A DNA stretch of 64,000 nucleotides from Acidobacteriota bacterium. GTDB taxonomy: Bacteria; Acidobacteriota; Terriglobia; Terriglobales; Acidobacteriaceae. The translations under genes and the position numbers were made by a program. The stretch lies in contig QIAU01000138.1 in the NCBI GenBank assembly GCA_003225055.1, positions 1 through 64,000 on the forward strand, read 5' to 3'. How positions within the stretch are numbered: the first letter of the stretch is position 1; each line of letters starts with the position of its first letter. A model generated the notes under the pieces. That model was not told the origin of the DNA. It worked only from the letters and a program-made list of their open reading frames with translations, and did no database searches. This document shows, piece after piece, positions 1-64,000 of this stretch.

Positions 1-1
1 T

Positions 2-393
2 GACCGTGGTGGGATGGGCACGTTTGCAATAACCCGCTGGCCAATAGCTCGTGTCTGGCACTGAAACGAATTGCGGAAAACCGTCGGGATGCGATTGAGG
101 ATAGCATTGCCGGCGAAGCATTCGAGTCACTGACGCCGGACAAAGTTCCTTCTTGTCTCCGCAGTAGCGCGACCTTTCTCAGTCGACACGCGTATTCATT
201 TGAGAGTGTCATGTCCTATTCCCGGTGGAGCAAGGACCATGCGCACATCTTGTCGCGTCCTGTGCATGTGCCAGCCTGGGGAGCAGTCACCATTCCGTAT
301 CGCTGGATGTTGAAGGAAAGTGGTTTTGAGATAGCACAGGACCTGGAATTGGATGCCCATCGCAACCGTGAACCAAACAACCCGGAATGGCGC
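2..393 (+). pseudogene. Broken N-terminal fragment of a large unrecognised protein
   Basis: The plus strand is open from base 4 to about base 390 and reads a protein-like segment, with WDGHVCNNPLANSSC near the start and IPYRWMLKES near base 295. There is no usable start codon before base 211. At bases 2-10 a neighbouring frame reads DRG; one missing base near position 9 would join this as DRGWDGHVC, so the true gene probably begins left of the window and is frameshifted. The protein-like reading ends near base 390, where it runs into the antisense of the integrase. From memory, the motif layout resembles the N-terminal region of large AAA-ATPase or helicase-like proteins of mobile DNA; that assignment is weak. 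Confidence 0.4.
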
Positions 394-1574
394 CTTTCAG
401 GTAAACCATCGTGCTTGCGATATCGCGGTGCCCCATCCACTGCTGAAGTGTGCGGATGTCTATCCCGTCTTGCAGGTGGCGGGTCGCGTAGGTAGTGGCG
501 GAACTTGTGGAGGAACCAACGGGTGCAATAGGGCCCGGCGGCGCAGCGGTTGGTTTTGATGGTGCCATGCGCAGGGGTGTGCTTCACGGTGCAATGGGCG
601 CACTTCAGTTCCCCGCGCCACGCGACGGCTTTCAGCTTTTCCAGCATGGCGCCATCGGGGCGGCCGGTGGTACTCGGGAAGACGGGATCGTCGGGGCTGG
701 CCGCGGCGGGTTTAAACTTCTGCAACATGGCGATCAGCTTGCCCGGGACCGGGACTTCCCGCTCCTCCCAGTTCTTCGGGTGAAACCCCCAGTGTGGCTT
801 TGCCGTAACGCGGACACCGGTGTGACGGAAGTCGACATCGCGCCATGTGACGGCGCGGCCCTCGGCGTCACGGAATCCGGACATCAGGTAAAACTTGAAG
901 CGCATTTCCTCATGCGGGGCGCACGCCTTGAACAGGGCCGCCAGCTCGGCGTCCTCGTAGATCGGGCGGACGGTTTCGACGAAGCTCGGCCAGTCGGACG
1001 CGGTCAGCAGTTTGGAACGTCCGTGCTGCTTGAGCAACTGGCAGAGGACCACCAGCTTGTTGTAGATCGTCTTGCCGTTCTGCCCGGCCTTCGGGCAAAG
1101 CGTGGCGAAGTCCATCAACGCGGCGCGGTCTACCTGGTCGACGTAGGTGTGCGGGCAGAATTCCCCGAACGGGCGCAGGGTCGGGCGGTAGTTGCGGAAG
1201 GTCCGCAGGGAGCGGTGATAGCGGATGTAGTCCTCGTATTTGCCGAGGGCGTTCTTGACGGTGACGCGCGAGGGATGCTCGATCTCCTTCGTGGTGTCTA
1301 TGACACCGGACCTCACGGCCGACAGCTCGGCCTGCTTCTTGCGCGCGCGCTCCGATGCCACGAACGCATCCGGCCCAACGGCCTCATGCGTGCGCACGCC
1401 GGCGTTCCACCATTGCAGGAAATGCACGCCCTCGGGGTGAAGTTGGTCGCCGCCCCCGACGGTGACATGGTCGCGGCGCACCCTGCCCTTGCTGTCGAAC
1501 AGCGCGGCGGCGAAGATCCAGTTGTCGTTGTGCTTGATTTTCTTGAGAAGCTTGACGCGACCCACTCTCGGCAT
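287..1574 (-). pseudogene. Tyrosine-type integrase, frameshifted and truncated
   Basis: This is a phage-type tyrosine recombinase, which would catalyse site-specific integration and excision. The first 360 residues read cleanly from the ATG at 1574. They include the first catalytic Arg (MSGFRDAEGRAVTW) and a possible zinc knuckle (CAHC...C...C) just before the HKFRH box. An extra A at base 494 then shifts the frame. Removing it restores HKFRHTYATRHLQDGIDI, then QQWMGHRDIASTMVYLKG with the GH and catalytic Tyr. Only about 35 residues of unrelated-looking sequence follow the Tyr, ending at 287, so the tail also appears lost. The gene reads away from the 3' end of tRNA-Asp 159 bases upstream, the usual position for an island integrase. 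Sequencing error could explain the single extra base but not the missing tail. Confidence 0.8.
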
Positions 1575-1732
1575 GTGAAGGTTTCCCTCCGTCGCCGTTG
1601 GCTCCGTATCGCCTGTTGTGGGGCTCGGCGGGTTCAGGACTGAACCGCCACCATAAGAGCTACCAAGGCCTTGAAATACAAGAAGAAGAACAAAACCGGT
1701 AACGATGTTAAAGCCAACATTCTCAAAGAAGT

Positions 1733-1809
1733 TGGCGGGGACGACGGGACTCGAACCCGCGGCCTCTGCCGTGACAGGGCAGCGTTCTAACCAACTGAAC
1801 TACGTCCCC
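1733..1809 (-). tRNA. tRNA-Asp (GTC)
   Basis: A full cloverleaf folds on the minus strand. It has a seven-pair acceptor stem GGGGACG/CGTCCCC, a D stem GTTC/GAAC, an anticodon stem CTGCC/GGCAG with loop CTGTCAC (anticodon GTC), and a T arm with TTCGAGT. The discriminator is G and CCA is encoded. It lies 21 bases downstream of tRNA-Val on the same strand, probably one transcript. Its 3' end faces the integrase, so it is a candidate attachment site. Confidence 0.96.
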
Positions 1810-1830
1810 GAATTTGCGCCGGAACCAAAT

Positions 1831-1907
1831 TGGTGGGCAGTGCAGGGCTCGAACCTGCGACCTCGTGCTTGTAAGGCACGCGCTCTAACCAGCTGAGCTA
1901 ACCGCCC
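1831..1907 (-). tRNA. tRNA-Val (TAC)
   Basis: A full cloverleaf on the minus strand: acceptor GGGCGGT/ACTGCCC, D stem GCTC/GAGC, anticodon stem CGTGC/GCACG with loop CTTACAA (anticodon TAC), T arm GCAGG-TTCGAGC-CCTGC, discriminator A and an encoded CCA. It is the first gene of the Val-Asp tRNA pair. Confidence 0.96.
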
Positions 1908-2062
1908 CCTTCGCTGCTCATGGCCTTCCGCGGCACAAAAGCAACGCTGTTAAACTTAAGGGGTTCTTCAGAAAATAGGCTCGCTTTCGAGTATACGCGA
2001 CGCCGGAAATGACGGTCAAACCTTGAGCCGCAGCCGCCGCAGCCGCAGCAGCCGCAGCGCGC

Positions 2063-2068
2063 TACAAT
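2063..2068 (+). promoter_or_regulatory. -10 element close to a GTG start
   Basis: TACAAT ends six bases before the GTG start of the deacetylase gene at 2075. With normal promoter geometry transcription would begin at or next to the start codon, giving a leaderless or nearly leaderless mRNA. No clear -35 is visible in the GCC/GCA-rich repeat upstream. Confidence 0.45.
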
Positions 2069-2074
2069 TGCGGC

Positions 2075-2941
2075 GTGCGGCGCCTCATCATCAACGCTGA
2101 CGATTTCGGCCTCACGGCCGGCGTTAATCGCGCCATCGTGGAGGCTCATAGTCATGGTGTGGTGACGTCCACTACCCTGATGGCCAACGTGCCCGCCTTT
2201 GACGATGCGGTGCAGAGAGCCATCCTCTCCCCTAAGATCAGTGTCGGCTGCCATGTGATGCTGGTTGATGGGTCTCCGATCCTTGGCGGATCGCGAGCGG
2301 CTAGCCTCATCGATCCTCATAGCACAAATGGCACTCGCTTTCGCGAGAGTCTAGGCGGTTTCGCGGCGAACGTGCTCCTCAGCCGCATCGATGCGGAAGC
2401 GATCGAAGCCGAGGCCACGGCGCAAATTCGCAAGCTGCAGTCCGCAGGCATTACCGTCTCGCACTTCGACACGCACAAGCACACCCACATGCTTCCCGCA
2501 GTGCTGCGGCCACTGTTGCGAGCAGCCAAGGTCTGCGGCATTCACGCAGTGCGCAATCCGTTCACTCCGTGGCTGCCAATTCTTGTGCCTCCGCGCGCCT
2601 GGAAGCGCTGTTTGGAAGTACGGGCCCTGCACAAATTGGCCGGGGCTTTCCGACGAATCGCCGCTGGACACGACATGCTCACCCCGGACGGCACGTTCGG
2701 CATTGCCGCCGCCGGCGACCTAAGTCTGGAATTGTTTCAGCGGATCGTCGAGCGCCTTCCGGAGGGCACCTGGGAGTTCGTTTGCCATCCCGGGTACCAC
2801 GACGGCGAACTCGACAAGACAAGGACTCGCCTGCGGGAGTCGCGCGTTAAGGAGTTGAAGATTCTCACCTCGGCGGCGGCTCGCCAGGCCCTCGCCCGGT
2901 GCGGCGTTGAGCTCATCTCCTATCGTGATTTCGCCGCCTGA
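2075..2941 (+). CDS. ChbG/HpnK-family (YdjC-like) carbohydrate deacetylase
   Basis: Probable metal-dependent deacetylase of the YdjC/ChbG/HpnK family, which removes acetyl groups from N-acetylated sugars or related glycan and lipid substrates. Family marks are the N-terminal LIINADDFGLTAGVN metal-binding loop, the central HFDTHKHTHMLP motif, and the C-terminal EFVCHPGYHD segment. The length of 288 residues is normal. It starts with GTG, with a -10-like TACAAT six bases upstream and no Shine-Dalgarno sequence. HpnK members sit in hopanoid clusters, but no hopanoid gene lies nearby, so the substrate is unknown. The family is secure; the pathway is not. Confidence 0.85.
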   Translation: MRRLIINADDFGLTAGVNRAIVEAHSHGVVTSTTLMANVPAFDDAVQRAILSPKISVGCHVMLVDGSPILGGSRAASLIDPHSTNGTRFRESLGGFAANVLLSRIDAEAIEAEATAQIRKLQSAGITVSHFDTHKHTHMLPAVLRPLLRAAKVCGIHAVRNPFTPWLPILVPPRAWKRCLEVRALHKLAGAFRRIAAGHDMLTPDGTFGIAAAGDLSLELFQRIVERLPEGTWEFVCHPGYHDGELDKTRTRLRESRVKELKILTSAAARQALARCGVELISYRDFAA

Positions 2942-3085
2942 GCCGTGAGGTGACTGCCCTGTTACCCTAACGGCTTGTACTTAATCCACAATCGCCGAGG
3001 GTACCTAGATAAGTCCCTCTTTGACTTACTCCTATATATTTGTACCTAAATCTTTGCTTCAATATGCGTAGTTGAGGCCGCTGCC

Positions 3086-3775
3086 ATGGCAGAACAAAGG
3101 CCGGAGCTCCGCGTCGACACGGACCTGCCGGTACGGGTCTTTGGTATGGATGCCAACGGCAAGCCTCTCAACCAGCATGTGCGCGCGCGAAATATCAGCA
3201 GCAATGGCGCTTTGGTTTCAGGCATTGAGCAGCCCCTGAAAGTGGGCGACATCATCGGCGTCCAGCGGGAGCAGAAAAAAGCCCGGTTTCGTGTGGTGTG
3301 GGTAGTGGATGCCGGCGGGATCGAAAAAAGTCAGGTCGGCCTGCAATTGCAGGAGGGCCAGGAATGCCCGTGGAAAGAAAGCCTCGCCAAGCAAGCCCAA
3401 CCTGCGCCAGCAGCCACCCCGCATCCCTCCAACCGCAGGCGCCGAGCCCGTCACAAAGTCGACATCAACCTCGAACTGCGGGATGAGCGCACCAACATTC
3501 CGATGCGGGTCAGTGCCACGGACGTCAGCGGCAACGGGTGTTATATAGAAAGCATTCTGCCCCTGCCGGCGGGCACCAGCCTCAAGATCACCATCTGGAT
3601 GGGCGATGAAAAACTGATCAGCACCGCCGTGGTGCGCACCTGTGACCCAGGCGTCGGCATGGGCATCGAATTTATGACCCTGACTGCCGAGGAACAAGAC
3701 CGGCTGCAAAAATATCTCGAGAAGCTGGATCCTGCCGGCATCTCCGGGCCCGACCAGCCCGGCCAAATCACCTGA
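3086..3775 (+). CDS. Protein with two PilZ domains
   Basis: A cytoplasmic protein of 229 residues with two PilZ-type domains in tandem. The first (about residues 5-95) has RPELRVDTDLPVRV followed by ARNISSNGALVSG. The second (about 115-220) has RRRRARHKVDI followed by ATDVSGNGCYIES. The R-rich strand plus (D/N)xSxxG is the c-di-GMP binding signature in this family. The second domain is the better match; the first is degenerate in its arginines and may not bind ligand. A Pro/Ala-rich linker joins them. It probably acts as a c-di-GMP effector; partner unknown. Two other c-di-GMP related genes lie in the window (HD-GYP at 50826, PilZ at 59317). Confidence 0.82.
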   Translation: MAEQRPELRVDTDLPVRVFGMDANGKPLNQHVRARNISSNGALVSGIEQPLKVGDIIGVQREQKKARFRVVWVVDAGGIEKSQVGLQLQEGQECPWKESLAKQAQPAPAATPHPSNRRRRARHKVDINLELRDERTNIPMRVSATDVSGNGCYIESILPLPAGTSLKITIWMGDEKLISTAVVRTCDPGVGMGIEFMTLTAEEQDRLQKYLEKLDPAGISGPDQPGQIT

Positions 3776-3865
3776 TGTCGCAACCGCGCGAAGGCCGCGT
3801 AAAATCTGAATCGCGGAGAACTCCAGACCATCGAATCAGTGCCGGGTTTGCCCAGCAAGAATGGA

Positions 3866-3890
3866 AGATCCCTCGCTACGGAATGACAAG
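3866..3890. repeat. Copy of a short intergenic repeat (GATCCCTCGC...ATGACA type)
   Basis: The string AGATCCCTCGC followed closely by GGAATGACAAG recurs in related form at 46390-46425 (GATCCCTCGC ... AGGATGACGAC). A TGTCATCC...GGAATGACA pair occurs at 47748-47800. These look like members of one dispersed intergenic repeat family. Confidence 0.4.
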
Positions 3891-3949
3891 CCATCGACGC
3901 TTGGACGAACCAATGAGAAGCGACTCACGGATGCGGAGAGGCCTCGACG

Positions 3950-5086
3950 ATGAGAATCGGGATCACTTGCTATCCCACGTACGGTGGCAGCGGCGTGGTG
4001 GCTACCGAACTGGGCCTGGAACTGGCGCAACGCGGCCACCAGATCCATTTCATCTCCTATTCCCAACCCATCCGCCTCACCGGACCACAGCCCAACATTC
4101 ACTACCACGAAGTCGAAGTCTCGCGCTATCCCCTGTTCGACTACCCGCCGTATGACCTGGCCCTGGCCACGCGCATGGCTGAGGTTTCCGAACTCTACGA
4201 CCTCGACCTGCTGCACGTGCACTACGCGATTCCCCATTCCGTGAGCGCGATGCTCGCCCGCCAGATGTTAGCGGCAAAACCGAGAGGACGAAGGCTGCCG
4301 TTCGTGACCACGCTCCATGGCACCGATATCACGCTGGTTGGATTGGATCGCTCTTATCTACCCATCACGCGCTTTTCGATCGAGCAGAGCGACGGTGTTA
4401 CCGCCATCTCGCAATACCTGCGCGAACGCACTCTGCGCGAATTCGACATTCTGAACCGCATCCAGGTCATCTACAACTTCGTGAACTGCGACATCTACTG
4501 CCGTGATAAGCAAGCCGCAGAACGCCGTGCCGAGTTTGCCAATGCAGAGGAAAGAGTCTTGGTCCACCTTTCAAATTTCCGCCCCGTCAAGCGGTTGTTG
4601 GACGTGATTGAGATCTTCGACCGGGTGCACAAGAAAATTCCATCGAAGCTTCTGCTCATCGGCGACGGCCCTGACCGCTCCCAGGCGGAGTGGCTAGCGG
4701 TGCAAAAGGGAATTCACGACGACGTAGTCTTCCTGGGCAAGCAGGACCGCGTGAACGAAAAGCTGCCTATGGCCGACATCATGCTCCTGCCCAGTCAATT
4801 GGAGTCTTTTGGCCTGGCCGCGCTGGAGGCTATGGCTTGCGAAGTAGTTCCAATAGCTACTCGCGTGGGTGGCGTGCCCGAGGTAGTCGAGCACGCGAAA
4901 AGCGGCTTTCTGGCTGACGTGGGAGATGTGGAAACGATGGCACGCTACGCTACCGATCTTCTTAGCGACGACACCAGACTGCGCGAAATGGGAAAAGCCG
5001 CGCGGGAGTCGGCGCAATCACGTTTCTGCACCAGTACAATCATCCCGCAATACGAAGAGTTCTATCGCCGCGTGCTCGGCTCATAG
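3950..5086 (+). CDS. bshA: N-acetyl-alpha-D-glucosaminyl L-malate synthase BshA
   Basis: A GT4-family glycosyltransferase that couples UDP-GlcNAc to L-malate, the first step of bacillithiol synthesis. The N-terminus [21 protein letters not shown] is the BshA signature, followed by the malate-site region [11 protein letters not shown] and the [11 protein letters not shown] motif. The C-terminal half carries the nucleotide-sugar site with [22 protein letters not shown] and GGVPEVV. The length of 378 residues is typical. Its last 25 bases overlap the convergent end of the LytS-like kinase gene. A bacillithiol disulfide reductase gene at 32267 supports the same thiol system. BshB and BshC are not in the window. 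Confidence 0.93.
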
Positions 5087-6408
5087 AGCACTGCCGGAAT
5101 TGAGCCGCTGGTCTCCAGCACCGGCAGGCGAAGCCGCACCAGAGTACCTCTTCCCCCGTGAGTGTCGATCGTCATGCGTGCCGTGCCGCCGTAGAGCACC
5201 TTCAGGCGCTCGGCCACGTTCGCCATGCCTATTCCGGTGCCGCCGACCCCGGTAGGCTTTTCAAGCAGTTGCGCCGATCCCATGCCGACACCATCATCCT
5301 CGACTTCGATCATCAGCGTGGAATCATTCACCTGGCTTCGCAGGTAAATACTGCCGCCCTCCACCTTCGACGAGAGTCCGTGCTTGACCGAGTTCTCTAC
5401 CAGCGGCTGCAACAACATGCTGGGCACCATAACATCGAGCGATGCAGGATCCAGTGCCTTCACAACCTGCAGTTTGTCGCGCCCGAAGCGCACCACTTCG
5501 ATATCCAAATAATCATCAATGAACTCCATCTCTTCGCGCAGGGGGACAAATGCGTCCGTGCTGTGCAACAGGCGGCGAAAAATATTGGCCAGTTTGATGA
5601 CCAATTCCCGCGCCGTGTCGGGATCAAAGCGCACCAAGGAGGAAACGGAATTAAGCGTGTTAAACAAGAAATGCGGGTTGATCTGGTTCTGCAGCGCCTC
5701 GATGCGTGCGCTGAGCAGCAGCCGCTCCTGCTCTTCCAGCTTGATCTGCATCCGCACGCTGTTCCAGATTTTAAGCTCGATGCCGATCACGGTGACCGAA
5801 GTGGCATAAATCAAGACTTCGATCCAGCGGTTCGGACCTTCCAAGCTGTACGTGAGTCGGGGAAAGAAGCGAAACATCTCGCTGTGCACGAAGCGCAGCG
5901 CCACGATGGTGACGAAGAACATGATCTGCCAGTCGAACAGGCGGGGCCAGGGAAAGTTGCGCCGAATCCAGCGATAGATGGTCAGGTCCACGAAGGGGGA
6001 AAAGGACCAGATTTCTTCCCGGTCGGCCACAAAGGTTCGCAATTGTCCTGCGACAAAACCGCACAACAGAAGAAAAGGCAGAGTGGCCAACTCTCCATGG
6101 AGGACCGCGGGCAGGGCTAGCAACGGGGCAGCTACCATCCCGCAGAAGCGCCCGCCCAGCACACCCAGCAGGAGTGTAGTCTCAAAGGAAAGGTCGCCGG
6201 CCAAGAAGCTGCGCTGGTTGAAGCGGATCCAGACTCCCAGCGCAAGGGGCGCCCCGATCCAGAGGACTAGGTAAATTTTTTGCGCAGTGGTGCGCTCCTC
6301 GCGGAACAGTAAGGACTTAAATTCCACCGAGCGTACCAGCGTGCTGGCCACAGCGGCAGCTACGCCCAGCTTGACCAGCAAATTGATAAGGATAAGTCGC
6401 GGTTCCAT
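5062..6408 (-). CDS. LytS-like sensor histidine kinase
   Basis: A membrane sensor kinase of the LytS/YehU type. Several hydrophobic segments fill about residues 5-205 (5TMR-LYT type sensor), followed by a short coiled stretch. The His_kinase domain has the phospho-acceptor in QINPHFLFNTLNSVSSLVRF, the N box LLQPLVENSVKHGL and the ATP-lid glycines GVGGTGIGMANVAERL. I start it at the ATG at 6408 because the first hydrophobic helix follows directly. A TTG at 6501 with a weak AGAAGG upstream would add 31 residues. No LytTR response regulator is next to it, so its partner must be elsewhere. It converges on bshA with a 25-base overlap. Confidence 0.85.
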   Translation of the reverse strand: MEPRLILINLLVKLGVAAAVASTLVRSVEFKSLLFREERTTAQKIYLVLWIGAPLALGVWIRFNQRSFLAGDLSFETTLLLGVLGGRFCGMVAAPLLALPAVLHGELATLPFLLLCGFVAGQLRTFVADREEIWSFSPFVDLTIYRWIRRNFPWPRLFDWQIMFFVTIVALRFVHSEMFRFFPRLTYSLEGPNRWIEVLIYATSVTVIGIELKIWNSVRMQIKLEEQERLLLSARIEALQNQINPHFLFNTLNSVSSLVRFDPDTARELVIKLANIFRRLLHSTDAFVPLREEMEFIDDYLDIEVVRFGRDKLQVVKALDPASLDVMVPSMLLQPLVENSVKHGLSSKVEGGSIYLRSQVNDSTLMIEVEDDGVGMGSAQLLEKPTGVGGTGIGMANVAERLKVLYGGTARMTIDTHGGRGTLVRLRLPVLETSGSIPAVLYEPSTRR

Positions 6409-6556
6409 GGCGCTCTGAAAAGGCAAGAGTAGCACGACCGCCACGTTCGAGAGCTTGTCATTCCGGGTGCGGTTCGGGTGCAGTGGGTCCGCTCGGGACA
6501 ACAGCGCCTTCTGGTTCTCGGCGAACTGAGCGCTCTCGGCGGTGAAAAAGAAGTCT

Positions 6557-7804
6557 TCACCTTGCAGAGCTCAATTGTCGAACAAATTCCGCCAAGACAA
6601 ATCCCATCTGCTGGGCATCAGCGGGCCCGCCCTGCGCCATATCCTTGCTGCCGCCTCCACGTCCGCCCAACTTGGCAAGCGTCTCCTTCATTAATGCTCC
6701 CATGTCGAAAGGCTGCCCAGGCGATTGAGCAAACACCAAGGAGGGTTGTCCTGGTGTGCTTCCAAGAAGGGCTACGACGTTCCGGTCCAATCGCGTGAGT
6801 TTCTGGGCGAGCAATTTGATGTAGGCGAGGTCGCGCTCCGGAAATATGCAAGAAACAACCCTGCGGCCATTCATCACCGCGGTTTCCGACAACATGCGTG
6901 CGGCGTGCTGCGCGGCCAGCTCCCCTAGCAGCTGCTCACGTGAGCGGCGCGCCACCCTGATTTCCTGCTGCGCTTTGCGAATCTGCTGGGGCAGGTCCCA
7001 GATATGGGAAGAATACAGTCCGGCTGCTTCCGCCAGCGTGCTGTAATCTCGCCGCGCTGTCCTGGCGGCGCGCAGCCCACAGACAAATTCGACGCGCATC
7101 CCTTGCCGCACCCTCTCGGTCTTGCGCAGCAGGATGCAACCAATCTGCCCGGTTCCCCGGACGTGGGTTCCGCCACAAGCGGTCAAATCAAAATTATGAA
7201 TATCAATCAGCCGCAGCTCATGCTTGTCACCGGGCGGCAGCTTACGTAATCCCAAACCGCTAGCTTCTTCCCGGGTGACAAAGCGGATCTTCACGGGCCG
7301 TTCTTCCAAGATGACTTCATTGGCCAAGTGCTCGGCCGCTTCCACCTGCTCGGGGGTGAGCGAAGCGGTATCGAGATCTATCGAGCAATATTCGTTTCCC
7401 ATGTGGAAGGAAACGGTCCCCATGTCGAAGAGCCTCACAAAAGCCGCCGAGAGCACGTGTTGGCCCGAGTGCTGTTGCATGTGATCGCGACGCCGATCGG
7501 CATCAATCAAGCCCCGGATGCGACTCCCCTTGGCGATCGGTGCAGTAGCCTCAAGAAAATGGAGCACCGTCCCGTCTTCCCTCTCGGCAACTTCAATAAC
7601 GCGCGCCCGGCCACTTTCGTTGACCGCATTGAGCGGCGCTATCCATCCGGTATCAAAAACCTGTCCACCACTGGTGGGATAAAACGCCGTGCGGTCCAGA
7701 ATCACAGCCCTCGGAGACCCTGCCGAAGATGGCGCAAGTATTTCGACTACATCCGCTTCGAACTCGTAAACGAAAGAATCAGTGTAGTAGAGGCGGTCTG
7801 TCAT
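6557..7804 (-). CDS. Alanyl-tRNA editing protein (AlaX-like with DHHA1 domain)
   Basis: A stand-alone relative of the alanyl-tRNA synthetase editing domain, expected to hydrolyse Ser- or Gly-mischarged tRNA-Ala. The N-terminal part has LDRTAFYPTSGGQ, the zinc/catalytic motif HMQQHSGQHVLSAAF and the second zinc motif TACGGTHV. The C-terminal DHHA1 region ends in AKLGGRGGGSKDMAQGG, the RNA-binding glycine motif. At 415 residues it is a long AlaX form. It lies 88 bases downstream of threonine synthase on the same strand with a hairpin between them. The start ATG at 7804 fits the family N-terminus. Confidence 0.9.
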   Translation of the reverse strand: MTDRLYYTDSFVYEFEADVVEILAPSSAGSPRAVILDRTAFYPTSGGQVFDTGWIAPLNAVNESGRARVIEVAEREDGTVLHFLEATAPIAKGSRIRGLIDADRRRDHMQQHSGQHVLSAAFVRLFDMGTVSFHMGNEYCSIDLDTASLTPEQVEAAEHLANEVILEERPVKIRFVTREEASGLGLRKLPPGDKHELRLIDIHNFDLTACGGTHVRGTGQIGCILLRKTERVRQGMRVEFVCGLRAARTARRDYSTLAEAAGLYSSHIWDLPQQIRKAQQEIRVARRSREQLLGELAAQHAARMLSETAVMNGRRVVSCIFPERDLAYIKLLAQKLTRLDRNVVALLGSTPGQPSLVFAQSPGQPFDMGALMKETLAKLGGRGGGSKDMAQGGPADAQQMGFVLAEFVRQLSSAR

Positions 7805-7838
7805 CGCTTAACCCGGGATTTCTATTCGCCGCCGAGAG

Positions 7839-7880
7839 CGCAGAGATCGCAGGAAAAAACGGTTCTCGGCGACCTCTGCG
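7839..7880. repeat. Inverted repeat between thrC and the editing-protein gene
   Basis: Arms CGCAGAGATCGC (7839-7850) and GCGACCTCTGCG (7869-7880) are complementary with one G-T type mismatch around an 18-base loop. It could be an attenuating hairpin between the two minus-strand genes or a dispersed repeat copy. No U-tract follows on the minus strand, so it is not a classic terminator. Confidence 0.45.
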
Positions 7881-7892
7881 GTGAGTTCTCCT

Positions 7893-9104
7893 TTAATATG
7901 GCCCGATAATGCCGCCGATCGCGCGCGCGGCCGGTGACTTAGTGGGTGAGACTGCCTTCGTCTCTCCCTGAATCACATCCAGATATTTCAGCCCGCTACC
8001 CGTATTGAACAACACCACCTTGTCCTGCGGCCCGAAGAATCCGCTCGCCCGCAACTTGCGATAAGCAGCCAAAGCGGCCGCGCCCTCGGGAGCCGCAAAG
8101 ATCCCCTCCACTCGCGCCCAGTGTCGCAGGGCATGCATGATCTCGGCGTCTGTCACAGCCAATGCCACACCTCCGCTCTTGCGCAGAATGTCGAGAATCA
8201 AGTAGTCGCCGTAAGCCTTGGGAACTCGTAATCCGGCGGCAATCGTGGCCGCGTTCGCCCAGACTTCGGAAGCGGACTTAGCTTCATCCCATGCTTTAGC
8301 AATGGGGGCACAACCTGTGGATTGGACAGCCACCATCTGGGGACGTTCCGAGCCCAGCCAACCCAGTTGTTGCATCTCCTCAAAGGCCTTCCACATCCCG
8401 ATTAAACCGACTCCACCACCGGTCGGATAGATGATGCCCTGCGGAAGATCCCACCCCAACTGTTCGGCGACTTCGTACCCCATCGTCTTCTTGCCTTCCA
8501 CCCTAAAGGGTTCCTTTAGGGTGCTTACATCGAACCAGCCTTCAAGCCCCTTTCGCTCAGCCACGATGTGCGCACAATCACTGATGAGCCCGTCAACCAG
8601 GTTTACTTGGGCTCCATAGCTCTCGCATTCCACACGATTGGCCATCGGCACGTCTTTGGGCATAAAGATATGTGCCTCGATCCTAGCCGCGGCTGAGTAA
8701 GCTGCCAGTGCGCTTGCCGCATTACCGGCCGAGGGAATGGCAAGCTTGCTGAGTTCGTAATGCCGCGCCATGGTCACAGCGGCCGAGAGGCCCCGCGCCT
8801 TAAATGAACCGGTAGGGTTCACTCCTTCATCTTTAATGAGAACATTGGGCATTTCCCGGCTGGGCAACAGGGGAGTAAACCCTTCGCCGAGGGTGACGGG
8901 TTCTGCATCAGGAAGCACTTCTGCATAGCGCCACATAGACGGCACCCGTCCTGCCAGTGATGCTTTGGCGAAAGACTTCTTGATTGCTTTCAGGTCATAG
9001 CGGACGTAGAGAACCCCACCATCTTTAGGACAGACGGTCTGCGGGCCTTCGGCGGAGAGCCTTTCTCCGCATCTCGTGCACTCCAGGTAAGCGACGGCCG
9101 CCAT
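7893..9104 (-). CDS. thrC: Threonine synthase
   Basis: A PLP enzyme converting O-phospho-L-homoserine to L-threonine. The N-terminus carries a small cysteine motif (CTRCGERL...CPKDGG). The PLP lysine lies in NPTGSFKARG, the phosphate-binding glycines in the SAGNAASALAAYSA region, and the cofactor loop in IYPTGGGVGLIGMWKAF. The length of 403 residues is normal. The start ATG at 9104 places the cysteine motif at residues 10-13, as in related proteins. It may be co-transcribed with the downstream editing-protein gene. The wider Thr-synthase/cysteate-synthase family is hard to separate by eye, but threonine synthase is by far the most likely. Confidence 0.88.
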   Translation of the reverse strand: MAAVAYLECTRCGERLSAEGPQTVCPKDGGVLYVRYDLKAIKKSFAKASLAGRVPSMWRYAEVLPDAEPVTLGEGFTPLLPSREMPNVLIKDEGVNPTGSFKARGLSAAVTMARHYELSKLAIPSAGNAASALAAYSAAARIEAHIFMPKDVPMANRVECESYGAQVNLVDGLISDCAHIVAERKGLEGWFDVSTLKEPFRVEGKKTMGYEVAEQLGWDLPQGIIYPTGGGVGLIGMWKAFEEMQQLGWLGSERPQMVAVQSTGCAPIAKAWDEAKSASEVWANAATIAAGLRVPKAYGDYLILDILRKSGGVALAVTDAEIMHALRHWARVEGIFAAPEGAAALAAYRKLRASGFFGPQDKVVLFNTGSGLKYLDVIQGETKAVSPTKSPAARAIGGIIGPY

Positions 9105-9167
9105 GAAGATTGGCAGTGTACCACTGGGTATTGCAGCCGCGGTTCCCAGCTGATTCCCAACTCCTGA

Positions 9168-9908
9168 CTATTTTTGTCCCAGCTTTTTCAGCAGCGCACT
9201 TGCCTTTCGAAACCAGGGACGCTCGCGGCGCTGCAAGTAACGAGGCATGGTGGGCTTCTTGGCCAAGATTCGCTGGGCCCATTCGCTCGCTTCTGCCGGA
9301 CGCTGCCGGGCTGCCAACATCAAGGCATAGTTATAGTAAGTTTCCGAGATCGTTGACGTTCGGGTTACATCCTGGAAGAGAGCTTCAGCTTTGGCGACTT
9401 GCCCCGTATTGGCGTAAGCATGAGCCAACAGGCCCGCGGCACGCTGGAAATCGTATTTGCGATCTTTGGCAACTACCCGTTCAAGGTCCTGAACGGCTGC
9501 CGGGTAATCCCGCAGCTCAATCTCGCAGACACCCCGGCGGTAAAACGGATCGGGCGAATCGGTACGCGAAGAAATCGACTTGTTGTAGCACTCTCGCGCC
9601 CGGGCAAAGTTACCATCCTCCATGTAAAGGTCGGCGAGTTCTTCAAAATTGCCGGCGGAAGGATTATCCAAAATGGCTGCTTCCAGTTCGCGAATCCGGC
9701 GGCGTCTTGGAAAAATCTTAAACTCCTGCCGCAGGAGACCAAAATCGGGGACCGCCTCAACCACCAGGTAAACAATGGCACCGAGAGGGCCTAGAAAGAG
9801 GATGATGTAGAGCCAATAGGTATCCGGGCGCCGCCGTATAAAGTGCACCAGCGCTAGGGCGACCAGCAGAAAGCCCCAAGGATAAAAGAGATAGCTGAAC
9901 ATTCCCAT
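9168..9908 (-). CDS. Membrane-anchored TPR protein
   Basis: A 246-residue protein with two N-terminal transmembrane segments (about residues 3-20 and 30-52) followed by a basic stretch FPRRRRIREL. At least four TPR-like helical pairs follow (AGNFEELADLYMEDGNFARA, DPFYRRGVCEIELRDYPAAV, and similar). Such proteins act as scaffolds; no specific role can be named. The frame stays open to 10226, but that extension is antisense to the phosphatase gene. The start is therefore taken at the ATG at 9908 (a second ATG is at 9902). A TATATT at 9919-9924 on the minus strand lies ten bases upstream. Confidence 0.8.
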   Translation of the reverse strand: MGMFSYLFYPWGFLLVALALVHFIRRRPDTYWLYIILFLGPLGAIVYLVVEAVPDFGLLRQEFKIFPRRRRIRELEAAILDNPSAGNFEELADLYMEDGNFARARECYNKSISSRTDSPDPFYRRGVCEIELRDYPAAVQDLERVVAKDRKYDFQRAAGLLAHAYANTGQVAKAEALFQDVTRTSTISETYYNYALMLAARQRPAEASEWAQRILAKKPTMPRYLQRRERPWFRKASALLKKLGQK

Positions 9909-10005
9909 GGGAATGCGCAATATAGCATGGGCACCCGCTCGATCCGGCGGGTTGGGTAGCACAGCCGGGCCACTGAGCCGGCGCCCACGAATGTTAAAAT
10001 CAAAG

Positions 10006-10869
10006 ATGGTGAATTTGCCCATCCGACTGCTCGCCGTTGATATTGACGGCACCCTGCTCAACCCCCAGTTCCAGGTCGCCGAGGCGGATATGGCGGCGCT
10101 ACGGCGGGCGCGGGAAGTGGGCATCGAGGTCATTTTGGTGACGGGCCGGCGGCACACTTTTGCGCTGCCCATTGCCCAGTCGCTGGGCTTCGACCTGTGG
10201 GTCATCAGCTCCAATGGAGCCATCACGCGTTCGCTGCGTGGGGAGACCTTTCACCGCGATTTTCTGCCTGCAGCCACAACCTTGCAGTTGTGTGCCGCGA
10301 TGAAGGAGTTCCGGGGCAACATGGTTTTGACCTTCGACACCGAGTCCAAGGGCGCCATCGTGTTGGAGCACATGGACGAACTCGGTGCCAGCATTCAGCG
10401 CTGGCTGGAAAAAAATATGGAGTACATCGAATTCACAGTCCCGGTGGAGAATTCCATTACCACGGACCCGGTGCAAGCCATGTTTTGCGGTACGATTCCG
10501 CGGATGCGCCAGGCTCGGGCGGCACTTTCCTCCAGCGGTCTGGACAACCAGATCACGACTTTACGCACCGAATATCCGCTACGCGACCTTTCGATCGTAG
10601 ACGTCCTGAACCAAGGCTGCTCCAAAGGCCATGCATTGGAGCGATGGGCCAGTTATCGGAGCATTCCCCGCGAACAGGTCATGGCCATCGGTGACAATTA
10701 CAACGATATCGAGATGCTTGCCTTTGCCGGATACCCGGTTATCATGGGAAATGCGTCAGCCGAGCTGCGCGACCGAGGTTGGGCCGTGACTTTGCCGAAT
10801 GACCAATGTGGCGTGGCTGCCGCCGTCGTCCAAATGCTGGACGGAGTGCCTGTTACCGATTCCAGATAA
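10006..10869 (+). CDS. HAD-superfamily Cof-type phosphatase
   Basis: A 287-residue Cof/YbiV-type HAD phosphatase, likely acting on sugar phosphates or small phosphometabolites. Motif I is [11 protein letters not shown] (nucleophile and acid/base Asp), motif II is VTGRR, and motif IV is [16 protein letters not shown]. The cap domain lies between (about residues 80-190). I start at the ATG at 10006, because residues upstream are not family-like and TAAAAT ends five bases before it. The gene is divergent from the TPR gene and its stop overlaps the next ATG by one base (TAATG), so it is probably translationally coupled to the lytic transglycosylase. Confidence 0.85.
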
Positions 10870-11726
10870 TGTCTTTGCGCTTCCAACTCGGTCTCGGTGT
10901 GGCTCTCGTACTCACCTCGTTGTGGGCGGGAGCCGCCGATGTCGCCGTCCTGCGCAACGGTTTTACCATCCGCCACGAACGGCGGAAGGTTGTCGGCACA
11001 GTGACCCGTCTTTATACCAGTGCTGACGATAAGAGCTATGTCGATGTCCCTACGGACGAGATAGAACATTTTGAGAGGGACGAAACACCTGCACCGACAC
11101 CAGCACCCGCTCCGGCTCAGGTGGTTCAACCGGCGCCGGTGATGGCGACGAAACCAGCCCTCGCGCCCGCGCCTGTCCGCAACGCTGCTGCGCCAGCGCC
11201 GTCCGCTAGCGCAGCGAAGACGAAGCCTATTCTGAATCTGGACCAGGTTGTCAGCGCGGCCAGTGGCAAGAACCTTCTCGACGCTGATCTCATCAACAGC
11301 GTGATTAAGGCGGAAAGCAGTTTCAATCCCCGCGCCATCTCTCCCAAGGGGGCGCGCGGGTTGATGCAACTGATGCCGAAGACGGCTTCCAGCCTGGGTG
11401 TTCCCAACGCGTTTGATCCGGCGGCCAACGTGGACGGCGGTACCCGGTATTTGCGCTGGCTCCTGGAGCGGTACGATTTCGACCTGGTCAAAGCACTGGC
11501 GGCATACAACGCCGGACCGGAACGCGTGGATCGTTACCGTGGCGTGCCTCCCTACTATGAGACCAAAGCCTACGTGGCCCGCATCGTTCGCGACTTCAAC
11601 CGCAAGAAGCTGGCTCAGCAGAAAGCGGAAGCCGCATCCCGCAAGGCAGCCGCAAACACAAAACTGACCGCCGCACCCGCTACCAGGGCCAAACAATCCG
11701 CCGAGCAGGTATCTGGAACCCGGTAA
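10869..11726 (+). CDS. Lytic transglycosylase (SLT domain), exported
   Basis: A 285-residue exported protein. A signal peptide (about residues 1-22, cleavage after AGA) is followed by a small conserved region with [16 protein letters not shown], then a Pro/Ala-rich linker. The SLT goose-lysozyme-like domain occupies about 120-240, with [23 protein letters not shown] (catalytic Glu), MPKTA and ALAAYNAGP. It cleaves peptidoglycan glycan strands in the periplasm. The basic Lys/Ala tail is low complexity. The ATG at 10869 overlaps the phosphatase stop codon, so coupling decides this start. Confidence 0.9.
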
Positions 11727-11860
11727 GCAGTTTCCGGTTTCCAGTTGCGAGCTGTGGCCGATCTGCGCCATCGGTCCTGGGTTAGGAATTAGAAACTAGA
11801 AAACTGTCTTCATTGACCCTGCCTTGCCCGTCATATACCTTGGCATTGAGATACCAGTAC

Positions 11861-12928
11861 ATGGGGCGAAACCGCGCTATAGCTACTGCTGCCGTTGTAG
11901 TGATCCTGGCGGTGCTGGTGTACCTGCAATTCCGTACGTGGACAAGCTTCGAGTGGTCCAAGCTGCTCAAATCTGAGCTCCACTGGCGGCATATTTTTCA
12001 TGGCATTGTCCTGATTTACGTTGCCTATTTTCTACGTGCCTTGCGGTGGAAGATATTCCTTCGGCCAGTTCGCAAGCGTGCTTCCACCTGGGGACTGGTT
12101 GCTCCCACACTGGTGGGGTTCACAGGCCTCGCCATTCTTGGACGCCCCGGGGAACTCATTCGCCCTTACCTGGTTGCCCGGCGCGAGAATCTTAGCTTTG
12201 CCTCGCAGTTGGCGGTATGGGCGGTCGAGCGCATTTTTGATATCGGCGGCTTCACTGTCCTGATGCTTGCCGCCATTTTCCTTCCCAGCAAACTTCGGGC
12301 TTTCATGGCGCTTCGGCCCTCGTACCATCACGCGCTTCACGTCATGGGGTACGTGCTGGCTGCCCTGGTGATTGGACTGTTTACCTTAGCCATGCTGATG
12401 GCCTTCAAAGGTCCGGCCATGGCGGACCGGATTGAAAGGCGTTTTTCTCATCTTGCCGGAAACCTGGGCCACCGCATCGCGCAGCGCGTCCGGGAGTTCG
12501 CCACCGGGCTCGACACCATTCACAGTCCGTTAGCTTTCCTTGAACTGTCGGCAGTCTCGGTATTGATGTGGTGGCTTATCGCCGTCGCCTACAAGGAGGT
12601 GACACATGCTTACGGCGCGCCGATGCAGGCCATGAGCGTCACCAAGGTGCTGCTACTGATGGGCTCCAGCATGATCGGCTCGATGGTGCAATTGCCTGGC
12701 GTGGGCGGCGGTTCGCAACTGGCCACCATCGCGGCTCTCGATCACGTGTTTGATATTCCCAAGGAATTGGCCGTCAGTTGCGGCATCATGCTGTGGCTGG
12801 TTACGTTCATCGCTGTGGTTCCCATTGGATTGGCCTTGGCCCATCGCGAACGACTCTCACTGCGCAAGCTGTCGCAGGAAACCCAGAAGGAAGAACAGGC
12901 AGCAGCCCTGACCGTCGATAACCACTAG
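11861..12928 (+). CDS. Flippase-like integral membrane protein (LPG synthase TM / UPF0104 family)
   Basis: A 355-residue polytopic membrane protein of the lysylphosphatidylglycerol synthase transmembrane-region family (YbhN/AglD-like), whose members are thought to move or handle lipid intermediates. Typical marks are YFLRALRWKIFL after the second helix, GRPGELIRPYLV, ERIFDIGGF, and the MVQLPGVGGGSQ loop near the end. About eight hydrophobic segments are visible. The first codon could also be 11813, but the ATG at 11861 puts a short basic segment before the first helix. It lacks the catalytic MprF domain. Its lipid substrate is unknown. Confidence 0.8.
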   Translation: MGRNRAIATAAVVVILAVLVYLQFRTWTSFEWSKLLKSELHWRHIFHGIVLIYVAYFLRALRWKIFLRPVRKRASTWGLVAPTLVGFTGLAILGRPGELIRPYLVARRENLSFASQLAVWAVERIFDIGGFTVLMLAAIFLPSKLRAFMALRPSYHHALHVMGYVLAALVIGLFTLAMLMAFKGPAMADRIERRFSHLAGNLGHRIAQRVREFATGLDTIHSPLAFLELSAVSVLMWWLIAVAYKEVTHAYGAPMQAMSVTKVLLLMGSSMIGSMVQLPGVGGGSQLATIAALDHVFDIPKELAVSCGIMLWLVTFIAVVPIGLALAHRERLSLRKLSQETQKEEQAAALTVDNH

Positions 12929-13036
12929 CCTTAGCCTAAGGCCGAACCAGCCCCGTGGCGCAGGCCTCGGCTTACACCTGCCTGTTACAATCTAACCTCG
13001 TGAAATTTAAGGGCGAGGAACCCTTCTCAGCGCCAC

Positions 13037-13528
13037 ATGAAGTGCCCGTTTTGCGGTTTTGCCAACGATAAAGTAGTAGATTCGCGGGAAAGCAAGGAGG
13101 CGGACTCCATCCGCCGCCGCCGCGAGTGCCTCAAATGCGAGAAGCGTTTCACCACCTACGAGCGCATTGACGAGATCCCGTACATGGTGGTGAAGAAAGA
13201 CGGCCGGCGGGAGAAATTCGATCGTCAGAAGGTATTGAACGGGCTGCTGCGGGCCTGTGAGAAAAGGCCGGTACCCATCGGCAAGCTAGAGCAAATCGTC
13301 AATGAAGCCGAGGCCTTCGTCATCGAATCTCCGGAACGCGAACGCAAGACCACGGAGATCGGCGAGTTGATCATGAATCGCCTGCGCCGGTATGACAAAG
13401 TGGCATATGTGCGCTTTGCCTCTGTCTACTTGGATTTTAAGGATGTCAAGGAATTCATGACCGAGCTGAAGGATTTGCTGAAGACCAAGGAAACGTCCGA
13501 AGCCCGAACCCGAACAGCTAAACCATAA
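13037..13528 (+). CDS. nrdR: Transcriptional repressor NrdR
   Basis: An ATP/dATP-sensing repressor of ribonucleotide reductase genes. The N-terminal zinc ribbon MKCPFCGFANDKVVDSR...CLKCEKRFTTYER is diagnostic. The ATP-cone follows from about residue 45 (VVKKDGRREKFDRQKVLNG). The length of 163 residues is normal. No nrd gene is present in the window, so its targets are elsewhere. Fifty bases separate it from the isocitrate dehydrogenase gene. Confidence 0.96.
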   Translation: MKCPFCGFANDKVVDSRESKEADSIRRRRECLKCEKRFTTYERIDEIPYMVVKKDGRREKFDRQKVLNGLLRACEKRPVPIGKLEQIVNEAEAFVIESPERERKTTEIGELIMNRLRRYDKVAYVRFASVYLDFKDVKEFMTELKDLLKTKETSEARTRTAKP

Positions 13529-13529
13529 T

Positions 13530-13565
13530 CGAAGTGTGTGGCACGGGCGCCCTCGCCCGCGTGAG
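13530..13565. repeat. Small GC-rich intergenic hairpin
   Basis: GGGCGCCCTCGCCC between nrdR and icd resembles the other intergenic CCCTCGGC-type palindromes in this window (16953, 17970, 25290). It may be a degenerate copy. Confidence 0.3.
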
Positions 13566-13578
13566 TGTTCGATGAAGC

Positions 13579-14610
13579 ATGGTTTATAAAATCACTCTCA
13601 TCCCCGGCGACGGTATCGGCCCTGAAGTCACAGGCGCCGCGGTGCGCATCCTGGAAGCGACCGGCATCAAGTTCGAATGGGAAAGCTTCGAAGCCGGCGC
13701 CGAGGCCTACGAGAAGTACCACGAGTACATTCCCAAGGAGCTGGTGGCATCGATTGAGCGGACGCATGTTGGTCTGAAGGGCCCGGTCACGACGCCCATC
13801 GGCGGCGGCTTTGCCAGCATCAATGTCGAGCTACGCAAGCGTTTCGAGCTCTACGCGAATTTCCGCCCGATCCGCAATTTGCCCCACATCCCAACCCGGT
13901 ATCCCGATGTTGACCTGATCATCATCCGTGAAAACACGGAGGGCCTGTATTCGGGAATTGAACACGAGGTCGTACCCGGCGTGGTGGAGAGCTTGAAGAT
14001 CATGACGGAAAAGGCCTCCACCCGCATTGCCCGGTTTGCTTTCGAACACGCCCGCAAGAACAAGCGGAAGAAGATTCACGCTATCCACAAAGCCAACATC
14101 ATGAAGCTATCCGATGGGTTGTTTCTGCGTTGCGCTCGCAACGTCGCCAAGCAGTACCCCGAGATCACCTATGGCGAGCACATCGTGGACAACACTTGCA
14201 TGCAGCTGGTCATGAATCCTTACCAATACGACATGCTGCTGATGGAAAATTTGTATGGAGACATCCTTTCAGATTTGTGCGCAGCTTTCGTGGGTGGCCT
14301 GGGATTTGTGCCGGGCGCCAATTTTGGCGACGAGATAGCGATTTTCGAAGCGGTCCATGGATCCGCCCCCGACATTGCCGGAAAGAACCTTGCCAATCCG
14401 ACTGCCGTTTTACGGTCCGCGCTGCTGATGCTGCGTCACATTGGCGAACCTGACGCCGCGCTTAAGATCCGTAATGCCCTGGAAAAGGTCTATCGCGATC
14501 GCGACAAGTTAACTCGTGATGTCGGCGGCCGAGCCAGCACCTCGGAATTCGCGGATCACATCATTCGGGCCATGGAGTCTGCCGAGGTCGAGCAACCCCT
14601 CACCCGATAA
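13579..14610 (+). CDS. icd: NAD-type isocitrate dehydrogenase
   Basis: A decarboxylating dehydrogenase of the isocitrate/isopropylmalate family: isocitrate to 2-oxoglutarate in the TCA cycle. Motifs are the N-terminal TLIPGDGIGPEV, substrate arginines in ELYANFRPIRNLP, IIRENTEGLYSGIEH, KANIMKLSDGLF, the Mg site YDMLLMENLYGDILSD, and the nucleotide loop HGSAPDIAGKNLANPTA. The Asp after HGSAP suggests NAD preference. At 343 residues it matches the short NAD-IDH type rather than bacterial NADP-IDH or LeuB. Specificity is inferred from these residues. A small hairpin at 14614-14628 follows the stop. Confidence 0.86.
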   Translation: MVYKITLIPGDGIGPEVTGAAVRILEATGIKFEWESFEAGAEAYEKYHEYIPKELVASIERTHVGLKGPVTTPIGGGFASINVELRKRFELYANFRPIRNLPHIPTRYPDVDLIIIRENTEGLYSGIEHEVVPGVVESLKIMTEKASTRIARFAFEHARKNKRKKIHAIHKANIMKLSDGLFLRCARNVAKQYPEITYGEHIVDNTCMQLVMNPYQYDMLLMENLYGDILSDLCAAFVGGLGFVPGANFGDEIAIFEAVHGSAPDIAGKNLANPTAVLRSALLMLRHIGEPDAALKIRNALEKVYRDRDKLTRDVGGRASTSEFADHIIRAMESAEVEQPLTR

Positions 14611-14613
14611 CTG

Positions 14614-14628
14614 CCCCACACTGTGGGG
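14614..14628 (+). terminator. Weak hairpin after the isocitrate dehydrogenase gene
   Basis: CCCCAC-ACT-GTGGGG forms a perfect six-pair stem four bases after the stop codon. No T-run follows, so it is at best a weak or Rho-assisted terminator, or an mRNA 3' end stabiliser. Confidence 0.3.
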
Positions 14629-14794
14629 GACGCATCTCCAACCACCCAGGCCATAGCTCGCCAAATCTTCTCTGAATGCACTCCACAGCTACGCAACCCA
14701 ACCTACCTGCCCTACCTGCCCTACCCACACGCGTTGACGAACCCTGCCCCTTTTAAGTAACATGCGGGCGCTTCCAATTCTGGGGTTTCGGGGG

Positions 14795-15811
14795 ATGGCA
14801 ATTCCAACACGGCGTTTGGGTGTGGTGCTCTTTCAGCTTGGCGGACCAGATACGCTGGAAGCAATAGAGCCTTTTCTTTACAACCTTTTCTGTGATCCTG
14901 ACATTATTGATTTTCCTTTTGCTCGCCTAGGACGGAAAGCTCTGGCCAAGCTGATCTCCACCACGCGCGCCAAGAAAGTGCAGCATCATTATTCTGTGAT
15001 TGGCGGAGGCTCGCCCATCCGCCGCTTTACCGAACAACAAGCCCGCGCTCTGGAAGGCCGGTTGATCGATGCCGGCCTGGATGCTCGCTGCACAGTCGCC
15101 ATGCGCTACTGGCATCCGTTCACCTCAGAAGCCATCGCCCAATTACGGGAGTACCAATGCGAGGAAATCGTCCTGCTGCCCATGTATCCACAGTTTTCGT
15201 CGGCTACGACCGGCAGCAGCCTGAATGAGTGGAGCCGTCTCTTCCACGATGAGGTTCCGGTTCATTGCGTGCGAACCTTCTACCGCAATGAGCTTTATCT
15301 GGAGGCTTTGATCGAAAAAGTAGAAGAGGCCCTTTCTCGGTTCGCCGAACCCGTAGAGGCGGAATTGGTCTTCAGCGCGCACAGCGTGCCCACGGCAATC
15401 ATCGAAAAAGGCGACCCCTATCAGAACCAGATTGAAGAAACGGTTTCCCTTCTGATGGAGCGCGGTGGTTGGCACAATCACCATCGTCTTTGTTACCAAA
15501 GCAAGGTCGGGGCGAGCCAATGGCTGCAGCCCTCCCTGCGCACCACATTGCGGAGAATGGGCGCAGAAGGAATCAAGAACGTCTGTATCGTTCCCATCTC
15601 TTTCGTCTCAGATCATGTCGAGACGTTGGGTGAGATCAATCATGAGGCGCGGAAAAAAGCCGAGGAGTTGGGGATCGAGCAATTTGAAATGACTTCCGGG
15701 CTGAACGATTCGCCCGCTTTCATCGCGGCTCTGGCCGAACTGGTAACCACGGCCGTCGGCCATCATTTACATCAACCACGCGGAGCCGGTTGCCTGATCG
15801 CAGCGGACTGA
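14795..15811 (+). CDS. hemH: Ferrochelatase
   Basis: Inserts Fe2+ into the porphyrin in the last step of haem synthesis. Family features are GVVLFQLGGPDTLEAIEPFL at the N-terminus, HYSVIGGGSPI, the substrate strand MRYWHPFTSEA, LLPMYPQFSSATTGS, the catalytic His in VFSAHSVP, and the Glu in HVETLGEINHE. The length is 338 residues from the ATG at 14795; an upstream ATG at 14762 would add 11 non-conserved residues. It lies just upstream of the Rieske/cytochrome genes, which is sensible because those proteins need haem. Confidence 0.93.
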   Translation: MAIPTRRLGVVLFQLGGPDTLEAIEPFLYNLFCDPDIIDFPFARLGRKALAKLISTTRAKKVQHHYSVIGGGSPIRRFTEQQARALEGRLIDAGLDARCTVAMRYWHPFTSEAIAQLREYQCEEIVLLPMYPQFSSATTGSSLNEWSRLFHDEVPVHCVRTFYRNELYLEALIEKVEEALSRFAEPVEAELVFSAHSVPTAIIEKGDPYQNQIEETVSLLMERGGWHNHHRLCYQSKVGASQWLQPSLRTTLRRMGAEGIKNVCIVPISFVSDHVETLGEINHEARKKAEELGIEQFEMTSGLNDSPAFIAALAELVTTAVGHHLHQPRGAGCLIAAD

Positions 15812-15849
15812 GTCAGGCAACATATTTTAAGGAGAAGGGATAAAGACGG

Positions 15850-16935
15850 ATGGCAGAGGAGAAAACTCTCGGGCGTCTCCCCAAATGGCCGCGCCAAGCG
15901 CTGAACAATTCTGTGATTGCCGCCGAACAGGCGTACCGTAAGCGCTCGGGTTTGCCGCTGCTCACGGATGCGGACGTGGAGGCTCTCCGCGCCGGTGTGC
16001 CGATGCCGTGGGAGGGGGGCGACGGGTCTTTGGCTGCTCCTACTCCTGCCGCGCCATCCCCGGCTGCCCCGGCAACCGCTGCGACGGATGCTAATCAAGA
16101 CAGTTTCGGTCCCGATGTTCAGAAGTGGTTGGCCGCTGGCAAGAAATGGAGCAAGTCTGCCATTGCGGCCGAACAGGCCCGCAGGAAGCGAAACAGTCTT
16201 CCGGCGCTGACAGATGCAGAAATCACCGCACTGCTGGGCGAGCCGGCTGCTCCAGCGGCTGCACCTGCCACACCCGCGGCCCCGACTGCTGCTCCAGCTC
16301 GGACCCTAGCTCCCGCGGCACCGAAACCGGCGCTGCCTTCCGTCCCGCCCCTTACACGCACCGGTACGGCAACCAAGTATGTAGGAACGCCCGCGGTGGG
16401 AACTTCCAAGGCTGCGGCTGCTGGAGGCTTAGCTACAGTGGGTCCGGATGACACCACGGTGGACCAGCGCCGTCGGCGCTTAGTTTGGAGCGGCGTAGGC
16501 GCATTTCTCGGGGCATGGTTCCTGGCATTTTTCCGGTTTTTCCTCCCGCGCACTCTGTTCGAGCCCGCTACGAAGTTCAAGATCGGGTATCCCTCCGACT
16601 TCGCGCTCGGGGTTGATACCAAATTCCAGCAGAAATACCGCATCTGGGTGGATCGGACACCCGATCGCTTGTTCGTCGTCTACGCTCGTTGTACGCACCT
16701 AGGCTGCACGCCTGACTGGAAGCCCGCCGAAAACAAGTTCAAGTGCCCCTGCCATGGCAGCGGCTACGACAGCGAAGGAGTCAATTTCGAGGGGCCGGCG
16801 CCGCGGCCCATGGACCGCGCCTACATTGAAAAGGCTGCCGACGGACAAATTCAGGTAGACGTGTCTCGGCTATACAGCTGGCCCAAGGGGCAGCCGAGCC
16901 ACTTCGACGATCCGGGAGCATTCTTGCCGGTGTAA
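15850..16935 (+). CDS. Rieske iron-sulfur protein with long duplicated N-terminal region
   Basis: The Rieske subunit of a bc-type quinol-oxidising complex. The [2Fe-2S] site is CTHLGC (about residue 281) and CPCHGSGY (about 301), on the outer face. A single membrane segment lies at about 215-235, preceded by [10 protein letters not shown], which could be a Tat-type motif. Before this come about 200 residues that ordinary Rieske proteins lack. They hold two copies of an (S/A)xIAAEQAxRKRxxLPxLTDA motif (about residues 20-45 and 101-125) separated by Pro/Ala-rich linkers. If the topology is normal this part is cytoplasmic. It starts the cluster Rieske, cytochrome b, subunit IV, multihaem cytochrome and cupredoxin lipoprotein. 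A Shine-Dalgarno AAGGAGAAGG lies upstream. Confidence 0.9.
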
Positions 16936-16952
16936 TCCGAGAACACGTAGGA

Positions 16953-16970
16953 ACAGCCGCCCTCGGCTGT
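16953..16970. repeat. Intergenic palindrome, CCCTCGGC family
   Basis: ACAGCCG-CCCT-CGGCTGT is a perfect seven-pair hairpin between the Rieske and cytochrome b genes. The core CCCTCGGCT recurs at 17968 and 25292, each time followed by a GCCGAG string. Confidence 0.5.
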
Positions 16971-17028
16971 GCAGGCCGAGCCCAGAGCGGCTTGCTGTAA
17001 CGATTGTGGGGATTGGTAAGGGGGTTGG

Positions 17029-17949
17029 ATGGCTGAAGAAAATCAGAACGCAAAAAACGGCAAGCGAGTCGGACTGCTGGAGCGCGTGAAAAGCGGAGTC
17101 AGAGAGGACATCGACTCTTTGAGAACCGATCTGCCCGCGAAAGCCAAAGAGCAGATCGAGCACCTCAAGGATCCGACCAAGACCCAGGTCTACACCTCGA
17201 TCTTCCGCCATAAACACGACGACACCCCGCGCAACCGGGCGCTGGGCGTGCTCTCGAACGTGTTCTTGCACTTGCATCCAGCCAAGATCAACCGCGATGC
17301 GGTCCGCTACAGCTACACCTGGGGCATGGGCGGAATTACGTTCTACCTTTTCATTGTTTTAACGTTCACGGGCGTACTGCTGATGTTTTATTACCATCCG
17401 ACCAAGGTGCAGGCCTTCCGCGACGTCCTGTACCTAGAGCACGACGTTCCGTTCGGCAAGCTGCTGCGCAACATGCATCGCTGGGCCGCCCACCTGATGG
17501 TGATTAGCGTGTGGCTGCACATGTTCCGCGTCTTTCTCACGGGCTCTTACAAAAAGCCGCGTGAGTTCAACTGGAACATTGGTGTGCTGCTCCTGGTATT
17601 TACGCTGCTTCTGTCGTTCACCGGCTACCTGCTCCCCGACGATCAACTTGGATTCTGGGCGGTCACGGTGGGAACCAACATGGCACGCGCCACACCGCTA
17701 CTCGGGCACGAAGGACCCTTTGGCGCACAACTCGGCATGACTCCCTACAACGACGTCCGATTCGGTTTGCTGGGAGGCTCGATTGTAGACGCCAATGCCC
17801 TGCTCCGTTCTTACATTTGGCACTGCATCGGCATCCCGATTGTGGCTTCGGTATTGATGATCGTGCACTTCTGGCGGGTTCGCAAAGACGGCGGCATCTC
17901 CGGCCCGGCGCCAGTCATGCTGCAGTCGGAAGTTAAGGACCCAAAGTGA
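17029..17949 (+). CDS. Cytochrome b, N-terminal (b6-like) subunit of bc complex
   Basis: The dihaem cytochrome b core of a quinol:cytochrome c reductase, of the split b6f-like layout. After about 90 charged residues, four membrane helices follow. The four haem-ligand histidines are seen in MHRWAAHLMV, VWLHMFRVF, YIWHCIGIP and MIVHFWRVRKDGG. The b-type signature TGYLLPDDQLGFWAVTVGTN is present. The length of 306 residues is longer than b6 because of the charged N-terminal extension. The second half of cytochrome b is a separate gene (18083), 133 bases downstream with a repeat between. It likely uses menaquinone, judged from the acidobacterial context. Confidence 0.92.
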   Translation: MAEENQNAKNGKRVGLLERVKSGVREDIDSLRTDLPAKAKEQIEHLKDPTKTQVYTSIFRHKHDDTPRNRALGVLSNVFLHLHPAKINRDAVRYSYTWGMGGITFYLFIVLTFTGVLLMFYYHPTKVQAFRDVLYLEHDVPFGKLLRNMHRWAAHLMVISVWLHMFRVFLTGSYKKPREFNWNIGVLLLVFTLLLSFTGYLLPDDQLGFWAVTVGTNMARATPLLGHEGPFGAQLGMTPYNDVRFGLLGGSIVDANALLRSYIWHCIGIPIVASVLMIVHFWRVRKDGGISGPAPVMLQSEVKDPK

Positions 17950-17969
17950 ACCAGGTAGCGAAAGCAGCC

Positions 17970-18056
17970 CTCGGCTCTCGAGCCGAGCGTAGCTCGGCAC
18001 GACTGGCGACGGCAGTGGAGTCGACCTTCGCTCGACCTGGACGGCCGAGGGCGTCC
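17970..18056. repeat. Compound intergenic repeat between the two cytochrome b genes
   Basis: Three hairpins in a row: CTCGGCT-CTCG-AGCCGAG (17970-17987), GTCGA...TCGAC (18020-18035) and GGACG-GCCGAGGG-CGTCC (18039-18056). It shares CCCTCGGCT and GGACGGCCGAGGG blocks with other intergenic sites in the window. It lies between genes of one operon, so it may affect mRNA processing. Confidence 0.5.
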
Positions 18057-18082
18057 ACCCCCACACGGCCTTAGGAGAACCT

Positions 18083-19012
18083 ATGGATTGGCGACAGCTC
18101 TGGGACATCGTTTCCGCCCCCGACAACGTTCCCATCGTGGCCCTTATCCCGCTCCTGATTTTTTATATCTACCTCGCCGGGAAACAGGCCAAGGCCAACG
18201 ATGATCTGATCGGCGAGCTCGAAGCCAGCCCTGCCCTGGCGAAAACGCATCACCGCAAGACCTGGCCCTTCCGTCCCGGGTGGCAAAAGGAAGTCCACGT
18301 CTGGCCATTTCTGCTGCGCATTGAATTTCTGGCGGCGATCATCGTCACCGCCATCCTGATGGTCTGGTCGATCACGCTGAGCGCGCCGCTGGAGGAGCCT
18401 TCGAATCCCAATCTGACGATGAATCCGGCGAAAGCGCCGTGGTATTTCCTGGGCCTGCAGGAAATGCTGGTGTACTTCGACCCCTGGATCGCCGGCGTGG
18501 TGATGCCCACGCTCATCATCATCGGCCTGATGGTGATCCCGTATATCGACACGAATCCGCTGGGCAGCGGTTATTACACCTGGAGGCAGCGCAAGTTCGC
18601 GATCGGGACGTTCCTGTTCGGCTTCATCATCCTGTGGGTCTCGATGATCATCATCGGAACCTTCATCCGAGGTCCGGGCTGGCAATGGTTCTGGCCTGGC
18701 CAGACGTGGGACCACAATCGGCTGATTTACGAGGTGAACCGTGACTTGCCTGACCTGTTCGGAATTACGTCGAACCTGGGCAAAGCCATTTTCGGAGCGA
18801 TTGTGGTGGGCGGCTTTTTCATCGTGGGCGGGTTGCTGGTGCACGCTCTGTTCCGCCGCTATAACCCAAGAGATTACAAACGCATGAGCTTCCTGCAATA
18901 CAACCTCATGATGATCTTCCTGCTAACCATGGTGGCGCTACCGATCAAGATGCTCATTCGCCTCTTGTTCCACATCAAGTACGTGTGGATTACGCCCTGG
19001 TTCAACATTTGA
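18083..19012 (+). CDS. Cytochrome b C-terminal / subunit IV-like protein
   Basis: The second half of the split cytochrome b. An N-terminal membrane segment (about residues 18-32) is followed by a helix bundle. The quinol-site motif is APWYFLGLQEMLVYFDPW, the equivalent of the PEWY region. Further helices lie at about 138-160, 180-200, 230-255 and 270-290. At 309 residues it is almost twice the size of chloroplast subunit IV, having extra N- and C-terminal helices. A Shine-Dalgarno TAGGAG lies upstream of the ATG. It is 63 bases upstream of the multihaem cytochrome gene and is surely part of the same complex. Confidence 0.9.
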   Translation: MDWRQLWDIVSAPDNVPIVALIPLLIFYIYLAGKQAKANDDLIGELEASPALAKTHHRKTWPFRPGWQKEVHVWPFLLRIEFLAAIIVTAILMVWSITLSAPLEEPSNPNLTMNPAKAPWYFLGLQEMLVYFDPWIAGVVMPTLIIIGLMVIPYIDTNPLGSGYYTWRQRKFAIGTFLFGFIILWVSMIIIGTFIRGPGWQWFWPGQTWDHNRLIYEVNRDLPDLFGITSNLGKAIFGAIVVGGFFIVGGLLVHALFRRYNPRDYKRMSFLQYNLMMIFLLTMVALPIKMLIRLLFHIKYVWITPWFNI

Positions 19013-19075
19013 GGGTCGTTGAGTTTTCGCCGACAACCGACGGCCAATGACTAACGACGAAATGGGAGGGCTTTG

Positions 19076-22000
19076 GTGCCGGAAAAACCAGTCCCTGACG
19101 CTGATCCGATAGTCAGCAAATCCTTCGCGCCGCATTACGTGATTGCGACGGTCATCCTGATTGCGACGCTGTTCTGGGCCCTGTGGGACGAGTCTTTCGG
19201 ACAGCGTCCGTGGAAGGCGTACCAGCACCAGTGGAAGAGTCGCTACAGCGCGTTCCTGAAAGCCGCCACCTCCAAGTCGTCGGCTTCGCTCAAGGAGCTC
19301 GAGGGCAGTTCTGATTATCAGGCTCTGGAGCAGGCGTACAAGCAGGCGGAAGCGGAGTCAACACCCAAGGCCAAGGCAATCAACGAAAAGCTTCGCGACG
19401 TGAACGGACGGTTGCTCGCGGTGCGTGCTGTCTTCACCGACCGTCGAGCCTACGTGAATGCACTCACCTACGACATCGAGACCGAAACCAGGGCCTCTGC
19501 CAAAGACAGCAAAAAAAAGGACCTGGCGAAATACCAAGAGCAACTCTCCCCAGTTGAATTTCCTGACGGATCGAAAAAGAGGTACAACTTCCACCAACTG
19601 GAAGAAGCTTTTAACGAACTTAACAATGAAAAAACCACGCTGAGCCTCGAGCTGGGTGAAGCCATCAAACCTGAAACCGAAGCCAAGGCGAAGTTGGATG
19701 AGTATGTCGCCGATCACATGGTGGATCTCACCCCCGATGCCATTCAAGGCCTGCAGGAGAAGACTCAGAAGCTCGATCCAGCGATTCAGCAGATCAATGT
19801 CCCCGAAGCAAACATCGTGGACCGCTGTGAATCCTGCCACATGGGCATTCGCGAGCCGGTGAAGTTAACCGCCGCTTCCATGAGCCGGCAGGGAGCGGCG
19901 GAACCGGACGAGTATGCGCTGGCTTTCACCAGCCATCCCGAACCAGACCTGCTAAAGAGGCACGACCCTGAGAAGTTCGGCTGTTCGCCTTGTCACCAGG
20001 GCAACGGTCGAGCCACGACCAGCGTTGAGAAAGCGCACGGCCATTACGAGCACTGGCTCTGGCCTTTGTTCCCGAAAGAAAACGTTGAAGCAGGTTGCCA
20101 AACCTGCCACGCCGCCGACATGTTCCTCACAAGCGGAGACGTCGGTTGGACCATCAGCGAAGGCAAGGATCTGTTTCGCCAGCGTGGCTGCGTAGGCTGC
20201 CATCGTTATGAGGGTTACGATAAAGAGCCGGAAGACCTGCAGTCCATTAACCAGCAACTTAAATTGTTTGAGCAGGAGAAAACTGACAACCTGAAGGAAG
20301 CCGCCGACCTGATGAAGCAGGCCGACGCCGCGCAATCGAACGAAGAGGCGAATCGCCTGAACGGCAAGGCAGTCGCGCTCAAAGTTGCCAACAGCAAGAT
20401 CGACGGCCGCATTCAGCAGCTCGATTTCCAGTCCCACAGTCTGATGCAGGACATGAAGAAGGTTGGACCCAACCTGAAGGATGTCCGCCTCAAGCTGAAT
20501 AAGAACTGGATTCCTGTTTGGCTCAAGAAGCCAACTGACTTCCGCGCCACCACTAAGATGCCGAACTTCCGTCTAAATGACGACCAAATCAGGGCGATCT
20601 CGGCCTACCTGTGGCAAACCGCGCTGACCGATCCGCTTCCCAAGCAAGCTCCCGGGAACGCCGCCCACGGCAAGGAACTCTTCGAATCACGCGGCTGCCT
20701 CGCTTGCCACTCGATCGGAGAAGGCGATCAGGTCGAGGGCGGAACTTTCGCCGCCAATCTCACGCGTGTCGGCGAAAAGGCTAACTACGATTACCTCGTC
20801 CGGTGGATTCACAATGCCCGCCAGCGCACCCGGCCTTATTGTCCCTACGAAAAGAAGGATATCGGCCCCGCGGACTACGCGAAGAAGGGTATTCCCTACC
20901 AGTTCGACCTGGAGCACAGCCAGTGTCCCAACGACGGCCACGAACTCCAGGTTCAGAACATGACGGTGATGCCCAGTCTCCGTCTCAGCGTTCAAGATGC
21001 CCAGGACATCGCTTCCTACCTGATCACCCAAAAGCAAAAAGATCCCAGCTCCTATCCTGACGCTTCCTTCATGGATGATCCCAGGCTGAAGCAAGAAGGA
21101 AAGACCTGGATTCGCCACTTCGGCTGTGCCGGCTGCCATGAAATTTCCGGCTTTGAAGATGAAGGGCGCATCGGAACTGAGCTGACCGCAGAAGGGTCCA
21201 AGCCTATCGAGCGCCTCGACTTTGCGCTATTCACCGAGGTTGCCCAGCGCGGCGGCCATGAACCGATCAAGGATCCGGAGGACTTCGAGCGTCTGCCCGA
21301 CGGCCCTGCCAAGGGCGTCTGGTACAACCACAAGGGATTTTTCGAGCACAAACTCGCTGAGCCCAATATTTACGATCAGGGCATGATCAAGTCGGAGACT
21401 GAAAAGCTCCGCATGCCCAACCTGCATTTGACGAAGGAACAAGTTTCGGCCCTGACCACGTTCCTTCTCGGCAGCCAGGAGACCTCTCTGCCCGACAGCT
21501 ACCAGTACAAGCCGAAAGACGCACGTGGGGATATTCAGGCGGGCTGGTGGGTGGTTAAGAAATACAACTGCATGGGATGTCACCAGTTTGTTCCCGGCCA
21601 AAAAACCATCCTCATGGGACTCCAGCGCTATCAGGATGCCCAGGAACAATTGCCGCCCAAGCTGCTGACCGAAGGCGCGCGCGTTGATCCCGAGTGGTTA
21701 CGGCGCTTCCTGTCGAACCCCGCACTCAGCACGACAGACACAAATCGCAATGGAGTGCGCCCGTACCTTCAAGTGCACATGCCTACATTCTCCTTCTCGG
21801 ATAACGAGTTGCGTATTCTGGTGCGTTTCTTCCAGGCACTCTCGCAGCAGCCGTTGCCGTACATTCCGGAACAGGTGCCGACGCTTACCGCTAAAGAGAA
21901 CGACATGGCGCGCAGCTTGTTCTCGAGCACGGCCGCGCCCTGCTTGAAGTGTCACGCGACCGGGGATCCGCAGCACGATAAGATCGCAACGGCGCCCAAC

Positions 22001-22354
22001 TTCCTGCTTGCCAAAGAACGGCTGAAGCCCGACTGGGTCGAGCGCTGGATCATTGACCCGCAGGCCATCAGCCCCGGCACCTCGATGCCCTCAGGATTGT
22101 TCCGAAAAGAGAAAAACCAGTGGGTCTTCGCCGGCCCTACGCCGCCCTCGTTCCAAGGTTACGACCAGGATCACACCAAGCTGCTGGTGGATTACATCTT
22201 CCAGCTCACGCCTGAAGAGCAGCGGCGGGTAGCAGCCGCCATGGGCCGGACGGCCTCCAACCTAACACCACCTTTCCGAAATAAAACCGCATCCGGAGCA
22301 GCCCGCAAGTCGCAACCAGCATCTCCGCATTCGGCAGGGAGTGCTTCGCGGTAA
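19076..22354 (+). CDS. Large membrane-anchored octahaem cytochrome c
   Basis: A 1092-residue protein with one N-terminal membrane anchor (about 20-40), a charged coiled-coil region (about 60-240), and eight CxxCH haem c sites. The sites are CESCH (~251), CSPCH (~302), CQTCH (~340), CVGCH (~370), CLACH (~540), CAGCH (~682), CMGCH (~831) and CLKCH (~955). A second coiled-coil segment lies at about 390-450. Several haem regions carry the C-terminal P-x-M or MP-(N/S)-(F/L)-x-L motif of monohaem cytochromes (MPNFRL, MPSLRL, MPNLHL), so Met ligation and a string of class I-like domains is likely. I take the GTG at 19076, six bases after GGAGG, over the TTG at 19073. It is downstream of cytochrome b and likely the electron acceptor of the complex. 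Confidence 0.92.
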   Translation: MPEKPVPDADPIVSKSFAPHYVIATVILIATLFWALWDESFGQRPWKAYQHQWKSRYSAFLKAATSKSSASLKELEGSSDYQALEQAYKQAEAESTPKAKAINEKLRDVNGRLLAVRAVFTDRRAYVNALTYDIETETRASAKDSKKKDLAKYQEQLSPVEFPDGSKKRYNFHQLEEAFNELNNEKTTLSLELGEAIKPETEAKAKLDEYVADHMVDLTPDAIQGLQEKTQKLDPAIQQINVPEANIVDRCESCHMGIREPVKLTAASMSRQGAAEPDEYALAFTSHPEPDLLKRHDPEKFGCSPCHQGNGRATTSVEKAHGHYEHWLWPLFPKENVEAGCQTCHAADMFLTSGDVGWTISEGKDLFRQRGCVGCHRYEGYDKEPEDLQSINQQLKLFEQEKTDNLKEAADLMKQADAAQSNEEANRLNGKAVALKVANSKIDGRIQQLDFQSHSLMQDMKKVGPNLKDVRLKLNKNWIPVWLKKPTDFRATTKMPNFRLNDDQIRAISAYLWQTALTDPLPKQAPGNAAHGKELFESRGCLACHSIGEGDQVEGGTFAANLTRVGEKANYDYLVRWIHNARQRTRPYCPYEKKDIGPADYAKKGIPYQFDLEHSQCPNDGHELQVQNMTVMPSLRLSVQDAQDIASYLITQKQKDPSSYPDASFMDDPRLKQEGKTWIRHFGCAGCHEISGFEDEGRIGTELTAEGSKPIERLDFALFTEVAQRGGHEPIKDPEDFERLPDGPAKGVWYNHKGFFEHKLAEPNIYDQGMIKSETEKLRMPNLHLTKEQVSALTTFLLGSQETSLPDSYQYKPKDARGDIQAGWWVVKKYNCMGCHQFVPGQKTILMGLQRYQDAQEQLPPKLLTEGARVDPEWLRRFLSNPALSTTDTNRNGVRPYLQVHMPTFSFSDNELRILVRFFQALSQQPLPYIPEQVPTLTAKENDMARSLFSSTAAPCLKCHATGDPQHDKIATAPNFLLAKERLKPDWVERWIIDPQAISPGTSMPSGLFRKEKNQWVFAGPTPPSFQGYDQDHTKLLVDYIFQLTPEEQRRVAAAMGRTASNLTPPFRNKTASGAARKSQPASPHSAGSASR

Positions 22355-22402
22355 AATAATAGGTTTTGTGGACAGGTTTGAAGCTTTAAGAAAGGGTAGG
22401 TC

Positions 22403-23206
22403 ATGAATAGTAAGAAGACGTGGATAGTCATCTTCAGCGTGATTGCGTTGCTCGGCGTCCTGCTCCTGGCCGCCTGCAGCAAGAAAGAGAGCACGGAGCC
22501 AACCGGCAACTCTCCGGAGCAGAAAGCGGCTCCCGCAGCCGCTCCCATCGATCCCAATACGGTAGCCACCATAAACGGCACCGTGAAGTTGGACGGCAGA
22601 GCACCCAAGCCGGCCAAGATCGACATGAGCCAGGACCCGGCCTGCAAGGGCATGAATGAAGCGGAAACCGTGGTCGCCACGGGCGGAAACTTGTCCAACG
22701 TCTTTGTTTATGTGAAAGACGGCCTGGGCAATCGCAGCTTCGATGCGCCAAAAGAAGCCGCCAGCATCGATCAACAGGGCTGCCGTTATCACCCGCACGT
22801 TCTGGGCGTGATGAGCGGGCAGACGGTCGACATTAAGAACAGTGATCCGACAACCCATAACATCCATCCCACTCCCAAGGACAATCGCGAGTGGAACGAG
22901 TCGCAACCGCCTAAGGCTCCGGATATTCAGAAGACTTTTGCCCGTGAAGAGATCATGTTGCCGGTCAAGTGCAACCAGCATCCCTGGATGAAGATGTATA
23001 TCAACGTGGTAAAGAACCCGTTCTTTGCCGTAACCGACAAGTCCGGGAAGTATGAAATCAAAGGCCTGCCGCCTGGCGATTACACGCTGGGTTTCGTGCA
23101 CGAGAAGTTCGGCGAGCAGACCCAGAAAGTGACAGTCGGTCCGAAAGACACGAAGACTGTAGATCAGACCTTCAAGGCGGGCGGTACCGCAGCCGGCAGC
23201 ATGTAG
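22403..23206 (+). CDS. Lipoprotein with type-1 copper-like motif and carboxypeptidase-regulatory-like domain
   Basis: A 267-residue lipoprotein with lipobox LLLAAC (Cys25). The body resembles methylamine-utilisation/plastocyanin-like proteins. It has a His-rich segment (HPHVLGVMSGQTVDIKNSD, then THNIHPTP) and CNQHPWM, which together give the His ... Cys-x2-His-x2-Met ligand set of type-1 copper sites. The C-terminal part (FAVTDKSGKYEIKGLPPGDYTLGFVHE) is a carboxypeptidase regulatory-like strand. Two extra Cys (in PACKGM and QQGCRY) may form a disulfide. Position after the octahaem cytochrome and before a terminator suggests it carries electrons out of the bc complex. That role is inference. 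Confidence 0.85.
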   Translation: MNSKKTWIVIFSVIALLGVLLLAACSKKESTEPTGNSPEQKAAPAAAPIDPNTVATINGTVKLDGRAPKPAKIDMSQDPACKGMNEAETVVATGGNLSNVFVYVKDGLGNRSFDAPKEAASIDQQGCRYHPHVLGVMSGQTVDIKNSDPTTHNIHPTPKDNREWNESQPPKAPDIQKTFAREEIMLPVKCNQHPWMKMYINVVKNPFFAVTDKSGKYEIKGLPPGDYTLGFVHEKFGEQTQKVTVGPKDTKTVDQTFKAGGTAAGSM

Positions 23207-23231
23207 TCTGTTAGACTGTTCTTGCTGGCGG

Positions 23232-23269
23232 GTGGGGCGGCTAGCCAGACCCGGCCCACTCTATTTTTT
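23232..23269 (+). terminator. Intrinsic terminator after the bc-complex genes
   Basis: GTGGGGCGG and CCGGCCCAC pair with one mismatch around a ten-base loop and are followed by CTATTTTTT. It lies just after the copper-lipoprotein gene and before the haem A synthase start. Confidence 0.65.
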
Positions 23270-23289
23270 ACCGAATCAAGGAGTAGACT

Positions 23290-24225
23290 CTGAAGTCTCT
23301 GGCCACACCATACAACCGGGCGCATCACGGGTTCGCGGTCTTTACGGCCTGCGCAACTTTCGTTCTGATCCTTGCCGGCGCCCTGGTCACCAGCAACGAC
23401 GCCGGGCTCTCCGTGCCCGACTGGCCCACTACTTTTCATACTTTCCGGATGCCGCGCATGGTCGGTGGGGTTTTTTACGAGCATGGTCATCGCATCATCG
23501 CCGGCGCCACCATCCTGCTGACGCTCGGCCTTGCCTGCTCGACGTGGATTGTGGACCACCGCCGCTGGATGAGAAGGCTCGCCCTGGCCGCCTTTGGAAC
23601 CATCGTTGTGCAGGCAATTCTGGGCGGGATCACGGTGCTAAAACTACTGCCGCCCGCGGTTTCAACCGCCCATGCCGTCGTAGGCCAGACCTTTTTTTCG
23701 CTCGCTGTAATCATCGCGGCTTTCACCAGACGGCGCTGGATCGAAGAGCCGTCCCGCGTTGAATTTGACTTCCGCCGCCCCAGCCTGATCACGCTAACTC
23801 TGCTCTCGATTTTTGTGCTTTACGTTCAATTGATCCTGGGCGGCATGTTCCGTCACCATGGCATGAGGTGGTGGCCGCACGTTTTGAATGCCGGGACCGT
23901 GGCACTGGTGCTGACCTGGACTGCAGTCCGCGCCCTCTCGCTCTACTCCCGGATCCAAGCTGTAAGAAAGCCCGCTCTCCTCATGCTTTCGCTGCTGATC
24001 ACGCAACTGGGTCTGGGCTTTCTAGCCTTCCAGACTCGCGTTGTATGGGGCCGCGATGCCGTGCAGCCGGAATGGCCGATGGTGGCCTCGACCGTAGCTC
24101 ATGTCGCCATCGGCGCTCTGCTATTGGCGACAACTGTGATTCTAGCTATCCAGGTCTGGAGGCACGTGCCGGTTTGCTTCGAAGAACGCGTGCCCAGTAC
24201 TGAAAGAAAACCGTTAACCGCATGA
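23290..24225 (+). CDS. ctaA: Haem A synthase (COX15/CtaA), apparent CTG start
   Basis: Converts haem O to haem A for cytochrome oxidase; integral membrane with about eight helices. Family marks are LVTSNDAGLSVPDWPTTF, FYEHGHRIIAG (haem ligand His), VQAILGGITVL, STAHAVVGQTFF, and the second-half equivalents LILGGMFRHHGMRWWPHVLNAG and VAHVAIGALLL. The conserved first helix (AVFTACATFVLILAGALVTS) lies upstream of the first ATG/GTG/TTG in frame (GTG 23413). An in-frame stop at 23284 leaves no standard start for it. A CTG at 23290 sits six bases after a perfect AAGGAG, giving 311 residues, the family length. I therefore take CTG as start. Confidence 0.85.
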   Translation: MKSLATPYNRAHHGFAVFTACATFVLILAGALVTSNDAGLSVPDWPTTFHTFRMPRMVGGVFYEHGHRIIAGATILLTLGLACSTWIVDHRRWMRRLALAAFGTIVVQAILGGITVLKLLPPAVSTAHAVVGQTFFSLAVIIAAFTRRRWIEEPSRVEFDFRRPSLITLTLLSIFVLYVQLILGGMFRHHGMRWWPHVLNAGTVALVLTWTAVRALSLYSRIQAVRKPALLMLSLLITQLGLGFLAFQTRVVWGRDAVQPEWPMVASTVAHVAIGALLLATTVILAIQVWRHVPVCFEERVPSTERKPLTA

Positions 24226-24260
24226 GGTCTCACCTCCCCAACCGTAAAGCTTGGCTCCTG

Positions 24261-24266
24261 TAGAAT
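24261..24266 (+). promoter_or_regulatory. -10 element just before the ABC ATPase start
   Basis: TAGAAT ends five bases before the GTG start at 24272, and there is no Shine-Dalgarno in between. This suggests leaderless transcription. Confidence 0.4.
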
Positions 24267-24271
24267 AGCTT

Positions 24272-25291
24272 GTGGCCTTCAAAACTTCTGCCTACGAACT
24301 TGCCCAACCAAAAGCGGAATCGGCCGCGAGCCACGCCGTCATCTCGGTTCGGGAGATCGTGCACCGTTACGACGGCCGAACTGCCCTGGACGGAGTCAGC
24401 TTCGAGGTTCGGGCGGCGGAACTATTCGGCTTGTTGGGTCCCAACGGCAGCGGTAAAACAACGCTCTTCCGCCTGCTCTCAACCCTGATGCTGCCGACAT
24501 CGGGCCGGACGCTAATCATGGGCTTTGACGCTGCCAAAGAGCCCAATCGATTGCGCCGGCAAATCGGCGTGGTGTTCCAGGCGCAGAGTATCGATGTGAA
24601 ACTCTCGGCGTACGAGAACCTGCGTCATGAGGGTCACCTGTACGGATTGCAAGGTGCAGCCCTGAAAACGCGGATCTCTGAAATGCTGGGCCGTGTCGCC
24701 TTGGCGGATCGCGCCAACGACCGTGCTGAAACCTTTTCCGGCGGCATGCAGCGCCGTCTCGAGTTGGCCAAGGGACTCCTGCATCACCCGTCAGTGCTCT
24801 TGCTGGACGAACCCACGACGGGTTTGGATCCTGGCGCCCGCCGCGATCTCTGGCAATACCTCGAGATCTTGCGTGATCAGGAAGACGTATCTGTTCTTGT
24901 GACCACACACCTGATGGAAGAAGCCGAGCGGTGCGATCGCCTGGCCATTCTCAACCAAGGAAAGTTGGTAGCGCTTGGCACCCCAACCGAACTGAAGCAT
25001 GAAATTGGCGGCGATGTGATCCTGCTCGATGCCCGCGAACCCGACTCCTTGGCGCAGCGCATTGAGGCTCGTTTCCAGGTGCAGGCGCAGGTGTTGGGCG
25101 GGAAGGTCCGCATCGAACGTGAAAATGGGCATCGGTTCATCACCGATGTGGTGGAAGCCTTCCCGGGAGAGATTGAAGCGATTTCCGTCAGCAAGCCGAC
25201 GTTGGAGGATGTGTTTATTCACCGCACCGGTCACCGCTTCTGGACTGAGAATGGGGAGTCCAGCGCGTCAATGTACAGGCAGGGACAGTAG
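24272..25291 (+). CDS. ABC-2 type exporter, ATP-binding subunit
   Basis: The ATPase of an ABC-2 exporter (DrrA/CcmA-like class). Walker A GPNGSGKTT, Q-loop VVFQAQSIDVKLSAYENL, signature FSGGMQRRLELAKGL, Walker B VLLLDEPTTGLDP and H-loop VTTHLMEE are all intact. After about residue 225 a C-terminal regulatory domain ends in PTLEDVFIHRTGHRF, usual for this class. It is 339 residues with a GTG start and TAGAAT five bases upstream. It lies between ctaA and the permease gene. The substrate is unknown, but position between ctaA and a DUF420 gene suggests a role in cytochrome oxidase biogenesis. Confidence 0.9.
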   Translation: MAFKTSAYELAQPKAESAASHAVISVREIVHRYDGRTALDGVSFEVRAAELFGLLGPNGSGKTTLFRLLSTLMLPTSGRTLIMGFDAAKEPNRLRRQIGVVFQAQSIDVKLSAYENLRHEGHLYGLQGAALKTRISEMLGRVALADRANDRAETFSGGMQRRLELAKGLLHHPSVLLLDEPTTGLDPGARRDLWQYLEILRDQEDVSVLVTTHLMEEAERCDRLAILNQGKLVALGTPTELKHEIGGDVILLDAREPDSLAQRIEARFQVQAQVLGGKVRIERENGHRFITDVVEAFPGEIEAISVSKPTLEDVFIHRTGHRFWTENGESSASMYRQGQ

Positions 25292-25375
25292 CCCTCGGCT
25301 GTCGGGCCGAGCGCAGCTCAATTGTTTTTTCGTGGGCGAGACGCCCCCACGCGACAGCCGCGGACGGCGGCGCTA
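25290..25375. repeat. Intergenic repeat, CCCTCGGC family
   Basis: Contains GCCCTCGGCTGTCGGGCCGAGC, split here as GCCCTCGGCTGT then CGGGCCGAGC, plus GTGGGCG-AGA-CGCCCCCAC (one-base bulge) and GCCGCGGACGGCGGC. It lies between the ABC ATPase and the small membrane protein gene, and its sequence blocks match those at 16953 and 17970. Confidence 0.5.
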
Positions 25376-25387
25376 CAGGGAGGTTGC

Positions 25388-25591
25388 ATGTTCGTGGTCG
25401 TGCTCTCGATTGTGCTCGGAATCATTCCTTTGCTGGGTATAGCGTGGACGATAATGAACGGCAGCATTACGACTGTAGACGGTCTTTTCCTGAGCCTGAT
25501 CCTGCTCGCTCTTTCTGGTATCTTTTTCCTTAACGGGTTCCTGGAGTTGCGCCGAGGTCTTAGAGACACCCCCGAGCAGAAAACGAGTTAA
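25388..25591 (+). CDS. Small two-helix membrane protein in the ABC exporter operon
   Basis: A 67-residue protein with two hydrophobic helices (about residues 2-24 and 31-53) and a charged tail (LELRRGLRDTPEQKTS). The ATG at 25388 has a good Shine-Dalgarno (GGGAGG) seven bases upstream. The stop lies only two bases before the permease GTG, so translation is closely coupled. I do not recognise the family. Its placement between the ATPase and permease genes suggests an accessory subunit of the exporter or a small assembly factor. Confidence 0.7.
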   Translation: MFVVVLSIVLGIIPLLGIAWTIMNGSITTVDGLFLSLILLALSGIFFLNGFLELRRGLRDTPEQKTS

Positions 25592-25593
25592 TC

Positions 25594-26418
25594 GTGGTCA
25601 CCCAAGGTACAACGCTCCCCCGTGCCATGGCTCCTGCTCATGCAGGCGTGCTGCTTCCCGCCTTTTCGCTGTGGTGGCGCGAGGTCATCCGCTTTTATCG
25701 TCAAAAGAGCCGCGTGGTGGGCGTGATTGCCTCGCCCCTGGTTTTTTGGCTGGTGATCGGCTCGGGCTTCGGAACTTCCTTTCGCTCCGGCGAGGCTCCC
25801 GGACAGCAGCATTATCTGGATTACTTTTATCCCGGCGCGCTGATCATGATCGTGCTGTTCACTTCGATCTTCACGATGATGTCAGTTATCGAAGATCGCA
25901 AAGAAGGTTTCTTGCTTTCAGTTCTGGTCGCGCCGGTGCCGCGCTCGGCGGTGGTTTTGGGGAAGGTGATGGGTGGCACGACGCTTTCGGCAATCCAGGG
26001 CATGATCTTCCTGATCTTTGCGCCACTGGTGGGGGTTCATCTCAGCTTGGGTTATGTGCTTCTGGTTATCGTCACGATCTTCCTGGTCTCCTTCGCGCTC
26101 ACCGCACTGGGATTTGCCATCGCTTGGCCCATGGACTCAACTCAGGCATTCCACGCCATCATCAACCTGTTCTTGATTCCTCTGTGGCTACTTTCGGGAG
26201 CGCTATTTCCGTTAACCGGAGCCTCAGGTTGGCTGAAATGGCTGATGAGAATCAACCCGCTGACCTACGGAACCGAGGCCCTGCGTGGTCTGCTCTACCC
26301 CGGGAGCCAGGCGTTCTCGCTGGGCGTATCCATGCTGATACTGGTTGTGTTTTCCCTGGTCATGTTCTTACTTGCGTTTGTAATGGCAAATCGTCGGACG
26401 ACCAAACCCGCTGCTTAA
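25594..26418 (+). CDS. ABC-2 type exporter, permease subunit
   Basis: The membrane partner of the ATPase at 24272. It is 274 residues with six predicted helices and the ABC-2 signature region (FYPGALIMIVLFTSIFTMMSVIEDRKEGFLLSVLVAPVPRS, written here only to locate it: FYPGALIMIV to LVAPVPRS at about residues 76-117). The later IPLWLLSGALFP...INPLTYGTEALRG is typical. The GTG start at 25594 follows the previous stop by two bases. The TAA stop overlaps the next ATG (TAATG), so the downstream DUF420 gene is coupled to it. Confidence 0.88.
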   Translation: MVTQGTTLPRAMAPAHAGVLLPAFSLWWREVIRFYRQKSRVVGVIASPLVFWLVIGSGFGTSFRSGEAPGQQHYLDYFYPGALIMIVLFTSIFTMMSVIEDRKEGFLLSVLVAPVPRSAVVLGKVMGGTTLSAIQGMIFLIFAPLVGVHLSLGYVLLVIVTIFLVSFALTALGFAIAWPMDSTQAFHAIINLFLIPLWLLSGALFPLTGASGWLKWLMRINPLTYGTEALRGLLYPGSQAFSLGVSMLILVVFSLVMFLLAFVMANRRTTKPAA

Positions 26419-26861
26419 TGCAAATACCTGAACAATACGCCATGTTTCCCGTGATCAATGCCACGCTGAACGGCAGCAGTGCGGTGCTGCTTCTAGCGGG
26501 ACGATGGTACATCAAACATGGGCGGATCGCTGTCCATCGTGGGTTCATGATCGCGGCTCTAGCTGCATCCAGCCTATTTCTGGCTTGCTATCTCTACTAC
26601 CATGCGCATGTGGGATCAGTACGCTTTGCGGGCCAGGGCTGGTCGCGCCCGGTTTATTTCGCCATTCTGATTTCCCATACCGCGCTGGCTGCGGCGATCG
26701 TGCCGATGGTCATCATCACCTTGAGCCGAGCCCTTCGCGAGCGCTTCGACCGCCATCGCGCCATTGCGCGCTGGACGTATCCAGTCTGGCTGTACGTTTC
26801 CGTCACCGGGGTGGTGATTTATGTGATGCTCTACCACCTGTTCGCACCCCACGTAACTTGA
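26418..26861 (+). CDS. DUF420 membrane protein
   Basis: A 147-residue membrane protein with four helices. NATLNGSSAVLLLAGRWYIKHGR, AVHRGFMIAALAASSLFL, FAILISHTALAAAIVPMVI and ARWTYPVWLYVSVTGVVIYVML (each named by its first and last residues here) match the DUF420 family. Family members (YozB, CtaM) accompany cytochrome oxidase assembly genes. The conserved histidines in VHRG, LYYHAHVG, ISHTALA, RHRAIARWTYP and LYHLF are present. The ATG overlaps the permease stop. Together with ctaA it supports an oxidase-maturation role for this block. Confidence 0.85.
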   Translation: MQIPEQYAMFPVINATLNGSSAVLLLAGRWYIKHGRIAVHRGFMIAALAASSLFLACYLYYHAHVGSVRFAGQGWSRPVYFAILISHTALAAAIVPMVIITLSRALRERFDRHRAIARWTYPVWLYVSVTGVVIYVMLYHLFAPHVT

Positions 26862-26919
26862 GGCGCACAGTTGTTTTCAATCAACAATCAAAGATCAGAA
26901 ATTAACGATTCTTATCTTA

Positions 26920-27189
26920 ATGTCTGTCGTTAAATTGAAAATCGACGTCTCCGGAACGGTGGGTGACGAGGCCTGGCGCAAGCTCAAGCAGTACGATGAA
27001 ATTCAAAGCGCCGCTTTCGGTCCCCAGTTTGGTTCCAGCGCCGGTTGCAAGCATCCGGCCAATGCTCCCCATGGCAAGGGGGAATGGATCGGCGCAGAAA
27101 TCCGCCTGCAAACACCCTTGCTGGCTCAATACGCCGTGTCGCATTACCTGGAGCAGGACAGGGTTCTCGACGCAGACGTGATTGAGTGA
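26920..27189 (+). CDS. Hypothetical small protein
   Basis: An open frame of 89 residues with balanced, protein-like composition (VVKLKIDVSGTVGDEAWRKL at the start). I recognise no family. It has no signal peptide or membrane helix, and one Cys-Lys-His cluster (SSAGCKHPANAPHGKGE). It is alone between the DUF420 gene and the HEAT protein, on the same strand. No strong Shine-Dalgarno precedes the ATG. It could be a cytoplasmic accessory protein; there is also a small chance it is spurious, since an 75-residue frame is open on the other strand. Confidence 0.5.
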   Translation: MSVVKLKIDVSGTVGDEAWRKLKQYDEIQSAAFGPQFGSSAGCKHPANAPHGKGEWIGAEIRLQTPLLAQYAVSHYLEQDRVLDADVIE

Positions 27190-27245
27190 CGAGAAGCTAG
27201 GGAAAGCAGGCCCTTCGCTTCCCCGCAGGATTAGGAAAGTCTTTA

Positions 27246-28142
27246 GTGGATGACAATTTGAACATGCCCGTCCAGCCCAGCATGGGCGAAAAAAGCTGGC
27301 CGGCAGATAGTGCCGAAACCACCAAACACCGCCGCATGTCCACGCGCCAGCGGCTGCTTTTCTTCCTCACCGCCTGGCTGATCGTTCTCATGCCATTCCT
27401 GTTCTGGTGGAACACGTGGTTTGGCCGACAGCTCTCCAATCAGCAAATCGCCGAGTATCTAGGTGACGAGAAGCATCCTCGTCACATTCAGCACGCGCTT
27501 GTGCAGATCGGCGACCGCATGGCGCGGCGTGACGCCAGCGTCTCGCGCTGGTATGCGGAACTGCCGCGATTGTCGGCCCACCCCGTGGAAGAAGTTCGCA
27601 ACACCGATGCCTGGGTCATGGGCCAGGACAGCTCCGTCGCGAGTTTTCATGACGCATTGCTCAAGATGCTCAATGACCCGTCGGTTACAGTGCGCGGCAA
27701 TGCTGCTCTTTCGCTGGTGCGCTTCGGTGATGCTTCCGGCCGTCCGCAGATTGTCGCCTTGCTCGAGCCGGCGAAAATTGTAGCGCGGGAACCGGGCAGG
27801 ATTGTGGACACAGCAAGAGTGGGAGCAGCAATTCACCAAGGCGGGTTGGTAGCCAAACTGGAAGCGGCAGGCCAGACTCAGGAGCTTCGTTCACCGATCG
27901 GCGGCCGCATTCGTTGGTTTTCTGTAATGAACGGAGAGAGCGTAACCGCGGGAGCGGAAGTCGCGACCGTCGATCCTGACACCGAACAGGTCTGGGAAGC
28001 GCTACGTGCGCTGTACCTAGTCGGCCAACGGGACGATCTGCCCGCCATCCAGCCTTACGAGCGTAGCCTGCCCGACACCCCCGAGCGCATCCGGCAACAG
28101 GCAGTGCTGGCGGAGAAAGCAATAAGAGAGAGAGCAAAGTAG
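27246..28142 (+). CDS. Membrane-anchored HEAT-repeat protein with lipoyl/HlyD-like domain
   Basis: A 298-residue protein. One membrane helix lies at about 36-57, after a basic stretch KHRRMSTRQR. HEAT-like helices fill about 70-165 (AEYLGDEKHPRHIQHALVQI, VEEVRNTDAWVMGQ, DPSVTVRGNAALSLVRFG). A barrel-sandwich, HlyD/biotinyl-lipoyl-like domain follows at about 178-250 (EPGRIVDTARVGAAIHQG ... LRSPIGGRIRW ... NGESVTAGAEVATVDPD). No lysine sits at the usual hairpin tip (SPIGGR), so it is probably not lipoylated. The GTG start at 27246 has AGGAAAG upstream. The combination of HEAT and barrel-sandwich folds is unusual. Function unknown; envelope adaptor is a guess. Confidence 0.75.
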   Translation: MDDNLNMPVQPSMGEKSWPADSAETTKHRRMSTRQRLLFFLTAWLIVLMPFLFWWNTWFGRQLSNQQIAEYLGDEKHPRHIQHALVQIGDRMARRDASVSRWYAELPRLSAHPVEEVRNTDAWVMGQDSSVASFHDALLKMLNDPSVTVRGNAALSLVRFGDASGRPQIVALLEPAKIVAREPGRIVDTARVGAAIHQGGLVAKLEAAGQTQELRSPIGGRIRWFSVMNGESVTAGAEVATVDPDTEQVWEALRALYLVGQRDDLPAIQPYERSLPDTPERIRQQAVLAEKAIRERAK

Positions 28143-28196
28143 GCGGTAGGCTCTCGGCTTTCGGCTCGAGGGCTGTATGCACGACTTGTGATCAAC

Positions 28197-28219
28197 AAAA
28201 AAGCGCGCTCATCGCGCGC
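28197..28219 (-). terminator. Intrinsic terminator of the ferredoxin gene
   Basis: On the minus strand GCGCGC-GATGA-GCGCGC is followed directly by TTTTTT. It is a textbook Rho-independent terminator 35 bases after the ferredoxin stop codon. The HEAT-protein gene approaches from the other side and ends at 28142. Confidence 0.88.
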
Positions 28220-28253
28220 GTCCCACTTGAGCTAAGAAGGTAAAGGCTAAGAG

Positions 28254-28628
28254 CTAGTACGGCATCACTCCCACTTCTTTCTCGACCTCTGTAGTATCAA
28301 CCATCACAATCGCATCCCAGGGACAGCCATCCAGGAAGCAGCCATCCGGCCCCTTGCTGATGCACTTCTTGCACCCAATACACAGGATCGGGTCCACCTG
28401 GATGCGTCCAAACGGCGGATGGTCCTCGTCCGGCACCCAGAACATACAGTCTTCCACCGGACAGTACTCGACACAGGCTGGCGACCCGGCGCAGCCCGTG
28501 CAACATTCCGTGATTACAGCCAGCTCCTTGGGTTTTTTCTTGCGAACGGTGGTAAGACCCTTAGATTTTGGCTCGAACTTCAGTTCGTCAGGAACCATCC
28601 CGGGTTGCTTCTGCTCGGTTTCCGCCAT
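28254..28628 (-). CDS. Two-cluster [4Fe-4S] ferredoxin
   Basis: A 124-residue ferredoxin with two cluster motifs: CCTGCAGSPACVEYCP and CIGCKKC...GCFLDGCP. Eight cysteines form two ferredoxin-like sites, with inserts that recall the longer bacterial type. The N-terminal 45 residues are Lys/Glu rich (KFEPKSKGLTTVRKKKPK). The ATG at 28628 is chosen because TATAAT lies seven bases upstream; the frame extends to 28832 without conserved sequence. It is an electron carrier whose partner is unknown. It is monocistronic, with its own promoter and terminator. Confidence 0.88.
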   Translation of the reverse strand: MAETEQKQPGMVPDELKFEPKSKGLTTVRKKKPKELAVITECCTGCAGSPACVEYCPVEDCMFWVPDEDHPPFGRIQVDPILCIGCKKCISKGPDGCFLDGCPWDAIVMVDTTEVEKEVGVMPY

Positions 28629-28635
28629 CGCCGCG

Positions 28636-28641
28636 ATTATA
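28636..28641 (-). promoter_or_regulatory. -10 element of the ferredoxin gene
   Basis: A perfect TATAAT on the minus strand ends seven bases before the ATG at 28628, which predicts a leaderless mRNA. No good -35 is seen at 16-18 bases upstream. Confidence 0.5.
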
Positions 28642-28888
28642 GCATCACAGGCGCTTGTGGTCGGCCCTCCGTTTCCACCGCCGAGATCGCGGAGCGGAAG
28701 TAACCCTTGCGCCATTTTGGGCCCTCGGGCGCCGGGCTGATGCTCCTGATGCTCATCTGCCCAGGTAACGCGGCGGTGATTCTGGTATATTGCGTGCAGC
28801 CCCAGGATCACTCTCGTTTTCGCGTCTGGCAAAGTTTCCCAGCTCCCTTAGCGCGAGGCATTACCGTGGGGCAAAAGGAGCCGCATTT

Positions 28889-29353
28889 ATGAAGAGCGTC
28901 AACAAAGTCATCCTGATCGGAAACCTGGGCAAAGATCCGGAAGTGAAGTACACACAATCGGGCCTGCCGGTGGCCCGCCTGACGCTCGCTACCAACGAGC
29001 GTTTCAAAGATAAAAGCGGCGAGTGGCAGGACCGTACGGAGTGGCACAACGTGGTCCTGTGGCAGCGTCTGGCCGAGATCGCCGGCGAGTATCTGAAGAA
29101 AGGCGGCAAGGTTTACATCGAAGGCCGACTGCAAACCCGCTCCTGGGACGACAAGAACACCAATCAGAAAAAATACATGACGGAAGTGGTCGCCAATGAC
29201 CTGGTATTGCTCGGCGGGCGCGGCGAGAGCGGTGCCGACGATTCCGGCGGCGGGCGGGCTCGCGCCGCCGTCACCAACAGCTTCGATCAACGCACTGCGG
29301 AACCGGAACCCGCTGCCGCCAGCCCGATCACCGATGAAGACATCCCGTTCTGA
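28889..29353 (+). CDS. ssb: Single-stranded DNA-binding protein
   Basis: A 154-residue SSB. The OB fold is evident: [68 protein letters not shown] and [11 protein letters not shown]. The C-terminal acidic tip DEDIPF, which binds partner proteins, is intact. AAAGGAG lies upstream of the ATG at 28889. The frame is open further upstream to 28790, but without SSB sequence. It is essential for replication and repair. Confidence 0.96.
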
Positions 29354-29389
29354 TCGCGGTAGGAGAATTTAACGCCCTAGGAGGACGCA

Positions 29390-30481
29390 TTGGAGCTATC
29401 CGGCGCTGATACGGCTGGCCCCTCCGCGGGTCTAGCAGCGATTCCGGCGCCAGATCATCCTCCGACCTATAAAGACCGGTCGACACCGCTGGTCATTTTC
29501 GGCATCATCGAGATTGCAGGCGGCGCTTTAGCAGCTCTCGCGGTGCCGTTCGTCTTGATAGCGGCGGTGCTGGCTCCGAGCGTTTCCGGCAGCAGACCGA
29601 TAGCTGGTTTTGCTCTGGCTTCGTTGAGTTATCTGGCCCTCGCCGCGGTACTCATCACACTCGGCATCGGCGCCATTCAGGCAAAACGCTGGGCCTGGAC
29701 GTTGAACCTGGTCCTTTCCTGGTTCTGGCTCATCATGGGCGTACTCACCACGCTCTTTCTGGTCGTCCTCCTGCCAGAAGGATTTCTCGCTGGTATGCGC
29801 TCAGCCGCGGCACAAAATCGAGGAGCGCATCCCCTGCCTCCCGGTGTCATGGCGGCGGTTCTGACGTTTTTCATCGTGTGTTTTGCCATGGTGCTCATTG
29901 TCCTTCCACTCGTATTCCTGCTTTTCTATCGCAGCCGCGACGTAGAGCAAACCTGCAAGCAGCGCGATCCGGTCGAGCGCTGGACGGACCGGCGTCCCTT
30001 GCCCGTGCTGGCGTGCGCGCTCCTCGCGGCTGTCGGCTGCGCCTATTATGTGTTGACGAGTTTCACCACTCCCGCGCCTTTCTTTGGCAGGTATTTGACC
30101 GGGTTGCCCGCGGCCGCTTTCTTCCTGGTTCTGGCGGCTGTAGACGCGTACGTCGCCTATTCATTCTTTCGTTTGAAAATAACCGGATGGTGGGTTGCGG
30201 TCATTGCCATGGGAATCCGCATCACGTCGGTCGTTCTTACCATGAAGAGCGCGAACCTGCTCGAGGCCTATTCGAGAATGGGATGGTCACAGCGGCAACT
30301 CGACACGATGCGCGCGAACCCCATGTTTCGTGGCGGTTTCTTGATGTGGTGGACAGCGGTGTTTTTGCTGTTCTATTTCGGATTTCTGCTCTGGCTGAAG
30401 CGCTACTTTCGTCCGGCGGCGCCCCCGAGCTACACTCAGATTAGCGGTTCGCCGCCCAATCCCATTCTGCCGGAGAGCTGA
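29390..30481 (+). CDS. Polytopic membrane protein of unknown function
   Basis: A 363-residue protein with about eight hydrophobic segments (near residues 34-60, 70-92, 100-124, 150-176, 205-222, 232-250, 262-282 and 310-332). It has a soluble, Pro-rich N-terminus and a Pro-rich C-terminal tail. The TTG start at 29390 has a near-perfect AGGAGG five bases upstream, which decides the start. I recognise no family. It lies between ssb and phhB, spaced four bases from phhB, so it is probably co-transcribed with the latter; no functional link is evident. Confidence 0.72.
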   Translation: MELSGADTAGPSAGLAAIPAPDHPPTYKDRSTPLVIFGIIEIAGGALAALAVPFVLIAAVLAPSVSGSRPIAGFALASLSYLALAAVLITLGIGAIQAKRWAWTLNLVLSWFWLIMGVLTTLFLVVLLPEGFLAGMRSAAAQNRGAHPLPPGVMAAVLTFFIVCFAMVLIVLPLVFLLFYRSRDVEQTCKQRDPVERWTDRRPLPVLACALLAAVGCAYYVLTSFTTPAPFFGRYLTGLPAAAFFLVLAAVDAYVAYSFFRLKITGWWVAVIAMGIRITSVVLTMKSANLLEAYSRMGWSQRQLDTMRANPMFRGGFLMWWTAVFLLFYFGFLLWLKRYFRPAAPPSYTQISGSPPNPILPES

Positions 30482-30485
30482 ATTT

Positions 30486-30818
30486 ATGTCCGAGCTAGCC
30501 AGTAAAACCTGCGTTCCCTGCCGCGGCGGTGTGCCTCCGCTCGAGGGCAAGGAACTCGCCAACCTGCAGAAGCAGGTGCCGCTATGGCAGGTCGTCAACC
30601 AACACCACCTTACACGAAATTTCACGTTTCCGGATTTCCGCCAGGCCCTGGATTTTGTAAACCGAGTGAGCGAGATTGCCGAAGAACAGGGTCATCATCC
30701 CAACATTTTGCTCACCTGGGGCCGGGCCGAAGTTACGCTGTGGACCCACAAGATCGACGGCCTCACCGAAAGCGACTTCATCATGGCCGCGAAGATCGAC
30801 AAGCTGAAGCCGAACTGA
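30486..30818 (+). CDS. phhB: 4a-hydroxytetrahydrobiopterin dehydratase (PCD/DCoH family)
   Basis: A 110-residue pterin-4a-carbinolamine dehydratase, which recycles tetrahydropterin cofactor. Family marks are the N-terminal CVPCRGGVPPL, the catalytic histidines in EEQGHHPNI, and VTLWTHKIDGLTESDF. The length is normal. No aromatic amino acid hydroxylase is close by; such orphans also occur in molybdopterin and other contexts. It starts four bases after the upstream membrane protein gene. Confidence 0.92.
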   Translation: MSELASKTCVPCRGGVPPLEGKELANLQKQVPLWQVVNQHHLTRNFTFPDFRQALDFVNRVSEIAEEQGHHPNILLTWGRAEVTLWTHKIDGLTESDFIMAAKIDKLKPN

Positions 30819-30881
30819 GTATCCCTCAGTGTGGGAGCGGGTCTCTGAGTCATCCCAGCCCCGAGTTAGAAACTCTAGCCT

Positions 30882-32204
30882 TCAGCCTGTGAAGTTACCC
30901 TCCGGTGTCTCTTTCCAGTTCCGCATCATCCAAGCCCATCCCAATGTCGGCGCCAGCATCAGCAGGCCTGCGGCACTCGCCACCATTTTTGCCGGGACAC
31001 CCCAATCCACAAACCGTCCCGCCAGATAGGCGCCTAGCGCGATCGTCAACATGCAAAAACCGAGGTCCGCGGCAAATACCCGTCCGCGAAACCGGTCATC
31101 CGTGTTGAGCTGAAGCAAGGTTGTGGAAAATACCCAGACCGTCGAGCCCCCAAAGTGCGCGAACGCAACGCACACACATGCCAGTCCCAATTTGCCGGCA
31201 CCCGCCAAGGCCGCGTAACCCAGCGCTTCGGCTAAGAATCCCAGCAGAATTCCCAACCGTAGCTTCCGGTCATAATGGCCAGCCCAAGGCGCGGCAAACA
31301 AAGGGCCAAGCAGCGCCCCCAAGCCGCGTGCGCCCAGTAAAGAGCTCATGCCTAGCATCGCGCCGCGCTGCGGACTCAAGCCGCCCCACCTCACCGGGAA
31401 GTCTCTTTGTCCCATTACCGTGAACACCACCCAGCCCGGCCCAATCACCAACATGCCAGCCTTGACGAACAGCGTTGCCAGCAACCGCGCATCACGGCGT
31501 ACCTACCGAACCCCTTCCCCAATGGGCGACAAATCCATCAGGTCCCGCAGTCGCAAAGGTCTGGAGGACTCGGCATGCGGTTCCTGGAAGCTCATTCCCC
31601 GAATCAGGAGCGCCGATATCAGGAACGAGGCGGTATTCATCACGAACACCGCGTTACGGCCAAGAAGCGCTCCCACCACTCCTCCCAAGGTGGCTCCCAG
31701 TACCAGGTTCATGGACCATGTGGTGGAAGACAGCGTGTTGGCCAGCACCAGATCCTCTCGGGTCGTGATATTGGGAATTACGGAACTGCGCGCTGGCTCG
31801 AAAAACGCAGCCATCATGGTTTCCAGCAGCAGTAACGGATAGACCAGCCATACCGTTGCTCGTGACCGTACGAGCAACATGGCCAGCACGATCGTCATGC
31901 GGGCCAGATCGGCGGTGATCATGACGCGTTTGCGGCGAATCCGGTCGTTGACAACCCCGGCGGCCGGGCCAATGAAAGTCTGGGGCAAGACTTGCAGGAC
32001 GAGCGCCATCGCAACCGACCCCGCTTGTCCGGTCAACTGCAGCAGCAGGGTGTAGATTGCTAGGGTGTAAAACCAGTCCCCGATCTCGCTGATGATCTGT
32101 GCCATCCACAGTCGACGGAAGTTGGCGTTGGTACGCAGCAGATGTGCATATCCGCCGAGATTGACTTTGGTAATGGAGCTTTCCGGTTCCGGGTCCATGA
32201 ACAC
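30882..32204 (-). pseudogene. MFS transporter interrupted by an in-frame TAG
   Basis: A major facilitator superfamily protein of about 440 residues, split by one amber codon at 31503-31505 (minus strand). The two halves are in the same frame, and the reading through is DLSPIGEGVR-[TAG]-VRRDARLLATLFVKAG, so only one codon is wrong. Six helices lie on each side, as in an intact MFS. The N-terminal half has GDWFYTLAIYTLL and the A-loop VVNDRIRRKRVMI; the second half has LSPQRGAMLGMSSLLGARG. The likely ancestral codon is TAC or TAT (Tyr). It may be a true nonsense mutation, a sequencing error, or less likely a suppressed codon. Restart at a TTG (31484) is possible but would give only half a transporter. 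Confidence 0.8.
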
Positions 32205-32266
32205 GAGCGGAAACTCAAGTTTAGTCTTAAATTGGAGTCGACAAAGGCTGGGGACCGGGTGCTGTT

Positions 32267-33316
32267 TTACTTTTTCTCTCTGAACTTCTGCTTCAAGTCC
32301 TTGGCGATCAACTTCCCGTGGAAGCGCCCGTTCTCTATGAATATTTCATTCGTCATCGAGCCCGCCACGATCACTCCGGCCACGTATATTCCCGGCACGT
32401 TGCTCTCCAGGGTCTCCGGATCACACACTGGACGGCATTGCTCTGCCGAAAGCTCAATCCCCAGGCTCTGGAGAAAATCGAAGTCTGGATGGTACCCGGT
32501 GAGAGCAAAAACAAAGTCGTTCTCCAGGCGGAGGGTTCCATCGGGCGTTTTGACAACAACGTAGTCATCTCCGATCTCGATAACTCTGCTCTTGAAGTGA
32601 GCGATGATCTCGCCGTTCTTGATGCGATTCTCGATGTCGGGTTTGATCCAATACTTTACGTGGCGGTGCATCTCGGGTTCGTGGTGAACCAGAGTCACCC
32701 TCGCCCCATGCCGCCACAGTTCCAGCGCCGCAATCGCAGCCGAGTTCTTGCCTCCGATCACTAGCACATCGCTCTGGTAGTAAGGGTGCGGCTCCTGATA
32801 GTAGTGGTGAACTTTAGGCAAGTCCTCGCCCGGAATGTCCATCATGTTGGGCAGGTCGTAGTAGCCGGTCGCCACAATCACCTTCCGTGTGCGGAAATCA
32901 TGGATGCCGCCGCGGCGATCGGTGGCGGTCACGTGGAAATTGTTGTCCTCGCCGGTAACCGTCTTGACCCAGGTGTACTGGCAAACGTGCAATTGATAGT
33001 GCTCGGCGACCTTGCGGTAGTACTCGAGCGCCTCCTGGCGCGTCGGCTTCATGTTGGCGGTGGCGAACGGAATCTCACCGATCTCCAGCAATTCCGGCGT
33101 GGTGAAGAAAGTCATGTTAGCGGGATAGTGGAAAAGGGAGTTGACCAGGCATCCCTTATCCACGACGATCACCCTGAGTCCGATCTTCTGGGCTTCGATC
33201 GCGCAGGCTAACCCCGTCGGTCCGGCACCAATAACCAGGACATCGCTCCAGCTATCCGGACGGGAGTGCGGTTTCCGGCGGGGCAGGGTTTCAAGGATCT
33301 GCTCGGTAGTCGCCAA
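32267..33316 (-). CDS. bdr: YpdA-family bacillithiol disulfide reductase
   Basis: A flavoprotein of about 349 residues in the YpdA/Bdr family that reduces oxidised bacillithiol with NADPH. The FAD motif is DVLVIGAGPTGLACAIEAQ. The region VVDKGCLVNSLFHYPANMTFFTT is the YpdA signature, with a single conserved Cys instead of a CxxC redox pair. The NADPH motif is SDVLVIGGKNSAAIAALELW, and the closing FAD motif is GIYVAGVIVAG. It complements bshA at 3950, which supports a bacillithiol-based thiol system. It is divergent from fumC across a 257-base spacer. Confidence 0.9.
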   Translation of the reverse strand: MATTEQILETLPRRKPHSRPDSWSDVLVIGAGPTGLACAIEAQKIGLRVIVVDKGCLVNSLFHYPANMTFFTTPELLEIGEIPFATANMKPTRQEALEYYRKVAEHYQLHVCQYTWVKTVTGEDNNFHVTATDRRGGIHDFRTRKVIVATGYYDLPNMMDIPGEDLPKVHHYYQEPHPYYQSDVLVIGGKNSAAIAALELWRHGARVTLVHHEPEMHRHVKYWIKPDIENRIKNGEIIAHFKSRVIEIGDDYVVVKTPDGTLRLENDFVFALTGYHPDFDFLQSLGIELSAEQCRPVCDPETLESNVPGIYVAGVIVAGSMTNEIFIENGRFHGKLIAKDLKQKFREKK

Positions 33317-33426
33317 GGCTCGTTCCTGCGTATCTTGAGGAGTCTACAGAATGCCTCCCCAACTTGTGCTTAATTGACCGATTCTAGCATGTGGGCCGGA
33401 GCTAGCTTTTCTGGCGTCACAAGCGC

Positions 33427-33444
33427 CTGTGTCACAGGACACAG
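33427..33444. promoter_or_regulatory. Palindrome in the bdr-fumC divergent spacer
   Basis: CTGTGTC-ACAG-GACACAG is a perfect seven-base inverted repeat. It lies between the start of bdr (33316) and the fumC -10 (33529), so it could be an operator for either gene. No regulator family can be named. Confidence 0.4.
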
Positions 33445-33528
33445 ATTGGGGTTCACCGCCGAAAACGTGGCCAGCGCCTTGTCACATCGACTGGGGAAAC
33501 CGCACACACCCGGGTCAACATCGAGCGG

Positions 33529-33534
33529 TATAAT
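33529..33534 (+). promoter_or_regulatory. fumC -10 element
   Basis: A perfect TATAAT lies 40 bases upstream of the fumC ATG. The -35 region is weak (nothing close to TTGACA at 16-18 bases), so an activator or an alternative sigma may be needed. Confidence 0.5.
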
Positions 33535-33573
33535 TTCAGGTCACCTTTCGATCGCAGGAATCAGGAGCGCGCT

Positions 33574-34983
<1,410 letters not shown>

Positions 34984-35209
34984 GCACCCACTGGCCCCCG
35001 TGTCTCAAGCTGTTGATCCCGCTGGTCATCCCAAATCGGGATTGGGGGCGGCAATTTTACCCCGGGTATCGCATATCGCACTTCTTCTGTAACCTTGCGG
35101 TTAACAACGGACTTGCCTGTGCGTGGCCCGCAAACTGTGGTGATCTCCCTGAGCGAGACGATCTTTTCCAAGCTCAGGATCTTAAATAAGGACAAGGAGA
35201 GAGATGTAG

Positions 35210-35466
35210 ATGTTTGCCCGCATGCTGGAGTTCGTTCCGAAGATGGAAAAGAAAGCAGAGTTGTCCAAGGTCGTTAAGAATGAATTGTTGCCTATTTTGC
35301 AAAGCAGTTCGGCTTCGTCGAACTCCGAGCATTGTTCCCAGGGCGCGCTACGAAAAACTAATGATCGCCAAGGTGAGCAACTCCTGAATCCTTATATCAC
35401 CAGCCCAATCCTGGTCAAGCCTTATACACAATCTCGGAACGCTTCGCGAAAGCATTCGCTGCATAA
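35210..35466 (+). pseudogene. Decayed antibiotic-biosynthesis-monooxygenase-like (ABM) gene
   Basis: The start reads MFARMLEFVPKMEKKAELSK, a typical opening of small acidobacterial ABM-like proteins, with GGACAAGGAG upstream. Near base 35300 the next frame takes over with KQFGFVELRALFPGRATKN, then a stop at about 35358. The first frame resumes with QLLNPYITSPILVKPYT, and a second shift at the ACACA run near 35430 leads to TISERFAKAFAA and a stop at 35464-35466. At least two frameshifts and an internal loss of about 15 residues are needed to rebuild a full protein, so it is a genuine pseudogene. An apparently intact ABM-type gene is at 50236. Confidence 0.75.
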
Positions 35467-35718
35467 GCCACGAAAGTCCCCCCTCTCGGCCGGAGCGGGC
35501 GGCTTGCTCCAGCCTTCATATTTTCTGGAAATACCTCCAGAGAAGAAGGAAGGAGTACGTGACTGGACCTTTGACATCCTCCTCTCCTTGAAGGGAGAGG
35601 CTTGTGCTCGCTAGCCTGTCAAAGACCCGCCCCTCCATGCCCGTTCGGTGCTGTCCTTTGGTGACACAGGAATCGAGTAAGGGTGCAGGTATCCTTGAGG
35701 CACGTTATCCGAGTCGCT
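35467..35718. other. Spacer without a recognisable gene
   Basis: This stretch between the ABM pseudogene and the RDD gene holds no frame with protein-like composition. It includes an imperfect palindrome near 35575 (CTCCTCTCCTTGAAGGGAGAGG) that may be a repeat or transcription stop. The bases before 35210 (34984-35209) likewise hold only a possible terminator-like hairpin near 35022-35048 and a promoter-like region. Confidence 0.5.
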
Positions 35719-36528
35719 ATGGAATGTCCACACTGCCAGAGACCGACCAGCCCTCACGCCGAGCGTTGCAGCGCGTGTGGCGGCGTGATTCCGCCGGGGC
35801 AGCACATGCTGGAAGAATCCGGCGTGGTGGAGCCTGCGGTTAACCTCCTGGACCCTTATCCCGGACAAGAAGAGAATACCGAACTTTACCGCATGGCGAG
35901 CCTTGGCGATCGGTTTATCGCCTTCGCGTTGGATACGATTTTTCTGTTTGGAGTGTTTGCCATCCTGGATGCCTGGGCCTTTATGCGATGGGGCCTGGTC
36001 GAGGGACTGGAACTGAAACTGACCACGGCTTCCCTTCTGATGGCCGAATTTCTGAATGGAGTGGTTCTCTTTATTTACCTGTGGCTGCTGGAAGCGGGCT
36101 TCGGCGCTACCTTGGGCAAGGCGATTGTCGGAATCCGGGTGGTTCGGACAGTCGAAGGGAACCCTCTGGTAGCTTTCGCCATTCGGAACTTGATGCGCAT
36201 TGTGGATGGATTTGGCTTCTATCTGCTGGGGGCTGTGGTTGCGGGCTGTTCCCGCTTTCGCCGGCGCCTGGGCGACATCTGCGCCCGTACCGTCGTGGTA
36301 GAAGAAGAGTTTGGATACGCCGTCAAAATCCTCGCCGTCGTGCTGTGGGCTGGAGTTCTGGCGGGAGCGATGTGGTCGGTTCCCCGCATCTGTGCCCGAA
36401 ACCCCGCCAAGCAGGTGCGATACTTGGACCAGGTGGTCGTCGAGGTGGGTCGAACAGAAAAATCTGCTTATTTCAAAGTTGCTGGACTCAGAATCGACGT
36501 CCAGTCCGCCTCCCGCGGCGCGCCGTAA
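35719..36528 (+). CDS. RDD-family membrane protein with N-terminal zinc ribbon
   Basis: A 269-residue protein. It opens with a double CxxC zinc ribbon (MECPHCQRPTSPHAERCSACGG). The RDD domain follows from about residue 60, with SLGDRFIAFALDTIFLFGVF (the R-D-D pattern), GATLGKAIVGIRVVR, and a further helix, LVAFAIRNLMRIVDGFGFYLLG. A C-terminal helix (about 207-225) and a soluble tail end the protein. RDD proteins are thought to be transporters or membrane scaffolds. The ATG at 35719 is preferred to the GTG at 35683 because the zinc ribbon starts the conserved part. Confidence 0.82.
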   Translation: MECPHCQRPTSPHAERCSACGGVIPPGQHMLEESGVVEPAVNLLDPYPGQEENTELYRMASLGDRFIAFALDTIFLFGVFAILDAWAFMRWGLVEGLELKLTTASLLMAEFLNGVVLFIYLWLLEAGFGATLGKAIVGIRVVRTVEGNPLVAFAIRNLMRIVDGFGFYLLGAVVAGCSRFRRRLGDICARTVVVEEEFGYAVKILAVVLWAGVLAGAMWSVPRICARNPAKQVRYLDQVVVEVGRTEKSAYFKVAGLRIDVQSASRGAP

Positions 36529-36571
36529 CGGTCCAACCCAGACATGCTCAAGGGCCGGATTCGGGCCTTGG

Positions 36572-37453
36572 TCAATCCGTTTTCACATTGCAATTCGCCG
36601 TGCATTTTAACGTCTGCAGCTCAATCTCAGCCTTCTTGCGAGGCGGAGTTGCAGACGCGGGCACTACGACGATGGACTGCGGACCGTCCGCCAGGTTGAA
36701 ATTACAGTCAAAACTCAAGGACTGAACGCCCCGCTGCTTACAGGAAGTTTTGGATAGTGCCGAGCTCAAGGTTTCCGGATTGTCATAGACCTGGTCGCCT
36801 AATGCCTGCGGCACCACGGCAATCGTCATCGGAGTGGGAGCTTTGATGCGCAGATTCAAGGGCTGGCCATCGCGTTCCGGGGTGAGCAGGTTGTAGATCT
36901 TGGGGACCGAGCTGATTTCGTATTTTTCTTTGACCAGGCGAATCCACTGATATTGAGGCTGAATACAGTGATCTACGCAGGACCAGCTGTAGTACTGAAC
37001 GGCGACGTCGTTGGGGGAAAGAAAATTCTTCATGCTGTCGCGGCCCAGCACGGCGCCAATTCCGGTAAACACGGCACGATCGGCGTTGCGCTCATCATGC
37101 AGGATGAGAACCATGGGCCGCTCCGGTGGCAGATGGCATTCATAGGTGGTACTGAGCACGTGCTCGCGGACACAGCGATAATTCAGGCTGCCTAGGGTTT
37201 CCGGGTGCTGCTGGGCGGCCCTCCATTCGTCGACCCACATCACGGCAATCGTGACCGGCTGCTTGGCTTGAATGCCCACGTGGATGTTGCCACCATCGGG
37301 TCCGGGGCGGTAAACCCGACCGCTATGATAGTCGGCAGGATCCAGCTGCACCGTCTCGTTATTGGCCGACACCCAGTCGAAAACCTTTTGCTGGGCAAGC
37401 GCTGAAAGGTCCAGCAAACTGATCAGCAGCACACAAAGCAATGTACGTTTCAT
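36572..37453 (-). CDS. Secreted protein with a duplicated Cys-containing domain
   Basis: A 293-residue protein with a clear signal peptide (MKRTLLCVLLISLLDLSALAQ, cleavage after ALA near residue 20). Two domains of about 70 residues repeat the same pattern: P(V/M)TIAV near the start, NPETL/HPETLGSL, Cys about 12 residues on, a second Cys after S(T/F)x(Y/D)EC/FDC, and M/SIVVVP near the end. They lie at about residues 66-125 and 210-272. An additional Cys-rich linker, SWSCVDHCIQPQYQW, lies between. Disulfides are likely. I recognise no named family. Downstream (minus strand) there is nothing related. Confidence 0.72.
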   Translation of the reverse strand: MKRTLLCVLLISLLDLSALAQQKVFDWVSANNETVQLDPADYHSGRVYRPGPDGGNIHVGIQAKQPVTIAVMWVDEWRAAQQHPETLGSLNYRCVREHVLSTTYECHLPPERPMVLILHDERNADRAVFTGIGAVLGRDSMKNFLSPNDVAVQYYSWSCVDHCIQPQYQWIRLVKEKYEISSVPKIYNLLTPERDGQPLNLRIKAPTPMTIAVVPQALGDQVYDNPETLSSALSKTSCKQRGVQSLSFDCNFNLADGPQSIVVVPASATPPRKKAEIELQTLKCTANCNVKTD

Positions 37454-37546
37454 AGATTTCAGTATTTAAGGATTGGGAAACAAGCCTGCACAAGCGGATT
37501 CGCGTTGGCGAGCTTACCATGGTAACTGGCGATCCCGGAGGCCAGG

Positions 37547-38008
37547 TTACTTCTTGAGCAAGCTGGAGTGACTGGCTACGCATTGCCACTTACCATCCTC
37601 GAGGATCCAGGTATCAGTAAAGCGTCCCACGTGATCGTAGGGCCGACCCTGGTACGTGCCCTTGGCATGATATACACCTGTTATCACGGCGGTATCCCGA
37701 TAAAGATTGACTTTCACATCCTGGATGGTGAGCGAGACGGGCTTGAACTTGGGATCGGCAATGTCGCCGAGGAACTTGCCCCGATCGCTGATCTCACCGT
37801 CGTACTCAATATCGGTGAACTTGTCGGCAATCATCGAGGCCAGGGCGTTGGCGTCGCGATGAACCTGCGCCTCATTCCAGAGGCGCTCTAGCACCATGAG
37901 TTTGGTTTCTTGCCCGCGGACATCGTCCCTGGAATTCTGTCCGAACGAGCCAGCCACGAAAAGAAGGCAACAGATAGCAGCCCTGAATAGGTTGCCCGGA
38001 TTTGCCAT
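37547..38008 (-). CDS. Secreted NTF2-like (DUF4440/SnoaL-type) protein
   Basis: A 153-residue protein with a signal peptide (about residues 1-23, cleavage after GSFG). An NTF2-like cone fold follows: LERLWNEAQVHRDANALASMIADKFTDI, DRGKFLGDI, VNLYRDTAVITGVYHAKGTYQG, RFTDTWILEDGKWQCVASHSS (each named by its ends). This matches the DUF4440/SnoaL-like group, whose members bind small ligands or have no enzymatic role. It is monocistronic between two minus-strand genes. Confidence 0.85.
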   Translation of the reverse strand: MANPGNLFRAAICCLLFVAGSFGQNSRDDVRGQETKLMVLERLWNEAQVHRDANALASMIADKFTDIEYDGEISDRGKFLGDIADPKFKPVSLTIQDVKVNLYRDTAVITGVYHAKGTYQGRPYDHVGRFTDTWILEDGKWQCVASHSSLLKK

Positions 38009-38115
38009 ACCTCACTCCCGTGGGTCAGGTGAAGATAGCAATCGCCCTTTACTATGTCATTTAAATACACTTGTACCGAGTTACGAACGTAATAGCATTT
38101 GAATACGGGCGTCGA

Positions 38116-38337
38116 TCAGGAAGGCTCGGCTTTGCGCCAAGTGCGGAGATTCACCCCATATAACACGATGCAGAACAGATTGGCGGGTATAAAACCCAGT
38201 TGTGCGGTTCTTACTGCAATTACGCAAACAACAGCGCTGTTAGCCGCCGCCAATACCCAGCCTTGCCAGTAGCGGCGTCCGATCAAAATGGTCGAGACAA
38301 CGGTCAGGACACAGGAAATGTAATCGAGCCGTAGCAC
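38116..38337 (-). CDS. Small membrane protein (possible PnuC-like)
   Basis: A 73-residue protein with three short hydrophobic segments. The pattern LDYISCVLTVVSTILIGRRYW ... LFCIVLYGVNLRTWRK (ends cited) resembles a half of PnuC/YgjV-type transporters, in particular the last helix ending in YxxNLRxWxK. The GTG start at 38337 has AGGGGGA upstream. A full PnuC has about 200 residues, so if related it is a short form. Function unproven. Confidence 0.6.
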   Translation of the reverse strand: MLRLDYISCVLTVVSTILIGRRYWQGWVLAAANSAVVCVIAVRTAQLGFIPANLFCIVLYGVNLRTWRKAEPS

Positions 38338-38436
38338 GAGAAAAAATCCCCCTGCCTCGATTGTGCAGCAGGAGAACGGAATTCCCTTGTGACGGAGGTC
38401 TCATTCCACATAACCGAGGTAACTTTGTGCGGCTGG

Positions 38437-39435
38437 TCAGTACGCCCAGCGCAAGAGCGTTGCGCCAGTTGTGAAGCCCGCGCCGACTGAGGCCAGCATC
38501 ACGAGATCGCCCTTTTTCAACTTGCCCTCCCGGCGGGCGGTGTCCATGGCCAGCGGGATGGTGGCCGCCGTGGTGTTGCCGTAGCGGTCGATGTTGATAA
38601 TGACACTCTCGGGTCGTAAGCCCAGACGATCCGCCGTCGCTGTGATGATCCGCTTGTTGGCTTGGTGGGGAATGAAAACCGCGATGTCGCTGCCTCTTAG
38701 ACCGTTGCGCCGAAGGAGCCTCTCGCAAATTTCGGCTTGCTTGCGCACGGCAAATTTGAAGACAGCTTGGCCATCCTGGTGGACGTAATGCATTTTCTTG
38801 TCCAAGGTTTCGTGAGTTGAGGGATGCAGGCTTCCGCCACCCGGCATGTAGAGGGAGCAGGCGCCGGAACCGTCTACCTCATGCAAGAAATCGATTATGC
38901 CCACCGAATCTTCTTCTGCCCGCTCGAGAACGACCGCGCCAGCGCCATCTCCGAAGATTACGCAGGTAGAGCGGTCGGTGTAATCGATGATCGAGGACAT
39001 CACGTCTGCGCCGATGACCAGGACTTTCTGGTGGGCTCCGGTGGCGATAAATTGCGCTCCCGATTGCACGGCGTATACGAAAGCTGAGCAGGCGGCAGAA
39101 AGGTCGAAACCCCAGACGTTCTTGGCTCCCAGCTTGTGCTGCACTAGGCAGGCGGTGGAGGGAAAGAACATGTCGGGAGTTACCGTGGCTACGATGATGA
39201 CGTCGATGTCTGAAGGCGTTATGCCGCGTTCCGCCAGAGCGTTCTTGGCAGCTTCTACCGCCAGATCGCTGCTGGCCATCCCTTTTTCGGCGATGTGACG
39301 CTGGCGAATGCCGGTCCGCTCGATGATCCACTCGTGCGAGGTCTCTACTAGTTTTTCCAGATCTTCATTGGTGAGCAGGCGAGGCGGGACATAGGTCCCC
39401 AGAGCGCTGATTTTGACGCGTAGAAGTCTGGACAA
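38437..39435 (-). CDS. fabH: 3-oxoacyl-ACP synthase III (FabH)
   Basis: Condenses acetyl-CoA (or a branched acyl-CoA) with malonyl-ACP to start fatty acid synthesis. Key parts are [31 protein letters not shown], the active-site Cys in [16 protein letters not shown], the catalytic His in IPHQANKRI, the Asn in [15 protein letters not shown], and the closing [14 protein letters not shown]. At 332 residues the length is normal. The usual neighbours plsX and fabD are not present. The SRP RNA gene lies 136 bases upstream on the same strand. Confidence 0.94.
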
Positions 39436-39533
39436 TGATTTCTCCCGGGTAAAAGCAAGTATTTTGCAGGATCAGGGGGAGAATGTCTAATGCAGAATGT
39501 GAGAGGTGTGAGATGAGCCGCGCTCGGCCTCTG

Positions 39534-39552
39534 GACGGGTCCGAGACCCGTC
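39534..39552. repeat. Hairpin downstream of the SRP RNA
   Basis: GACGGGT-CCGAG-ACCCGTC is a perfect seven-pair stem 19 bases after the end of the SRP RNA on the minus strand. It could be the 3' terminator or processing hairpin of the RNA, though no T-run follows. It is also part of a GC-rich repeat-like stretch. Confidence 0.4.
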
Positions 39553-39570
39553 TCGACCCAGGACTAGAAA

Positions 39571-39677
39571 GCCAGGCACCGGGAACCCACTGCACACGCA
39601 AGAGCCCGTTACCGTTGCTTCCTTCCGGACCTGGCGGGGTTGGCGGGAGTGCGTCGCGCGGGGCCGATGCCTGACCC
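39571..39677 (-). ncRNA. ffs: Bacterial small SRP RNA (4.5S-type)
   Basis: On the minus strand the domain IV signature AGGTCCGGAAGGAAGCAAC is present, the site bound by Ffh. The ends pair as CAGGCATCGG with CCGGTGCCTG, closing a single long hairpin of about 107 nt, the short 4.5S type without an Alu domain. The ends are set by this helix and could be off by a few bases. The SRP receptor gene ftsY is at 52743. Confidence 0.9.
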
Positions 39678-39736
39678 AACTGATTCTAACAAACGGCGGC
39701 GGCTGAGAGAGGCGCATGGCCAGCATGGCCGAGGTT

Positions 39737-39775
39737 CGCTCGGCCGGACGGCCCAGGACGGCCGTCCCCACGCGA
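39737..39775. repeat. Intergenic repeat of the GGACGGCCGTCC type
   Basis: GGACGGCC-CAGGA-CGGCCGTCC includes an inverted pair. GACGGC(C/T)GTCC(C/G)CACG recurs at 48551-48571, and a GGACGGCCGAGGG form occurs at 18039. It lies in the leader of the transglutaminase gene and argues that the frame open to 39716 is non-coding here. Confidence 0.45.
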
Positions 39776-39847
39776 TTTGAGGTGACCTCGGAGTTTCGGG
39801 CAAGACATCGAGCTCTTCCCTTCACGGCTCGATTAGCTAACAATGGA

Positions 39848-42037
39848 ATGTGCATGGCGGGGACGTTTTCACAAAATGGTGCGGCCGGCTTGCCGCACGC
39901 GATCGAAAGATACTTCGAAGTCGCCTTGTACCTGATGGTGCTGACCGGATTCGCTACCTTGGCCCAGACGGGGCAACTTGATCCCCTAACCGTGTTGCTG
40001 GTCATTGGGGCGTTGGCGGTGCGCGGGTATTTGCTGATCCGCCGACAGATTTTCGTTCTCTCCGAACAGCGAACAAAACATCTGACGCTGGCATTTGCGA
40101 TTTGGTACCTGGCAGATTTTCTTTATATCTCCAGGACCTTCATCGGGCCCACGGTTCACCTGGTGCTGGCACTGATGGTCGTGCGGCTCTTCTCGGCGCG
40201 GCGTGATCGCGATTTCGTTTTTCTATCAATCTTGTCGTTTCTTCTGGTGCTGGCTGCATCGGTGCTCACCGTGGACAGCACGTTCCTGGTGGCGTTCTCT
40301 GCCTTCATGCTGGCAGCCGTAGCCACCTTCATTTTGCTGGAAATGCGCCGCTCGGCGGCTGCGGCCACAGTGCGAGCGCGCGAGTTTGTCGAGAATACAA
40401 GCGACCAGCGGCTGGGATGGCACCTGGCAGGCGCCAGCCCGGTTCTGGCGTTCTTCATTCTGGCGGGTGCGGCAGCGATCTTTTTTGTCATGCCACGGGT
40501 CTCAGCCGGGTACTTCAGCGCTTATGCCCCGAGCGGTGAGTTCTCTGCCGGATTCAGCGATCGCGTACAACTTGGCCGGATTGGCGAGATCCAGCAGTCC
40601 GGTTCGGTGGTGATGCACGTACAGATCGAGGGAGATCAACGGGGCGCTCACGACTTGAAATGGCGTGGCGTGTCCCTCAGCCTGTTTGACGGGCGCAATT
40701 GGTCGAGCCCGCAACGCCAAGTTGTGGTCCCACGCCTTGGGGATGGGCGATTTGTTCTGCCCAGCTTCCGGTACGGCCAGCGCGCCAGAGAATCTATTCT
40801 TGGGCGTTCTCGCCCCCTCCACTACCGCGTGCTGCTCGAGCCTCTGGGTACAAACCTGTTTTTTCTGGCTCCGCGGGCTGAAGCCTTGCAAGGCGACTAC
40901 CAGATGGTGACCACAGATGAGGGGGGCGCAGTTTACGATCTGGACCGCGGCCGCGCACCTGGGCTGTACGAAGCAGATTCCGATGTCGCCCGCCCGACGC
41001 CGCAGGAATTGCGCTCCGCAGGCGAGAACCTGCCGCCCGAGTACTGGCTGATCTACCTGCAATTGCCCGAGGTGGACAGACGGATTCCGGAACTGGCGCG
41101 CCAGATCACGGCCCATGCCGGAAACAATTACGACAAGGCGACCGCTGTCGAGCGATACCTGACAACGAACTACGGCTACACTCTCGAAATGGGGCGCTTC
41201 GTCCCCAAAGATCCGCTGGCTTATTTCCTGTTCGAGCGCAAGCAGGGACACTGCGAATACTTCGCTTCGTCCATGGCGGTGATGCTGCGGACGTTGAAGA
41301 TTCCGGCCCGCGTCGTGAACGGCTTCCGCACAGGCGAATTCAATGACGTGACCGCTCAATACGTGGTCCGGGCGCGCAATGCGCACTCCTGGGTTGAGGC
41401 TTACTTTCCGGGGTATGGCTGGGTCGATTTCGATCCAACACCCGCCTCTGCCCTCGAAACCCGCCGGGGATGGAGCCGAGTGATGCTTTACCTGGACGCC
41501 ATGTCCTCTTTCTGGCGGGAGTGGGTCATCAACTACGACGTGAATCATCAGATGGTCCTGGGAGAGGAGGCGGGCCGTACCTCTCGCGGATACTTGGCCA
41601 AGCTTCGTGACCGCGCACACAAACGCTACGCGGCATTGCTACGCGCAGCTCGCAACACGCGCAACCGGCTGATTCGCGCCCCGGGAGCGTGGAGCCTGGG
41701 TGGAATTCTGGCGATCCTGGTGCTTCTATTCGGAATCAATGCCCGGCGCATGGCGAGATCCTGGCAGGCGCGGCGCACGGCGGCTCATCCGGAACGATCG
41801 CCGCAGCAAGCAGCAAGCATCTGGTATGCACGAATGACAAGGGCAGTGGCGCGCCGAGGATGGCGGAAGTCCACGGCGCAAACACCGGCGGAATTCGTGA
41901 CCACAATAGCCGATGTTGAATTGCGTCAGCGGGTGGGAAAATTCACGCGCCATTACGAAAATGCGCGGTTTGGAGAGTCGGCTGAAGATGCGCGCAAGTT
42001 GCCCGAGTTGTACGAAGAAATGAATACCCGGCGTTGA
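39848..42037 (+). CDS. TgpA-like membrane transglutaminase-domain protein
   Basis: A 729-residue integral membrane protein of the TgpA/DUF3488-transglutaminase type. About six N-terminal helices (about residues 25-215) are followed by an outer domain with the transglutaminase core at about 440-580. The catalytic triad is Cys in KQGHCEYFASSMAVML, His in ARNAHSWVEAYF and Asp in WVDFDPTPAS. A further helix lies near 615-635 and a C-terminal DUF4129-like helical tail ends the protein. Members of this family usually sit beside a MoxR ATPase and a DUF58 protein; neither is present here. The start could be 39848 or 39854; the frame upstream is a repeat. Probable substrate: envelope proteins. Confidence 0.88.
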   Translation: MCMAGTFSQNGAAGLPHAIERYFEVALYLMVLTGFATLAQTGQLDPLTVLLVIGALAVRGYLLIRRQIFVLSEQRTKHLTLAFAIWYLADFLYISRTFIGPTVHLVLALMVVRLFSARRDRDFVFLSILSFLLVLAASVLTVDSTFLVAFSAFMLAAVATFILLEMRRSAAAATVRAREFVENTSDQRLGWHLAGASPVLAFFILAGAAAIFFVMPRVSAGYFSAYAPSGEFSAGFSDRVQLGRIGEIQQSGSVVMHVQIEGDQRGAHDLKWRGVSLSLFDGRNWSSPQRQVVVPRLGDGRFVLPSFRYGQRARESILGRSRPLHYRVLLEPLGTNLFFLAPRAEALQGDYQMVTTDEGGAVYDLDRGRAPGLYEADSDVARPTPQELRSAGENLPPEYWLIYLQLPEVDRRIPELARQITAHAGNNYDKATAVERYLTTNYGYTLEMGRFVPKDPLAYFLFERKQGHCEYFASSMAVMLRTLKIPARVVNGFRTGEFNDVTAQYVVRARNAHSWVEAYFPGYGWVDFDPTPASALETRRGWSRVMLYLDAMSSFWREWVINYDVNHQMVLGEEAGRTSRGYLAKLRDRAHKRYAALLRAARNTRNRLIRAPGAWSLGGILAILVLLFGINARRMARSWQARRTAAHPERSPQQAASIWYARMTRAVARRGWRKSTAQTPAEFVTTIADVELRQRVGKFTRHYENARFGESAEDARKLPELYEEMNTRR

Positions 42038-42124
42038 GTCGGCGGGCGAAGAGACACGCCCAGATCCCTGGCTTGGTTCCGGGTGACAAGTCTTCCCTCC
42101 ACCTGGCCAGGGGGACCTGGAAGA

Positions 42125-42757
42125 TCAGAACTTAAAGACGAGCCCGCCCGTGACCACCATGTTGTGCTGGCGGGTTTTGCCGGTATTTACGTTGAGGGGC
42201 AGTGCGCCGGACCAGAAGTCACGTGCCGCTAGGCGTATACCCGCCCACTTGAAGGTTCGGACGTCCAAGCCGACACCGCCTTCGACAACTCCGCTGTTCT
42301 TGGTGCTCGGGCCGGGGTTTGCTCCACCGTACACCAGGGTGCGGTTCATGTTGAATCTCCCGTAGCCGCCACCGATACTCACCCAGGGCTGAAAGACATT
42401 GTCGGGGACGAGTTTGACGCGCGCGGAAGGAGCTAGGAAGTAAGCCGAATATTGGCTTGGCACTCCGCCATTACCCGAAGCCAGATTTTCATCCGGATTT
42501 CCGATAAAAGGCACTTCCGCATCGAGGCGGTAAATTGGATTGCCTGCGAGGTGGCGGGCATAGTTTAGTTCGAAGCTCAGGCCGTTGCCGAAATGCACGG
42601 TGTTGTTCAGCAGAGGGATGGCCCCGGCCTTGATGCCCTGGTTGGCGATGAAGGTGCGCCCCACTCCGACTGCGATCTCGTTTTTCTGGCCAAACGCACT
42701 GGTCAGCAAGGTTGTGACCGCGATCAGCGAGGCGGTCAAAAGTCCTTTCCCGGACAT
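42125..42757 (-). CDS. Outer-membrane beta-barrel-like protein
   Basis: A 210-residue protein with a signal peptide (about residues 1-23, cleavage after SAFG). The remainder is made of alternating amphipathic strands ending in GLVFKF, with Phe at the C-terminus, the usual outer-membrane barrel sorting signal. It has features of small OmpA-like or outer-membrane protein families (GVGRTFIANQ, SFELNYARHL, VSIGGGYGRF, VEGGVGLDVRTFKW). No peptidoglycan-binding domain is present. Gene is single and converges with the transglutaminase gene. Function unknown. Confidence 0.78.
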   Translation of the reverse strand: MSGKGLLTASLIAVTTLLTSAFGQKNEIAVGVGRTFIANQGIKAGAIPLLNNTVHFGNGLSFELNYARHLAGNPIYRLDAEVPFIGNPDENLASGNGGVPSQYSAYFLAPSARVKLVPDNVFQPWVSIGGGYGRFNMNRTLVYGGANPGPSTKNSGVVEGGVGLDVRTFKWAGIRLAARDFWSGALPLNVNTGKTRQHNMVVTGGLVFKF

Positions 42758-42912
42758 CGTTCCTCCGACCGCTTAATTGTGAGCCGCTGGTGGGCTTAGG
42801 GTATCACGCACGATGCGATTCCATTCGGGCTTGGTGCCAGCTTTCCTGGTGCACGGGACCCCGCTTCTGGGACCAGCCCAGACGCGGGTAAATGCTAAAA
42901 TGAGAAGATTGC

Positions 42913-44406
42913 ATGTCGGATAAGTCCCTAACTGTAGAGCAATTGGCCATTCCCGCCAGAGACAATCCTTGCGCAGCACCAATCAAAGTTGGTTTTGTCA
43001 GCCTGGGATGCCCGAAAAATCTCGTCGACAGCGAGGTCATGATGGGATTGCTGGCGCGGGCCGGCGCCCAACTGACGGCGCGCGCCGAGGATGCGGATGT
43101 CATCGTCGTCAACACCTGCTCATTCATTGACCGGGCGCAGCGGGAATCGGTGGATACAATTCTCGAGATGAGCAAGTTGAAGACCGAGGGAAGCGCGCGG
43201 AAGTTAGTGGTGGCGGGTTGTCTGGTCGAGCGCTATCGCGACGAGATCCCGAAGAACATCCCGGAAGTGGACGCGGTAGTGGGCACGGGAGAGCTGGAGA
43301 ATATCCTCGCAGCAGCGGGCTTAACCCCGGCTTCAGCGGGAAATTCGAATTCACCATTTGTCATCCTTGAGTCGCGACCCGAGGGCGACGCCCGGCTGGC
43401 TCAGGGACGCTTTTCGCGAGAATCATGGGACGGCGCAATCGCCGATCTCCCGAATTACCTCTACGACGACACCACGCCGCGCGTCCTGGCCACGCCTAAG
43501 CATTCGGCTTACATCAAGATTGCGGAAGGCTGCGATCATCCCTGCAGCTTCTGCATCATTCCGCAGTTGCGCGGCAAGTTTCGCTCGCGGCGGTTTGAAT
43601 CCGTTATTGCGGAAGCGCAGCGGCTGGCGCGCTCCGGGGTTCGCGAGATTACCCTCATCGGCCAGGACACTACCTGTTACGGCGAAGACTTCGCCTTGAA
43701 GGATGGTTTGGCGTTATTGCTGGAAAAGCTGGCGGCCATTCCCGATCTGCGCTGGATCAGGTTTCTGTACGCCTATCCCAACAAGATTAACGGGCGTCTG
43801 CTGGAAACCATTGCCGCGCACGAAAACATCTGCTCCTACATCGATGTTCCGCTCCAGCATGCATCCGCCAGCGTTCTAAAACGCATGAAGCGGGGCGGCG
43901 GGGCGGAGTTGTTCCTGCGTTCGATTGAGAAAATGCGGCGGACAATTCCCGATCTGACGCTGCGCACCTCGTTTATTGTCGGCTTCCCTGGCGAGACCGA
44001 AAAGGAATTTGAAGAGCTCTGCGACTTTGTTCGCGAAGCCGAGTTCGACTGGATGGGTGCTTTCGGGTATTCGGACGAGGAGGGCGCGGTTGCGCACCGC
44101 CTGGAAAAGAAGGTGGCGGCGCGCGACATCGAGAGGCGCCGCAAGCGGCTGATGCAAATCCAGCGACAGATCAGCAAAAAGCGAAAGCGAGCCTTGGTCG
44201 GAAAACAATTCGATCTGCTCCTGGAAGGGGTGTCGGAAGAAACCGAGCTGCTGCTGGAAGGGCGGACAGCAATGCACGCGCCCGAGATCGACGGCAAAGT
44301 GTTTGTAAATGACGTACGAGAAGGTGGTGACGTGCGGCCCGGAGAGTTCTATTGCTGCGAAATTGCCGAAGCGCACGATTACGATCTAGTTGCCAGGATT
44401 CTATAA
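42913..44406 (+). CDS. rimO: Ribosomal protein S12 methylthiotransferase RimO
   Basis: A radical-SAM enzyme that methylthiolates an Asp of ribosomal protein S12. The UPF0004 domain holds three cluster cysteines (FVSLGCPKNLVDSE, VNTCSFIDRA, VVAGCLVER). The radical-SAM motif is EGCDHPCSFCIIPQLRG, and the TRAM domain lies at the end. The length of 497 residues exceeds the usual 430-445. The extra is a longer N-terminus and an insert of about 30 residues near 145-175 (NSPFVILESRPEGDARLAQG). The DNA of this insert contains TTTGTCATCCTTGAG, similar to the intergenic repeats, so a repeat may have become coding. It leads the cluster rimO-yacG-pgpA. Confidence 0.92.
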   Translation: MSDKSLTVEQLAIPARDNPCAAPIKVGFVSLGCPKNLVDSEVMMGLLARAGAQLTARAEDADVIVVNTCSFIDRAQRESVDTILEMSKLKTEGSARKLVVAGCLVERYRDEIPKNIPEVDAVVGTGELENILAAAGLTPASAGNSNSPFVILESRPEGDARLAQGRFSRESWDGAIADLPNYLYDDTTPRVLATPKHSAYIKIAEGCDHPCSFCIIPQLRGKFRSRRFESVIAEAQRLARSGVREITLIGQDTTCYGEDFALKDGLALLLEKLAAIPDLRWIRFLYAYPNKINGRLLETIAAHENICSYIDVPLQHASASVLKRMKRGGGAELFLRSIEKMRRTIPDLTLRTSFIVGFPGETEKEFEELCDFVREAEFDWMGAFGYSDEEGAVAHRLEKKVAARDIERRRKRLMQIQRQISKKRKRALVGKQFDLLLEGVSEETELLLEGRTAMHAPEIDGKVFVNDVREGGDVRPGEFYCCEIAEAHDYDLVARIL

Positions 44407-44494
44407 AGAAAATTGCTGATTGCGGATTTCAGAACGGCTTACCCCTGGAGCGATCTTAAGATCTGAAATCTACAATCCGAAATGCCGTTCAACC

Positions 44495-44710
44495 ATGTCC
44501 CGGAAACGCACGCTCCGTCTACGTTGTCCCAGCTGTAAGAAACCGGTGAAGGATAGCGGTCCCGAGTTTCCTTTCTGCAGCGAGCGTTGTCGGCTGATCG
44601 ATCTTGGCAAGTGGGCCAGCGGGTCGCATGTGATCTCCTCCCCCCTCGAGGATACGAGCGACATCTCGTCGGAAGTGGCCCCCGAAGATGACGGAAAACG
44701 GAAACAGTAG
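44495..44710 (+). CDS. yacG: DNA gyrase inhibitor YacG-like zinc protein
   Basis: A 71-residue protein with the YacG zinc finger [18 protein letters not shown] plus SERC, then [13 protein letters not shown]. In other bacteria YacG binds and inhibits DNA gyrase. The acidic/Lys tail is typical. The ATG at 44495 is taken because the zinc finger starts ten residues later; the frame runs upstream to 44420 without conserved sequence. It lies between rimO and pgpA on the same strand, 22 bases before pgpA. Confidence 0.88.
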
Positions 44711-44731
44711 CGCGGTGGAGAGCGACAACTG

Positions 44732-45253
44732 ATGGCCGCGAGTTCGCCACGGTTCCCTCTAGAGCGCGCGGTCTCCCAACCGGCTGGACCTTGGGCATGG
44801 TTGGTCGCGACACTTTTTGGAGTCGGGCGATTGCCGTTAGCCCCGGGAACCTGGGGCTCAGCCGCCACGGTTCTGTTGTGGTGGCTGGTCAGTCATTGGA
44901 TTGGAGGCTCCTGGCAACTCGGGGCAGCAATTGGGCTGGTGGTACTGGCTACCGGAGTCGGAATTCCGGCGGCTACGCGGGTGGAACGGCAAACCGGACG
45001 CAAGGATCCCCAGTTCGTGGTCATCGATGAAGTCGTAGGTCAGTTAATCGCTTTGATCGCGGTTCCGGTGTTCTGGAAAAGCCTTTTGAGCAGTTTTATA
45101 CTCTTTCGGGTATTTGATACGTTGAAGCCACCTCCCGTGCGGCAGCTGGAGAAACTGCCGGAAGGAATCGGAATTGTGATGGATGATATAGGAGCCGGGC
45201 TTTACGCCTTGGCGATAATGCAGGCTCTGCTCCATTTTGGTGTTGGGAAGTAG
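44732..45253 (+). CDS. pgpA: Phosphatidylglycerophosphatase A
   Basis: A membrane lipid phosphatase that makes phosphatidylglycerol from PGP. The family features GVGRLPLAPGTWGS, the metal-site DPQFVVIDEVVGQ and ILFRVFDTLKPPPVRQLE, and the closing VMDDIGAGLYA are all present. About four helices are visible. At 173 residues it is standard size. With plsY and gpsA downstream it links this cluster to phospholipid synthesis. Confidence 0.92.
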   Translation: MAASSPRFPLERAVSQPAGPWAWLVATLFGVGRLPLAPGTWGSAATVLLWWLVSHWIGGSWQLGAAIGLVVLATGVGIPAATRVERQTGRKDPQFVVIDEVVGQLIALIAVPVFWKSLLSSFILFRVFDTLKPPPVRQLEKLPEGIGIVMDDIGAGLYALAIMQALLHFGVGK

Positions 45254-45294
45254 GTTTTGGCCGCTCTCGACCGGCATCGCATCTAACGGATTTC

Positions 45295-46353
45295 ATGGCA
45301 ATTTCAGACCGTCTTCTGGGCAAAAAGAACATCAACGGCAAGCCGCACATCGAGACGGTGCAGCCGGGGGCTGCTTTGCCCGGCGGCGAAGTACGGATTC
45401 TGGGTAAGGGTCTGCGGCCCCCCGAGCTTCGCCGGCCACGCGTCCAGTTCGGCGACGTGGAAGGCGCGGTTCTGATCAGCTCCGACGACTTTCTGGTCGC
45501 CAGGGTGCCGGAAGGAGCGACTTCCGGGCCGGTGGTGGTCGCCACCAACGGACACGTCAGCAATCCGCACCAGGTCAAAGTCGCCATCCCCATCGCCGAG
45601 AACCTGCACCCGGTCACGAATCCCGCCCTGGATGCCGAAGGCAATATCTACGCCACCTTCTCCGGTACGCGCGGACAAAAGGTTCCGGTCGCCATTTTCA
45701 GGATTGATACCAACTACAGCTTAAAACCCTTCCTGCCCGAGATGATGAACGCGACCTCGATCGCGTTTGACCGCGAGGGACAAATGTATGTATCGTCACG
45801 CCACGATGGGACGGTGTATCGAATTGCTCCTAACGGGACCATGTCGGCGTACGCGGAAGGCATGGGCGTAGCCACCGGAATCGCCTTCGATCGCGAGCAG
45901 AACCTATACGTCGGCGACCGGAGTGGGACAGTTTTCAAAATCTCCCGCGATCGGCAAATTTTTGTATTCGCTACTCTGGAACCGAGCGTATCGGCTTATC
46001 ACCTGGCATTTGGTCCGAAGGGCGACCTGTTTGTCACCGGTCCAACTACTTCCAGCTTTGATTCAGTGTACAAGATCGATCCACACGGAAGCGTTTCCAT
46101 CTTCTATCGCGGTTTGGGTCGACCGCAGGGGCTGGCTTTTGACGTTGCTGGGAATATGTACGTGGCCGCTTCGCTGGGCGGGAAACGCGGCATCGTGAAA
46201 ATCACACCCGACGCGAAACCTTCCCTGGAAGTTGCCGGGCACGGTCTGGTAGGCTTGGCGTTTGCGCCAGGCCGAGCGGCCGTACTGGCGACCACCAACG
46301 CTGTGCACCGCCTGGCGTGGGATATACAAGGATTGTCGCTGCTGCGGGATTGA
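45295..46353 (+). CDS. IPT/TIG plus beta-propeller (NHL/SMP-30-like) protein
   Basis: A 352-residue protein. An N-terminal IPT/TIG-like immunoglobulin fold (about residues 18-98, VQPGAALPGGEVRILGKGL) is followed by a six-bladed beta-propeller of NHL/SMP-30 type. Its repeats show ATSIAFDREGQMYVSSRHDGTVYRIAP, ATGIAFDREQNLYVGDRSGTVFKI and similar (cited by ends). There is no signal peptide, so it is probably cytoplasmic or secreted by another route. Role unknown; the enzymatic Asp/Glu ligands of SMP-30 lactonase are not evident. It is in line with pgpA and cinA. Confidence 0.82.
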   Translation: MAISDRLLGKKNINGKPHIETVQPGAALPGGEVRILGKGLRPPELRRPRVQFGDVEGAVLISSDDFLVARVPEGATSGPVVVATNGHVSNPHQVKVAIPIAENLHPVTNPALDAEGNIYATFSGTRGQKVPVAIFRIDTNYSLKPFLPEMMNATSIAFDREGQMYVSSRHDGTVYRIAPNGTMSAYAEGMGVATGIAFDREQNLYVGDRSGTVFKISRDRQIFVFATLEPSVSAYHLAFGPKGDLFVTGPTTSSFDSVYKIDPHGSVSIFYRGLGRPQGLAFDVAGNMYVAASLGGKRGIVKITPDAKPSLEVAGHGLVGLAFAPGRAAVLATTNAVHRLAWDIQGLSLLRD

Positions 46354-46389
46354 AGAGGCGCCCTTCCTCAAAATTAACCACTGCACTCC

Positions 46390-46425
46390 AGATCCCTCGC
46401 AGGCTCCCCCCGCCCAGGATGACGA
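46390..46425. repeat. Intergenic repeat copy (GATCCCTCGC...AGGATGAC)
   Basis: GATCCCTCGC followed by AGGATGACGACATTC; similar to 3866-3890. It lies between the propeller gene and cinA. Confidence 0.4.
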
Positions 46426-46486
46426 CATTCTTCCTTGCGGGCCGCTTCGGCGCTTGCTTTGTACGGCTATGATTTAAACTTTCTCC

Positions 46487-47731
46487 GTGAAAGCTGAGAT
46501 CGTTGCCATCGGGTCGGAGCTGCTGACTCCTTTCCGCCAGGACACCAATTCGCTGTATCTCACCGAAAAGCTGAACCAGCTCGGGGTGGAGGTCATTTTT
46601 AAGACCATCGTGGGGGATAACCGGCAGCATCTGCTGTCAGCGGCAGAAATGGCCTTGTCGCGTGGCGATCTGGTTATCTTCATGGGCGGGCTCGGACCGA
46701 CCGAGGACGATTTAACTCGGGAAGCCGTCGCCGAAGTTCTGGGATTACAGCTTCACCGGGATGATGAACTTCTGGCCAAGCTGGAGAAGCGCTTTGCCAA
46801 GCACAGGATAAAAATGTCTCCCAACAACGCCAAACAGGCTGACATCCTGGCCGGGGCTGTTGTTTTGCCTAATTCCTTGGGCACGGCCCCGGGCCAGTGG
46901 CTCGCGGGGAACTTCGATGACCAGGAAAAAATCGTTCTGCTGCTGCCCGGGCCTCCGCATGAATTAAAGAGAGTGTTTGAGGAAGAATGCATGGCGCGGC
47001 TGCGCGCCAAACTTCCGCCGTCATTCATTGCCACACGAGTGCTGAAGGTCGCCATGATGCCCGAGTCAGAATGCGACGCGCGCGTTGCACCGATCTATAA
47101 AGGTTATCCGGACGTCGAGACAACCATTCTGGCCGGCGCCGGCGAGATTCAGTTGCACTTAAAGATGCAGAGCAATTCTCTGGAAGCGGCTCAAGAAAAA
47201 GTGGATCGGCTGGCCGGAGAAATCGAAGATGAGCTGGGCGACTTCGTTTTCTCCAGCCGAGGGGAGTCGCTGGAGCAGATTGTCGGCTACTACCTTCAAA
47301 TGCGAAATGCCACGCTGGCGGTCGCAGAATCCTGCACAGGCGGGTTGCTCACCGAGAGAATTACCTCGGTGAGCGGAAGTTCGCGATACTTCTTGGGCGG
47401 CGCCGTCGTTTACTCGAACGATCTGAAGACCGATTTCGCCGATGTGCCTGCCGAACTCATCGAGAAGCATGGCGCCGTCAGTAAACAGGTGGCGGCGGCT
47501 TTAGCGGGCGGGATTCGCAAACGTTGTAAGGCTGCCCTGGGAATCGGCATCACTGGGGTGGCGGGGCCGACTGGCGGTACCGAGGAAAAACCGGTGGGAC
47601 TGGTGTTTCACGCTCTGGCCGGCGAAGGCAGCACGGATGTCGTGGAGCGCACTTTTCCCGGAGACCGCAAGCGTATACGCTGGTTCGCCAGCCAGCAGGC
47701 GCTGGACATGGTGAGAAGGAAACTGGTTTGA
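46487..47731 (+). CDS. cinA: CinA-family protein (competence/damage-inducible protein CinA)
   Basis: A two-domain protein: an N-terminal MoeA/MogA-like domain (MKAEIVAIGSELL, FMGGLGPTEDDLTREAVAE), and a C-terminal nicotinamide-nucleotide amidohydrolase domain (AVAESCTGGLLTERITSVSGSS, GITGVAGPTGGTEEKPVG; cited by ends). It recycles nicotinamide mononucleotide, and in some bacteria is linked to competence. At 414 residues it is normal. The GTG start at 46487 has no Shine-Dalgarno; TATGAT lies 13 bases upstream. Confidence 0.94.
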   Translation: MKAEIVAIGSELLTPFRQDTNSLYLTEKLNQLGVEVIFKTIVGDNRQHLLSAAEMALSRGDLVIFMGGLGPTEDDLTREAVAEVLGLQLHRDDELLAKLEKRFAKHRIKMSPNNAKQADILAGAVVLPNSLGTAPGQWLAGNFDDQEKIVLLLPGPPHELKRVFEEECMARLRAKLPPSFIATRVLKVAMMPESECDARVAPIYKGYPDVETTILAGAGEIQLHLKMQSNSLEAAQEKVDRLAGEIEDELGDFVFSSRGESLEQIVGYYLQMRNATLAVAESCTGGLLTERITSVSGSSRYFLGGAVVYSNDLKTDFADVPAELIEKHGAVSKQVAAALAGGIRKRCKAALGIGITGVAGPTGGTEEKPVGLVFHALAGEGSTDVVERTFPGDRKRIRWFASQQALDMVRRKLV

Positions 47732-47747
47732 GGTCATAACTACGCTG

Positions 47748-47800
47748 TTGTCATCCTGAGCGCCTGACCCGTGAGGCGGGTTAAGACTGGAATGACAAGG
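47748..47800. repeat. TGTCATCC...GGAATGACA intergenic inverted repeat
   Basis: TTGTCATCC and GGAATGACAA bracket a 50-base element with an inner CCCG-TGAGG-CGGG hairpin. Outer arms are complementary (TTGTCATcc/ggAATGACAA). It lies between cinA and thpR. A truncated relative occurs inside rimO at 43355. Confidence 0.5.
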
Positions 47801-47939
47801 TCCAAAGCGCGTATTGATTCGATTGAGGCTAGTGGTCTTTGTCATCAGGAAGCGTTAGCTTGGTGAAGGATCCCGCGTGCGGAGCGCGCGAGCCGGTGTC
47901 ATGTGCACCCGACATTGTGATTGTGCGTGCTTTGTTGCC

Positions 47940-48524
47940 ATGCGAATTTTCATCGCCCTCGACCTCGACCAAGCGATCCGCGAACGGATCGAGAAATTTC
48001 TGGGAGGAGTACGTGAATTTGCAGCCGATGCGCGCTGGGTTCGGCCCGAGTCGCTGCACCTCACGCTGAAATTTTGTGGCGAAAAACCGCCGAGCGCAAT
48101 CGAGCAGATCAAAAGCTCCCTGGCCAAGGTTCAGGGCACAGCCATGGCGCTTCGATTTCGCGGGTACGGATTCTTTCCCACGCCGAAATCGGCACGCGTG
48201 TTCTGGGTCGGGATTGAGGCAGGGCCGGAGTTGCCCCAGCTAGCGGCGGGTATTGATGAGGCCTTGCTGGCGATGCGCATACCTAAAGAGGAGCATGGGT
48301 TCAGCCCCCATCTCACATTGGCGCGGGCAGGCAAATCGGGAGCCCTGCGGCGGCCAGCAAGCGATAGCATGAACGTCAAATTCGATCGGCTGCGGGAGAA
48401 ATTGGCCGCTATGCCTCAGCCGGAGTTTGGTACCATGACCGCCCGCGAGTTTTTTCTTTATGAAAGCAAGCTTTCGCGGGGCGGTTCCGAGTACACGAAG
48501 CTGGAGCGATTCCCGCTGCTGTGA
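47940..48524 (+). CDS. thpR: RNA 2',3'-cyclic phosphodiesterase (LigT/ThpR)
   Basis: A 194-residue 2H-phosphoesterase. Its two HxT motifs are HLTLKF (about residue 42) and HLTLAR (about residue 124). MRIFIALDLDQAIRE at the start and EFFLYESKLSRGGSEYTKL at the end are typical. The enzyme opens 2',3'-cyclic phosphates on RNA; its role in the cell is not settled. The ATG at 47940 is chosen because the upstream frame is repeat-like. It precedes plsY by 58 bases. Confidence 0.9.
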   Translation: MRIFIALDLDQAIRERIEKFLGGVREFAADARWVRPESLHLTLKFCGEKPPSAIEQIKSSLAKVQGTAMALRFRGYGFFPTPKSARVFWVGIEAGPELPQLAAGIDEALLAMRIPKEEHGFSPHLTLARAGKSGALRRPASDSMNVKFDRLREKLAAMPQPEFGTMTAREFFLYESKLSRGGSEYTKLERFPLL

Positions 48525-48527
48525 GCG

Positions 48528-48571
48528 AAGGCGAGCTTGGCCCGCCCGGACCGAGACGGCTGTCCGCACGT
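48528..48571. repeat. Intergenic repeat of the GGACGGCCGTCC type
   Basis: GGACCGAGACGGCTGTCCGCACG between thpR and plsY, read here as GGAC-CGAGACGGCT-GTCC then GCACG, matches the block GACGGC(C/T)GTCC(C/G)CACG seen at 39737-39775. Confidence 0.4.
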
Positions 48572-48582
48572 GTGACGAACCG

Positions 48583-49200
48583 ATGCAACCAGCTCTCCTC
48601 ACCATGGTAGTCAGCTATCTGCTAGGCTCCATTCCCTTCGGCTTTCTGCTGGTGCGAATTTTTCGGGGGGCAGACATCCGTCGAAGTGGCAGCGGGAATA
48701 TTGGCGCCACCAACGTGGCGCGGACCTCCCCCGGCCTGGGGATCATCACGCTCGTGCTGGATGCGCTCAAGGGATTCTGTGCGGTTCTAATCGCACGCTA
48801 CATCATAGCTCCGTCTTCTTCGGCGCCGGCAGTTGTGCTCGCGGGCGTAGCGGCATTGTTTGCGATCTTGGGACACATCTTTCCGGTCTGGCTGAAATTT
48901 CGCGGGGGCAAAGGAGTGGCTACGGGACTAGGTTGCTTCGTCCTGCTGGCGCCCAAAGCCATTTTGGCTATGCTGGGCGTGTTTGTCGGGCTCGTGCTGG
49001 CCTTCCGCTACGTTTCTCTGGGCTCGATCATCGCCGTGGCTTTGTTTCCTTTGCTGGCCTGGCTACTTGACGGATACGGCCGCAGCCCGGTGTTGGGATT
49101 CATGGCCATGGTTTCGATTCTCATCATCGCCAAACACCGCGAGAATATCCGCCGGCTCGTAACCGGAACGGAAAACCGTTTTCAGTTGAGGCGCGGATGA
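48583..49200 (+). CDS. plsY: Acyl-phosphate glycerol-3-phosphate acyltransferase PlsY
   Basis: An inner-membrane enzyme that transfers an acyl group from acyl-phosphate to glycerol-3-phosphate, the first step of phospholipid synthesis. Motifs are YLLGSIPFGFLL, RRSGSGNIGATNVAR, FPVWLKFRGGKGVATGLG and IIAKHRENIRRL. Five helices are present and the length of 205 residues is usual. The ATG at 48583 is the family start. Its stop overlaps the gpsA ATG (ATGA), so the two are translationally coupled, which makes sense because GpsA makes its substrate. Confidence 0.94.
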   Translation: MQPALLTMVVSYLLGSIPFGFLLVRIFRGADIRRSGSGNIGATNVARTSPGLGIITLVLDALKGFCAVLIARYIIAPSSSAPAVVLAGVAALFAILGHIFPVWLKFRGGKGVATGLGCFVLLAPKAILAMLGVFVGLVLAFRYVSLGSIIAVALFPLLAWLLDGYGRSPVLGFMAMVSILIIAKHRENIRRLVTGTENRFQLRRG

Positions 49201-50225
49201 GCAAAATCGCGATCATCGGGGCGGGAGCGTGGGGCACAGCGCTTTCGGTTGTGCTGGGTCGCAAGGGCACACACCAGGTGCGGCTCTGGGCGTTTGAAAA
49301 AGAAGTTTGCCTCTCGATCGCCTCCCGCCGGGTCAATGAACTGTTTCTTCCGGAATATGCGGTGCCGGAAACCGTCGCCTGCACGAACCGCCTCGAGCAG
49401 GTCCTCGACGGTGCGGAGATTGTAGTCAGCGTTATGCCTTCGCACCACTGCCGGCGTGTGTGTGGGATGATGTGCCCGCATCTCACGAATCAGATGCTTT
49501 TTGTGAGCGCGACCAAGGGGCTGGAAAACGATACCCTGCTACGGATGACCGAGGTGGTTGCGCAGGTCGTCAGCGGAGAGGGAGGATTTCAACCGCGGAT
49601 TGGCGCTCTCAGCGGACCATCGTTCGCTAAAGAAGTCGCGCGCGGCGATCCGACCGCGATCACCGTCGCCTCGAGAGATTCCGGACTGGCTCAGAGGGTG
49701 CAGTTGGAATTCAGCGATCCTTCTTTTCGGGTTTATACCAATGACGATGTGGCGGGAGTCGAGCTAGGCGGGGCACTGAAGAACATCATTGCCATCGCCG
49801 CGGGCGTGTGCGATGGATTAGGGCTGGGACACAACTCGGTGGCGGCACTGGTTACGCGTGGACTGGCGGAGATCACGCGCCTGGTGGTGGCCTGTGGCGG
49901 ACGGCGAGAGACCATGGCTGGACTTGCGGGACTCGGCGACCTCGTGCTTACCTGCACGGGCGATCTTTCACGAAACCGCAGCGTGGGCGTGGAACTGGGG
50001 CGCGGACGCACGCTGGCCGAGATCATCGCCGGCATGCACGGGATGGTCGCGGAAGGCGTGCTTACGACGAACGCGGCTGTCGGACTGGCGCGGGCACGCG
50101 GTGTGGAGATGCCGATCACCGAACAGATGTACGCCATCCTGCACAACGGGAAAGCACCAAGTGAGGCAATTCACGAGTTGATGACCCGGAGCGGGAAAAG
50201 CGAGATGGGAATTGGGGGTGGATAG
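49197..50225 (+). CDS. gpsA: NAD(P)-dependent glycerol-3-phosphate dehydrogenase GpsA
   Basis: Reduces dihydroxyacetone phosphate to glycerol-3-phosphate for phospholipid synthesis. It has KIAIIGAGAWGTALSVVLG (Rossmann fold), VSVMPSHHCR, SATKGLEND, SGPSFAKEVARGDPTA, GGALKNIIAIAAGVCDGLGLG (catalytic Lys), MAGLAGLGDLVLTCTGDLSRNR and PITEQMYAIL (segments cited by ends). The length of 342 residues is normal. It starts inside the plsY stop codon (ATGA). Confidence 0.95.
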   Translation: MSKIAIIGAGAWGTALSVVLGRKGTHQVRLWAFEKEVCLSIASRRVNELFLPEYAVPETVACTNRLEQVLDGAEIVVSVMPSHHCRRVCGMMCPHLTNQMLFVSATKGLENDTLLRMTEVVAQVVSGEGGFQPRIGALSGPSFAKEVARGDPTAITVASRDSGLAQRVQLEFSDPSFRVYTNDDVAGVELGGALKNIIAIAAGVCDGLGLGHNSVAALVTRGLAEITRLVVACGGRRETMAGLAGLGDLVLTCTGDLSRNRSVGVELGRGRTLAEIIAGMHGMVAEGVLTTNAAVGLARARGVEMPITEQMYAILHNGKAPSEAIHELMTRSGKSEMGIGGG

Positions 50226-50235
50226 TAGCCAGGGG

Positions 50236-50592
50236 TCAGGAGTCAGGGCTGGGCTTAGGAGCTCTAGTCAAAACCCTTGCAAAGGCGCCTATTTCTTTCT
50301 CTGTCTCAGTCATTGCTTCCGAGCGGAGGTCCAAACCTTTGTATTCCGCTCTGTGCTCTTCGCGGAAACGCTCATAGGCTTCGCGGCATTCCCAGAAATC
50401 CAGAGTCAAATAGCGTCTCGGGTTCTTCAAGTCCCGGTTTAGCTCTGTGCCGAGATAGCCTTCTGCTGGTTTGAACAATTCTGCCCATGCTCCGTTTGGA
50501 CCGTAGTCCTTCTCGAACTCGTTCTCTTTCCCTGGCTGGACCTGGAATTCCCATACGACCAGGTATCCCCACTGTCTGTCGCGGTTTCTCAT
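50236..50592 (-). CDS. ABM-domain (antibiotic biosynthesis monooxygenase-like) protein
   Basis: A 118-residue cytoplasmic protein of the dimeric alpha/beta-barrel type: WGYLVVWEFQVQPGKENEFEKDYG, TELNRDLKNPRRYLTLDFW, EAYERFREEHRAEY (cited by ends). ABM-like members oxidise small aromatics or haem or have no enzyme role; none can be chosen. A decayed relative is at 35210. It converges on gpsA, with 10 bases between the stops. Confidence 0.8.
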   Translation of the reverse strand: MRNRDRQWGYLVVWEFQVQPGKENEFEKDYGPNGAWAELFKPAEGYLGTELNRDLKNPRRYLTLDFWECREAYERFREEHRAEYKGLDLRSEAMTETEKEIGAFARVLTRAPKPSPDS

Positions 50593-50825
50593 GATGTTTA
50601 GCTTTAGCTCATTCCAGGACGAGCCCAGGATTTGAGCTTATGCAGCAACAGTTTACCTTCGCGCAGAGCAGGCGTTTTCGGCTTCGGACAAAATCTGTCA
50701 GGTACTTCCGTAACGGCGAAGAACGCGGCTTTTACCGTGGCGACGCACGGTTCCGAGTACAATTCTCAGGTACTCGGCATGATTTGCCGCTTTGTCTGCG
50801 GTTCCGCGGGCTAGATTATTAACCC

Positions 50826-52637
50826 TTGAAACTGCCCCTACCAGCGCGTATCCCCATTCTGTACGTCATCCTCGGTGTGCTTGTCGCCATCAGCGTGGTG
50901 CCAATGTACTTTTACTCGGCTCAGGTGGAGGCAATCAACCGCGACCGTCTGAAAACGAATGAGATGCTGCTGCAGAATACAGTCACTCGTTCGCTGGCGG
51001 ACGACATTGCTCAGCGGCAAGAATCCTTGCGCATGGGGCTTTCGAACCTCTCCTCGGCTATCCAGGTTGCTAGCGGCGGCGATATCGGCAGCAACAACAT
51101 TTCCGCTCCCGAACTGCGGGCGCTGCTGGAGAACTTCGTATCTTCCTCTGACGACACGGCCTATGCCACGCTGCTGAATTCGGAAGCAAAGGGCATCTCG
51201 GCAGGACGAATTGCACCGGACGCATTTTTGCAGCGCGAACTGGAGCGGGCCTACTCGGCTTCCAGCGAAGGCCGCGCTTACACCGGCCAGGCCCTCACCG
51301 TAGGGTCCGGCAAGGCCAGCCGGACAGTGGTGGTGGTCAGCACGCCCATGGTCTATGGCGGACGTTTCCTTGGCATGATTGGCGGCATTGTGGACCTGCA
51401 ATTCCTCATCAAGCGCCTTCAGGAAGTAAGCCGCGGCGGGCTTACACCGTATGTGGTGGACAGCCAGGGGCGCCTGGTTGCGGGGGCTTCGCCTGATTAC
51501 GCGACAGGTCAGGATATGACGCGGCTGGAAATTGTGAAGAACTTCGTGGACGAAGGCGGAAAGGCGCAACTAGCCGCTACCAAAGAGTTCACGATCGTCG
51601 AGGGCAGGAACACGGTCGAGATGCTGGGGACCTACAGCCCGGTAACGGCTCTCGACTGGGCGGTCGTAGTGCAAAAGCCGCAGCGGGAAGCCTATCGCGG
51701 TGTTTTCGAAATGCAGCATACTGCGCGCCTGCTGGCGCTGCTGGCGGTTCTGGCCAGTATCGGTTTGAGCATTTACGTGGCTCGGAAGATTACCAATCCG
51801 CTCGAGACGCTCACCGAATCCAGCCGGGCTATTGCGCGGGGCGATTTCAGTCAACGCGTTTACCTCAAGAGCCGGACCGAGATCGGCGAACTGGCTGAGA
51901 CGTTTAACGTCATGTCCCAGGAGCTCGAGCAGTTTGTGCTCGACCTGAAGCGGGCGGCGGAAGAAAACCGGGCTCTCTTCATGGGATCCATCCAGATGCT
52001 GGCGGGCGCGGTCGACGAAAAGGATCCCTACACAAAAGGCCACTCCGATCGTGTGACGCGCTACTCCGTGCTGATCGCCAAGGAAATGAATCAGCCCGAG
52101 CACTTCATCGAGACCTTGCGCATTTCGGCGCTGCTGCACGATGTGGGCAAGATCGGCATTGAAGATCGCATTCTCAAGAAGCCGGGGGCGCTCACGTCGG
52201 AAGAATTCGAGGTCATGAAAACCCATACCACCAAGGGGGCTAACATCCTGCGCCCCGTGAAACAACTGCGTGAGATGCTTCCTGGCATCGAACTTCACCA
52301 CGAGGCGCTAGACGGGCGCGGGTATCCCTACGGGTTAACGGACGATCAGATCCCAATGCTGGCGCGTGTCATCGCCGTGGCTGACACCTTCGACGCGGTG
52401 ACCACCAACCGGCCTTATCAGGTGGCGCATGATCCAAACGAAGCCTTGAAGATTATCCATTCGCTGGCGGGAAAACGGCTCGATCCCCAATGCGTCGCGG
52501 CCTTGACCGCCGTATTTGAACGCGGCGAAATTCGCATCCAGCGGGTCCCCAAGGCGCAAGCGGCGATGGCCGCGAGTGCGGCGGCTCCGCAGGCAGCCCC
52601 GGATGTAATCGTCTCAATCGAGACGAGCCGAATGTAA
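50826..52637 (+). CDS. Membrane sensor with dCache-like, HAMP and HD-GYP domains (c-di-GMP phosphodiesterase)
   Basis: A 603-residue sensor enzyme. Membrane helices lie near residues 8-28 and 300-318, with a dCache-like sensor between. HAMP follows (KITNPLETLTESSRAIARGDFSQRV). The HD-GYP domain begins near 400, with HDVGKIGIEDRIL and HHEALDGRGYPYGL intact, so the domain should hydrolyse c-di-GMP. It carries the canonical HHExxDGxGYPxGL loop. The TTG start at 50826 has no Shine-Dalgarno; a TAGATT lies eight bases upstream. The Ala-rich tail is low complexity. Confidence 0.9.
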   Translation: MKLPLPARIPILYVILGVLVAISVVPMYFYSAQVEAINRDRLKTNEMLLQNTVTRSLADDIAQRQESLRMGLSNLSSAIQVASGGDIGSNNISAPELRALLENFVSSSDDTAYATLLNSEAKGISAGRIAPDAFLQRELERAYSASSEGRAYTGQALTVGSGKASRTVVVVSTPMVYGGRFLGMIGGIVDLQFLIKRLQEVSRGGLTPYVVDSQGRLVAGASPDYATGQDMTRLEIVKNFVDEGGKAQLAATKEFTIVEGRNTVEMLGTYSPVTALDWAVVVQKPQREAYRGVFEMQHTARLLALLAVLASIGLSIYVARKITNPLETLTESSRAIARGDFSQRVYLKSRTEIGELAETFNVMSQELEQFVLDLKRAAEENRALFMGSIQMLAGAVDEKDPYTKGHSDRVTRYSVLIAKEMNQPEHFIETLRISALLHDVGKIGIEDRILKKPGALTSEEFEVMKTHTTKGANILRPVKQLREMLPGIELHHEALDGRGYPYGLTDDQIPMLARVIAVADTFDAVTTNRPYQVAHDPNEALKIIHSLAGKRLDPQCVAALTAVFERGEIRIQRVPKAQAAMAASAAAPQAAPDVIVSIETSRM

Positions 52638-52742
52638 GTCGGGTTTGCCACTCTCCGTTTTCCTCGAAATCGCCTGCTCTTCCCTGCTGGTCTGACCTCA
52701 CCGCTATAATTGTCTTCGGGAGATAGCTATCCTCTCGCCGTC

Positions 52743-53693
52743 ATGATTCAGACCCTTTTCGGCAGCACGCAACAGAAGCCTGGCTTCCTGGAGCGCATGA
52801 AGGAAGCGGTGACCCGCACCCGCGAGAACCTCAGCCAGCGGATTGAAGAGGTCGTGGCCTTCACAAAGGAGATCGACCGCTCGACGCTCGATGATTTGGA
52901 AGCAACCTTGATCGGCGCCGATCTGGGCACGGCCACCACGCACGAGGTTCTGGAGAAATTGCGGGAGAAGGCCGATCGCAAGCAGATCAGGGATGTGGAT
53001 GAGTTAAAGCGTTTACTGAAGGAAGAACTGCTTGCGATTCTAGAGCAAGGAAATATGCGGCCGGTACAGAAAGTGGATGGCATGCCTGAGGTCATCCTGG
53101 TGGTGGGCGTGAACGGTACAGGAAAAACGACCACGATTGGCAAGCTGGCCCAGGTGTTGCGCTCGGACGGCAAGAATGTTTTGCTGTGCGCCGCCGATAC
53201 TTTTCGGGCGGCGGCTATCGAACAACTGGAAATCTGGGGTCAGCGCACCGGCACGGAAGTGATTAAGACGAAAGCTGGCGGCGACCCGGCGGCGGTTCTA
53301 TTCGACGCCATCCAGGCCGCCACCGCTCGCCACACCGATTACGTCATTGTGGATACGGCGGGACGGCTGCACACCAAGACCAATTTAATGGCGGAACTGG
53401 ATAAGATGCGCCGCACCGCTCAACGCATCGTACCGGGGGCGCCACATGAGACTCTGCTGGTGATGGACGCCACCACGGGACAGAATGGACTGCAGCAGGC
53501 GCGGCTGTTTACCCAGTCGGCCGGCGTCACTGGCATCGTCCTGACGAAATTGGATGGGACAGCCAAGGGCGGGGTGGTAGTCGCGATCACGCGAGAACTT
53601 GGTGTGCCAGTGCGCTATGTCGGAGTCGGGGAGAAAGCCGGCGATCTGCTGCCTTTCAACCCCAAGGAATTTGTGGATTCGCTGTTGGCTTAG
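52743..53693 (+). CDS. ftsY: Signal recognition particle receptor FtsY
   Basis: SRP receptor GTPase, which docks Ffh with nascent membrane proteins. The N domain (four helices, about residues 20-95) is followed by the G domain: G1 [50 protein letters not shown], and [21 protein letters not shown] at the end. The acidic A domain is missing, a short form seen in many bacteria. At 316 residues it is complete. The ATG at 52743 is preferred to the upstream TTG at 52710, which would add 11 residues; TATAAT lies at 52703-52708. SRP RNA is at 39571. Confidence 0.95.
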
Positions 53694-53719
53694 CTCCGCC
53701 TCACAGAGACGAACAAGCC

Positions 53720-53929
53720 ATGCCCGTGGAGAGAAACACACCGCGTTCGCTGTTCTTGGCGCTGGCAGAATTCTTGCGGCGCATCGCCGGCGAAAAGCGC
53801 GACCCGGGCGATGCTTTCGCTAACCGGCTGGCGCCCCTGCGCCGCGGGCCCAACAATCGCAGCGGGGCGGCGGCGGTGGCTGAGCCGGATGAAGAGGAGC
53901 ACGGTTTCTTCCCTCCGCGCAGCAGTTGA
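53720..53929 (+). CDS. Hypothetical small protein between ftsY and ribD
   Basis: An open frame of 69 residues with an amphipathic helix (LFLALAEFLRRIAG) and a charged, Arg-rich/acidic tail (AEPDEEEHGFF). It sits in the 250-base space between ftsY and ribD on the same strand. I know no family. It has protein-like composition and no antisense candidate, so I keep it at medium confidence. Confidence 0.45.
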   Translation: MPVERNTPRSLFLALAEFLRRIAGEKRDPGDAFANRLAPLRRGPNNRSGAAAVAEPDEEEHGFFPPRSS

Positions 53930-53944
53930 TTCTTTTCTCGCTAA

Positions 53945-55120
53945 ATGCCTGATCACGGCGTCGACGAGTCGTTGATCCGCCAGGCTCTCGACCTGGCGCG
54001 GGCTGGCGTAGGTCTTACTTCCCCGAATCCCTGTGTGGGTGCGGTCATTGCCGACCAGCAGGGCAAGGTGCTGGGCCGCGCCACGTACACCTACGAGGGT
54101 CTCAAACATGCCGAGATCCTTGCCCTGGAACAGGCGGGAGAAGAGGCTCGGGAGGCGACTTTGTACATCAACCTGGAGCCCTGCTCTCACCACGGGCGCA
54201 CCGGTGCGTGTGCGGACCAACTGACCGCCGCCGGTATCCAGCGGGTCGTCGCTTCCATCGAGGACCCCAATCCCTTGGTCAGCGGACAGGGATTTGCTAA
54301 GTTGCAGGCTGCGGGAATCCGTGTGGAAACCGGACTGGGTCGGGAAGAGGCGCGTCGCCTGAACGAGAGTTTTGCCAAGTACATCCGGCACAAAACGCCG
54401 CTGGTTACGCTTAAAGCAGCCATGACCCTCGACGGCAAGATTGCTCCTCCGCCCGGTGAGTCGGAGAATCCCACGGCTCTGGGCGCGGGCGGCGTTACGG
54501 GCGGATGGATTACCAGCGAAGCGGCTCGCCGACATGTGCACGAACTGCGTCACGAAAATGATGCCATTCTGGTGGGCGTGGGCACGATCATCGCCGACGA
54601 TCCTTTGCTCACCGACCGCAGCGGCCAGCCGCGTCGTCGTCCGCTAATGCGACTCATCGTCGACTCTCGGTTGCGTTTGCCGCACGAATCGCGAGTGGTG
54701 AAAACAGCTCAGAGTGATGTGATCGTGTTGAGTTCCTTCGCGGAAGAGAAGAAGAAGAGACAGCTGCAGGAACTCGGCATCCGCGTGGAACAAATTCCCG
54801 GACCGTATGCCGACGGCAGACCTGACATGGCCCGCATCGTGCGGCGGTTGGGAGAACTCGAGATTACGAGCTTGCTCATCGAGGGCGGCGCCTTGGTGAA
54901 CTGGGCGGCGCTCGCCTCCGGAATCGTCGACAAAGTTTTCCTCTACTACGCGCCCAAGATTCTGGCGGGCACAGGCTCAGTGCCGTTTGCTCGAGGCATG
55001 GGATTTCGCAAAATGCGCGACGCAGCTTACGTGAAGTCTTTGCGCTTGCATCGATTGGGGGAGGATTTCGCCGTGGAAGGTTATTTGAGAGACCCCTATG
55101 CGGTGGACGTCACGACTTAA
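53945..55120 (+). CDS. ribD: Bifunctional riboflavin-specific deaminase/reductase RibD
   Basis: Catalyses two steps of riboflavin synthesis: pyrimidine deamination (N-terminal domain, about residues 1-150) and reduction of the ribosyl group (C-terminal domain, about 155-380). The zinc-deaminase residues are HAEILAL and LEPCSHHGRTGACAD. The reductase has TLKAAMTLDGKIA, GGWITSEAARRHVHELRHENDAILVG (cited by ends), IVDSRLRLP and LLIEGGALVNWA. At 391 residues the length is standard. A 126-base gap to ribE follows. No FMN riboswitch is seen upstream. Confidence 0.94.
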   Translation: MPDHGVDESLIRQALDLARAGVGLTSPNPCVGAVIADQQGKVLGRATYTYEGLKHAEILALEQAGEEAREATLYINLEPCSHHGRTGACADQLTAAGIQRVVASIEDPNPLVSGQGFAKLQAAGIRVETGLGREEARRLNESFAKYIRHKTPLVTLKAAMTLDGKIAPPPGESENPTALGAGGVTGGWITSEAARRHVHELRHENDAILVGVGTIIADDPLLTDRSGQPRRRPLMRLIVDSRLRLPHESRVVKTAQSDVIVLSSFAEEKKKRQLQELGIRVEQIPGPYADGRPDMARIVRRLGELEITSLLIEGGALVNWAALASGIVDKVFLYYAPKILAGTGSVPFARGMGFRKMRDAAYVKSLRLHRLGEDFAVEGYLRDPYAVDVTT

Positions 55121-55246
55121 GCATTTAGCCCTTGGCCTCGGGCCCGTATCGGCTGCTGCCGCTTCTGAGGGCTAGCTGATGAGGACTAGCTGATGGCTGA
55201 GCTGCCAAATGCCAATGGCTAACCCCGAGTGCAGGTTGGAGGCTTG

Positions 55247-55897
55247 ATGTTTACCGGGATTATCGAAGAGGTGGGCCGGATTCGTCGAATCGAACAGAAA
55301 GGTGAGAACCGGCGGATCACCATCGAAGCCAGAAGAACACCTAAAGAACTCAAAAGCGGTGACAGCGTCGCCGTCAGCGGCGTGTGCCTGACTGCTCTGG
55401 CTATTCGTCAGAATTCGTTCTCTGCCGATCTGGCTCCGGAAACATGGATTCGGACTTCGTTCTCACGAGTGAAGCCGGAAGCGCTGGTGAATCTTGAACT
55501 GCCGATGCGAGTGGACGGCCGCCTGGGAGGCCACCTGGTGCAGGGACATGTCGACGGTGTAGGCAAGCTCATCGCATTCGAGCCGATTCCCGAGTCCGAG
55601 AATTGGTGGCTGAGAATCCATATACCAGACGAACTGGACAGATATGTCGTCTACAAGGGATCGATTGCGATCGAGGGAATTGGCCTGACCGTGGCTAAGC
55701 TGGACAGCCGATGCTGCACTGTGGCTATCATCCCGCACACCGTGGAGGCGACTAACTTGAAGACATTAAAACCAGGCGATCCCGTTAATCTCGAAACCGA
55801 CCTGATCGCGAAATATGTGGAAAAGATGATGATGGCGCGTGGCGAAGCGGTCAGCAAGACCATCACGGTAAAGCGGCTGGTGAGAGAAGGTTTTTGA
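55247..55897 (+). CDS. ribE: Riboflavin synthase alpha chain
   Basis: Dismutates two lumazines to riboflavin. MFTGIIEEVGRI at the start and two homologous barrel halves are seen: SGDSVAVSGVCLTA then GGHLVQGHVDGVG in the first, and YKGSIAIEGIGLTVA in the second. The family repeat of MFTGII and the C-terminal LETDLIAKYVEKMM are intact. At 216 residues it has the normal size. The ATG at 55247 follows TTGGAGG. The lumazine synthase (ribH) is not in the window. Confidence 0.94.
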   Translation: MFTGIIEEVGRIRRIEQKGENRRITIEARRTPKELKSGDSVAVSGVCLTALAIRQNSFSADLAPETWIRTSFSRVKPEALVNLELPMRVDGRLGGHLVQGHVDGVGKLIAFEPIPESENWWLRIHIPDELDRYVVYKGSIAIEGIGLTVAKLDSRCCTVAIIPHTVEATNLKTLKPGDPVNLETDLIAKYVEKMMMARGEAVSKTITVKRLVREGF

Positions 55898-56060
55898 GCG
55901 TAGCTAGCCCGAAGTTCCTCCCCCCTGTACGGGGATTCCTGTACGGACCCTAGAAGATGGCGCGTTGTTTCTGCTTGCAAAGTACAGCAACTACCTGATT
56001 CCATTCGGCATAGGCGGAATGCAATCTTGACCGCGAAGTTTCGATGGAAGGGCTCATTCT

Positions 56061-57554
56061 GTGGAAACCCAAAGCTTCAGTTCCGAAACGAAGCCGGTTC
56101 GAGTGGCTGCGCGGGCGGCTACGGAACCTGCTACGGACTTGGCAGCAACCCCCCTGACTCCCTGGTGTACTGAGGACGAGAGTCGGCACTCGGTTCGGTT
56201 CTATTCCAGCGATCAATTTTTCGTAGAAACCTGGGGCCGCATGATCGGCACCGTTCTCGGAGCCGGCGATGGGGCCGTTGTGGTCGCAACCCAGCCGCAC
56301 CGTGACGCCCTGGCTGAACTGCTGACCGGGCGCGGCCTGAATATCTCGGTCGCAGTGGAACAGGGTCGCTACGTCGCTCTGGACGCGACTGAGATGCTGG
56401 CTACGTTCATGGTTGATGGCACGCCTGACGCCGAGCGTTTTACGGATGTGGTGGGCGGCGTCCTGGCGCGGGCCAGTGCGTCGCCGGAAGGGAAACGACT
56501 GAGGGTGTCCGTTTTCGGCGAGATGGTAGCTGTTTTGGTCGCGGAGGGAAATCCAGATGCCGCGATTCGGCTTGAACAACTGTGGAACCAGTTAGCTTTG
56601 GATCATTCGTTTGTGCTGCACTGCGCCTATCCCATACATGGTTTTTGTAGGAAAGAGGATTGTGATAGCTTCTTGAAAATCTGCGCGGAACATTCGGCGG
56701 TGGTCCCCACCGAACGCTACACCCGGATGGGCAGCGAAGGCGAGCGCCTGCGCCATATCACGGAACTGGAGCAGACGGCGCAAGCTCTCCAATCCGAGAT
56801 GGCGGAACGTACCCAGGCCAAGGCCCGCAGCGCAGCACTGGAAAGCGAAAACGGGCAACTGGTCGAGGAAGTCCGGAAGCGCGAACGGGCGGAGGATGGA
56901 CTGAGGACCCTGACTGCGCGCCTGTTGACCATTCGAGACGAGGAACGACGTCGGGTCGCCCGCGAGCTTTACGATGGGACGGCGCAAGTTTTGGCTGCCT
57001 TGGCCATCAATCTCGGAATCGTAGAAATCGAAAAAGATGTTCTCAGCCGAACCTCTTCTGACCTCCTCTCCCAAAGTACGAAATTAGTTCACGATCTCTT
57101 GCAAGACGTTCGCAGCCTCTCTCACTTGCTGCATCCTCCCACCTTGGACGAGATGGGAATCGTTTCCGCGATCCATTGGTATGTCGAGAGATTTATGGAG
57201 CGGAGCCCGGTACGGGTAGAGCTCGTCATGCCCGAGGATCTGGGGCGGCTTCCGCGCGAGGTGGAGATGGCCGTCTTCCGCGTGGTCCAGGAGTCACTTA
57301 CCAACGTTCACCATCATTCCGGAAGCAAGACGGCAAGCGTTCAAGTCAGCCGTTCTCCCAGAGAAGTGGTGGTCGAAGTTCGAGATCAAGGAAAGGGAAT
57401 CCCGCCGGAAATAAAGCTAGCCGGGAAAGATGCGATGGCGCGAGGCGTCGGAATAAGCGGAATGCGCGAGCGCGTTCGTCAGCTTGGAGGTACCGTTTCG
57501 GTAGACTCGGATCATCACGGAAGCATCATCCGCGCCACCTTGCCGCTGGCCTAG
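56061..57554 (+). CDS. MEDS-domain histidine-kinase-like protein lacking the phospho-acceptor His
   Basis: A 497-residue cytoplasmic protein. The N-terminal MEDS domain (about residues 40-190) has HSVRFYSSDQFFVETWGRMIG, VVVATQPHRDALAELL and VVGGVLARASA. A coiled linker (about 225-285) precedes a HisKA_3/NarX-type core. The H box reads ERRRVARELYDGTAQVLAAL: residue 304 is Tyr (TAC, 56970-56972) where the phospho-acceptor His is expected. The ATPase half is intact (N box VVQESLTNVHHHSG, DQGKGIP, GISGMRERV). So it can probably bind ATP but not autophosphorylate in the normal way. No regulator gene is adjacent. The GTG start at 56061 fits. Confidence 0.85.
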   Translation: METQSFSSETKPVRVAARAATEPATDLAATPLTPWCTEDESRHSVRFYSSDQFFVETWGRMIGTVLGAGDGAVVVATQPHRDALAELLTGRGLNISVAVEQGRYVALDATEMLATFMVDGTPDAERFTDVVGGVLARASASPEGKRLRVSVFGEMVAVLVAEGNPDAAIRLEQLWNQLALDHSFVLHCAYPIHGFCRKEDCDSFLKICAEHSAVVPTERYTRMGSEGERLRHITELEQTAQALQSEMAERTQAKARSAALESENGQLVEEVRKRERAEDGLRTLTARLLTIRDEERRRVARELYDGTAQVLAALAINLGIVEIEKDVLSRTSSDLLSQSTKLVHDLLQDVRSLSHLLHPPTLDEMGIVSAIHWYVERFMERSPVRVELVMPEDLGRLPREVEMAVFRVVQESLTNVHHHSGSKTASVQVSRSPREVVVEVRDQGKGIPPEIKLAGKDAMARGVGISGMRERVRQLGGTVSVDSDHHGSIIRATLPLA

Positions 57555-57591
57555 CCTGGCGTGGATGGATAGCGTCGCCAGGCAAGGAACT

Positions 57592-58362
57592 TCAGACCCC
57601 GAGTTTGAGTTCATCCAACTCCAGAAATTCCTGCACAATGGGCTGGCTGGACCTCTCCAGTTCTTGATAGGTCCCGAAGAAGATTGCTTTTCCTTCCTGA
57701 AGGAAAACGACACGATCGGCTAGCTTTTTCGCCAGGCGCATATCGTGAGTGACAACAATACTGGTCAGGTGCAGCTGAAATTTGAGCTTCTTGATGAGGT
57801 CCCCGAGCAGTTGCGCCATGAGCGGATCGACCATGGTCGTGGGTTCATCGTAAAGAACACACTCGGGCTGAGCGGCCAACGCCCGGGCAATCGCGACCGA
57901 GCGCTTCATTCCGGTGGAAAGATCAGAGGGCAGCAAGTCACGCATTTCTTTGACGCCCACCATTTCCAGCAAGCCATCGATGATCTGAAAAATCTGTTCT
58001 TCTCTCAGATCCCTTCTTTCGCGAAGCGGGAACGCGACGTTCTCCCCTACGGTCAAAGAGTCAAACAAGGCGCCGTTCTGGAAAACCATCGTGACCTTTT
58101 TGCGGACCTCCTCAAGCTGCGGCTCGGAGTAATCGGTGATGTCCTCGAAGGCCACGATCACGCGGCCCTCATCAGGCTTTAGAAAGCCCATGATGTGATG
58201 AAGCGAGACTGATTTCCCTACCCCGCTTCGGCCGAGAATGCACAGAGTCTCGCCCGGCATGACGTAAAAGCTGACGTGATCGAGCACCCGGTTGTCGACG
58301 AAGGCTTTGCTCACATCTTCGAATTCAATGTAGGGCTTGGTGGGCGGGACGGAACTGGGCAT
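57592..58362 (-). CDS. MlaF-like ABC transporter ATPase
   Basis: A 256-residue ATPase of the Mla/Ttg2A type, which powers phospholipid traffic between membranes. Walker A is LGRSGVGKS, Q-loop TMVFQNGALFDSLTVGENVAF, signature LSTGMKRSVAIARAL (Thr replaces the second Ser/Gly of LSGGM), Walker B VLYDEPTTMVDP (Met in place of the usual Gly-Leu) and H-loop VVTHDM. The FQNGALFDSL stretch is characteristic of MlaF. No mlaE or mlaD is next to it, so it is an orphan in this window. It converges on the MEDS gene. Confidence 0.85.
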   Translation of the reverse strand: MPSSVPPTKPYIEFEDVSKAFVDNRVLDHVSFYVMPGETLCILGRSGVGKSVSLHHIMGFLKPDEGRVIVAFEDITDYSEPQLEEVRKKVTMVFQNGALFDSLTVGENVAFPLRERRDLREEQIFQIIDGLLEMVGVKEMRDLLPSDLSTGMKRSVAIARALAAQPECVLYDEPTTMVDPLMAQLLGDLIKKLKFQLHLTSIVVTHDMRLAKKLADRVVFLQEGKAIFFGTYQELERSSQPIVQEFLELDELKLGV

Positions 58363-58445
58363 GGTGTAGGTCTCAGGAATCGGGTCCTAAAGCTCAAGGT
58401 TAGTGTTCCACGGATGGGAGGCGTTCTCAAGCCCCTTGCCGGGGC

Positions 58446-59054
58446 CTACTTCTTGTTGGCACGCTGCCTCTTAGCATCATTCAACTCTTCCGGCGTATTG
58501 ACGTTGCGGAACAGATCAGGCGAAAAGCCGCGTCGTGCGAGCTCCCTCTCTTCGAGCACAAGCGTTTTGATGTCCGCGAACAAGGGATCGATCTTGTTCC
58601 GGCCTTGTAACAGGGAACGTTCGGCGATGGCGGCAAAGGTCTTGCGATAAACGGCGCACAAGGGCTGCCAGCCCCCACCGGCTCGCGGCAGGGTGACCAG
58701 CGCATCGCTGGCTGCCGCCTGTCTTAGCAGGTATTTCAAGAAAGTGGTCTCGAGGAAAGGCAGATCGACCGCCAGGATCAGATTTAAGTCGGTGGCGGTC
58801 GCCGATAGCGCGGCGTGAATTCCACCGAGCGGGCCGCGGTCGCGGAAGATATCTTCGACCACGGTTCCGAAGCTCACAAACTTGGCGCGCTCGCCGACAA
58901 TGATGGCTTCAGGAGTGAAGACCCGCACAGTCTCGAGCGCGCGTTCGAGCAGGGTACGCCCTTTCAACTCGAGAAAGGCTTTGTCAGCCCCCATGCGGGA
59001 GCTCTTGCCGCCGGCAAGGATGAAGGCTGTGAGATTATCCACGCGGCACATCAT
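58446..59054 (-). CDS. mobA: Molybdenum cofactor guanylyltransferase MobA
   Basis: Adds GMP to molybdopterin to make the bis-MGD cofactor. The N-terminal motif FILAGGKSSRMGADKAFLELKGRTLLE is the signature (GTP loop), then IFRDRGPLGGIHAALSA and the metal Asp in LILAVDLPFLE, and LVTLPRAGGGWQPLCAVY. At 202 residues the length is normal. The start is unclear between ATG 59054, 59051 and an upstream 59102. No other molybdopterin gene is near. Confidence 0.9.
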   Translation of the reverse strand: MMCRVDNLTAFILAGGKSSRMGADKAFLELKGRTLLERALETVRVFTPEAIIVGERAKFVSFGTVVEDIFRDRGPLGGIHAALSATATDLNLILAVDLPFLETTFLKYLLRQAAASDALVTLPRAGGGWQPLCAVYRKTFAAIAERSLLQGRNKIDPLFADIKTLVLEERELARRGFSPDLFRNVNTPEELNDAKRQRANKK

Positions 59055-59316
59055 ACACCGCTTATGAAGGCCCCAGGATTGGGTCCCGGTTTGGTCAGGC
59101 ACATGAAATTGCTATGCACAGGGCGGAAGGAGAAATAGTGTCGGGTCATGGTTTGTGCCACGCGGCTCGAAAAACAGAAACGTTCCTCGAGGTCGACGCC
59201 GTACTGGCTTTAATTTCTGCGGGTTAACCAAGTCAGCTTGGAAAGGCACGAAAGTAACCTTCCCAAGTTATGCGTGTCATTGGATGATGAGTTTTCTGCA
59301 ATTCACGAAAGAGACT

Positions 59317-59841
59317 ATGACTCAGAAGTTATTGGATGTGTTCATGCTAGGTCGCTGCGCACACGAATTCTCCTGGCCGCGGCGGGCAGCGGATGGGTCC
59401 TACTACCAGGTCTGTCTGCTGTGCGCGGCTGAGTACAAATACGATTGGAAAACCATGCGGCGCATCGAGCGCCTGGAGGCGGCGCCAGAGCCTGCCATCA
59501 AGCGGCGCGCGCATACCAAGAAGCCGACATGGGTGCCACGCGCCCGGAGGCTCAAGCTGGACACTCCCGTCCGCTACCGGGTCAAGAACCTGGGCAATTG
59601 GTCCGAAGGCATCCTCGAAAATATCAGCCAGTCGGGAGTGCTCCTCCACGGTCCTGAGCAACTGCCGGTGAACTCGCTGGTGGAGATGGTGTTCGAGATG
59701 CCGGAGGAAATTTCCGGACAGAAGAACAGCAATGTTCTCTGCCAGGCGCGTATTATCCGCTCCAAGGAGACTCGCGATACCGAGGCTGGCCTCGGCCTGG
59801 CGGCCGCCATCCTGGACTACAAATTCATCCACCAGAGCTGA
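59317..59841 (+). CDS. PilZ-domain protein with N-terminal Cys/His motif
   Basis: A 174-residue protein. An N-terminal conserved block (MLGRCAHEFSWPRRAADGSYYQVCLLCAAEYKYDW) has Cys-x-His and Cys-x2-Cys, which may bind zinc. A PilZ domain follows, with RRLKLDTPVRYRV and ENISQSGVLLHG. The PilZ arginines match the c-di-GMP signature. The start at 59317 is chosen because it leads directly into the conserved block; the frame is open back to 59155. It may be a c-di-GMP effector with the HD-GYP enzyme at 50826. Confidence 0.82.
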   Translation: MTQKLLDVFMLGRCAHEFSWPRRAADGSYYQVCLLCAAEYKYDWKTMRRIERLEAAPEPAIKRRAHTKKPTWVPRARRLKLDTPVRYRVKNLGNWSEGILENISQSGVLLHGPEQLPVNSLVEMVFEMPEEISGQKNSNVLCQARIIRSKETRDTEAGLGLAAAILDYKFIHQS

Positions 59842-60056
59842 AGCCTCCTGCCGCTTAGCGAATCCAGGAGGCTTCGACCCTCATTGCTTGCCACCCGGCA
59901 GCGGGGAAAATCCGCATCTTTTCCACAGGCCTCGCGCAACCTCTTGCCATAAGGAGGGTTAGTACCTCTGGGGGTGACGGCACTCTACGCAATTTTACTG
60001 TGTGACAGGTATGTTTCTGCATCTAAACTAGTACTGGCTACACAGGAGTGATTTAT

Positions 60057-61118
60057 ATGAAGGCAAGATTCTCCCTCCCTACGGTTGCGGTTCTGCTTCT
60101 GCTTGTGCTGGGAGCAGGGATAGGCTGCAATCAAAGCAAGGCGAAAGCCGATTCGGAAATCACCAGCGAAGTTCAGAGCAAGTTTAGTCAGGACTCAGGT
60201 CTACAAGGCAAGGGTCTGACCGTACAGGCGGCCGATGGCGTGGTCACGCTTGCCGGAACGGTCGATAATCAGGCGGAGCGGGAAGCTGCGGCACGACAGG
60301 CCGCATCGGTCGAAGGCGTGAAGACGGTGATCAACAATCTCGAGGTAGCCCCAGCTGTGGCGGAGCAACCAGCGAGCGCATCTGTCCCGGTTGAGGAACC
60401 CAAGCCGACTCCCAGCCATCGGGCCAGTCGATCGCGCAAGCGGGCGATACCGACTTCTGCCATGGCTAACGAGTCGGCGCCGCAAACCAATGCGCACCCA
60501 GCGGCCGCCCCGACGATGATGGAGGCGGTGAATACCGCGCCTCCCGCACCGGTGGCGCCTGCCAAGGTTACGATCCCTCAGGGCACCGCTTTGGCGGTGC
60601 GCCTGGTGGACACGATTGATTCGGAAACCGCTCAGCAGGGCCAAACCTTCCGTGCCTCACTGGAATCGCCTCTCTCGGTCGATGGGGACGTCGCCATTCC
60701 GGCCGGTTATGACGTAGAAGGCCATGTCGTCGAGGTCAAGAGCGCCGGGAAGTTCTCCGGCCGGTCCGAACTTGTTCTGCAGCTCGATCGCATCGCGGTA
60801 GGCGGCAAGCACTACAACATCCAGACCGATCAGTGGAAACGTGAAGGCTCTTCGCGCACCAAGAACACCGCTGCCAAAGTTGGAACCGGCGCAGCGATCG
60901 GCGCGATCATTGGCGGCTTGGCCGGGGGTGGCAAGGGCGCAGCGATTGGCGCCGCGGCGGGCGGTGGCTTGGGGGGCGGCGTACAGGCCGCAACCAAGGG
61001 CCAGCAAATCAAACTGTCCTCCGAAACCGTGCTGAACTTTACGTTGCAAGGGCCACTGACGGTGGTACCGACCACGGAAGGTCCGAACGCCAGCCGCCCG
61101 CGGCTGGACAACAACTAA
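60057..61118 (+). CDS. Lipoprotein with BON domain and glycine zipper
   Basis: A 353-residue envelope lipoprotein. A signal peptide with lipobox GAGIGC (Cys near residue 24) leads to a BON domain (about residues 30-100: ITSEVQSKFSQDSGL, GVVTLAGTVDNQAEREAA). A long Pro/Ala/Lys-rich linker follows. A conserved beta domain (about 180-265: VTIPQGTALAVRLVDTIDSETAQQG, VEGHVVEVKSAGKFSGRSEL; cited by ends) and a glycine zipper (GTGAAIGAIIGGLAGGG, IGAAAGGGLGGGV) end it. BON proteins bind membranes or peptidoglycan. AGGAG lies nine bases before the ATG at 60057. Confidence 0.85.
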   Translation: MKARFSLPTVAVLLLLVLGAGIGCNQSKAKADSEITSEVQSKFSQDSGLQGKGLTVQAADGVVTLAGTVDNQAEREAAARQAASVEGVKTVINNLEVAPAVAEQPASASVPVEEPKPTPSHRASRSRKRAIPTSAMANESAPQTNAHPAAAPTMMEAVNTAPPAPVAPAKVTIPQGTALAVRLVDTIDSETAQQGQTFRASLESPLSVDGDVAIPAGYDVEGHVVEVKSAGKFSGRSELVLQLDRIAVGGKHYNIQTDQWKREGSSRTKNTAAKVGTGAAIGAIIGGLAGGGKGAAIGAAAGGGLGGGVQAATKGQQIKLSSETVLNFTLQGPLTVVPTTEGPNASRPRLDNN

Positions 61119-61126
61119 AAACCTCA

Positions 61127-61152
61127 GGGGCGCAGGTTTGGGCTTGCGCCCC
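61127..61152 (+). terminator. Hairpin after the BON lipoprotein gene
   Basis: GGGGCGCA (61127-61134) and TGCGCCCC (61145-61152) form a perfect eight-pair stem with a ten-base loop, eight bases after the stop. A pyrimidine-rich stretch (GCTTCCCTTCTCCC) follows in place of a pure T-run. Likely terminator, efficiency uncertain. Confidence 0.5.
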
Positions 61153-61788
61153 GCTTCCCTTCTCCCGTCATACCCACCTGCGGTCCTGATCACAACTGCG
61201 CCTGATAAGCCTCACCGTTTCCGTTGCAAATTGTCATGCAAAGGATGGCCGAGGAGCAGGCCCTGCTGCGGAGGCGCTCAAAGGCATCGCCCACTGACCT
61301 CACTGACCTGACACCCTGGCCAGGGAAAATGGTGGCAAGTATCCTTCAGACCATGTGTCTGCCGCCATCCAGGGCGAGACGTGAATCTGCCGGCACACGG
61401 TTCCAAGGACATGCCAGGCCGGGGACGGCTGTTCTGGCATATGAGCGGAGGGCACCAAGCGGAGGTGCAGTTGCGAGTCGCTACGAGTCTAGTAAGAGAA
61501 CACGGTACAGGGCCCGGGCAGACAACCTCGGGCCCCTGCATCGCAACCAAGTTTTGTTTCACCATCTGCCCGTAGCTTTTCTTGCCGCCGGGAATTAGGG
61601 TCCGGGAGAGTGAGGAGAACTCTGAGCCAAAAGGTTCGGGCAGCGCACGACAGGCTGGCTCAACAATTGCAAGAGCTAAGTACCGCTGCTAGATTTTGGG
61701 CGGGTGGGGGATGACCGTTCTCTGTTGAGCGCCGTCCAAAATTCGGACACCGGAACTGCTTGCCCCCAGAAGGCGATATGTATCACGC
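61153..61788. other. Non-coding stretch with no recognised gene
   Basis: About 640 bases between the BON lipoprotein and the PAS kinase. Open frames here (for example 61224-61598 on the plus strand) have Arg/Pro/Ala-biased, non-conserved composition. A short frame at 61610-61714 (GTG, 34 codons, reading RRTLSQKVRAAHDRLAQQLQ) has a helix-like composition but no further support. I see no RNA gene. Confidence 0.5.
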
Positions 61789-63228
61789 ATGCGGATTTGG
61801 ACTACCTCCGAGTTGCCAAAGCCTTTAGCCGGCTACGGAGCTGCCGCAGCGTTGCCCGGCGCAGCTCTTCTGGTTTGGCGGATTTCGCCGGTTATGCACC
61901 AGAATCCCTTCGTGCTGTTCGTTGCGGCGGTGATCATCAGCGCACGTTTCTTCGGATTCGGGCCGGGTGTTTTTTCCTCTGTTCTGTCTGCGGTCTTGAT
62001 CGACTACGGAGTATTCCACCCACACTTTGCCTGGTCATTGTCCAACAAGAATTTCCAAGAATTGCTGATCTTTCTGCTGGTGTCCGTGCTGGCCAGCGGT
62101 CTGGCGAGACAGAAATCCAGAGCGGAAAGTCGAGCCGACCAGGCACTGCAACATGTGGTAGCCATTGTCGAATCCTCCGCGGATGCAATTTTGAGCAAGA
62201 ACATCAACGGAATCATCACCAGTTGGAATCCCGGAGCAGAGCGGTTGTACGGATATCGCGCGCAGGAGATCATCGGAAAGCACATTTCTATCCTCTCTCC
62301 GCCAGAACAGCAGGGTGAGATTCCCAACCTGTTGGAAAAGCTGCGGCGCGGCGGCTCCGTGCAGCCCTACATGACCGAGCGTGTTCGTAAGGACGGAACG
62401 CGCGTGAATGTCTACCTCTCTATATCGCCGATCCGTAACCGGCGCGGTGAAGTGGTAGGGGCGTCCACCATTGCCCAGGACCTCACTTCCCAGCAAAAGG
62501 CGGAAGAGATGCTGCGCAAGAATGAAAAGCTGGCAACGGCGGGGCGGCTGGCGGCAGCCATCGCGCATGAGATCAATAATCCCCTGGAGGCAATCGGAAA
62601 CCTGCTCTACCTGGCACGCCGCGATAAGAGCAAATCCGACGAATACCTGGAGACGGCAGAAAACGAAGTGCAGCGCGTGGTGAACATTGCTCAGCAGACT
62701 TTGGGACTGGTACGCGATGCAGCAGCGATGGCGCCTTTGGACGTGTCCAATGTACTGGAGGAGGTCGTCAACCTCTACACCCGCAAGCTCAATGCGAAGA
62801 AAATCCGCCTGGAGAAGAAGTTCGAGCCCGGCGTGGAGATTCGGGGATTTTCAGGGGAACTGCGACAGGTTTTTTCGAACCTGATTGCAAATGCCATCGA
62901 GGCCATGCCCGAACAAGGACGCCTGCTGTTACGCGTGGAACGCAGCCATGAGTGGACCAATAGTTGCCGCCCTGGGGTACACGTAACCGTGGCGGACAGC
63001 GGACAGGGCATCGCGCCACAGGACGTAGCGCACCTGTTTGAGCCCTTTTTCACGAGCAAGAAGGAAAGCGGAACCGGATTGGGACTCTGGCTAACTCACA
63101 ACATCGTGCAAAAACATGGCGGCACCATCCGTTTGCGCAGCAGTACTTCGCCAGGAAAAAGCGGTACGGTGTTTCGGCTCTTCCTGCCCAAAACTACCGA
63201 AACTCCCGAGACGGCGGGGAGCCACTAG
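61789..63228 (+). CDS. Sensor histidine kinase with DUF4118, PAS and HisKA domains
   Basis: A 479-residue sensor kinase. Four N-terminal helices with ISARFFGFGPGVFSSVLSAVLIDYGVF match DUF4118 (KdpD-type). A coiled segment leads to PAS (IVESSADAILSKNINGIITSWNPGAERLYGY) at about 125-245. HisKA has the intact phospho-His in RLAAAIAHEINNPLEAIGNL. The ATPase domain has the N box LRQVFSNLIANAIEAMP, VADSGQGIAPQDVAHLFEPFFTSK and GTGLGLWLTHNIVQKHGG. Segments are cited by their ends. No response regulator is adjacent. The ATG at 61789 is taken. The next gene is the prepilin peptidase. Confidence 0.92.
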   Translation: MRIWTTSELPKPLAGYGAAAALPGAALLVWRISPVMHQNPFVLFVAAVIISARFFGFGPGVFSSVLSAVLIDYGVFHPHFAWSLSNKNFQELLIFLLVSVLASGLARQKSRAESRADQALQHVVAIVESSADAILSKNINGIITSWNPGAERLYGYRAQEIIGKHISILSPPEQQGEIPNLLEKLRRGGSVQPYMTERVRKDGTRVNVYLSISPIRNRRGEVVGASTIAQDLTSQQKAEEMLRKNEKLATAGRLAAAIAHEINNPLEAIGNLLYLARRDKSKSDEYLETAENEVQRVVNIAQQTLGLVRDAAAMAPLDVSNVLEEVVNLYTRKLNAKKIRLEKKFEPGVEIRGFSGELRQVFSNLIANAIEAMPEQGRLLLRVERSHEWTNSCRPGVHVTVADSGQGIAPQDVAHLFEPFFTSKKESGTGLGLWLTHNIVQKHGGTIRLRSSTSPGKSGTVFRLFLPKTTETPETAGSH

Positions 63229-63382
63229 TCTCCCGAGGGATCCCTTATCCTACTGATTCCTTTGGGGTACCTCGAAATGCCCGAAGGTACAGGGCTTTCA
63301 GTACCTTAGGGCAGATGGCCGATTCCCCTTATAATCGGGACAAACCACAGGCATGCGGTAACTTACGGGCGAAAAGGAGACC

Positions 63383-64000
63383 GTGGATCCGATCTTCGCA
63401 GCGGCGATCTTCTGGTTGGGGCTGGCCCTGGGCAGCTTTTTGAACGTGTGTATCTACCGTTGGCCGCGCGGCATGTCGGTCGTGCTGCCCAGTTCGAAGT
63501 GCCCCAAATGCAACACACCGATCAAGTTCTACGACAATATCCCCGTCCTGGGTTGGCTGCTGTTGCGGGGACGCTGCCGGACTTGTCGAGCACCGATCTC
63601 GCCGCGTTACCTGGTGGTCGAACTGCTCACCGCGGTGCTGTTCCTCACCTGCTACGCGAAGTTTGGATTAACCTTGGCGGCCCTTAAATGCTGTGTTCTG
63701 GGTGTTCTGCTGTTGGGCCTCATCTTCACCGATGCGGAGACCAAGCTGCTGCCGGATAAGCTCACGCTGCCGGGCCTCGCCCTTGGATTCCTCTTCAGCC
63801 TCATCGTGCCCGTCAACGACCTGGCATCACAGCTCCTGCCGGGAGTCATCTCCGTTCCCTCTAGTTCGGAGATTTCCTGGCGCGTCTTTTCCTTGTTGGA
63901 TGCATGCTTGGGAGCGGCTGTGGGAGCGTCGTTCATTTACGGAGCGGGTGCCATCTACCTGCATTGGCGCGGCGTCGAAGGCATGGGTTTCGGCGACGTC
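63383..64000 (+). CDS. Prepilin peptidase (PilD/GspO), 3' end beyond the window
   Basis: A membrane aspartic protease/methylase that processes type IV prepilins and pseudopilins. It starts with GTG at 63383, with AAAAGGAGA upstream. The N-terminus IFWLGLALGSFLNVCIYRWPRG (cited by ends) is the family opening. A four-Cys zinc motif follows, CPKCNTPIKFYDN and GRCRTCRAPIS. The first catalytic Asp is in FTDAETKLLPDKLTLPG and the second lies in GMGFGDV at the very end of the window. About 206 codons are visible; the remainder lies to the right. Pili or type II secretion genes are not otherwise in the window. Confidence 0.92.
   Translation, partial: MDPIFAAAIFWLGLALGSFLNVCIYRWPRGMSVVLPSSKCPKCNTPIKFYDNIPVLGWLLLRGRCRTCRAPISPRYLVVELLTAVLFLTCYAKFGLTLAALKCCVLGVLLLGLIFTDAETKLLPDKLTLPGLALGFLFSLIVPVNDLASQLLPGVISVPSSSEISWRVFSLLDACLGAAVGASFIYGAGAIYLHWRGVEGMGFGDV

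Follow-up and report, generated by a model that had tools for sequence, protein, structure and literature searches.

Tyrosine at the phosphoacceptor position of an orphan acidobacterial MEDS-HisKA_3 sensor: possible recent loss of autokinase activity

Tyrosine in the H box

The window, the whole 64 kb stretch of DNA analysed here, encodes a MEDS-HisKA_3-HATPase_c sensor with tyrosine where the phosphoacceptor histidine is expected. We refer to this protein as the Tyr304 kinase (Table 1). Is the substitution real, and what might such a sensor still do? The initial annotation read the H box as RELYDGTAQ, with tyrosine for histidine. The TAC codon of residue 304, and alignment with DesK, bear this out. 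Briefly, the H-box codons (positions 56961-56987) are CGC GAG CTT TAC GAT GGG ACG GCG CAA. In a phmmer alignment the segment arelydgtaq pairs with ARDLHDTLGQ of DesK. Hence, Tyr304 occupies the phosphoacceptor place, numbered His188 in the titles of DesK mutants, and Gln309 is the motif glutamine. The annotation also took HDGT as the family norm. This did not hold; the closest relatives have HES or HEN and others have HDS. Its description of the ATP-binding boxes as intact was correct, with N, G1 and G2 present and HATPase_c above the Pfam cut-off.

Table 1. Features of the Tyr304 kinase locus (window positions)
Feature	Position	Strand	Details
MEDS-HisKA_3-HATPase_c sensor (Tyr304 kinase)	56061..57554	+	497 aa, GTG start
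MEDS sensory domain, residues 42-194	56184..56642	+	Pfam PF14417, 59.3 bits vs cut-off 29.8
HisKA_3 (DHp) domain, residues 295-362	56943..57146	+	Pfam PF07730, 41.3 bits vs cut-off 24
Tyr304 codon TAC replacing phosphoacceptor His	56970..56972	+	Sequence, alignments
DGTAQ, Asp305-Gln309, HisKA_3 DxxxQ phosphatase motif, retained	56973..56987	+	Motif as described in the available text of PMC3510030
HATPase_c (CA) domain, residues 402-496	57264..57548	+	Pfam PF02518, 53.2 bits vs cut-off 26.4
N box QESLTNVHHH, present	57288..57317	+	
G1 box DQGKG, present	57384..57398	+	
G2 region GVGISGMRERVRQLGG, present	57444..57491	+	
Upstream neighbour, two lumazine-binding stretches (riboflavin synthase alpha chain)	55229..55897	+	
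Downstream convergent neighbour, ABC transporter ATPase (MlaF-like, our reading)	57592..58362	-	

The protein groups with HisKA_3 kinases by its DHp domain and N, G1 and G2 boxes; the phosphoacceptor histidine is lacking. It is a MEDS protein by Pfam score, and Asp305 and Gln309 provide a DxxxQ motif of the NarX/DesK phosphatase type. A histidine pseudokinase lacks a residue required for autophosphorylation, and here the histidine is absent. None of the named HisKA_3 kinases in NCBIfam (MctS, UhpB, MadS, LiaS, NarX and others) matched at its equivalog cut-off. All 11 families listed were far under their cut-offs, the highest being MctS (145 bits versus 700). A structure model (pLDDT 77.3, pTM 0.40) gives the domain order, and a helix of residues 226-323 that passes residue 304, without fixing where the domains lie. 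Foldseek matches of the model include a structure of DivL.

We used codon patterns to gauge how rare the tyrosine is. A search of 200 family genomes with an unspecified H codon gave at least 150 H boxes. Among the 150 listed, read by eye, 149 had CAC or CAT and one, that of the Tyr304 kinase, had TAC. A pattern demanding tyrosine matched in 2 of 398 family genomes, at the Tyr304 kinase and at a different type of kinase in genome G351. A pattern for asparagine or tyrosine matched in 2 of 378, at the Tyr304 kinase and at an asparagine-bearing kinase in genome G011; this pattern is not exhaustive, and misses the G351 tyrosine because of the residue preceding its glutamine. Across 84,980 species genomes, a collection that may omit the source genome of the Tyr304 kinase, the tyrosine pattern found 13 matching stretches. 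Reading of the frames assigned one to a kinase that has an ATP domain (L042), one to a Streptomyces frame that stops soon after the tyrosine, three to small proteins of HisKA_3-LuxR type and eight to unrelated proteins. We also aligned 57 distinct kinase cores similar to the Tyr304 kinase, with poorly covered rows omitted and one stop-containing row dropped. The position is histidine in 55, asparagine in one and tyrosine in one.

Searches for MEDS-HisKA_3 relatives recovered 13 from 398 family genomes (four cut or broken) and four more from 399 class genomes. These 17, four from other fetched loci and the Tyr304 kinase itself make up the 22 rows of our tree. The homologue comparison proposed in the initial annotation found histidine in all 21 other rows, the nearest being only ~50-55% identical. 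This counts against a conserved tyrosine lineage, not against the substitution itself. A protein query against genome contigs found no relative, and a literature search for tyrosine in the H box found no paper. We found no support for a conserved tyrosine family; the residue is shared by no relative found in the pattern searches or the 21 rows. As far as seen, Tyr304 is private to this gene.

Other kinases recovered in the course of this work have features of their own. The tyrosine-bearing kinase of G351 (L042:3590-3622, minus strand, the same as L063) is a propeller-type HisKA_3 kinase that reads EFYDTLLQ and has its ATP boxes. Its propeller looks shortened, and inspection of the upstream frames by eye showed no obvious missing part. 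G011 carries tandem HisKA_3 paralogues 36 bp apart (L078:12328-13944 and L078:10658-12292, both minus strand). The upstream paralogue reads ELNENTGQ, with asparagine for histidine and glutamate for aspartate, and has HATPase_c; the downstream paralogue reads ELHDSAGQ. A His-less kinase thus sits beside a His-bearing sister, a candidate heterodimer. Three actinobacterial MAG contigs (L047, L048 and L053) contain frames of 134-136 aa in which an ARELYD H-box-like segment is followed by a LuxR-type HTH; the search pattern itself demanded the tyrosine. The one small protein of the three that was checked (L047:3617-4018, minus strand) has Pfam HisKA_3 and GerE and lacks an ATPase domain.

Condition of the kinase and its orphan branch

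We next consider what is left of the kinase. In a leave-one-out comparison of the 57 cores, the histidine is the only one of the 30 columns with at least 95% conservation at which the Tyr304 kinase departs; with the threshold at 90%, it departs at 2 of 44. At least one departure at the 95% columns is seen in 17 of the 57 cores. Hence, one such departure is ordinary in number. Compared with 12 non-orphan MEDS rows, the Tyr304 kinase differs at 10/65 conserved columns in MEDS, 5/16 in the linker, 8/31 in DHp and 3/29 in CA. The corresponding counts for its relative L074 are 8/65, 1/16, 8/31 and 4/29. The terminal branch of the Tyr304 kinase has a length of 0.51, versus 0.49 for L064, which is the same gene as L074 and has all boxes present. 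We conclude that the protein is not general wreckage; the ATP boxes and DxxxQ are retained. If the CA domain drifted freely after the histidine was lost, its 29 unchanged columns give an estimated upper limit of about 0.10 changes per site since then. Set against the branch of 0.51, this indicates that the loss was recent or that the CA domain is still selected. GC and GC3 of the gene (0.590 and 0.640) are ordinary for eight neighbours (0.543-0.624 and 0.631-0.720). A foreign origin was therefore unsupported by composition.

The tree splits the Tyr304 kinase, together with L074, L075, L076, L077, L083 and L084, from the other 15 rows (support 100/100). Kinase lesions occur in four of these seven members and differ in kind, Tyr304 being one. 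L083 and L084 keep the histidine and [D/E]xxxQ, and their N, G1 and G2 boxes are unrecognisable. In each, 17 of 29 CA columns conserved in the 12 non-orphan rows are changed. Both (L083:2257-3759, plus strand; L084:4086-5711, minus strand) have Pfam MEDS and HisKA_3, with HATPase_c absent, in open frames of 500 and 541 codons. Judged by sequence, they are pseudokinases of the reverse type, retaining the histidine. Their placement within the tree is unsure because both are long branches. L076 is interrupted by two stops and a change of frame. All boxes are present in L074. L075, interrupted by a run of N, and L077 (genome G438), cut by a contig end that makes its CA domain uninformative, are lesion-free where readable. 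Truncation of L075 (genome G444) was considered as a further lesion and rejected, as the run of N lies at the break. The other 15 rows showed no lesion, with L086 partly unread at N.

The [D/E]xxxQ motif is retained in 22 of 22 rows. Hence, it does not mark the orphan branch. Its first position is glutamate in five of the six branch relatives and aspartate in L084. Common to the readable members of the branch are a MEDS sensor and a DHp face with [D/E]xxxQ. A literature search on the MEDS domain and on acidobacterial MEDS/HisKA_3 kinases did not find the branch described.

No response regulator gene was found adjacent to the Tyr304 kinase. A tblastn search with the linked NarL-type regulator gave no match in either the window or bases 50000-67529 of the contig. 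Nor was a homologue of this regulator found around any of the seven branch members in the surrounding DNA covered, several of the contigs being short (that of L077 stops within the gene, and that of L083 measures 5.2 kb in full). A NarL-type or receiver gene adjoins nine MEDS kinases (L078-L082, L086 and L096-L098). Lesions were found in 0 of 9 kinases with an adjoining regulator versus 4 of 8 without (Fisher p 0.029, uncorrected, all lesions falling within one branch and some contigs being short). This test omitted L075, L077 and L102-L104, the last three having an insert between MEDS and DHp; adding L102-L104 gave p 0.094. The host genome (G000) encodes four regulators 60-70% identical to the partner of the linked MEDS kinases, the top two (70% and 67%) being at C23:175299 and C251:48304. 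The 9 kb around each of these two contained no HisKA_3-like H box by pattern, and no HisKA_3 relative was found elsewhere within the window. A DUF4118-PAS-HisKA-HATPase_c kinase with an ordinary histidine is encoded at window positions 61789-63228 (plus strand), 4.2 kb downstream of the Tyr304 kinase, and nothing links the two.

Two frames were considered as split-kinase partners and rejected, as neither has a MEDS match or anything linking it to the Tyr304 kinase. One, L008, is an ATPase-domain frame without an H box. The other (L012:1270-2115, minus strand, contig C95 of the host genome) is a DUF4118 kinase N-terminus that ends just past the H box RALHDSLGQL. It is in frame with the end of an AI-2E family transporter and looks like a deletion fusion.

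Both genes flanking the Tyr304 kinase are syntenic in the same-genus genome G001. The gap between the matched stretches is 234 bp there, versus 1836 at the Tyr304 locus, and is too small for the kinase. Hence, the gene is absent from the syntenic site. G001 yielded no full-length relative of the Tyr304 kinase, and one MEDS frame cut by a contig end. By this comparison the gene is accessory, and either a gain here or a loss in G001 may explain the difference.

Explanations for the substitution

We tentatively favour a real, probably recent, loss of autokinase activity in an orphan accessory sensor, which may retain binding to, or phosphatase activity on, a NarL-type regulator. Since other members of its branch have lost kinase parts too, the likeliest readings of the Tyr304 kinase are a sensor without kinase activity and a gene at the onset of decay. 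Replacement of the histidine by tyrosine would prevent histidine autophosphorylation, and hence the usual phosphotransfer to a response regulator. Any remaining action would be expected to rely on MEDS and on the DHp face bearing DxxxQ. The protein could bind a NarL-type regulator, encoded elsewhere in the genome, and dephosphorylate it. The MEDS domain and intact ATP domain would set the conformation, giving an off-switch without an on-stroke. NarX phosphatase activity is described as requiring DxxxQ, a motif conserved in HisKA_3 (PMC3510030, available text). The phosphorylatable histidine is described as nonessential for NarX-mediated dephosphorylation of P~NarL (PMC5231405, available text, citing Huynh 2010). 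MEDS proteins are described as binding simple hydrocarbon derivatives (PMC11507031, available text). The NarX findings, MEDS ligand binding and retention of DxxxQ therefore make our best guess at a function a ligand-gated protein that dephosphorylates or binds a NarL-type regulator. As no relative shares the tyrosine, nothing indicates that the tyrosine form was selected. DivL, which lacks phosphatase as well as kinase activity (PMC4211667, available text), also speaks against this reading. We have also considered, and think unlikely, a wider proposal in which the orphan branch moved by separate routes (the histidine lost once, the ATP domain twice) from kinase to ligand-gated off-switch. Its members would then be small-molecule-controlled phosphatases or sponges of NarL-type regulators, reduced to MEDS and a DHp docking face with [D/E]xxxQ.

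Undirected decay comes close behind, though we judge it rather less than probable. The sensor would be an unused accessory orphan, with the tyrosine as the first visible lesion of pseudogenisation and no role left. Absence of the gene from the G001 site and the pseudogene state of L076 agree with this, as do the kinase fragment fused to a transporter end in the host genome (L012) and, by our reading, the shortened propeller sensor of the other tyrosine kinase (L042/L063). However, the frame of 497 codons is open, only the histidine has changed among 30 highly conserved columns, and the composition resembles that of the neighbours. The low estimate of change on an end branch of 0.51, if CA is free to drift, would restrict decay to the recent past. 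Alternatively, the assembly could carry a consensus error or a mixed base at 56970, the cell having CAC. A single transition is involved, the draft assembly is of 301 contigs and no relative has the tyrosine. We nevertheless find an error very unlikely: the gene has no frameshift, the window has no N, and other branch members have lesions of their own. In addition, only three HisKA_3 kinases in the family lacked the histidine by pattern (the Tyr304 kinase and those of G351 and G011), so such calls are rare.

A further explanation, which seems quite unlikely to us, is repurposing of the kind seen in DivL. In this case the transmitter would sense a phosphorylated regulator, or pair with another kinase and steer it allosterically. 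Foldseek matched the model to a DivL structure, among others. Tyr550 of DivL lies in the same place, and DivL is described as binding DivK~P with neither kinase nor phosphatase activity (PMC4211667, available text). Similarly, a frameshifted ChrS pseudokinase is reported to promote signalling of HrrS, its paralogue, and ChrS-HrrS heterodimers were seen (PMC9491836, available text). Against this, the account available in PMC4211667 has DivL binding an ATP analogue weakly, but the ATP boxes are present in the Tyr304 kinase. Moreover, the window holds no other HisKA_3 relative, the sole nearby kinase noticed being the HisKA type 4.2 kb downstream, and the tyrosine is conserved in no relative. The initial annotation offered a pseudokinase, a tyrosine-phosphorylating variant or recent decay. 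A pseudokinase and recent decay both fit our data; a tyrosine-phosphorylating variant found no support. We give hardly any credence to autophosphorylation of Tyr304, although the CA domain is present and conserved. No relative found has the tyrosine, and DivL, with tyrosine in the same place, showed no autokinase activity in the available account (PMC4211667). Tyrosine autophosphorylation had been reported for RdmS, a Methanosarcina kinase without an H box. After re-examination of that report, RdmS is now said not to be an autokinase (PMC11784639, available text).

Comparison with known systems

By itself, a single substitution is modest. The orphan branch mixes one His-less member with an ATP domain, two His-bearing members with no recognisable ATP domain and members with all boxes. 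This is a ready set for dissecting the parts of the HisKA_3 transmitter. The branch could also show whether loss of the linked regulator precedes loss of kinase activity. In our literature searches DivL was the recurring example among bacterial histidine pseudokinases, with a few others such as ChrS. The DHp domain of DivL is of the HisKA type, and its tyrosine is, as far as is known, conserved across DivL orthologues. ChrS is a HisKA_3 kinase.

The Tyr304 kinase resembles DivL of Caulobacter in that its DHp-CA transmitter has tyrosine in the phosphoacceptor place. However, DivL has PAS domains where the Tyr304 kinase combines MEDS with HisKA_3, and DivL belongs to a known cell-fate pathway. 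DesK and NarX share the DHp family, DxxxQ and the CA boxes, DesK being the best solved match by sequence. Unlike the Tyr304 kinase, they have the histidine, a known regulator and other sensor domains. The regulator-linked MEDS kinases have the same domain order and are 42-47% identical (tblastn). In these the histidine is present, as are the other boxes where readable, and a regulator or receiver gene adjoins.

ChrS of Corynebacterium glutamicum is likewise a sensor kinase that has lost kinase activity yet retains a role in the cell (PMC9491836, available text). Its CA domain was lost in laboratory evolution, and it is nearer to L083 and L084 than to the Tyr304 kinase. In the chloroplast sensor kinase (CSK), loss of the histidine and loss of the regulator partner seem to be correlated, a likeness to the orphan branch. 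CSK has been suggested to be a serine/threonine kinase, with serine autophosphorylation reported (PMC6949291, available text, for both statements). It differs in being a plastid protein of plants and green algae. The Tyr304 kinase is set apart from DivL, ChrS and CSK by its pairing of HisKA_3 with MEDS and by a tyrosine unseen in relatives; in kind, it is like all three.
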